Source of the DNA: Sideroxydans sp. | GTDB lineage: Bacteria; Pseudomonadota; Gammaproteobacteria; Burkholderiales; Gallionellaceae | Assembly: GCA_011620315.1 (NCBI GenBank) | Contig: WOZO01000198.1 | Span: 1 to 32,446 of the forward strand | Direction of reading: 5' to 3' | Length of the DNA stretch: 32,446 bases | Shown: piece after piece, positions 1 through 32,446 of the stretch | Numbering within the stretch: position 1 is the first letter of the stretch | Layout: each line of letters starts with the position of its first letter | Notes under the pieces: model-generated | Database searches by the model: none | What the model saw: the letters and a program-made list of their open reading frames with translations, nothing else | Told to the model about the DNA's origin: nothing | Program-made: the position numbers and the translations under genes

Positions 1-78
1 CGATCAACCCGGACTCGCGGATCGGAGCGCCCATACCGCGGAGCGGTTTAGTCCTTGGCCGAAATTCAGCCGATCCCC

Positions 79-1290
79 TCACTCATGCCTTAGCGCTTCG
101 ATCGGATCCAGTTGTGCCGCGCGCCGTGCGGGCACATAGCCGAAGATCACCCCGATGGCGGCGGAGAAGCCGAAGGCGAGCAGGTTGATGCTGGGGCTGA
201 ACAGGAAGGGCAGCGACAGCATGGCGGCCAGTCCATAACAGGCGATGGCTGCCAGCAGCAATCCCACCAAACCGCCGAACGCGGACAGCACGACCGCTTC
301 GGTGAGGAACTGCATCAACACTTCTTTTTCCAGCGCGCCGATGGCGAGGCGGATGCCGATTTCTCTTGTGCGCTCGGTCACCGACACCAGCATGATGTTC
401 ATGATGCCGATTCCGCCCACCAGCAGGCTCACCGCCGCCACCGCGCCGAGCAGTGCGGTCATGGTGCCGATGGTACCGGACAGGGTCTTGGCGATCTCCT
501 TGGTGTCCTGCAAGCTGAAGTTGTCGTCCTCGTTGTCCGACAGTTTGCGCCGCTCGCGCATCAGCAGCGACAACTGGTTGATCACCTGTTCGGTCGATGC
601 GCCGTCCTGCATCGAGATGAGGATGGTGTTCACGTCCTGCTTGCCGGTGAGGCGGCGCTGCACGGTGCGCAGCGGCATGACGATGGTGTCGTCCTGATCG
701 CGACCCATCGCGCTCTGACCTTTCGCGGCCAGCACGCCGATCACTTCGCAGGAGAATTGTTTGATGCGTATCGAATCGCCCACCGGACTGTGCGCCTCGA
801 ACAGTTCCTTGCGCACGGTCGCGCCGATGATGCACACGGCCTTGCCCGCACGCTCCTCGGTGGCGTTGAACAGTCGTCCGTCGGCCAGCGTCCAGTTGCC
901 GGCGGTGAAGTAGTCGGTGTTGCTGCCGGTGATGGAGGTGGCCCAGTTCTTGGTGCCGACCACCACCACGGTGGTGCGGTTCACGGTGGGGGCGACCGCT
1001 TTGAGCGAACTCACCTGCGCCCTGATCGCTTCCGCATCCCCTGCTTTGAAACTTGGCGCGCCCAGGCTGCCGCTGCCCGGCCCCATGCGCTGGCCGGGAC
1101 GCAGCATCAGCAGGTTGCTGCCGAGGCTGGAGATCTGGTCGGACACCGACTGCGTCGCGCCGTTGCCCAGCGTCACCATGGTAACCACGGCGGCCACGCC
1201 GATGACGATGCCCAGCACGGTGAGGAAGGAGCGCATCAGGTTGCGCCGTATTTCGCGCAAGGCCAGCAGCAATGTGGTCCAGCCCATCAT
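79..1290 (-). CDS. MacB-type ABC transporter permease (FtsX domain)
   Basis: Inner-membrane permease of a MacAB/TolC-like tripartite exporter. The 403-residue protein has one N-terminal membrane segment (about residues 19-42), a large periplasmic MacB-PCD-like domain (about 43-270) and a C-terminal FtsX block of three membrane segments. The block includes the cytoplasmic loop SVTERTREIGIRLAIGA, typical of MacB, and the tail ends in PARRAAQLDPIEALRHE. In E. coli the ATPase and permease are one MacB chain; here they are separate genes, which is common in this family. It is the last gene of the operon, 102 bases after the ATPase. Two ATGs sit in tandem at the start (1290 and 1287), preceded by AGGGCGG. 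The substrate cannot be deduced; macrolides, peptides or siderophores are possible. Confidence 0.93.
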   Translation of the reverse strand: MMGWTTLLLALREIRRNLMRSFLTVLGIVIGVAAVVTMVTLGNGATQSVSDQISSLGSNLLMLRPGQRMGPGSGSLGAPSFKAGDAEAIRAQVSSLKAVAPTVNRTTVVVVGTKNWATSITGSNTDYFTAGNWTLADGRLFNATEERAGKAVCIIGATVRKELFEAHSPVGDSIRIKQFSCEVIGVLAAKGQSAMGRDQDDTIVMPLRTVQRRLTGKQDVNTILISMQDGASTEQVINQLSLLMRERRKLSDNEDDNFSLQDTKEIAKTLSGTIGTMTALLGAVAAVSLLVGGIGIMNIMLVSVTERTREIGIRLAIGALEKEVLMQFLTEAVVLSAFGGLVGLLLAAIACYGLAAMLSLPFLFSPSINLLAFGFSAAIGVIFGYVPARRAAQLDPIEALRHE

Positions 1291-1334
1291 GCGGCACCGC
1301 CCTGAAAGTAAATCCCGCGCAGCGACGCACTGTA

Positions 1335-1357
1335 CCCCTCGCCCTCGGGGAGAGGGG
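1335..1357. repeat. REP-like palindromic hairpin inside the exporter operon
   Basis: The gap between the ATPase and permease genes carries a G/C palindrome: outer arms CCCCTC/GAGGGG, inner CCC/GGG, followed by further GGGGGA-rich sequence to about 1372. Intergenic CCCTC/GAGGG palindromes of this look are scattered as REP-type repeats in many proteobacterial genomes. Here it could act as an mRNA-stabilising or attenuating structure that sets permease level relative to the ATPase. Repeat-family membership is inferred from appearance only. Confidence 0.5.
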
Positions 1358-1392
1358 GGACGGGGGAGAGGGAACGCGCGTGACGCAGGCGA

Positions 1393-2129
<737 letters not shown>

Positions 2130-2133
<4 letters not shown>

Positions 2134-3407
2134 TTTGCCGACTTCTGCATGCCGATGATGACGCGCGCGCCCGCTTGCAGACCGCCGCTGACGATCTGCG
2201 TGCGGCGTCCGTCGGTGAGGCCGATGGTGACTTCGACCGGCGTCGGTTTGTTGTCCTGCAACACCCACAGCGTGCGCGCGCTGCTGCCGGCAGAAGGTTT
2301 CTCCTTCGCCTGCTTGGGCTGCTGCGGACGGCGCGGCATCAGGCTGGCGACGAAGCCGCCGGAGGGGGCGGCTTTGGTCGCCGGTGTGAAGCGAAACGCG
2401 GCGTTCGGCACCAGCAACACATCATGCAGGTTCGCGGTGGAGATCTCGGCGGTGGCGGTCATGCCGGGGCGCAAACTCAGGTCGGCGTTCGATACGTTCA
2501 GCAGCGTCTTGTAGGTCACCACGCCGTCGGTGGTCTGCGCGCCGAAGCCGACGCGGGAGATTTCGGCCGGATACTTGCGACCGGGCCAGGCATCGACCAT
2601 GAAGTAGGCGGTCTGCCCGTTCTTCACCTGGCTCACATCCGCTTCGTCCACATCCACTTGCAGTTGCATGCGCGCGAGGTCTTCCGCGATGGTGAACAGC
2701 ACCGGTGCTTGCAAGGAGGCGGCCACGGTCTGGCCGGGCTCGATCTTGCGCGTCAGCACGATGCCGTCGATGGGCGAGCGGATGGTGGCTTTGGAGAGAT
2801 TGGTCTGGTCCGAGCGCAAGGTGGCGGAAGCCTGCGCCGCAGCGGCGCGCGCATTGGCTTCGTTCGCTTCGGCGCGGGTTACCGCCGCTTCCGCCGCTTC
2901 CAGTTCGCTGCGCGACGGCACTTTGCCGCCGCTCAGTTCGGCCACCTGGCGCAGGCGTGCCAGCGTGGCGCGCGATTCCTTCACCGTGGCCTGCATCTGC
3001 GCCACCTGCGCTTGTGCGGCCAGCACAGCGGCCTGCGATTTGATCACCTGGTCGTTCAGTTTGGAAAGGTCGAGCCGCACCAGCACCTGACCGCGTTTGA
3101 CCAGATCGTTCTCGTCCACCAGCACGCTCTCTACGATGCCCGACAACTCGCTGCCCACATCCACCTGGTTGGTGGGATGCAGATTGCCGGTGGCCGACAC
3201 CGTCACCGACAGCTCGCCGAGGGCGGCTTCCTCGGTGAGGTAGCTGCCGTTGTTCGCGCCGTTCGACTTCGGCCACAACATCCAGCCGAGCAGCAGGACT
3301 GCGATCACGACGATTGCGATCCACAGTGTGCGCTTGTGTTGGCTGCCGCCCGAAGAACGGGTGATGGCGAGCAACAGGTTCTGGCTGGCTTTGGAGGAAT
3401 CGTTCAT
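2130..3407 (-). CDS. MacA-like periplasmic adaptor (HlyD family)
   Basis: Membrane-fusion protein of 425 residues linking the inner-membrane ABC pump to the outer-membrane channel. An N-terminal membrane anchor lies at about residues 25-45 (LWIAIVVIAVLLLGWML). After it come a split lipoyl domain (first half near VDVGSELSGIVESVLVDEND), a long alpha-helical hairpin rich in Ala/Gln/Glu (about 120-215), and the second lipoyl half (SPIDGIVLTRKIEPGQTV). A beta-barrel and a membrane-proximal domain close the chain. Length and order match MacA. The region with Pro/Lys around RRPQQPKQAKEKPSAG is a loop insertion near the C-terminus. The start overlaps the stop of the outer-membrane gene by 4 bases, and its own stop overlaps the ATPase start. 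Confidence 0.94.
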
Positions 3408-4825
3408 GGTTGTGGACCTTCGTTGTTATTTGTTTGCGCGACAGGCAGGGCGGCATCCTCGTTCCAGCCGCCGCCCATCGCTTTGTACAGGCCGATCAAT
3501 GCGGTGCGTTCATCCAGCTCCGCACCAGCCAGACTGTCTTCGCTGGACAGCAAAGTGCGGTCGGTATCGAGCACGCTCTGGAAATCGATCAGGCCGCCTT
3601 CGTAACGCTGGCGTGCCATCAGCGCGGCATTGCGCGCCGAGGTCGCGGCGTTCTGCAAGGCGGCGCGGCGTTCGTGGCTGTTGGCGTAACTGGTCAGCGC
3701 GTTCTCCACTTCTTCCAGCGCGAGCAGCACGGTCTGCTCATAGGCGATCAACGCCTGTTGCTGCACCGCATTCTGCGCTCCGACGCGGCTGCTCAGTCGG
3801 CCGCCGTCGAAGAGGGGTTGTGCCAGACTGGCCGAGAGCGAACGCGTCAGGTTGGCGCTGTCGCCCAGCCCGCCGGCAGTAAGCGCCTTCCAGCCCAGAC
3901 TGCCGCCGAGCGAGAACGAGGGATAACGCGCAGCCGACTCCTGGCCGATGCGCGCGGTCTCCGCCGCCACGCGCCGTTCGGCAGCCTGCACGTCGGGACG
4001 CTGACGCAGGGTGTCGGCGGGGATGCTGAGTGCGATCTCGTCCGGCAGGGGTGGCAGTGCGGCAGACGCATCCAACTTGTCATGCAGCGAAGCGGGGAAC
4101 TGTCCCAGCAGCACGGCCAATCTGTTCTCGGCCTTGCTCAGATTGGTGGCGAGCGCGGGGATGCCGGCCAGTGTCTGCTGCAGATTGCTGTTCGCCTGCT
4201 CCACTTCCATCGACGTCACCAGTCCGGCCTGCGCGCGCCACTCGGTGATCTTCAGCGTCTCGCGCTGCGCCGCCAGATTGTTGCGCGCGATGGCGAGGCG
4301 CTGCTGCAGGCTGCGCAACTGCACATAGTTGAGCGCCACTTCGGCGGCGAGGGTGACTTGTGTGTTGTACAGGTTCGCCAGCGTCGCACCGGCATCCGCT
4401 TCCGCCGCTTCGGAGGCGCGGCGCAGGCCGCCGAACAGATCAATCTCCCAGCTCGCATCGAAACCGGCGTTGAACTGATTGGCGGGCGAGGCATCGCCGC
4501 TCTTGCTGCGGTTGGCACCCAGCGCGGCATTCAGTCTGGGCATGAGACCGGCATCTGTAATATCGAGACGGGCGCGCGATTCCTGCAGCTTGGCGCGCGC
4601 ACTGCGCATGTCCGGACTGTTGCGCAGCGCGGTGGTGATCAGTTCGGTCAGCATGGGATCGTCCAGTCGCAGCCACCAGTGCGAGATGTCTTGCTGCGCG
4701 ATGCGCGCACCGGCGGTGACGCTCCAGTTCGCCGGTGCGGCGGGATCTTGTTTGACGTAGTCCGGCCCCACGGCGCATCCGGCCAGCGGAACGAGTAGCA
4801 TCAGTGTACGGAGTTGCACTTTCAC
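3404..4825 (-). CDS. NodT/TolC-family outer-membrane efflux lipoprotein
   Basis: Outer-membrane channel of the exporter, 473 residues. The N-terminus has a lipoprotein signal with lipobox LAGC (acylated Cys about residue 17), followed by AVGPDYVKQD, the usual opening of NodT-family factors. Two OEP repeats follow, each with long amphipathic helices; the second contains SASLAQPLFDGGRL, a typical motif of the family. The start is a GTG with a weak GAAAG upstream. It is the first gene of a four-gene minus-strand operon (channel, adaptor, ATPase, permease) and overlaps the adaptor start by 4 bases. The whole set is a complete tripartite pump. Confidence 0.93.
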   Translation of the reverse strand: MKVQLRTLMLLVPLAGCAVGPDYVKQDPAAPANWSVTAGARIAQQDISHWWLRLDDPMLTELITTALRNSPDMRSARAKLQESRARLDITDAGLMPRLNAALGANRSKSGDASPANQFNAGFDASWEIDLFGGLRRASEAAEADAGATLANLYNTQVTLAAEVALNYVQLRSLQQRLAIARNNLAAQRETLKITEWRAQAGLVTSMEVEQANSNLQQTLAGIPALATNLSKAENRLAVLLGQFPASLHDKLDASAALPPLPDEIALSIPADTLRQRPDVQAAERRVAAETARIGQESAARYPSFSLGGSLGWKALTAGGLGDSANLTRSLSASLAQPLFDGGRLSSRVGAQNAVQQQALIAYEQTVLLALEEVENALTSYANSHERRAALQNAATSARNAALMARQRYEGGLIDFQSVLDTDRTLLSSEDSLAGAELDERTALIGLYKAMGGGWNEDAALPVAQTNNNEGPQP

Positions 4826-4860
4826 ATCAATCTTTCAAATGGGTGGAATGCGTGCGGGAT

Positions 4861-4890
4861 TCTATAGGGGATATATGGCGATTTGTATAA
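4861..4890 (-). promoter_or_regulatory. Candidate sigma-70 promoter of the exporter operon
   Basis: On the minus strand TTATAC (4890-4885) and TATAGA (4866-4861) are separated by 18 bases, about 36 bases upstream of the GTG of the channel gene. The -35 match is poor, so this is a tentative call. The intergenic stretch to hslR (4826-5030) also must hold the divergent hslR promoter, which I could not place. Confidence 0.3.
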
Positions 4891-5030
4891 ACCTGATGGG
4901 TCACTTCTGGTTTGACGTGCCATCCCGACTCGCCCACAATCCGAGGCGTCGGATGCCATTATGAATCGGTGCATCCGCAGCCGCACAGACTTTACATATC
5001 TTCACAGATTCGACTCCTCTATTGAACAAA

Positions 5031-5453
5031 ATGAACGAACCGGCAGAAAAACATCGCGTCGATAAATGGCTGTGGGCGGCGCGTTTCTTCAAGACGCGCA
5101 GCATCGCCGCCGACGCCGTCGAGAGCGGCAAGGTGACCATGGACGGCGCGCGCATCAAGCAGGCCAAGACCGTCGGCGTGGGCGATGTGCTGGTGATCCG
5201 CCTCGGCCACTATCAGCACGAAGTAGAAATCATGGAATTGTCCGGCAAGCGCGGTCCCGCGCCGGTCGCGCAGAAGCTGTATCGCGAAACGGACGAGAGC
5301 AAGCAGCGCCGCGCGCTACAGGCCGAGCAGAACAAACTGCTGCCGCAGTCCGAACTGAAAGGCCGCCCGACCAAGCGCGACCGCCGGGATATCGCGCGTA
5401 TGGTGGAAGGCGGACGTCCGTCGCGCAAGAGTGCCTGGGGCGATTTCGAATAG
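5031..5453 (+). CDS. hslR: Hsp15, ribosome-associated heat-shock protein (S4 domain)
   Basis: RNA-binding protein that in E. coli recognises stalled 50S subunits carrying peptidyl-tRNA and helps recycle them. The 140-residue protein opens with an S4 domain (about residues 8-65; RVDKWLWAARFFKTRS, VTMDGARIKQAKTVGVGD), followed by a long basic alpha-helical tail (QRRALQAEQNK, RPTKRDRRDIARM), exactly the Hsp15 plan. I take the ATG at 5031; an in-frame TTG at 5022 adds only three residues. No strong ribosome-binding site is visible. The next gene begins 3 bases after the stop, so the two are probably co-translated. Confidence 0.92.
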   Translation: MNEPAEKHRVDKWLWAARFFKTRSIAADAVESGKVTMDGARIKQAKTVGVGDVLVIRLGHYQHEVEIMELSGKRGPAPVAQKLYRETDESKQRRALQAEQNKLLPQSELKGRPTKRDRRDIARMVEGGRPSRKSAWGDFE

Positions 5454-5456
5454 CGC

Positions 5457-7007
5457 ATGACCACGCTCGCCGATCAGCAACGTTTGATCGCGGCGCTGCA
5501 AAGTGCGCATGCCGCGCGGCTGATCGAGACGCATATCTCCTGGGTGCTGCTGATCGGCGACCTCGCGTACAAGATCAAGAAAGCCGTCGATCTCGGTTTC
5601 CTCAATTATCTCGACTTGTCTGCCAGAGAACATTTCTGTGAAGAAGAGTTGCGCCTCAACCGGCGCACCGCACCCGATCTCTATCTGGAAGTGGTGGGCA
5701 TAGGCGGCACTGTGGATGCACCGCAGTTCGGTGTGCAGCCCGCCATCGGATACGCGGTGAAGATGCGCCGCTTTGCCGATGATGCACTGATGGATGCGCG
5801 CTTGCGGCAGGGCAGCATCGCGCCCTCGCATATCGATGCGCTGGCGGAGCGCGTGGCCAGTTTCCACGCGCGGGCCGCGACGGTCGATGTGCAAATGCCA
5901 TTCGGAAATGCCGCGACCATCCGCGCGGCCGCGCTGCAGAACTTCGAGCAGATGCGCACGCTGTTGACTGATGCCGCCGACCTGCGGCAAGTGTCTGCGC
6001 TGGAGCGGGCGGCGATGCGCGAATGGGAAAGTCGCGCGGCATTATTCGGCGAGCGCCGCAGTGCGGGCCGCGTGCGTGAATGCCACGGCGATCTGCATCT
6101 GGGCAACATCGCGCTCATCGACGATTCGCCCGTGCCGTTCGACTGCATCGAGTTCTCGCCGGCATTGCGCTGGATAGACGTGATGGACGAGGTCGCTTTC
6201 ACCATGATGGATCTGCTGCGGCACGGACGCGGCGATTACGCATGGCGCTATCTGAATGCGTATCTGCAAGCGACGGGCGACTATGCGGGTGTGGGTGTGC
6301 TGCGTTTCTATCTGGCCTATCGCGCGGCAGTGCGTGCCAAGGTCGCCGCCATCCGCGCCAGCCAGTCAGCAGGAAGTGAGCAGGCAAGCGCGCTGCAAAC
6401 ATGCAGGGGACATCTGCGCTTGGCGCTGCAATGTCTGAGCGAACGCCATCCGGCGCTGATCATCACGCACGGTCTGCCCGGATCGGGCAAGACCACCTTC
6501 GCGCAATATGTCATCGAACAGCTGGCCGCGGTGCGCATCCGCTCCGATGTGGAGCGCAAAAGGATGTTCGGCTTGTCGGCGCTGGAAGGCAGTCGCAAGT
6601 TGGCTGCGGACATCTACAGCAAGCAGGCGACGGCGCAGACCTATACCGCGCTGCTGGCGCTGGCGCGCGACATGCTGATGGCGGGGTATCCGGTGGTGGT
6701 GGATGCGGCATTTCTGAGAAGTGATGAGCGCGAGCAGTTCCTTGCACTGGCGCGGGAGACCGCGTCGCCGTTCATCATTGCCACGCTGGATGCGGATGGT
6801 GCCACATTGCGCGAACGCCTTCGCAAACGCAGCCATGATGCTTCCGAGGCTGATGTGAAAGTGCTGGAGAAGCTGCAGGCGGAGCAGCAGCCATTGTCTG
6901 CGCGGGAACGGCAGGTGGCGGTGCGATTCAGTACCATGCAGCCACCGCAGTCCGGCGAGAATGCGCGCGGCTGGCGTAGCTTGTTAAAGTTTGTTTACGC
7001 GCTGTAA
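5457..7007 (+). CDS. Fused aminoglycoside-phosphotransferase-like / P-loop kinase protein
   Basis: Two-domain protein of 516 residues. The N-terminal half (about 1-320) is a kinase-like fold of the APH type (COG2187 style), with the catalytic loop CHGDLHLGN (209-217) and the metal-binding segment PFDCIEF (227-233). The C-terminal half (about 333-516) is a small P-loop kinase (COG0645 style) with Walker A GLPGSGKTT (339-347) and a downstream IRSDVERKRMFGL (361-373) resembling nucleotide/shikimate-type kinase lids. The two-domain family is widespread but its substrate is not known to me; antibiotic resistance should not be assumed. It follows hslR by 3 bases. Confidence 0.85.
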   Translation: MTTLADQQRLIAALQSAHAARLIETHISWVLLIGDLAYKIKKAVDLGFLNYLDLSAREHFCEEELRLNRRTAPDLYLEVVGIGGTVDAPQFGVQPAIGYAVKMRRFADDALMDARLRQGSIAPSHIDALAERVASFHARAATVDVQMPFGNAATIRAAALQNFEQMRTLLTDAADLRQVSALERAAMREWESRAALFGERRSAGRVRECHGDLHLGNIALIDDSPVPFDCIEFSPALRWIDVMDEVAFTMMDLLRHGRGDYAWRYLNAYLQATGDYAGVGVLRFYLAYRAAVRAKVAAIRASQSAGSEQASALQTCRGHLRLALQCLSERHPALIITHGLPGSGKTTFAQYVIEQLAAVRIRSDVERKRMFGLSALEGSRKLAADIYSKQATAQTYTALLALARDMLMAGYPVVVDAAFLRSDEREQFLALARETASPFIIATLDADGATLRERLRKRSHDASEADVKVLEKLQAEQQPLSARERQVAVRFSTMQPPQSGENARGWRSLLKFVYAL

Positions 7008-7076
7008 ATTCGACCACACACTGGTAGCATGTATCAGCCGGGGAGATGGCGCAGCGTTTCAACTGGAGAGTCTGCT

Positions 7077-7502
7077 ATGGCAATAGCGTGGCGAGAACAA
7101 CTGAGTGTCGGCAACAACATCATCGACGTTGACCACAAATACCTGATCGAGATCATCAACAAGGTCGAGGTATGTCTGGCGAAGAGGGATATGCCCGCGC
7201 TGAAAGCGGAGCTGCAACGCTTGCACGATTACGCGCTACTGCATTTCGACCGCGAAGAGAAGATCGCCATCGCGGTCGATTATGAGCAGACCCCAGGCTT
7301 GCATCAGTCGCATCAGGAACTGGTGGAGAAACTCGGGAAGATGCAAGCGGATTTCGTGACTGCCGAACAAACGTGGTCACCGGAGCTGACCAAAGGCTTT
7401 GCCGACTTCCTGCGCAACTGGCTGATCGATCACGTCATCAAGGAAGATCTGCTGATGAAGCCGGCCCTGCAGAAGCATTCTCCCGCTTTTGCTCCCAGAT
7501 AA
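7077..7502 (+). CDS. Bacteriohemerythrin
   Basis: Single-domain non-haem di-iron O2-binding protein of 141 residues. The start at 7077 is set by GGAGAG six bases upstream and by the family opening AIAWREQLSVGNNIIDVDH. Likely iron ligands are H20, H56, E60, H76 and/or H79, H119 and D124 (H-x4-D spacing as in the family). One oddity is that the central pair reads HQSH (three apart) instead of the usual HxxxH. Roles suggested for relatives are O2 storage, delivery or sensing in microaerobic bacteria; it converges on the riboswitch-controlled Cys-protein gene. No output domain is attached. Confidence 0.92.
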   Translation: MAIAWREQLSVGNNIIDVDHKYLIEIINKVEVCLAKRDMPALKAELQRLHDYALLHFDREEKIAIAVDYEQTPGLHQSHQELVEKLGKMQADFVTAEQTWSPELTKGFADFLRNWLIDHVIKEDLLMKPALQKHSPAFAPR

Positions 7503-7566
7503 AGCTCGGTGCCCGTTCGTTTCGCAGTGACACATCGCCCGGTCTGCCGCCGTATCTGCCTGTCAC

Positions 7567-7749
7567 TCAGGTTGGTTGGGCTTTTGTCGAATGCAGTTCG
7601 CAGACCGCGCTGTTGTCGGCAGGCATGATGGCCAGATGCGGAATGCATACGACCTTATCCTGCCGCTTTCCTTTTCTGATTGTATGGATGCAATTCGCGC
7701 AGGTTGGTCGCGAGGCATCCTTGTCTTGCTGACGTGATTTTTTCATCAT
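7567..7749 (-). CDS. Small four-cysteine protein, riboswitch-led
   Basis: A 60-residue basic protein with four cysteines: C17 and C20 (TCANC), C35 (VVCIP) and C50 (AVCEL). The pattern suggests a zinc-ribbon or other small metal site; I do not recognise a named family. The ATG at 7749 (a second one follows at 7746) is preceded at 5 bases by GGGGAG, a strong ribosome-binding site, which is the main reason to believe the gene. About 110 bases upstream on the same strand lies a class I c-di-GMP riboswitch with its own promoter. The gene is therefore very likely c-di-GMP controlled. There is no signal peptide or membrane segment. Confidence 0.75.
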   Translation of the reverse strand: MMKKSRQQDKDASRPTCANCIHTIRKGKRQDKVVCIPHLAIMPADNSAVCELHSTKAQPT

Positions 7750-7857
7750 GCGCGTCTCCCCGGTTCGTTCAAGCGACCTCTGCGCGCGGGTGCGCGACAG
7801 ATATGTATTCGGCGACCGACAGGGAAGAAGTGACTAAGGCATGGCAAGAATGTCCAT

Positions 7858-7932
7858 GTCGCAGTCCCGCTACCGTAGTTTCCCTTAGGCCGGAGACTTT
7901 GCGCCTATGCTTTTCAGCATATTTGCCAAGTG
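7858..7932 (-). promoter_or_regulatory. Class I c-di-GMP riboswitch (GEMM-I)
   Basis: Read on the minus strand the segment matches the GEMM-I aptamer landmarks in order. First comes a 5' P1 strand CGCA, then GGCAAA. A hairpin TATGCT-GAAA-AGCATA with a GAAA tetraloop follows, then GGCGCAAAG, CTCCGGCCTAA and CTACGGTAGCGGGACTGCG. The last element ends with the P1 partner TGCG. The Vc2 riboswitch of Vibrio cholerae has the same blocks (GGCAAA, GAAA loop, ACGCAAAG, CTCCGGCCTAA, GGTAGCGGGG). The expression platform lies between 7857 and 7750; I see a weak CATGG/CCATG hairpin at about 7854-7836 but no terminator U-tract, so control of translation is at least as likely as attenuation. Confidence 0.9.
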
Positions 7933-7938
7933 CGCAGG

Positions 7939-7967
7939 ACCTTATCCCATTGCTGGAGTATGGTCAA
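7939..7967 (-). promoter_or_regulatory. Promoter of the riboswitch transcript
   Basis: TTGACC (7967-7962) and TAAGGT (7944-7939) with exactly 17 bases between them, on the minus strand. A start about 7 bases on falls at roughly 7932, the first base of the aptamer P1 strand, which supports the call. The 7750-8102 stretch without genes is therefore accounted for by leader, riboswitch and promoter. Confidence 0.6.
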
Positions 7968-8102
7968 TTGCGGCGAGCTCAGGACCGGTTCCGGATGACA
8001 CCGGATTGCTTTTATCGCAGTGGGCTACGCCGTAAAGATCAGGCTGGGGCATATGCCGAGGTGCACGGGGAGGTGATGCGCTACCGGCAGGGGGCTGCGA
8101 GA

Positions 8103-9800
8103 CTAAGCTTTGTCCGCTTTGCAGTGATACATCGCCTGGTCGGCGGCGGCGATCAGCGTGGAGGATGTGCTGCCGTCCTGCGGAAAGCGGCTGTGGCCGA
8201 TGCTGCCGCCGGAGCGCAACTCGATATCCCGGTACGGAATGGGCGTTGCCAGAGCGGTCTTCACCTTGAGCACCATCTGCTCGATCTGCGCGCCGTTCCA
8301 CTCCCCCTCGAACAGGATGATGAACTCGTCGCCGCCCAGTCGCGCCGCCGTGTCGGATTCGCGCAGCAGGGTGCGCAGTCGCTGTGCGACCGCCTGCAAT
8401 ACCGCATCGCCTGCCCCGTGCCCGTGCGTGTCGTTGATGGTCTTGAAGTTGTCGAGGTCGATGAACAGCAACAGCAATTGCTGGTTCTGCCTCTTTGCGC
8501 GTGCCAGCGCATGTTCCAGCCGACCGAGGAACATGCGCCGGTTTGGCAGGCCGGTCAGGCTGTCGTGGCTGGCCAGATGGTCGAGCATCTCCTGCTGCAT
8601 CTGCAGGTCCTCGATCTGATGATTGATCTGTTTTTCCATCTGCATGATGCTGTACGCCAGTTCGCCGATCTCGTCTTTGCGTTCCACCGGCAGCGAACCG
8701 ATCTTGCCGTCGACTGAAAAACGTCTGACTTCTTCCACGATGCGATACAGGGGACGGTTGAATGCGCGCGCCAGAAAGATGGCGAGCAGGACCGACAGCG
8801 CGCTGAAGCTCAGCACGATGCCCAAGGTGATCGAGGCGAGCTGTTTGCTTTCCGATAGCACGCTCGCCAAAGGCTGCGACAGCCCCAGGATGAAACCGTC
8901 GCCGTCTTGCATACCGGGGATTCGCCTTTGATCAAAGGCGGCCACCAATGCCTCCGCAGAGGAGGGCAGGTTGGCGGTGACCAGATGCCAACTTTCACCC
9001 GCTTGCTTGGTCAGTAACGCGGCGATGGCGGGGAACTCATCCTGCACGCGGGCGTCCCGCCCGCGGTCGAAAGCGAAGCTGCGCGACGGGTCGGGGTGGA
9101 TCAGGTAGTCGCCCCGTGTGTTTGCCAGATACAGTTTCAACTCGGGCGGCAGGTCGGCGGCCAGTTGCGCGAACAGTCCCTGCAGGTCGACGTTGACCAC
9201 GATCAGGCCGATGGCGTGCCGGTTCGCATCGTGGATCGGTGCAGCGACCTGCAGTGCGGGGCGGTCCTCGCCGGCATGGGCGCCCGTCTCGTGGTTGATC
9301 ATGGCGCGCGAGACATAGATGCCGTCGCGCGGAAGCCGCAGGGTCTCGAACACATAAGGATAGTGGCCCTTCTCCTGCAGATCGTCGCCGCCGATGCGCA
9401 GCAGGCCGCCCATGCCGCGATCAACACGGATGCGCTCCATGCCGTGATTGGCCGATTCGATCAGGCGGATCTGGAAATATTCCGCGTGCACCGACATCAA
9501 TCCCGCGAATATCATCGCCACGTTATCCTCGCCGAGCGCCTGAAAACCGGGCGTGCTGCGTTGCAGGATGCGCGCGGCCTGCGGGTGCTGTGCCATCAGG
9601 CGCACATCGGCTTTCACGTCGTTCAGGGCAACCGTCACCTGCCGCATCAACACATTGGTGGCCGTGAGCAGGCGTTCTTCGGATGAATTCACCAGCTGCT
9701 CGCGGCTGGCCTGATAGGCGAAGTAACCGGTCAGGCCGGTGCCGAGCAGGCCGACCATGACCAGCACCAGACCGAGACGCCAGGCGATGGGGAATCTCAT
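8103..9800 (-). CDS. Membrane diguanylate cyclase (periplasmic sensor-HAMP-GGDEF)
   Basis: 565-residue c-di-GMP synthase. Membrane segment 1 is at 7-29. A periplasmic sensor of Cache-like appearance spans about 30-320 (PALQVAAPIHDANRHAIGLIVVNVDL, DYLIHPDPS). Membrane segment 2 is at about 322-344, a HAMP-like linker at 345-398 and the GGDEF domain at about 405-565. The signature GGDEF (489-493) is intact, and the inhibitory I-site RESD (480-483) sits exactly five residues before it, so an active, product-inhibited enzyme is expected. Its ATG overlaps the TGA of the upstream PotD-like gene (ATGA), implying one transcript and balanced translation. The two probably form a ligand-sensing pair in the periplasm. 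Confidence 0.93.
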   Translation of the reverse strand: MRFPIAWRLGLVLVMVGLLGTGLTGYFAYQASREQLVNSSEERLLTATNVLMRQVTVALNDVKADVRLMAQHPQAARILQRSTPGFQALGEDNVAMIFAGLMSVHAEYFQIRLIESANHGMERIRVDRGMGGLLRIGGDDLQEKGHYPYVFETLRLPRDGIYVSRAMINHETGAHAGEDRPALQVAAPIHDANRHAIGLIVVNVDLQGLFAQLAADLPPELKLYLANTRGDYLIHPDPSRSFAFDRGRDARVQDEFPAIAALLTKQAGESWHLVTANLPSSAEALVAAFDQRRIPGMQDGDGFILGLSQPLASVLSESKQLASITLGIVLSFSALSVLLAIFLARAFNRPLYRIVEEVRRFSVDGKIGSLPVERKDEIGELAYSIMQMEKQINHQIEDLQMQQEMLDHLASHDSLTGLPNRRMFLGRLEHALARAKRQNQQLLLLFIDLDNFKTINDTHGHGAGDAVLQAVAQRLRTLLRESDTAARLGGDEFIILFEGEWNGAQIEQMVLKVKTALATPIPYRDIELRSGGSIGHSRFPQDGSTSSTLIAAADQAMYHCKADKA

Positions 9801-10852
9801 TGCGCCAACACCCGCGACAGGCGATCACCGGAGCGGATGCGCGACCAGAGCTCCTCGCGCCAGGCGGTATCTTCCGGCGGTTGCAGCCATACCGACTTGC
9901 CCTTGGGCTGGCCGTTATCGTCATCGCTCAAGGTGTTGGACAAGCCTTGTCGCTCGACCAGCAGGCGGCTGGCCTGTGTATCCAGCAGATGGTCTATCCA
10001 GGCATGCGCCAGTTGCATGTGTTTCGCGTCGCGCGTGACGCTCCAGCAATCCAGCCAGGCCAGTGCGCCCTCCTGCGGGATCACGTAGCCGATGTCGGCA
10101 CCGGCTTCCTGGAGCATGTGCACCTGCTGCATGCCATAGTTGGCGAACATCAGCGCGGCACCGTGCTGCATGAACAGGTGGTTCGCTTCTTCGGGCTGGG
10201 TATAGAAGCCGAGCGCATTGCGCCGCAACTCGATCAGGCGTGCGGCGGCGCGCGGAAAATCGTCGGGTGCGATGCGGAACGGGGAGGCAAGCTGCAGCGA
10301 CTGCGCCGCCAGCGAGAAGTTGTGCGTGCCGCCGTCGTAGGCCACCACTTTGCCGCGATAGCGTTGATCCCACAGCGCGTTGATGGAACGCGGCGGGGTG
10401 GTGAACTGCTTGCGGTCGTAGATCAGCCCCATCTGCGCATAGGTGAAGGGAATGGCATACGCCTTGCCGTTGCGCATCAGGCCGGGGATGGCGGCGAGAT
10501 CGCGGAAACGCGCCAACTGCTTGCGCGTGTTGGGGATGGCGTCGGGATTTAAGGCTTGCACCAGATTGGCCGCGAGGTAGCGCTGCAGCTCGGCGGCGTT
10601 GACGGCGAACACATCGAAACTATGGGTGTTGAGCTTCTCCCATAGCGTGGCATCTGCGGTGACGACGGTCAGTTCGACCCGCACGCCATGCTGTTGTTCG
10701 AACGACTTTACCACTTCGGGTTCTGCATAACCGGGCCAGGCCAGCACGCGCAACACCGCTTGCTCCGCGCTGGCGGGCGTCGCGGCCAGTAGCAGCAGCG
10801 ACAAGGCAGGCAGCAGCAATCTACGGAGGACAGAGGCAAGGCGGGCGGTCAT
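9797..10852 (-). CDS. PotD/PotF-like periplasmic binding protein
   Basis: Type II periplasmic solute-binding protein of about 351 residues from the ATG at 10852; in-frame upstream codons exist but add a sequence that would precede the signal peptide. Signal peptide: basic MTARLASVLRR, hydrophobic core LLLPALSLLLLAA, cleavage after ATPASA. The mature part begins with VLRVLAWPGYAEPEVVKSFE, the characteristic opening of spermidine/putrescine-binding proteins (VLYVYNWxxY), followed by DVFAVNAAELQRYL. No ABC permease or ATPase accompanies it; instead it is ATGA-coupled to a membrane GGDEF protein. This is the arrangement expected of a sensory binding protein such as Vibrio NspS, which signals through MbaA. 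The ligand could be a polyamine, but that is inference. Confidence 0.88.
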   Translation of the reverse strand: MTARLASVLRRLLLPALSLLLLAATPASAEQAVLRVLAWPGYAEPEVVKSFEQQHGVRVELTVVTADATLWEKLNTHSFDVFAVNAAELQRYLAANLVQALNPDAIPNTRKQLARFRDLAAIPGLMRNGKAYAIPFTYAQMGLIYDRKQFTTPPRSINALWDQRYRGKVVAYDGGTHNFSLAAQSLQLASPFRIAPDDFPRAAARLIELRRNALGFYTQPEEANHLFMQHGAALMFANYGMQQVHMLQEAGADIGYVIPQEGALAWLDCWSVTRDAKHMQLAHAWIDHLLDTQASRLLVERQGLSNTLSDDDNGQPKGKSVWLQPPEDTAWREELWSRIRSGDRLSRVLAQ

Positions 10853-10859
10853 GGAGCGC

Positions 10860-10888
10860 ACCCTAACCCGCGCGACAAAGCCGGTCAA
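10860..10888 (-). promoter_or_regulatory. Candidate promoter of the binding protein-GGDEF operon
   Basis: TTGACC (10888-10883), 17 bases, TAGGGT (10865-10860) on the minus strand, nearly the same as the riboswitch promoter. A start about 7 bases downstream would fall at or next to the ATG at 10852, giving a leaderless message, which fits the lack of a ribosome-binding site. Weak -10 element, so tentative. Confidence 0.35.
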
Positions 10889-10929
10889 TACGCCGGAGGA
10901 ATCGGAAACGGCAGCGCTGCAAGTCAAAT

Positions 10930-10953
10930 GAACGCTTGGGGCGGCAAGCGTTC
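10930..10953 (-). terminator. Perfect 9-bp hairpin, candidate terminator
   Basis: GAACGCTTG and CAAGCGTTC form a perfect 9-bp stem around a 6-base loop. On the minus strand it follows the stop of the decayed chemoreceptor tail by about 10 bases and is followed by ATTTGACTTG, only moderately T-rich. It probably ended the ancestral chemoreceptor transcript and still separates it from the downstream operon. Confidence 0.5.
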
Positions 10954-10962
10954 GCCATGCGT

Positions 10963-11220
10963 TCAGACCATGAAGCGTCGCGTGGCTTCGTTCAGGCTGT
11001 GCGCGGTGCCACCATGCGTTCCGATTTGCGCACGCACAGCGAAGTCAGCTTGACTGTTTCTTAAGAGCCGCTCTGGTTCTCCTCGATACGCTTGGGCACC
11101 AGACCGGCCGGCATCCGCTGAACATTCGCCGCCTCGCGCACGGCATTGGTGTTCCCTTCGGAGATGATGACCGTGGACGCGGCATCGATGCGCGTGTGCG
11201 GCCCAATTTGGTTTAGGCAA
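10963..11220 (-). pseudogene. Decayed C-terminal tail of a methyl-accepting chemotaxis protein (tentative)
   Basis: No intact gene fills 10853-11254. On the minus strand two frames carry pieces resembling the end of a chemoreceptor signalling domain. One frame (about 11205-11061) reads RIDAASTVIISEGNTNAV then VREAANVQR and RIEENQSG, like the EQS..a..eIa.nv..i..m.eeN helix of chemoreceptors. After a stop and frame change a second piece ends TAHSLNEATRRFMV at 10963, like the usual L..L...v.RFkV terminus. A hairpin follows directly. The assignment rests on pattern resemblance only. Confidence 0.35.
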
Positions 11221-11254
11221 GAAGCGGATAATCTTGGATGAGCAGACCGTCGGC

Positions 11255-13792
11255 TCAGAGTTCTCCGGACCGGGGAAATGTTTCGTTCGTCCGCATCCGA
11301 TCCAGCAATTCCTCGAATGCCCCGACTGGAAGCGGTTTGCCGAACAGGTATCCCTGATAGGCCATGCAGCCGTTCTGGCGCAGGAAGCTGAGCTGGTCTG
11401 TTGTCTCCACGCCTTCCGCGATCACGTTGAGATTGAAATGGCGTGCCAGACTGATGATGGTCTGCACCATGGTCGCATCGTCGATATCGCTGGTGATGTT
11501 GCGCACAAAACTCTGGTCGATCTTGATCTGGTCCAGCGGCAGTTGCTTGAGATAGGCCAGCGAGGAATAGCCCGTTCCGAAATCGTCCAGCGACAGGCGG
11601 ATGCCCTGCGCCTTCAGCGCATGCATCTTGCCGATCACATCGGACACGTCGCTCAGCACCACGCTCTCGGTCAGCTCCAGCTTCAGGCGCGACGGGACAA
11701 CCTGGTACTTGTCGATCATTTGCGCGACGTGCTGCACGAAGTCGTGGCGTTTGAACTGTTGCGCGCTGACGTTGATGGCGAGCTTGAGATCGCGCGTGCG
11801 TTCGTGTTCGCTCCAGCTTGCCAGCTGTTTGCATGCCGTTTCCAATACCCAGTTGCCGATCTCCTGAATCAGCGAGCTGTCTTCGGCGATGGGGATGAAG
11901 CGGGCAGGCGGGATCATGCCGCGTTGCGGGTGGATCCAGCGTATCAGTGCTTCCGCCCCCAGCGGGCGCAGCGCGCTGTCCAACTGCACCTGGTAATGCA
12001 ACTGGAACTGTCCGTTGGGCAGTGCTTGGCGCAGTTCCGCTTCCAAGGCGGCGCGGCTCTCTACTTCGAACTGCATGGCGGGGTCGAAGAAGCGCACGGC
12101 ATTGCGTCCCGATTCCTTGGCCTGATACATCGCCATATCCGCGTGTTTGAGCAGATCGTCGACGCTTTCCCGGTCGCCTCGGTACAGGCACACCCCTATG
12201 CTCGGCGAGCTGTGGTACTCGTTTTCGTTGAGGAGATAGGGCCGGGCCAGTGCGGCGCGGATCTTTTCGGCGATCACAGCCGCTTTTTGCGACGCCTCGC
12301 TGCTATCCGCGTCCAGCTCCTCGATCAGGATGACGAACTCGTCACCGCCGATGCGCGCCACCGTGTCCATATCGCGCACGCAATGCTGCATACGCTTGGC
12401 AACCTCTATCAGCAACAGATCGCCATGGTCGTGTCCCAGTGTGTCGTTCAGTGTCTTGAAACGGTCCATGTCGAGGAACAGCAGCGCGCCGTGCAGACGG
12501 TTGCGTGCCGATGCCGCAACCGACTGCTGCAACCGTTCCAGCAGGAAGCGGCGATTGGGCAGCTTGGTCAGCGTGTCGTAGAACGCGAGGCTGAAGATCT
12601 CCTCTTCCGCCTGTTTGCGGTTGGTGATGTCGCTGAAGATCGCCACATACTCGGTGTTCTCACCTTTGGGGTTCTTCACTGCGGTGATGGTCAGCCATTT
12701 CGGGTAGATCTGTCCGTTCTTGCGCTTGTCCCATATCTCGCCGCTCCAGGAGCCATGCTCCAGCAGATGCCTCCACATCGCCGCATAGAATTCCCTGCCG
12801 TGACGCCCGGAACTCAGGATGCGCGGATTCTTGCCCAGCACATCTTCGGCGCTGAAGCCGGTGATGACCTGAAAAGCATGGTTGACGCGGATGATGTTGC
12901 CGTTGGCGTCGGTGATCATGATCGCTTCATGGGTCTCGAACGCGATGGCCGCGACGCGCAACTGGCTTTCGGTGCGTTTGCGTTCGTCGATCTGCTGCTG
13001 CAGCAGCAGGTTGTTCTGCAGCGTCCTCGCCTCGATCTTCCTGGCGGTCTGCGCGATCAGCCACAGTGCCAGGCTGTATCCCGCCAGACGCTGTACGTGC
13101 CATCCCCACCACGGCCAATCCCAGATGCTGGAGTATGCGAAGGCGAGTGCCGCCGTGGACAGTATGAGGCACTGGAAAGAGAACAGCAGATCCTCGGCTT
13201 TGTCCGAAGCACGGTAGGCGAGATACAACCTCGCGGCAGCGGCCAGCAGGAACATCCCGCCGACGATGTTCAACGCCACGGCGGCGGAAGTGAATTCGCC
13301 CGATTCGAGCATAAGGGGGAGCTGCTCGGGCAAGAGCAGCGAATAACCGCCCAGCGCGACCGCGATCAAAACCGCTGCCGACGGCAAATGGCGCAGTGCC
13401 GGTTGGAAGGCGTGGGACGGCAGCCAGACCAGCGCGAACAGCAGGCTGCCGACAACGGTCGCCAGACTATGCAGCCATACGAACTGATTGCCGACCGGGA
13501 TCAGCGCATGCTGGCCATCCAGAAGTCCCATGGCCAGCAGCGCGGCCGCGATCCGGTGATTGAAGCTGCTGCCTTCGCCGATGATGTTCAAACGCAGCAA
13601 CAGATAAGCGACCATCGCGGAGATGACCGCGCCGGCCATCTCGATCGCACCGTGCAATGCCGGATTTGGCAGCAGCATGGGTTTGCCCAAGCCTTCCAGC
13701 GCCATGCTGAGTGCTTGCACCAGCAGGCCGAAGGCGAAGACGGCGGCCATCAGCATGCGCAAGCGTAAGGAAGCAGAGCGGGAGGTCGACAT
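11255..13792 (-). CDS. Membrane PAS-GGDEF-EAL c-di-GMP signalling protein
   Basis: 845 residues. The N-terminal 250 residues hold about seven to eight membrane segments forming a MASE-like integral sensor. A short coiled coil (about 252-278), a PAS domain with PAC tail (about 280-395; IMITDANGNIIRVNHAF, EYVAIFSDITNRKQAEEE), a GGDEF domain (about 400-570) and an EAL domain (about 580-835) follow. GGDEF (482-486) and the I-site RDMD (473-476) are intact. The EAL domain keeps EAL (614-616), DDFGTGYSS (736-744) and IAEGVE (791-796), so both synthesis and hydrolysis of c-di-GMP are possible; net direction cannot be told. The gene stands alone, about 0.4 kb upstream of the binding protein-GGDEF operon on the same strand. 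Confidence 0.94.
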   Translation of the reverse strand: MSTSRSASLRLRMLMAAVFAFGLLVQALSMALEGLGKPMLLPNPALHGAIEMAGAVISAMVAYLLLRLNIIGEGSSFNHRIAAALLAMGLLDGQHALIPVGNQFVWLHSLATVVGSLLFALVWLPSHAFQPALRHLPSAAVLIAVALGGYSLLLPEQLPLMLESGEFTSAAVALNIVGGMFLLAAAARLYLAYRASDKAEDLLFSFQCLILSTAALAFAYSSIWDWPWWGWHVQRLAGYSLALWLIAQTARKIEARTLQNNLLLQQQIDERKRTESQLRVAAIAFETHEAIMITDANGNIIRVNHAFQVITGFSAEDVLGKNPRILSSGRHGREFYAAMWRHLLEHGSWSGEIWDKRKNGQIYPKWLTITAVKNPKGENTEYVAIFSDITNRKQAEEEIFSLAFYDTLTKLPNRRFLLERLQQSVAASARNRLHGALLFLDMDRFKTLNDTLGHDHGDLLLIEVAKRMQHCVRDMDTVARIGGDEFVILIEELDADSSEASQKAAVIAEKIRAALARPYLLNENEYHSSPSIGVCLYRGDRESVDDLLKHADMAMYQAKESGRNAVRFFDPAMQFEVESRAALEAELRQALPNGQFQLHYQVQLDSALRPLGAEALIRWIHPQRGMIPPARFIPIAEDSSLIQEIGNWVLETACKQLASWSEHERTRDLKLAINVSAQQFKRHDFVQHVAQMIDKYQVVPSRLKLELTESVVLSDVSDVIGKMHALKAQGIRLSLDDFGTGYSSLAYLKQLPLDQIKIDQSFVRNITSDIDDATMVQTIISLARHFNLNVIAEGVETTDQLSFLRQNGCMAYQGYLFGKPLPVGAFEELLDRMRTNETFPRSGEL

Positions 13793-13892
13793 GGGTCATC
13801 CGTGATAGTTCGAGCGCAACCCTAACCATACACGGGGTTTTTGTCCATAACTCCGACAGCCTATTTATCTGAGGCAGCCGTTGTCAGGAGGC

Positions 13893-14792
13893 TCAGACTG
13901 CCGGGGGAGTTTCGCCGCCCAGCACCTCGACGATGGCGGGCAGCAGTTTTTTCAGCTCGCCGCTCATCAGGGCGAAGTCGGCATCGAAGGCGTCGTCCTG
14001 CGCGTCGCCGCCGGCCTGCTCCTTGAGCAGGTCAAGCGCTTGCAGGCGTTTGATCTGGCCGTTCTCGTGCAGCACGAAAGAGATGCGGTCGTACCATGTC
14101 ATCGCCAGCCTGGTCACTTCCTTGCCGCCGCTGATGTGCTTGGCGATCTCTTCCGCTTCCAGCGAATGGCGCACGTAACGCACGGTGGCCTTTTCCTCGC
14201 CCGAGGCGCGCAGTTCGCAATCGCGGTCGACGGTGAACACCAAGGGCAGATCCTCACCCGCCAGCCACGCGGTCATCGCGGTGGTGGGGGCGACTTCCGT
14301 CTTGAGCGGCGTGAAGGCGATGCCGTCCACCGATTTCACCAGCAGTTCGACCAACTCATCCGCCTTGGACAGATTGGCGGCGTCCAGCACCAGCAGGCCC
14401 GCTTCAGTATCTATCCACGCACAGCTGCGGCGACGCACGGCGAAGGCGCGCGGCAGCAACTCGTCGGTGACCGCCTCCTTGAGCTGCTTCATCTGTTTGC
14501 GGCCCGGCTTGTAGCCCTGCTGCTCTTCCATCTCCACCGCGCGCGCCTTGCAGATGGTGTTGATGACCGAGGCGGGCAGCAGCTTCTTCTCCGCACCGAG
14601 GCAGATCAGCATCTGTTTGCCCAGCGTGTGCACGAAGGTCGGCTCGCCTTCCTTGGGCGGTATCCAGCCCACGCGCTGCAGTTCCAGACCGGAGCAGGGC
14701 TGCAGTGCGTGTGCGGAAAGTTTCTCTTCCAGTTGTTCGGGGGTGACGTCCCATTTGTTGAGACGATAGATGATCAGATTCTTGAACCACAT
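13893..14792 (-). CDS. rdgC: Recombination-associated protein RdgC
   Basis: 299-residue nucleoid-associated, ring-forming DNA-binding protein; in E. coli RdgC restrains RecA-promoted recombination. The N-terminus MWFKNLIIYRL is the family signature, followed by the expected EEKLSAHALQPCSGLE..GWIPP segment. KLLPASVINTICKARAVEMEEQQGYKPGRK (split here as KLLPASVINT and KARAVEMEEQQGYKPGRKQ) is also characteristic, and length matches the approximately 300-residue family. It lies downstream of parC on the same strand after a hairpin, with 89 bases between, so it likely has its own promoter. Start ATG at 14792. Confidence 0.95.
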   Translation of the reverse strand: MWFKNLIIYRLNKWDVTPEQLEEKLSAHALQPCSGLELQRVGWIPPKEGEPTFVHTLGKQMLICLGAEKKLLPASVINTICKARAVEMEEQQGYKPGRKQMKQLKEAVTDELLPRAFAVRRRSCAWIDTEAGLLVLDAANLSKADELVELLVKSVDGIAFTPLKTEVAPTTAMTAWLAGEDLPLVFTVDRDCELRASGEEKATVRYVRHSLEAEEIAKHISGGKEVTRLAMTWYDRISFVLHENGQIKRLQALDLLKEQAGGDAQDDAFDADFALMSGELKKLLPAIVEVLGGETPPAV

Positions 14793-14842
14793 GATTGCGT
14801 TTTGCCTTGCAGAAAAAAGGGCGCGATTCTAGCGCGGATGCG

Positions 14843-14870
14843 CGCGGGCGCCGTTGTGGCGACACCCGCG
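14843..14870 (-). terminator. Hairpin downstream of parC
   Basis: On the minus strand CGCGGG-tgt-CGCC, a 5-base loop, then GGCG-CCCGCG form a GC-rich stem of about 10 bp with a 3-base bulge, starting 12 bases after the parC stop. A TTTTTT run occurs only about 23 bases beyond the stem, so this is an imperfect intrinsic terminator at best. It overlaps the rdgC promoter region. Confidence 0.4.
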
Positions 14871-14881
14871 ACGCGCATGAC

Positions 14882-17270
14882 TTACGATTGCAAACCGACC
14901 ACGACTGCCTTGCCTTTCAGCGCCAGCACTTTACCCATGCGGGCGCGTTTGCCGAAATGGTTTTGCAGGTCGCGGTCGTTGAGTTGCATCGTCTGTTCCT
15001 TGCTGCCGGACGAGGTGATCACGCTGACCTTGGGCTGGCGGGTCACGGTCGCGGCGACCAGCTCGTCGTCCTCTGTCATTCCCATTATCACAACTCCCTT
15101 GCCGCCGCCCGCGAGCTGTTTCATCTCGGCCAGCAGGAAGGCGAGCAGACGGCCCGATTTGCAGGCCGCCACCACCAGCGCATTGTCGGACGGTGTGAAC
15201 AGTGCGGGTGCCAATATCGCTTCACCTTCCACGCTGATGAACTGTTTACCCGCCTTGTTGCGGCCGACCATGTTGCCCAGCGTGCAGGTGAAGCCGTAAC
15301 CGGCGGCGGTGGCCAGCAGCACATGTTGTTCCGCTTTGCCGCACAGCACATGCACGATCTTCGCGCCGGTCGCCACCTCGATCAGCGTCGCCAGCGGCAC
15401 GCCGTCGCCGCGACCGCCCGGCAGCAGGTGTACTGGGATGCTGCACACTCGGCCGTTGCTGCAGATCACGATGCAGTGGTCGGTGGTGCGGCACTCGAAC
15501 GCGCCCAGTAAGGCATCGCCGTCCTTGAACGAGATGCCGGCCAGGTCGAGGCCGTGGCCCTGGCGTGTGCGGCCCCAGTGTTTCTTCGAGATCAGCACGG
15601 TCACCGGTTCGTCCACCACTTGCGTGGTCAGTACCACGCGTTCGGCTTCCTCGATCAGCGTGCGGCGCTCGTCGCCGTAGGTCTTGATGTCCTCGTCGAT
15701 CTCCTTCGCCACGCGGCGGCGCATCATGGCATCGGAGCCGAGCAGCTTGCCCAGTTCCTCGCCTTCGTCCTTCAGCTGTTTCAACTCGCGCTCGATCTTG
15801 ATGCCTTCCATCTTCGCCAACTGGCGCAGGCGGATCTCGAGGATGTCCTCGGCCTGCCGGTCGGACAGGTCGAAGCGTTCGATCAGTGCAGCTTTCGGTT
15901 CATCCGATTCGCGGATCAGCGCGATCACCTCGTCCAGATTCAGATACACGATCATGCGACCGTCGAGGATGTGGATGCGGTCGTTGACCTGCGCCAGACG
16001 GTGTTCGCAACGGCGACGCACGGTGCCCAAACGGAACTCTGCCCACTCGCGCAGGATCTCCGCCAACGGCTTCTGGCGCGGACGACCATCGAGGCTGATC
16101 ATCACCATGTTCAACTGCAGCGAACTCTCCAAACTGGTGTGCGCCAGCAGGATGGTCATCAACTCTTCCGACGACTGGCGGCTGGACTTCGGTTCGAACA
16201 CCAGACGCACCGCCTGATCCTTGTCCGATTCGTCGGTCACCCTGTCCAGCACCGACAGCAGCAGTTGCTTGCTCTGCACCTGCTCCTGCGTCAGCGCCTT
16301 CTTGTTGGCGCGCACCTTGGGATTGGTGAGGTCCTCGATCTCTTCCATGATCTTCTTGGCCGAGGTGCCGTGCGGCAGTTCGTACACCGCCACGCGCCAC
16401 TGGCCGCGCGCCAGTTCTTCGATCTTCCAGCGCGCGCGCATCTTGAGCGAACCGCGCCCGGTGCGGTAGCACTCGGCGATCTCGCGCGGCGAGGAGATGA
16501 TCTGCCCGCCGCTGGGCAGGTCGGGGCCGCCGATCGAGGCCAGCAATTCCTCGTCTGAACATTGCGGATCGCGCACGCAGATCGCGGCGGCGGTGCCGAT
16601 CTCGCACAGGTTATGCGAGGGAATCTCGGTCGCCATGCCCACCGCGATGCCGGATGCGCCGTTGAGCAGCACCATGGGCAGGCGCGCCGGCAACATGGCC
16701 GGCTCGTCGAAGTGGCCGTCGTAGTTCGGCTTCATGTCCACCGTGCCCATGTTCAGCTCGGACAGCAGCAGATCGGCGATCGGCGTCAAACGCGCTTCGG
16801 TGTATCGCATCGCGGCGGCGTTGTCGCCGTCGCGCGAACCGAAGTTGCCCTGGCCGTCCACCAGCGGATAGCGCATGGAGAAGCTCTGCGCCAGACGCAC
16901 CATCGCTTCGTACGCGGACGAGTCGCCGTGCGGGTGGAACTTGCCCAGCACCTCGCCCACCACGCGCGCGGATTTCACATGCTTGCTGTTGTGCGCCAGT
17001 CCCATCTCGCGCATCGCATACAGGATGCGGCGCTGCACCGGCTTCTGGCCGTCGCACACGTCGGGCAGGGCGCGGCCTTTGACCACCGACACCGCATATT
17101 CCAGATAGGCACGTTCGGCGTATTGCGCCAGCGGCACCGAGTCGCCGTCCGGCGGCGGTGGCAGCGGGGCGAAGCGGTCGGCAGCGCCATTGCCGCCATC
17201 GCCAGCGGCAGTGGTTTCCTGCACGGCGTCTTCCGGTTGTTCGTTCTCTTCTTCGAAAAGTTGTGGCAGA

Positions 17271-17278
<8 letters not shown>
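14882..17278 (-). CDS. parC: DNA topoisomerase IV subunit A
   Basis: Breakage-reunion subunit of topoisomerase IV, which decatenates daughter chromosomes. 798 residues, somewhat longer than E. coli ParC (752), mainly through a roughly 45-residue acidic/proline-rich N-terminal extension before [19 protein letters not shown]. The catalytic tyrosine is in [11 protein letters not shown]. The quinolone-region segment [14 protein letters not shown] keeps Ser and Glu at the positions equivalent to E. coli S80 and E84, the susceptible state. A beta-pinwheel C-terminal domain ends the chain. Its start lies inside the end of parE (8-base overlap), so the subunits are coupled. ParC rather than GyrA is indicated by the parE partner and the degenerate C-terminal domain. 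Confidence 0.96.
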
Positions 17279-19241
<1,963 letters not shown>

Positions 19242-19274
19242 CGGAGACTCCTGATTAGAACAACTTGCTGATTA

Positions 19275-20567
19275 TTAACCTTTGGCTGCGGACGGAGGCG
19301 TGTCGAGCAACACGTTCTCCTCGCCATCCAGACGCGCGATGATAACCGCACCGCATGAATCGCTGAAGACATTCACCGAAGTCCGGCACATATCCAGCAC
19401 CCGATCCACCGCCAGGATCAGGCCGATAGCCTCCAGCGGCAGGCCGATGGCACCGAGGATGATGGCGATGGCGACCAGGCTGGCGGAGGGGATGGCGGCC
19501 ACGCCGATGGAGGTGACCAGCGCCAGCAGCACGACGGTGAACTGCTGCACGAAGCCCATCTCGATACCGTAAGCCTGTGCGATGAACATCGCCGCCACGC
19601 ATTCATATAGCGCGGTGCCGTCCATGTTCACCGTCGCGCCCAGCGGCAGCACGAAGCTGCTGGTGCGGTTGGACACGCCCGCGTTCTTTTCCACGCATTC
19701 CATGGTCAGCGGCAGGGTGGCGGCTGAAGAACTGGTGGAGAAAGCCGTGAGCAGGGCGGGGGCCATGGCGCGGTAATGGCGTAGCGGGCTCACCCGTCCC
19801 ACGAAATACAGCAGGGCAGGCAACACCAGCAGAAAATGCACGGCCAGCCCCGCCAGCACGCTGAAGAAGAACCACGCCAGCGGCACGATGGCGGCGAAGC
19901 CGGTGCTCGCCACCACTTTCGCCACCAGCCCGAACACGCCGATGGGCGCGAACTTCATCACCCAGTCGGTGATCTTCATCATCACCTGGAAGATGCCGCT
20001 CCAGAGTTTGTACTGGCTCTCGGCGTAGGGTGCATCGATCCGGGTCATGAAGAAACCGAACAGCAGACTGAAGAAGATCAGCCCCAGCATCTGCCCTTCC
20101 GCCGCCGCCGACACGATGTTGGTCGGCACCATGCGCAGGAAGATGCCGACCAGATCGCCTGCACCTTTACCCTCCACACTGGCGACCACCGCATCGCTCA
20201 CCTGAGCTATGCCCAGTTGTTCCTTGGCGGGTTGGCCGTCGACGATGCCGGGCAGTGTTATGTTCACGATGGTCAGGCCGACCAGGATGGCGAACAGGCT
20301 GGTCGCCGCGTAATAGCTCAGCGTCTTCAAGCCCAGCCGCCCGAACGCGCCGCCCCCGCCGATGCCCGCGATACCGACGATGATGGACGACACCACCAGC
20401 GGCACGATCAGCATCTTCAATGCATTGAGGAACAGCGTGCCGATGAAATCGAACACCGCGTAATAACGCACACCGAACAGCGTCGCGTCGGTGCCCGCCA
20501 GCGACCCGGCGATGGCAGCCAGCAAAAGGGCGATGAGTATCTGCCAGTGCAGTTTGAGTTTGATCAT
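19275..20567 (-). CDS. Dicarboxylate/amino acid:cation symporter (DAACS/SLC1 family)
   Basis: Inner-membrane secondary transporter of 430 residues with eight or so membrane helices and two re-entrant loops. Family motifs are the serine-rich loop [17 protein letters not shown], the core NMDGTALYE, and the C-terminal [21 protein letters not shown]. The Arg in MCRTS of helix 8 is the residue that in glutamate/aspartate and C4-dicarboxylate carriers contacts the substrate carboxylate. Substrate is therefore an acidic amino acid or dicarboxylate coupled to H+ or Na+; sequence reading does not separate GltP, GltT and DctA. The next gene, parE, begins only 33 bases on, so read-through is possible. 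Confidence 0.93.
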
Positions 20568-20586
20568 GGTTACGCGTTATTCAGAT

Positions 20587-20615
20587 CGCACCGGCCAAAG
20601 ATGCCGTCCGGTGCG
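20587..20615. other. Stem-loop between the small secreted protein and the symporter
   Basis: CGCACCGG and CCGGTGCG form a perfect 8-bp stem with a 13-base loop, 20 bases upstream of the symporter ATG. No T-tract follows on the minus strand, so it could be an attenuating or mRNA-processing structure rather than a classical terminator. Confidence 0.45.
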
Positions 20616-20663
20616 TGTACGGTGCGCAGTGAACGCGCAGTGACTGGTGTGGCGAGTGCGTGC

Positions 20664-20957
20664 TTATTCTTCCCGTGCGCATTGCGCGATCGCGGCGTTG
20701 TCGGTCAGCTCCAGACAGTGCCTGAAATCCAGATCCTTGGCACGCGGCTTGTTCGACTTGCTGCGCTGCTTGGCCGGCTTCGCTGACGGGGCAGCTGCTT
20801 CAGGTGCCTGTTCCGCAACCGGCTCCAACTCTTCCACTTCCAGCTTCGAGGTCGAACTGCTATGCGTGGTGGAGCCGCTTTCTTCGTCGGCAGCGAATGT
20901 GGCAGAACCGGTCAGCATCATCGCGGCGGCAAGTAAACCCATAAGATAAGTTTTCAT
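20664..20957 (-). CDS. Small secreted protein, unknown function
   Basis: 97 residues from the ATG at 20957, which has GGGAG six bases upstream and a good promoter; an upstream in-frame start would bury the signal peptide. Signal peptide MKTYLMGLLAAAMMLTGSATFA, cleaved near SATFA-ADEE. The mature part is a low-complexity Ser/Thr/Glu/Pro/Ala stretch, then a Lys/Arg-rich block (KPAKQRSKSNKPRAK). The compact C-terminus DFRHCLELTDNAAIAQCAREE has two cysteines 13 apart that could form a disulphide. I recognise no named family. Likely periplasmic. Confidence 0.75.
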   Translation of the reverse strand: MKTYLMGLLAAAMMLTGSATFAADEESGSTTHSSSTSKLEVEELEPVAEQAPEAAAPSAKPAKQRSKSNKPRAKDLDFRHCLELTDNAAIAQCAREE

Positions 20958-21017
20958 GAATGACTCCCTGTATCCAACTTCAAGCTGTCGATGGAAATGT
21001 TGCATTACGAGTGCCGG

Positions 21018-21045
21018 AGTATAGATTCTTTGCAGGGATCGGCAA
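21018..21045 (-). promoter_or_regulatory. Sigma-70 promoter of the small secreted protein
   Basis: TTGCCG (21045-21040), 16 bases, TATACT (21023-21018) on the minus strand, giving a leader of about 54 bases to the ATG at 20957. The -10 is a five-of-six match. Confidence 0.55.
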
Positions 21046-21180
21046 AACCATTATCTGGAGGCGCGAGGCTTCTATATACGGAGATGTATGGGACTTAACA
21101 GGCGTGCAGAGGGAGGTCGGAGCTAAAACAATGGTCTTGGTCTGCAGGGTGAAGTAGAAGTATTTGGAATGTATATTACC

Positions 21181-21295
21181 TAGTCAACTATTCAGCCATT
21201 TTTCTTGGCTGTATGTTTATTAGTTATTTATTTACAATTATATGTGATGTATGTCAGACTTGTTTATCTAGTCAAAAGTGTAGTCAAATATTCAG
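21181..21295 (+). repeat. Direct repeat in the AT-rich leader of the HipA-family gene
   Basis: TAGTCAACTATTCAG (21181-21195) and TAGTCAAATATTCAG (21281-21295) match at 14 of 15 bases and start exactly 100 bases apart. A shorter TAGTCAAA is at 21269-21276. The second copy abuts the ATG at 21296. The segment between is strikingly AT-rich against its GC-rich surroundings. Together with the leader of the small secreted protein it accounts for the gene-free 20958-21295. The repeats could be operators for the HTH domain of the kinase or relics of an insertion; no confident promoter was placed. Confidence 0.6.
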
Positions 21296-22624
21296 ATGCC
21301 ACTTTCCATAAGCGAATATCTACAGCGGGGGCCTGCAACTTCCAAAGAGATTCAGGCTGAGACGGGCTTGAGTCAAACTGCGGTGTCGAGACAGTTGCGC
21401 GGCATGGGTGATGCTGTCATCACATTGCCCAATATGCGTCCCCCCAAGTATGCGCTGACCCGCAATGCATTCGGTGGCAGCGACAGGCTTCCGCTGGCGA
21501 TGGTCGATGCCCATGGCAATACTGTGCTGGCTGCCTATATCCGACCCTTGGCACCAAGCGGTTTTTTTGTCGAGCCAGCAACAGGCATGCCTCAAGTATT
21601 GCTGGGGGATAGCGGAATTGGCTTGTATCAGGACCTTCCTTACTTTTTGAATGACTTATGCCCCCAAGGTTTCTTGGGAAGACAAATTGCGGAAGATCTC
21701 GCGAGCCAATCCAGCGATTTTCCATCCGACCCGAGGCTTTGGAATACCAATCACATAGGGCGCTATTTGATTTCGAACGGTGATGACTTACCGGGAAACT
21801 TCAAATTCGGCGAGCAAGCGCTTGCGCGCGTGCGGCGCAGACCGGAGGTGAGAACGGAAAACGATTATCCGGCACTCGCTGATAGCGTCATGAGCGGAGA
21901 GATACCCGGTTCATCGGCAGGGGGAGAGCAACCAAAATTCACCGCTTTCTGCGGTAACCGTTCAGCGCATGTCATCGTCAAGTTCTCGCCGCAGGGAAAC
22001 AGTGAGGTGGCCCGCAGGTGGCGGGACATCCTGATCACGGAGTATCACGCCACCGAAGCGCTCCATAGCCAGAACTTCCCGGCGGCAGAGACGAGGTTGA
22101 TCGAAATGGACGGCAGGTTGTTCCTCGAATCTCAGCGGTTCGACCGGGCCGGGGAGTTCGGGCGCATGCCCATGTTGTCCCTGTTATCGATCGATGCGGA
22201 ATTTGGCGGAATCGGAAGCGACTGGTCAAAGGTGCTGGATGCGCTGGAGAAGCGGCAGCTAGTCAGTTGGCAGCACGTGTTTGACGCGGAATGCCTGTGG
22301 TGGTTTGGCCGCTACATCAACAACTCCGATATGCATTTGGGGAATCTAAGCTTTGCCATTGACGGCAGCGTGTTCAGATTGCTGCCGGTATACGACATGT
22401 GCTCAATGGGATTCGCGCCCAGAAGCGGAGGAGAGGTTGCACCGTATAACTTTGTGCCGCCCGAATATTCCGGTAGCAAACTTGAGCTGGACAGTATTCG
22501 CGGCATTCAAGACATGGCGCGAAGCTTTTGGGAAAACTTGGCAAACGATGAACGTATCTCGGACGAGCTCAAAGCATTTCTAGCGCGGGGGAATCCGATG
22601 GATAGGACTCGGTCCGGCAGCTAA
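21296..22624 (+). CDS. yjjJ: Solitary HipA-family kinase with N-terminal HTH (YjjJ type)
   Basis: 442 residues. Unlike two-gene HipBA systems, an HTH is fused at the N-terminus (about 4-50; EYLQRGPATSKEIQAETGLS, QTAVSRQL), as in E. coli YjjJ. Kinase landmarks: Gly-rich loop GSSAGGEQPKF (205-215), ATP-lysine in VIVKF (K229), catalytic loop NNSDMHLGN (342-350, Asp345) and the metal-binding YDM (366-368). All are present, so Ser/Thr kinase activity is plausible; HipA proteins phosphorylate aminoacyl-tRNA synthetases or related targets. No hipB-like gene is adjacent. No ribosome-binding site precedes the ATG, where a direct repeat sits instead. The AT-rich flank suggests acquisition by transfer. 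Confidence 0.87.
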   Translation: MPLSISEYLQRGPATSKEIQAETGLSQTAVSRQLRGMGDAVITLPNMRPPKYALTRNAFGGSDRLPLAMVDAHGNTVLAAYIRPLAPSGFFVEPATGMPQVLLGDSGIGLYQDLPYFLNDLCPQGFLGRQIAEDLASQSSDFPSDPRLWNTNHIGRYLISNGDDLPGNFKFGEQALARVRRRPEVRTENDYPALADSVMSGEIPGSSAGGEQPKFTAFCGNRSAHVIVKFSPQGNSEVARRWRDILITEYHATEALHSQNFPAAETRLIEMDGRLFLESQRFDRAGEFGRMPMLSLLSIDAEFGGIGSDWSKVLDALEKRQLVSWQHVFDAECLWWFGRYINNSDMHLGNLSFAIDGSVFRLLPVYDMCSMGFAPRSGGEVAPYNFVPPEYSGSKLELDSIRGIQDMARSFWENLANDERISDELKAFLARGNPMDRTRSGS

Positions 22625-22636
22625 ACGGTTTAACCT

Positions 22637-22657
22637 TTCGCCTACTTGAACTCCGCG
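22637..22657. repeat. Imperfect copy of the serC 3' end
   Basis: TTCGCCTACTTGAACTCCGCG (22637-22657) matches the serC terminus at 22769-22789 at 19 of 21 bases in the same orientation. It lies 13 bases after the HipA-family stop. It may mark the junction of an insertion that duplicated the 3' end of serC. The rest of 22625-22761 shows only a small CGCAAT/ATTGCG hairpin (22674-22689). Confidence 0.45.
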
Positions 22658-22761
22658 AGCGAGCTACCACCGGCGCAATAATGATTGCGGCCTACGTGGG
22701 CTGCAAATTCAAAGGCTACCTTTCAATATGCAAGGGTGAGATGCGTGTTTCCGGATGACGA

Positions 22762-23862
22762 TCAGCCGTTCGCCTTCTTGAACTCCGCCATAAACCCCGC
22801 CAGTTCTTTCACCGCCGACAGCGTCAAGCCATTGTAGAGCGAGGCACGCATGCCGCCGATGGAGCGGTGGCCGGCCAGGCCGGAGAAGCCTGCTGCGGAG
22901 GATTCTTGCAGGAAGCGTTGTTCCAATTCCTTGCTGGGCAGGTTGAAGGAGACGTTCATCTGCGAGCGGTCGGCGACGGCGGCGTGGCCGCGGTAGAAGT
23001 TGTCGCTCTGGTCCAGCGTGCGATAGAGCAGTTCGGCTTTTTGCGTGTTGAGTGCGGCCATGTTATTCAGGCCACCTACCTCGTTCAACAACCAGCGCGT
23101 GACCAGCAGCACCACGTAGATGGAGAACACGGGCGGGGTGTTGTAGATGGAGTGCGCTTTGATGTGGCTGTGGTAGTTGAGGAAGCCGGGCATGTCGTCC
23201 GGTGCGTCTTTCAATATCTCGTCGCGCAACAGCACAACGGTCACCCCGGCGGGGCCGATGTTCTTTTGCGCATGCGCATAGATCATGGCGTAGCGGTCCG
23301 CCGCGCAGGGGCGCGACAGGAAATCGGACGACATGTCGCACACGCGCGGCACGTCGTCACGGCCGAGCATGCGCTGGAACTGCAGGCCTTCCACGGTCTC
23401 GTTGGAGATGTAGTGCAGATAAGGCGCGTCGGGTGAGTAGTCGAGTTCGGCATCGCTCGGCAGGCGGCTGAAATTCTCAGACTCACCGCTCCACAGCACG
23501 CGTATCGGGCCTTCGCGTTTGGCTTCTGCCAGCGCTTTGCCGCTCCAGTAACCGGTGTGCAGATATTCCGCCGGCGTTTTTTTGCCGCGCAACAGCGTCA
23601 TGGGGATCATGGAGAACTGCTGGGTCGCGCCGCCTTGCAGGAACAGCACGTGGTATTCCTTGTTCAGGCCGAGCAGGGTGCGGATGTTGTCTTCCAGTTC
23701 TTGCACGACAGCGGCGAACCAGTCAGAGCGGTGGCTGATGCCGAGGATGGACAGGCCGACCTCGGGCACGGCGGCGATGGCTTGCTGCACCTGTTGCAGC
23801 ACGGTCTCCGGCAACGCACCGGGGCCGCCGGAGAAGTTCAATCGGTTGCTGGGCTTATGCAT
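22762..23862 (-). CDS. serC: Phosphoserine aminotransferase
   Basis: PLP enzyme of serine biosynthesis (3-phosphohydroxypyruvate + glutamate to phosphoserine) and of pyridoxal phosphate synthesis. 366 residues, normal for the family. Opening NRLNFSGGPGALPE; phosphate-binding FLQGGATQQF; PLP-lysine in YAHAQKNIGPAG; C-terminal GHRSIGGMRASLYN with the substrate-binding arginine. The ATG at 23862 lies within the last codons of the ATP-grasp gene (8-base overlap), so serC depends on translation of that gene, an unusual arrangement since serC commonly sits with serA, pheA or aroA. No terminator is evident after the stop. Confidence 0.95.
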   Translation of the reverse strand: MHKPSNRLNFSGGPGALPETVLQQVQQAIAAVPEVGLSILGISHRSDWFAAVVQELEDNIRTLLGLNKEYHVLFLQGGATQQFSMIPMTLLRGKKTPAEYLHTGYWSGKALAEAKREGPIRVLWSGESENFSRLPSDAELDYSPDAPYLHYISNETVEGLQFQRMLGRDDVPRVCDMSSDFLSRPCAADRYAMIYAHAQKNIGPAGVTVVLLRDEILKDAPDDMPGFLNYHSHIKAHSIYNTPPVFSIYVVLLVTRWLLNEVGGLNNMAALNTQKAELLYRTLDQSDNFYRGHAAVADRSQMNVSFNLPSKELEQRFLQESSAAGFSGLAGHRSIGGMRASLYNGLTLSAVKELAGFMAEFKKANG

Positions 23863-25084
23863 CGCGGGATACCTGTGTCAGGTGTTGCAGATAAGCGCGG
23901 AAAGCATCGCGCGCCTTGGCGATGTGTCGCTGTTTGTAGGGGAACAGATCTTCCGGGTCCATCGCGTGCACGACCATGGTGTGGTCGATCTCGAAGATGA
24001 GCAGTTCGCCGTCGCGCGTCTCGGCACCGTCGATGAGCAGATAGTCGAGTCCGGTGCGGCGGCATATCGCGTCCAGTGCGGTGCGGTGGCGTTGCACGAA
24101 GTCGTCGAAGTGTTCCATGAAGGCGAGTTCTTCGGCGCGCTTGTTCGCGTCCTCGTACATGCCTGCATTGACGTAGTGGATCATCCAGTTGCCGGAAACA
24201 GCCATGTGGCAGGCGCAGGCATGGCCGTTGATGAGCGCGATGCGGAATTTGCGGAACAGGCCGTCGTCGCCGCTGTAGTCGATGAAGCGCGCGATGAAGA
24301 AATCGCTGGCCTGCACCTTGGCCAGATACTCAGCCAATTCTTCCGCCGCAGCGATGCGCGCCAGATCGCGTCCTGCCTGTGAATCGTAGGGGCGCACGAT
24401 GATCGGGTAGTCGAGGCCGGAGAACTTTTCTGCGAGATTCGACTGGCCTGCGGCGATGGCCTGCAATGTTTCGCGTGCGCAGCGCAGTGTTGGCGGCATC
24501 GCGATGCCCGGTACATCCCGCAGCAGTGCGCTGGCGGCATCGCGGCCGACGCAGGGGATACGATTCGGCTGATTGATGACGGGCTGCGGCCAGTCCTGCA
24601 ATCTTTCTTCCAGTGCGAGCAGCATGGCGCGGTGCTCGTCGGATTCGCTGATGGCGACCAGCACCACATCGTGTTCGGGCACGGGCAAGGCGAAAGGATA
24701 TGGCTCGCTGACGTAATAAAAGATCAGGTCGACGTCCGTGCGTTCCAGCAGGCAGTCGATAGGCGTGTTGGCCGCGATGTCGCCGGGCGTCATCAGCACC
24801 AGCAGGCGCGTGAGCACGGGTTGCTGCATCGCGGGCAGATGGAAGATGCGCTGCTGTTCCAGTGCCAGTGATTGAATATTCAAGCCGATGTCGCGTTGCC
24901 CGATGCATTGCATGGCGACAGACAGATTCATCCACAACGGGCTGTCAGTTTGTCTCTGCTGCGCTTCGGCAAGCAATGACTCGGCATAGGGTTTCATTTC
25001 CTGACCCGCAGCGCTGGCGCGCAGAAAAGGGGCTAATCCAAGAAAGGCCGTTTCGGAAGCGTTCTGATCGGTAGAGGTATTCAT
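23855..25084 (-). CDS. ATP-grasp (RimK-like) protein with helical N-terminal domain
   Basis: 409 residues from the ATG at 25084 (MNTSTDQNAS); in-frame upstream sequence is not protein-like. The N-terminal part (about 15-90) is helical and TPR-like (AESLLAEAQQRQ, LWMNLSVAMQCIGQRD). A Rossmann-like pre-ATP-grasp region follows (TPIDCLLERTDVDLIFYYVS). The ATP-grasp half (about 190-400) shows the nucleotide-binding PIIVRPYDSQAGRDL, a strand FRIALINGHACACHMAVS, and the metal-binding end ELLIFEIDHTMVVHAMDP. Such proteins usually ligate an amino acid or peptide to a carboxylate; the substrate is unknown. It overlaps serC by 8 bases, so a link to serine or PLP metabolism is possible but only inferred. 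Confidence 0.8.
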   Translation of the reverse strand: MNTSTDQNASETAFLGLAPFLRASAAGQEMKPYAESLLAEAQQRQTDSPLWMNLSVAMQCIGQRDIGLNIQSLALEQQRIFHLPAMQQPVLTRLLVLMTPGDIAANTPIDCLLERTDVDLIFYYVSEPYPFALPVPEHDVVLVAISESDEHRAMLLALEERLQDWPQPVINQPNRIPCVGRDAASALLRDVPGIAMPPTLRCARETLQAIAAGQSNLAEKFSGLDYPIIVRPYDSQAGRDLARIAAAEELAEYLAKVQASDFFIARFIDYSGDDGLFRKFRIALINGHACACHMAVSGNWMIHYVNAGMYEDANKRAEELAFMEHFDDFVQRHRTALDAICRRTGLDYLLIDGAETRDGELLIFEIDHTMVVHAMDPEDLFPYKQRHIAKARDAFRAYLQHLTQVSRDA

Positions 25085-25169
25085 GACTGCGGTGTAAATA
25101 TTTGCGAGGGCTAAGGATAGTTGAAACGATGCGATCCGTCCCGCGAATGCTGTAGGGAAATCCTGATTT

Positions 25170-25204
25170 GGCGTGCTTTTGACGCGTGAGCGGCAAAACA
25201 CGCC
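25170..25204. terminator. Inverted repeat downstream of rlhA
   Basis: On the minus strand GGCGTG-TTTTG and CAAAA-G-CACGCC pair over 11 bp with a single bulged G and a 12-base loop, beginning 10 bases after the rlhA stop. No U-tract follows in either direction except the internal T/A runs. A plausible end of the rlhA transcript, upstream of the ATP-grasp gene. Confidence 0.45.
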
Positions 25205-25213
25205 ACGCCAATG

Positions 25214-27160
25214 TCAGTGGGCGGGGCGCTGGGCGTGGAAGGTGAGCGGTATGGCCGACGGCGGTGGCGACTTCAGCACATGTTTCTTCGCCTTGCCCAT
25301 CACGTGCATCTCACACTTCTTGCAATCGAATTCCAGACGCAACTTTTCGCTGCCGTTGATCAGTGTCATCGGTTCGGCGCGCACTTGTCCTTGCACACCG
25401 ATCACCCCCTTGGCCTGCTTGGGGCACAGGCTGAGCGAGTAGCGGATGCAGTGGCGCGTGATCATCAGCGACACATCGCCCGCTTCCTTGTGCGATTCGT
25501 ACGCGGCGGCGATGAGCTTCACACCGTGCTGCTCGTAAAATTTTCTCGCGGCGCTGTTGTACACATTAGCGAGGAAGGTAAGCGTCTCTTCGGGATACTT
25601 CGCGGGCGGCTCGACGGCCGCTTTGCGCGGCAGGCGCGCGTAGGCGGCGAGGGGCACGGCTTCGAGTTGCTCGACTGCCTCGCGGCGCAACTTGTTGGCG
25701 AGCGAACTGGGCACGAACCAGGGTTGCGACCAGTCGACGCTGAGTGCATCCAGCTCGAATTCAGAGCTGCCGAAACGCGCGAGCTGCTCACGCACATTGT
25801 TTTCTGCCTCGGCCGGATTCTTGGCGGGCTGCTTGTCGAACGCCGCATGGGCAGTGGCGACGAAACCGTCCTCATCCAGCAGCGCGAGCGAGAAACCTTC
25901 AGCGGTCTCGGCGAAGGTGGCGGACACACCGATGCGCCGTTCGGCGGATTTCTTGTTCAGCGCCTGCTCCCACGCATGGTCGCGGTTGCGGCTGATGGAG
26001 ACGCCGGCGCGCAGACCTTTCAGCGTATGCATCGGTTCGTTGGGGAACACGCGCCACACCGGGCCGCGCTGTTCGACGATGTTCGCCTGCAGCCCGATCA
26101 CTTCACGATGGTTCAGATAGTTGAGGCCGTCGCTGTTGGCGAGTGGCTCACTCGATTCCATGTCGAACCATTTATCGCCGACCTGCGACACCGTGCCCAG
26201 CGGCAGGCCGACGAAGGTGGGCGTGTCGAACGCGCCGATGTCGGCCTTGCGGCCCTGCGAGAAATAATCGGTCGCACCGCGATGGAAAGTCTTGTCCGGA
26301 TTCGGTGTGAACAGCAGTTTGGTCTTGCCGCTGGAGGCCGCGCGCAGATCGCTGCGTCCTTCCAAAATCGCGTCGAACAACTGGCGATAGTGACCGGTGA
26401 TGTTCTTCACATAGGGCGCGTCTTTGTAACGGCCCTCGATCTTGAAACTGCGCACCCCCGCATTGACCAGCGCGCGCAGATTGCCGCTCTGGTTGTTGTC
26501 TTTCACCGACAGCAGATGTTTCTCGAAAGCGACCACTTGGCCTTGCTCGTCCTGCAAGGTGTAGGGCAGACGACAGGCCTGCGAACAGTCACCGCGGTTG
26601 GCGCTGCGTCCGGTGTGCGCGTGGCTGATGTTGCACTGGCCGGAGTAGGCCACGCACAGCGCACCGTGGATGAAATGTTCGATCACCGTGTCGCTAGGCA
26701 CCGCAGCGCGCACCTTGATGATCTCCTCGATGGTCAGCTCGCGCGCCAGCACCAGTTGCGAGAAGCCGACCTCGGCCAGGAACTTCGCCTTCTCCGGCGT
26801 GCGGATGTCGCACTGCGTCGAGGCATGCAAGTCGATGGGCGGCAGGTCGAGTTCGAGCAGCCCCATGTCCTGCACGATCAGCGCATCCACGCCCGCGTCG
26901 TAACACTCCCACGCCAGCTTGCGCGCGGCGTCCAGCTCGGCATCGTGCAGGATGGTGTTGAGCGTGACGTAGATCTTGGCGCGGAAGCGATGCGCGTATT
27001 CCACCAGCGCCGCGATGTCCTCCATCGAATTACCCGCCTTGTCGCGCGCCCCGAACGACGGCCCGCCGATATAGACCGCATCGGCACCGTGCGAAATCGC
27101 ATCACGACCGATGGCGGCAGTCTTGGCGGGGGAGAGGAGTTCTAGGAGTTGGTTTTGCAT
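25214..27160 (-). CDS. rlhA: 23S rRNA C2501 hydroxylase (peptidase U32 family)
   Basis: 648 residues, close to the 653 of E. coli RlhA (formerly YdcP), which makes 5-hydroxycytidine at C2501 of 23S rRNA with help from prephenate metabolism and iron-sulphur assembly. U32 landmarks appear in order: ELLSPAKTAAIGRDAISHGA, DAVYIGGPSFGARD, IDLHASTQCDIRT, HGALCVAYSGQC, GRSANRGDCSQACRLPY, SFKIEGRYKD and C-terminal FDCKKCEMHVMGK. The cysteines of the SGQC/GDCSQAC block are those expected to bind a cluster. The long C-terminal extension separates RlhA from TrhP and UbiU/UbiV, which are much shorter. The gene is monocistronic and starts divergently from the toxin-antitoxin patch; the TATACT at 27282-27287 may serve the latter. 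Confidence 0.94.
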   Translation of the reverse strand: MQNQLLELLSPAKTAAIGRDAISHGADAVYIGGPSFGARDKAGNSMEDIAALVEYAHRFRAKIYVTLNTILHDAELDAARKLAWECYDAGVDALIVQDMGLLELDLPPIDLHASTQCDIRTPEKAKFLAEVGFSQLVLARELTIEEIIKVRAAVPSDTVIEHFIHGALCVAYSGQCNISHAHTGRSANRGDCSQACRLPYTLQDEQGQVVAFEKHLLSVKDNNQSGNLRALVNAGVRSFKIEGRYKDAPYVKNITGHYRQLFDAILEGRSDLRAASSGKTKLLFTPNPDKTFHRGATDYFSQGRKADIGAFDTPTFVGLPLGTVSQVGDKWFDMESSEPLANSDGLNYLNHREVIGLQANIVEQRGPVWRVFPNEPMHTLKGLRAGVSISRNRDHAWEQALNKKSAERRIGVSATFAETAEGFSLALLDEDGFVATAHAAFDKQPAKNPAEAENNVREQLARFGSSEFELDALSVDWSQPWFVPSSLANKLRREAVEQLEAVPLAAYARLPRKAAVEPPAKYPEETLTFLANVYNSAARKFYEQHGVKLIAAAYESHKEAGDVSLMITRHCIRYSLSLCPKQAKGVIGVQGQVRAEPMTLINGSEKLRLEFDCKKCEMHVMGKAKKHVLKSPPPSAIPLTFHAQRPAH

Positions 27161-27319
27161 GGCGGCGGATTATACGCGTCGCCATGGGCTTTCAACTCGG
27201 GCTACAAAGCTTTCTTCTTCAGCGTCTTGCGCGGGTCATGCCGGAACGGGTCTTGGGCAGGCGGATCAATAACTCTCGGGCTATACTATTACCGTCCTTC
27301 AACTGAAGTGGGGTGTGGG

Positions 27320-27559
27320 ATGGGGTACGCAGAACTGATCAGCAAGCTGGAAGCGCTTACGCGCGAGAAGCAGGCAGAAGTTTTTGAATTCGTCGAATTC
27401 CTTTCAGCGCGTTTTGGCATATCGACCGGAAAACCGACCCCTCATGCCGACTGGACGGATAAAGAATTTTCGGAATTGTCCATGAGCCAGGCCATGCGCG
27501 GCATGGAGAAAGAAACCGTCAGCTACACGCGTGAAGACCTGCGGGAACGCTGGCAATGA
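27320..27559 (+). CDS. Putative antitoxin (DUF2281/VapB-like small protein)
   Basis: 79 residues from the ATG at 27320, chosen for the GGGGTG upstream and the family-like opening MGYAELISKLEALTREKQAE followed by VFEFVEFLSARFG. This N-terminal helix pair is typical of small antitoxins encoded next to PIN or MazF/PemK toxins, and the C-terminal half is the acidic toxin-binding tail (WTDKEFSELSMSQAM). Its stop overlaps by four bases (ATGA) the start of a broken MazF-like toxin, confirming a type II toxin-antitoxin operon. With the toxin dead, the antitoxin is probably a relic or serves cross-protection. Confidence 0.72.
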   Translation: MGYAELISKLEALTREKQAEVFEFVEFLSARFGISTGKPTPHADWTDKEFSELSMSQAMRGMEKETVSYTREDLRERWQ

Positions 27560-27693
27560 AACGTGCAGGACAGATCGTCCTCAATCCTTTCTCCATACGC
27601 AAATATATCCGGCGTCAAATTGCACCCGGCCCCCGTTTTGCGTCTGGTGTCCAGAAGTATGACTCGCTGGTCTGTATGGTGTCTTTCAAATGA
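27556..27693 (+). pseudogene. Frameshifted, truncated MazF/PemK-type toxin
   Basis: The frame from ATG 27556 begins MKRAGQIVLNPF, the usual opening of MazF/PemK endoribonucleases (MKRGdIVL.PFPy). The same frame then loses similarity, while the next frame reads SPYANISGVKLHPAPVL, matching the family continuation (PYaNlSG.KLRPALVL). Similarity returns to the first frame as KYDSLVCMVSFK. Two compensating frameshifts and the loss of the whole C-terminal half leave at most a 45-residue nonfunctional peptide. Its TGA overlaps the ATG of the next gene by ATGA. Confidence 0.7.
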
Positions 27694-28037
27694 AACTGCC
27701 CAATGGCAAAAGCGCATTCGTTGACATCGAAAAGTTGCGGGGATACTGTCTATCCGGACAGCATCCGGAAGGTCGACATAAGGCAAGAGTGTTCTTGGCG
27801 ACGCTGGGAATGTCAGCTGCCGATGCGGACAAATTACGGGAGATATTGTTAATCGCAGCGGCGGATCATGATGATGTTTCCGAGACTGTCGCCGATGAAT
27901 ATGGTCGCCGCTTTACGTTGGATGTGCATATCGTCTGGGGTAGTCGCGAAGCAGTTATTAGAAGCGCATGGATTATCAAGAGCGGTGAGGAATTTCCGCG
28001 TTTAGTCAGTTGCTATGTATTGAGAGGTGTCGCATGA
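27690..28037 (+). CDS. DUF6883-type small protein
   Basis: 115 residues. The start MKLPNGKSAFVDIEKLRGYCL with HPEGRHKARVFLATLGM resembles the DUF6883 family, often found either as a stand-alone gene or at the C-terminus of larger predicted toxin-like proteins. The second half (RRFTLDVHIVWGSREAVIRSAWIIKSGEEFPRL) is a beta-rich segment typical of the same family. Start and stop both form ATGA overlaps, with the dead toxin upstream and the DUF4926 gene downstream. A toxin or effector role paired with the downstream gene is my inference; biochemical function is unknown to me. Confidence 0.72.
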   Translation: MKLPNGKSAFVDIEKLRGYCLSGQHPEGRHKARVFLATLGMSAADADKLREILLIAAADHDDVSETVADEYGRRFTLDVHIVWGSREAVIRSAWIIKSGEEFPRLVSCYVLRGVA

Positions 28038-28243
28038 AAACATTAGAAGTTGTCGCACTGATCAACGATGTTCCGGAAAAACATCTTCGCCGAGGACAGG
28101 TGGGCGCAGTGGTTGAGATACTCGCACCCGGCGTAGTAGAAGTTGAATTCTCGGATCTGGATGGAGTTTCTTACGCCATGTGTGCAATACCGGAAAGCAA
28201 CTTGATGGTGCTGCATCACATCCCGGATGCGATTGCGGCATAG
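28034..28243 (+). CDS. DUF4926-type small protein
   Basis: 69 residues: MKTLEVVALINDVPEKHLRRG then QVGAVVEILAPGVVEVEFSD and YAMCAIPESNLMVL. This is the compact beta-barrel-like DUF4926 pattern (LxDvVALlxdlPexgLxrGxxGtVVe). It overlaps the DUF6883 gene by four bases and, as far as I know, the two families recur side by side, so they may act as a pair (for example effector and neutralising partner). No toxin-antitoxin activity is shown by sequence alone. Confidence 0.75.
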   Translation: MKTLEVVALINDVPEKHLRRGQVGAVVEILAPGVVEVEFSDLDGVSYAMCAIPESNLMVLHHIPDAIAA

Positions 28244-28307
28244 ATTTTATAAATTGGGCTGAATCGATGGAGTCTGTCCCAGAGGTCTCCGTCAGGAGGG
28301 TGATGCG

Positions 28308-28622
28308 ATGAAGACCAATAAAATAGAGCGCCTGAAGGCCGCAGGGTGGGAAGTAGGGAACGCCGAGGATTTTTTGCAATTAAGCGATGAAGAAGCAAAG
28401 CTCGTCGTACTGAAACTCTCGCTGATCAGCGCCGTAAAAAAATCGCGTATCAAACGCAAACTATCGCAAACCGATCTTGCGCAGCGCATGAAATCCAGCC
28501 AGTCGCGCATCGCAAAGACCGAAGCGGGTGACCCTTCTGTTTCGCTGGACTTGGTCGTGCGCGCACTCATCGCAAGCGGCGCAACGACGCGTGATGTTCA
28601 GGCGGCGTTCACGGCGCAATAG
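28308..28622 (+). CDS. Orphan XRE-family HTH protein, HigA-like antitoxin
   Basis: 104 residues with a perfect AGGAGG seven to eight bases upstream of the ATG. N-terminal RLKAAGWEVGNAEDFLQLSDEE is typical of HigA-type antitoxins of the KAAGW..g.a.eFL.Ls.eE family. The HTH covers about residues 48-90 (RKLSQTDLAQRMKSSQSRIAKTE). In complete systems a HigB/RelE toxin gene precedes it, but the 64 bases before it contain none. An IS630 remnant follows within 100 bases, so loss of a partner by transposon activity is possible. Confidence 0.85.
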   Translation: MKTNKIERLKAAGWEVGNAEDFLQLSDEEAKLVVLKLSLISAVKKSRIKRKLSQTDLAQRMKSSQSRIAKTEAGDPSVSLDLVVRALIASGATTRDVQAAFTAQ

Positions 28623-28719
28623 TCGGGAATTTTGGGGGCATAATTGCCAATCTGGCTGGGATGAGGGGGCGGATACATGATCAAGCCTGGCTCCCTTTGA
28701 TCTTTCTCGGAATGTCGTA

Positions 28720-29122
28720 TTGCAAGACCCCGTGTTTCTTTTCGTCACCAATCAGGGCAAGACACGCTGGATGATCATTGATGAGGCGTTCAACTCGGAC
28801 AAGCTTATCGAGTTCCTGGAAGCGCTGATTAAAGAAGCGGATAAAAAGTGTTTCTGATCCTCGACAACCTCCGCGTGCATCACAGCAGGCCAGTCAAGAA
28901 ATGAGAGGAAGAGCATCAAGACAAGATTGATCTGTTCTTACAGAACTCAACCCGGAAAAGCGACTTAATGCCGACCTGAAGCAGGCCATCTATACCAAGG
29001 TCCCGGTACGTACCAAGACCAAAATGAAAGCCGCAACAACCGAACACAGGCGGAACTTGGAGAAATCACCTGAGCGTGTAAAAAAATACTTTCAGGATTC
29101 TCGGGTGAAATATGTCGCATAA
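28720..29122 (+). pseudogene. IS630-family transposase remnant (C-terminal half)
   Basis: Three frames together rebuild the C-terminal half of an IS630-type DDE transposase. They are VTNQGKTRWMIIDEAFNSDK and LIEFLEALIKEADKK (to about 28852), then VFLILDNLRVHHSRPVK and EEHQDKIDLF, then ELNPEKRLNADLKQAIY ending in FQDSRVKYVA and TAA at 29120-29122. The catalytic Asp of LILDN and Glu of ELNPE are visible. A frameshift at KKV, a TGA after PVKK, and a deletion removing the YLPSYSP segment make it dead. The N-terminal half and terminal repeats are missing. 28623-28719 shows nothing else recognisable. Confidence 0.8.
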
Positions 29123-29216
29123 AACTTCGGTTCATCTGGCCGAATCAATATTGCCCCGGCCCGATCTCTCCGTGGATCGTTAAGTCGCGTCATGTCGCGT
29201 GACTTGTGTTTACTGA

Positions 29217-29395
29217 CCTCTGCAGAAAGATGAAATCGATAGTCACGGATAGATTAGGCCGAGTCTATATGGTTCAAGCAAGCACCAAGTCCAAGTTGAG
29301 GACTGCCGCAATCGAACACACGCAGGTTTTGGTGAGATTGCCAGAGCCATCTCTGACAGACCTTCTTGGACTCGCGGGCGAAATATGCAGCATGA
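29217..29395 (+). pseudogene. Second, more decayed IS630-family transposase tail
   Basis: About 0.27 kb after the first tail the same region recurs in a diverged copy. TKSKLRTAAIEH aligns with TKTKMKAATTEH of the first copy, and after a frame change TFLDSRAKYAA with stop at 29393-29395 aligns with YFQDSRVKYVA and its stop. The nucleotide alignment is continuous but clearly diverged, so these are two related elements or an old duplication, not a recent tandem copy. 29396-29546 holds nothing recognisable. Confidence 0.65.
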
Positions 29396-29546
29396 AAATT
29401 TCCAGCGCCGCTTGGGCGGGTCGATATGCGGATATCGTTGCAAAAAATCATTCGGGAGGCACGCCCTGTCTTGCTGATTGCAAATTTCATTGTAGGAAAA
29501 TCGCGCCAAAATCTTATCCGTCTGTTATGTAATGGAATTGTGCATC

Positions 29547-29562
29547 TGGCACACTCCGTGCT
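29547..29562 (+). promoter_or_regulatory. Sigma-54 (RpoN) -24/-12 promoter
   Basis: TGGCACACTCCGTGCT matches the consensus TGGCACGNNNNTTGCW at all but two defined positions, with the invariant GG (29548-29549) and GC (29560-29561) exactly ten bases apart. Transcription would begin near 29573, about 20 bases before the first ATG of the sulfur operon, leaving room for a GAGGG ribosome-binding site. An enhancer-binding activator is required; no activator gene is in the window. Confidence 0.7.
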
Positions 29563-29592
29563 TGTAAGAGGGGCGAATATGAGGGATGGACG

Positions 29593-29907
29593 ATGGGGTT
29601 GATGAGTCTGATTTTTTATAAGGGCAGAAAAGAAGGCTTGTACGTCGAGCGTGAAGTCGATGTGCCTGGATACGGTTTGCAGGCGATCATGAGGTCGCTG
29701 GATTGTATTGGGGCTGTTTGCCCGCGACCGCAGTTATTCGTGATAAAAGTGCTGGAGGAGCTCAAGGCGGGCGATGTGATTGAAGTGGTTTCTGATAATC
29801 CGTCTTCAGTCGAAGGTTTTCCGTTTCTGGCTCAGGCCTTGAATTGCGATTTTCTTGTATCGGTTCGGGAAGAGGGATTCTGGCGAATTTATCTTCGCAA
29901 GAGTTAG
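29593..29907 (+). CDS. TusA-family sulfur-carrier protein with N-terminal extension
   Basis: 104 residues. The TusA/SirA fold begins at about residue 34 with RSLDCIGAVCPRPQLFVIKV; Cys43 of CPRP is the persulfide-carrying residue, and an extra Cys38 precedes it. The domain continues with LEELKAGDVIEVVSDNPSS and a second half ending in FWRIYLRKS. A 33-residue N-terminal extension (SLIFYKGRKEGLYVEREVDV) is not usual for the approximately 80-residue family. First gene after the sigma-54 promoter, followed 34 bases later by the YeeE-type transporter. Likely role is receiving or delivering sulfane sulfur (or selenium) at the transporter. Confidence 0.88.
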   Translation: MGLMSLIFYKGRKEGLYVEREVDVPGYGLQAIMRSLDCIGAVCPRPQLFVIKVLEELKAGDVIEVVSDNPSSVEGFPFLAQALNCDFLVSVREEGFWRIYLRKS

Positions 29908-29941
29908 TGGCATGAAGAAGTGACTTTGATCGGGGATTATT

Positions 29942-31384
29942 ATGTTGGGTATGCAATCTGCAAATACACCGTGGTTGTCAAAGAGCAATAACCGTTACGC
30001 GGCAGGCGTGGTGTTTTTTGTGATCGTCTGCTCCATCTTTGCGTTATCGATGGATCCACGCTTCCTGTATCTTTTGGTGTATGCGTGGTTCGGGGTGGTC
30101 TACGGGCTGTTGTTGCAGTATGGGCGATTTTGCATGGCCTCGGCGGTGCGGGACCTTTTCGCGGTGAAGGTTCCTCGCATGGCGGTCGGCATGATGATCG
30201 CGGTCGCCTTGTACTCAGTCGTGGCGACTGTCGTCACACTGGCTGGTTTCAGCACATTCCATCCCAATGCGCTGGGTTGGCACATCATGATAGGTGGTGC
30301 GATCTTTGGTTTTGGCATCGTGTTCACGGGGGGTTGTGCATCGGGGTCGCTGTACAAGGCGGGCGAGGGCAACATGAGCTCCATGCTGGTGATCCTAGCG
30401 ATCTCGTTCTCTCAGGCCATCGTTGTTTCCGCCAGCGGCTGGTGGGACAGCATGGTGCCCCAGTCCTGGGTGAGTTCGGCGGCAGCCAAGGATATGCCGT
30501 CGGAGTTGAGTGTGACTCAAGGCTGGTTCGATATCTTTACGGCAGGTTATGTCTGGGATTTGAAAGGGACGACGACGGCGGAACTGCTCGGCATGGGAGG
30601 AACTGCCTCGGGTGCCGTATTTGCCAATGCATTCCTTACCGCGATTTTGCCGGTCGCGGTCATTCTCTTGCTGCTCTACAAGTTCTATTTCAGAAAAGGC
30701 TACGTCAGGCGTACGGGCAAGACGGCGATGTCCATGAAGGATGAGCTGGCCGGTTTGTGGGCGATGTGCACTTCATCGAAGAACACTGCAATTGCCGGCA
30801 TAGGCCTGGGGATTTTTGCGGGCCTGCACATGTACGTGACGGGTGCGCTTCGCGATTATTACGGGATCCTGAATTTTGGCGACCTGCTCACGGCGATGGG
30901 ATACCAGAGCGGCCTGTCGATCCAGGACACGGTATTCGATCCCGGATACTGGTACATCACCACGCAGGAGGCCCAATGGGGCGGGTGGGTGTTGCACCAG
31001 CTCGGGGTGGAAAACATGGGCAACATCTACTTCGGTCTCGAAAACGGTTTGCCCAATCCGCTTCTCAATGCCCCCGGTTTTATGTCGATCGGCATCATCC
31101 TGGGTGCATCCGTGATGGCGCTGACGCGTGGTGAATTCAAATGGAAGAAGCCCAGTGTTGAATCTGCGATCTTTGCGGTCGTTGGCGGCACCCTGATGGG
31201 CATCGGCGCCCGTATCGGCATGGGCTGCAATATCGGGGCATTCTTCGCCACGGTCACGAATGGCGATCCCAGCGGATGGATCTATTTGCTTGGCATGGTG
31301 ATCGGATCCTATGTCGGTGTGAAGGTATTTGCCTGGTGGATGGACTGGAGCGCGGCTCGGAATCAGAGTGAGTGCGCTTTGTGA
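29942..31384 (+). CDS. YeeE/YedE-family thiosulfate/sulfur-species transporter
   Basis: Inner-membrane protein of 480 residues with about 10-12 membrane segments and two homologous halves. Conserved cysteine motifs: GRFCMASAVRD (C64), TGGCASGSLYKAGEG (C132) and ARIGMGCNIGAFF (C429). In the characterised relative TsuA, such cysteines pass thiosulfate through the membrane. Length matches the long YeeE/YedE forms. A TusA-family gene lies on either side, the usual partner that takes over the sulfur on the cytoplasmic side. A selenium-species role as proposed for some YedE proteins cannot be excluded from sequence alone. Confidence 0.9.
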   Translation: MLGMQSANTPWLSKSNNRYAAGVVFFVIVCSIFALSMDPRFLYLLVYAWFGVVYGLLLQYGRFCMASAVRDLFAVKVPRMAVGMMIAVALYSVVATVVTLAGFSTFHPNALGWHIMIGGAIFGFGIVFTGGCASGSLYKAGEGNMSSMLVILAISFSQAIVVSASGWWDSMVPQSWVSSAAAKDMPSELSVTQGWFDIFTAGYVWDLKGTTTAELLGMGGTASGAVFANAFLTAILPVAVILLLLYKFYFRKGYVRRTGKTAMSMKDELAGLWAMCTSSKNTAIAGIGLGIFAGLHMYVTGALRDYYGILNFGDLLTAMGYQSGLSIQDTVFDPGYWYITTQEAQWGGWVLHQLGVENMGNIYFGLENGLPNPLLNAPGFMSIGIILGASVMALTRGEFKWKKPSVESAIFAVVGGTLMGIGARIGMGCNIGAFFATVTNGDPSGWIYLLGMVIGSYVGVKVFAWWMDWSAARNQSECAL

Positions 31385-31421
31385 TGCTGGAAGAGATTCG
31401 AAATAGTATGAGGAGACTGGT

Positions 31422-31673
31422 ATGGCAATGACATTTAACAAGATCGGCGATGGTGAGTGGAAATTGAACGTGTGCGGATATACCTGTCCGCATCCGCAGA
31501 TGTACACCAAGAAGGCGTTGCAGAAGATGGAAGGCGGGGATGTGCTGATACTGGAATTCGATAATCCATCCTCCGGCGAATCCATCCTGGCCATGTGCGA
31601 AGCAGAGGGCAACGATCTGTTCGACAAGCAGGATTTGGGCGGCTCTTTTTCCTGGAAGATCAGGAAAGCATGA
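31422..31673 (+). CDS. TusA-family sulfur-carrier protein (second copy)
   Basis: 83 residues, the standard family length. Opening WKLNVCGYTCPHPQMYTKKAL places the carrier cysteine C22 in CPHP, with an additional C18. The core MEGGDVLILEFDNPSSGESI matches the first copy (AGDVIEVVSDNPSSVEG), and the chain ends SFSWKIRKA. AGGAG six bases before the ATG is a strong ribosome-binding site. Placed 37 bases after the transporter gene and 3 bases before the DsrE-like gene. The two TusA proteins are clearly divergent, so they likely have different partners rather than being a recent duplication. Confidence 0.9.
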   Translation: MAMTFNKIGDGEWKLNVCGYTCPHPQMYTKKALQKMEGGDVLILEFDNPSSGESILAMCEAEGNDLFDKQDLGGSFSWKIRKA

Positions 31674-31676
31674 GTT

Positions 31677-31988
31677 ATGCGAATCGGTATCGTGGTGACT
31701 GACCAGGCATGTTGTGCCCATGCCATCGGCCTGATTGATGGTGCAACGGCAAGGGGCTGGGAATTCCGGTGTTTTCTAACCGATACGGGGGTGAATCTAC
31801 TGGCAGACCCGGATTTTGTTGAACGCGCAAAGAGACATCCCGATAGCGTTTCGCTATGTGAGCATAGCGCCGAGCGTTATGCGTTGGGGCAATACGACGT
31901 GAAAGCGCTTTCTGAAATCGTGGTGGTCGGCGGGCAATATCAGGATGCCGAGCTCGTGCGCAAATGCGACAGGGTGCTGGTTTTCTAG
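31677..31988 (+). CDS. DsrE-family sulfurtransferase-like protein
   Basis: 103 residues with a DsrE/TusD-like flavodoxin-type fold: MRIGIVVTDQACCAHAIGLI, WEFRCFLTDTGVNLLADP, SVSLCEHSAERYALG, EIVVVGGQYQDAELV. C61 in CEHSAER is at the position of the active cysteine of DsrE-type proteins (CxxSxxR); further cysteines are C12, C13, C32 and C97, many for this size. TusA and DsrE-type proteins exchange persulfide in known sulfur oxidisers, and here their genes are 3 bases apart. No dsrF/dsrH set or dsrAB genes are in the window. Confidence 0.82.
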   Translation: MRIGIVVTDQACCAHAIGLIDGATARGWEFRCFLTDTGVNLLADPDFVERAKRHPDSVSLCEHSAERYALGQYDVKALSEIVVVGGQYQDAELVRKCDRVLVF

Positions 31989-31997
31989 GGAGGCAAA

Positions 31998-32255
31998 GTG
32001 AAAAAGAAGAATGTCCTGATGCTGGCATCCGAAAAGAAAGTGGAAGCGCTGCGCATGGCGACGGGGCTCACCCTGCTGGACGACAGCGTGAGTGTCGCGA
32101 CCTGGGGAGGGTTGCCGGATGAGGCCGATGTGCACGAGCAGCTTGAAGCGCTCGAATTCATGGAGGTTCCCATTATTCGGCTGGATCAGGATGGGGCTGT
32201 CATCGCCGAGTTGGCGGCGCAGATCCTCAAGAGCGATGTGGTGTATTGCGTATGA
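31998..32255 (+). CDS. Small DsrE/DsrF-like protein, uncharacterised
   Basis: 85 residues starting at GTG 31998 with GGGAGG four bases upstream. Opening KNVLMLASEKKVEALRMATG then LTLLDDSVSVATW resembles the first beta-alpha-beta of DsrE/DsrF proteins (ALRMAvGLtl.d.V.V). The only cysteine is next to last (VVYCV), an arrangement like DsrH/TusB-type proteins where the reactive Cys is near the C-terminus. The fold is inferred from pattern, the family is not certain. It is followed by the next gene with an ATGA overlap. Confidence 0.75.
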   Translation: MKKKNVLMLASEKKVEALRMATGLTLLDDSVSVATWGGLPDEADVHEQLEALEFMEVPIIRLDQDGAVIAELAAQILKSDVVYCV

Positions 32256-32440
32256 AGAAACGAATCTTGTTGATCGACCCGTTTGCCGGAGCCGCGCGAA
32301 TGCCGGATCTGGCGGCTGCATTGAAGAATGCAGGTGCAGACGTGAGGGAACTGGATATTGCCCAAGGATATGACGCGGTGCTGGATGCATTGGAGGATGG
32401 ATTCATGCCGGTCGTGCTGAAGGTAATGCAACGTAGTTGA
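32252..32440 (+). CDS. 62-residue protein of unknown function, last gene of the sulfur operon
   Basis: Starts at ATG 32252, overlapping the previous stop by four bases (ATGA). Sequence pattern MKKRILLIDPFAGAARMPDL then AAALKNAGADVRELDI and YDAVLDALEDGFMPVVLKVM suggests a beta-alpha-beta unit, possibly a truncated or minimal Rossmann-like partner of the DsrE-like proteins. There are no cysteines, so it cannot itself carry persulfide; a structural or regulatory subunit is more likely. The gene is complete, stopping 6 bases before the window end; whether the operon continues is unseen. Confidence 0.65.
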   Translation: MKKRILLIDPFAGAARMPDLAAALKNAGADVRELDIAQGYDAVLDALEDGFMPVVLKVMQRS

Positions 32441-32446
32441 ACATAG

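Follow-up and report, generated by a model that had tools for sequence, protein, structure and literature searches.

The minus strand of the window, a 32,446-nucleotide stretch of a Sideroxydans sp. contig that was analysed in full, carries a complete c-di-GMP-I (GEMM-I) aptamer (Table 1). We consider it very likely that this is a class I c-di-GMP riboswitch and that it belongs to the 5' leader of an mRNA encoding a 60-residue, Cys/His-rich and perhaps metal-binding protein, with control most likely exerted on translation. Judged by its sequence, the element is a genuine and ordinary class I c-di-GMP riboswitch. The aptamer, the placement of its promoter, the hairpin that follows it and its recurrent link to the small gene come directly from the computations; that the aptamer binds its ligand is what we infer from its sequence. 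The riboswitch class is already known, and what is new is the undescribed target gene that this member appears to control. Its value is that of a pointer: it connects c-di-GMP with an undescribed Cys/His mini-protein that, in our searches, was all but confined to the iron-oxidiser family Gallionellaceae, and sister copies of the aptamer extend the connection to hemerythrins.

Table 1. Features at the riboswitch locus, in window coordinates
Feature	Position	Strand	Basis
c-di-GMP-I (GEMM-I) riboswitch aptamer, full length	7857..7937	-	RF01051, 64.6 bits, E 1.2e-10
Sigma-70-like promoter TTGACC-17-TAAGGT (-35 7967-7962, -10 7944-7939)	7939..7967	-	Sequence; position kept in relatives
G corresponding to Vc2 G20 (c-di-GMP versus cGAMP selectivity)	7926	-	RF01051 alignment and base check
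C corresponding to Vc2 ligand-pairing C92	7861	-	RF01051 alignment and base check
Hairpin directly 3' of the aptamer (CATGG...CCATG)	7840..7858	-	Single-sequence folds of 26 loci; pairing above shuffles
Pyrimidine tract, candidate anti-Shine-Dalgarno	7821..7832	-	Folding of relatives
Shine-Dalgarno GGGGAG of the small gene	7756..7761	-	Sequence
Gene under the switch: 60-aa Cys/His-rich small protein, undescribed family	7567..7749	-	ORF, alignment, profile search
Upstream diguanylate cyclase: sensor domain, weak HAMP, GGDEF with RESD I-site and GGDEF motif	8103..9800	-	Pfam; motifs by eye

Aptamer, promoter and adjacent hairpin

When the whole window was scanned against Rfam 15 with cmscan, RF01051 (c-di-GMP-I) matched at 7937-7857 of the minus strand, above the gathering score of 35 bits. 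The match spans model positions 1-87 of 87, uncut, and is the only one in the window at or above gathering level. This is the GEMM-I covariance search that had been proposed in the preliminary description, which placed the aptamer at 7858-7932; the significant match extends 5 nt further 5' and 1 nt further 3'. The sequence blocks listed there indeed follow one another on the minus strand: GGCAAA, a 6-bp TATGCT/AGCATA stem with a GAAA loop, GCGCAAAG, CTCCGGCCTAA and GGTAGCGGGA.

We compared the element with its relatives at 26 loci (24 from the window's genus and two, L197 and L207, from another; the window genome supplies two), of which 13 have the small gene downstream, one as a degraded copy, and 13 a hemerythrin gene. 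Flanking sequence was examined for part of the RF01051 matches listed, so that locus counts are lower bounds, and one locus, L180, was dropped, its aptamer ending at a contig end. Across the 26 loci the aptamer core is near-invariant. Six pairs of the GAAA-capped stem show changes on both sides, and third-stem pairs vary little. The GNRA-capped stem, with its GAAA loop and covariation, and the receptor stem stand at the places expected for RF01051 and appear to be kept by selection; the ligand-contact bases presumably occupy their expected places as well. A promoter-like site upstream and an ORF downstream, alike in relatives, put the element in a predicted 5' leader. It departs from the RF01051 model in being six positions shorter in the third stem, in having no conserved P1 and in carrying an extra hairpin directly 3'.

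The promoter matches 8 of 12 consensus bases and for this reason escaped a strict scan of 7500-8110 (threshold 9 of 12), which listed none. Its position is nevertheless kept: in 25 of the 26 loci, the best-scoring hexamer pair upstream (7 to 11 of 12) has its -10 ending 10-11 nt before GGCAAA. Transcripts start about 7 nt after the -10, and the promoter spacing thus predicts a start at about 7931-7933. The 17-spaced promoter first suggested here is present, and the start assigned to 7932 falls in the expected range.

A closing P1 helix, CGCA/TGCG, had also been suggested and is not supported. Pairing of CGCA (7934-7931) with TGCG (7863-7860) is possible, but only two of the 26 loci have the four pairs complete: the window and G016, whose small protein is the closest. 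The TGCG strand contains C7861, which aligns to the ligand-pairing C, and CGCA begins upstream of the proposed start at 7932; with a start at about 7931-7933, the 5' strand of this P1 would be partly untranscribed. Nor is P1 required for membership in RF01051, because the structure line of the Rfam model lacks such pairs. According to PMC9262584, P1 is important in Vc2 of Vibrio cholerae and went undetected in Cd1 of Clostridioides difficile. Cd1 is thus a precedent for the window, and it likewise has a further stem, HP1, besides P2, P3 and the terminator stem (PMC9262584); Vc2, in contrast, needs its P1, whereas the one proposed for the window is unconserved.

The hairpin 3' of the aptamer folds in the 26 loci taken singly. 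We quantified it with a fixed 8-bp geometry in 64 of 90 aptamer loci, leaving out the 26 with other aptamer forms. In the 58 distinct segments from these 64 loci, 325 of 464 cells were paired, compared with a mean of 285.5 (sd 5.4) and a maximum of 308 over 2000 shuffles; over all 64 loci, slid registers reached at most 54% paired, compared with 70% in the hairpin register. These counts are inflated by kinship among the sequences, yet several pairs persist through different bases (GC/AU, CG/UA). When the 26 related loci were aligned with MAFFT, RNAalifold predicted no pairing beyond the aptamer. MAFFT leaves the hairpin, whose length varies, unaligned; the case for the hairpin comes from the single folds and the shuffle test.

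The small gene and other genes behind the aptamer

As initially described, the aptamer is flanked by the 60-codon ORF and a GGDEF gene. The small gene is the one downstream of the switch (the cyclase is not), starting 107 nt behind the aptamer and preceded by GGGGAG. Its family shares the motif PTCxNCxHT...VVCVPHLKxMP...VCELH; in a 15-member alignment, C17, C20, H22, V33 and C35 are invariant, and V34, H38, L39, P43 and C50 occur in at least 90%. Of the 61 codons, 23 differ from those of G016, 10 without changing the residue; first, second and third codon positions account for 9, 3 and 14 differences, respectively. The excess at third positions fits a coding frame, and the replaced residues indicate that the frame is not strictly held.

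Database searches placed the protein in no known family. Up to an E of 10, neither Pfam nor NCBIfam matched the window protein, which also had no convincing relative in PHROG (best 0.11) or PDB (best 0.27), and the family profile reached at best 0.37 against PDB; one of the 15 members touched DUF7576 (0.00099). Among described zinc-ribbon and iron-sulphur small-protein families we found no match to family or fold, and AlphaFold2 on 14 sequences of the family gave a mean pLDDT of 50.5 and a pTM of 0.22, values too low to inform on the fold. A likeness of its CxxC...C...C spacing to high-potential iron-sulphur proteins was supported by no library search. The conserved Cys/His pattern suggests that the protein may bind metal.

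The family looks lineage-restricted within the genomes searched. A profile search found 30 places in 25 of the 158 Gallionellaceae genomes, the window's own included, two of the 30 being fragments of one gene in G105; a first search had counted 17 of 100 genomes. Across 399 genomes of the order, the profile matched six, five of them Gallionellaceae and one a weak match elsewhere. A pattern scan, a method limited to close relatives, was run over 84,980 species genomes and returned 14 loci, assigned to Gallionellaceae, Gallionella, Sideroxydans, Candidatus Ferrigenium, broader taxa and one Aquabacterium, the last nearly identical to a Gallionellaceae locus. Three candidates (L048, L051 and L052; E 0.00125 to 0.009) were rejected as apparent frames inside one unrelated conserved gene.

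RF01051 itself is more widespread, occurring in 106 of the 158 Gallionellaceae genomes (10 of 15 genera) and in 39 of the 61 nearest genomes, the window's own included in both counts, and in none of 14 control genomes. The aptamer lies just upstream of the small gene at 14 of the 30 places. In 12 genomes of the genus, the window's among them, no plausible ORF comes between RF01051 and the small gene, which starts 97-130 nt after the aptamer; a 41.7-bit aptamer directly precedes it in G150, which belongs to another genus, and in G126 an 80.4-bit aptamer is followed by one 65-aa ORF and then the small gene. At the remaining 16 places, searching the loci for RF01051 up to an E of 1 gave nothing. 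Two individual loci are of note. L207 (G124:C69) combines an intact-looking aptamer, promoter and hairpin with a small gene that has a decayed Cys/His motif, and L046/L079 (G003:C44) holds an aptamer-less homologue of the small gene after a GGDEF gene.

The same aptamer subtype stands ahead of hemerythrin genes at no fewer than 13 loci. Twelve of the 13 downstream proteins match PF01814 (47 to 58 bits); the thirteenth, cut short and named by eye, belongs to the second RF01051 copy of the window's own genome (L080, contig C82, aptamer 12278-12358, 67.7 bits). There the hemerythrin-like frame departs from its relatives after about 14 residues, near the contig end, possibly through the end of the assembly. 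Within the window, a separate hemerythrin-domain gene (PF01814; 7029-7502, plus strand) lies tail-to-tail with the small gene, and G016 has a different frame in that place.

Mode of control and ligand

In the mechanism that we favour, the RNA would begin at its own promoter, a few bases ahead of the conserved aptamer core, and c-di-GMP would dock between the GAAA-capped stem and the receptor stem. Whether the pyrimidine tract and the neighbouring leader mask the Shine-Dalgarno sequence would then depend on the adjacent hairpin and on whether the aptamer is occupied or free. Control is most likely translational because no intrinsic terminator was found on the minus strand of 7500-8110. In this it would probably resemble Vc2, a translational OFF switch, and differ from Cd1, a transcriptional OFF switch with a terminator (both as characterised in PMC9262584).

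Folding of the leaders also favours translational control, since in eight of 12 small-gene leaders the predicted fold, read by eye, joins the Shine-Dalgarno region to a stretch 19-46 nt after the aptamer. The same pairing, again read by eye, appeared in only two of 12 hemerythrin leaders (L072 and L197). In the predicted free-RNA fold of the window itself, the partner of the Shine-Dalgarno sequence is the aptamer, and the pyrimidine tract is unused. The tract pairs somewhat better than a control stretch further down the leader (-12.05 versus -10.82 kcal/mol for small-gene loci, -11.26 versus -8.34 for hemerythrin loci). A locus-specific anti-Shine-Dalgarno pairing was not supported: matched and permuted energies were -12.05 and -11.54 kcal/mol for the 12 small-gene loci (fraction 0.21) and -11.26 and -11.65 kcal/mol for the 12 hemerythrin loci (fraction 0.74). 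Forcing four third-stem pairs shifted the predicted exposure by at most 0.15 in small-gene leaders, mostly downwards, and for the direction of control the folding leans weakly towards OFF over ON.

A c-di-GMP-binding aptamer might instead act through early, Rho-dependent termination of transcription in a C-rich, G-poor leader. Across the 12 small-gene leaders, the 33 nt that begin 18 nt behind the aptamer contain 30-45% C and 9-24% G, a composition that suits such a mechanism, as does the missing intrinsic terminator; most of these leaders, however, are predicted to keep the Shine-Dalgarno region largely covered, and we regard Rho as a possible but clearly less probable agent than translational masking. 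Much less probable still is a decayed or idle aptamer, a functionless relic at the window locus. It could draw on the intact-looking aptamer ahead of a visibly degraded gene copy in G124, on the 16 small-gene places at which the aptamer is absent, and on the changed residue in 13 of the 23 codons that differ from G016. Against this, the window retains an intact aptamer, promoter, hairpin and Cys/His motif, and its small protein shares 78% identity with the G016 protein.

As for the ligand, we take position 7926 to correspond to G20 of Vc2 and position 7861 to its C92, and the window has G and C, respectively, at these positions. GGCAAA, with G at the selectivity position, occurs in all 26 aligned sequences of the subtype. 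Along with the covariance match and the covariation of the GAAA-capped stem, this G upholds the original assignment to the class I c-di-GMP riboswitches. PMC6456294 describes an A at nucleotide 20 in cGAMP switches and the conversion of such a switch to c-di-GMP by an A-to-G change there. That the ligand is 3',3'-cGAMP is thus highly improbable: the GEMM-Ib riboswitches that bind it belong to the same sequence family and are known from Geobacter, an iron-cycling host likewise living on iron (PMC6456294), but neither the window nor any of the 26 aligned sequences has the A of cGAMP switches, all 26 having G.

Neighbouring cyclases and wider setting

The gene upstream of the switch looks like an intact diguanylate cyclase, with a PF00990 (GGDEF domain) match of 160.6 bits and the active-site motif in place. 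The preliminary description saw in the aptamer a sensor right next to its likely source. An intact-looking cyclase does adjoin it, and GGDEF genes are enriched near the subtype, but adjacency does not show that the enzyme feeds the sensor, because the partners vary, the flanks searched at six of 13 small-gene loci showed no GGDEF gene, the window's genome has 36 GGDEF matches and c-di-GMP diffuses. G016 has the counterpart of the window's GGDEF gene; the GGDEF genes of G011, G024 and G030 are divergent (G011 GGDEF-EAL by Pfam, the other two by likeness and a home-made profile), G031 has a divergent PAS-GGDEF gene, and G004 has CBS-GGDEF and PAS-GGDEF genes.

Searching up to 4 kb on either side with a small profile of our own, we found a GGDEF ORF near seven of 13 small-gene loci, with none in the flanks of the other six, and near seven of 13 hemerythrin loci. 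None lay near the 64 other RF01051 loci, for which the span was narrower (up to 1.5 kb upstream and 2 kb downstream). The small-gene loci held eight GGDEF ORFs in 90,634 bases, compared with 1.45 expected at 16 per Mb (536 matches in about 33.5 Mb; Poisson 1.4e-4). When like neighbourhoods were collapsed by eye, four of eight had a GGDEF gene, compared with 0.106 expected for each (P 0.006). Within the narrower span, GGDEF genes were present at 12 of the 26 loci (by eye) and at none of 14 other RF01051 loci of the genus (Fisher 0.003), or at 12 of 24 when the two loci from the other genus were left out (Fisher 0.001). The Fisher comparisons count each orthologue separately, and all these enrichment tests followed sight of the pattern. 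The adjacency reads as a tendency with changing partners, short of proving a private circuit.

More speculatively, and with considerable doubt, the Gallionellaceae may possess a P1-less GEMM-I subtype, with the 3' hairpin stacked in the place of P1, that links c-di-GMP to oxygen and metal handling by switching hemerythrin and a new family of metal-binding mini-proteins. With a GGDEF gene often lying alongside, such a system might serve as a redox adaptor or give local feedback. The 2013 genome paper on Sideroxydans ES-1 and Gallionella ES-2 reports many GGDEF/EAL sensory genes in both and 14 hemerythrin genes in ES-1 versus three in ES-2, the reason for the excess in ES-1 being stated as unknown (PMC3770913). 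The word riboswitch is absent from the main text of that paper, and a search of the open literature, with subscription papers mostly outside its scope, found no paper joining a c-di-GMP riboswitch with hemerythrin or with Sideroxydans.

Other genes, too, follow these aptamers. In other genera, the protein encoded behind the subtype is about 500-590 residues long and, as judged by eye, starts like a lipoprotein (L159-L163, L171, L173, L177, L186, L188, L194, L196 and L201). At L083 and L087 (G004 and G024), a longer form of the aptamer, with a 103-nt match, stands ahead of a flagellar gene that we take to be MotB-like.
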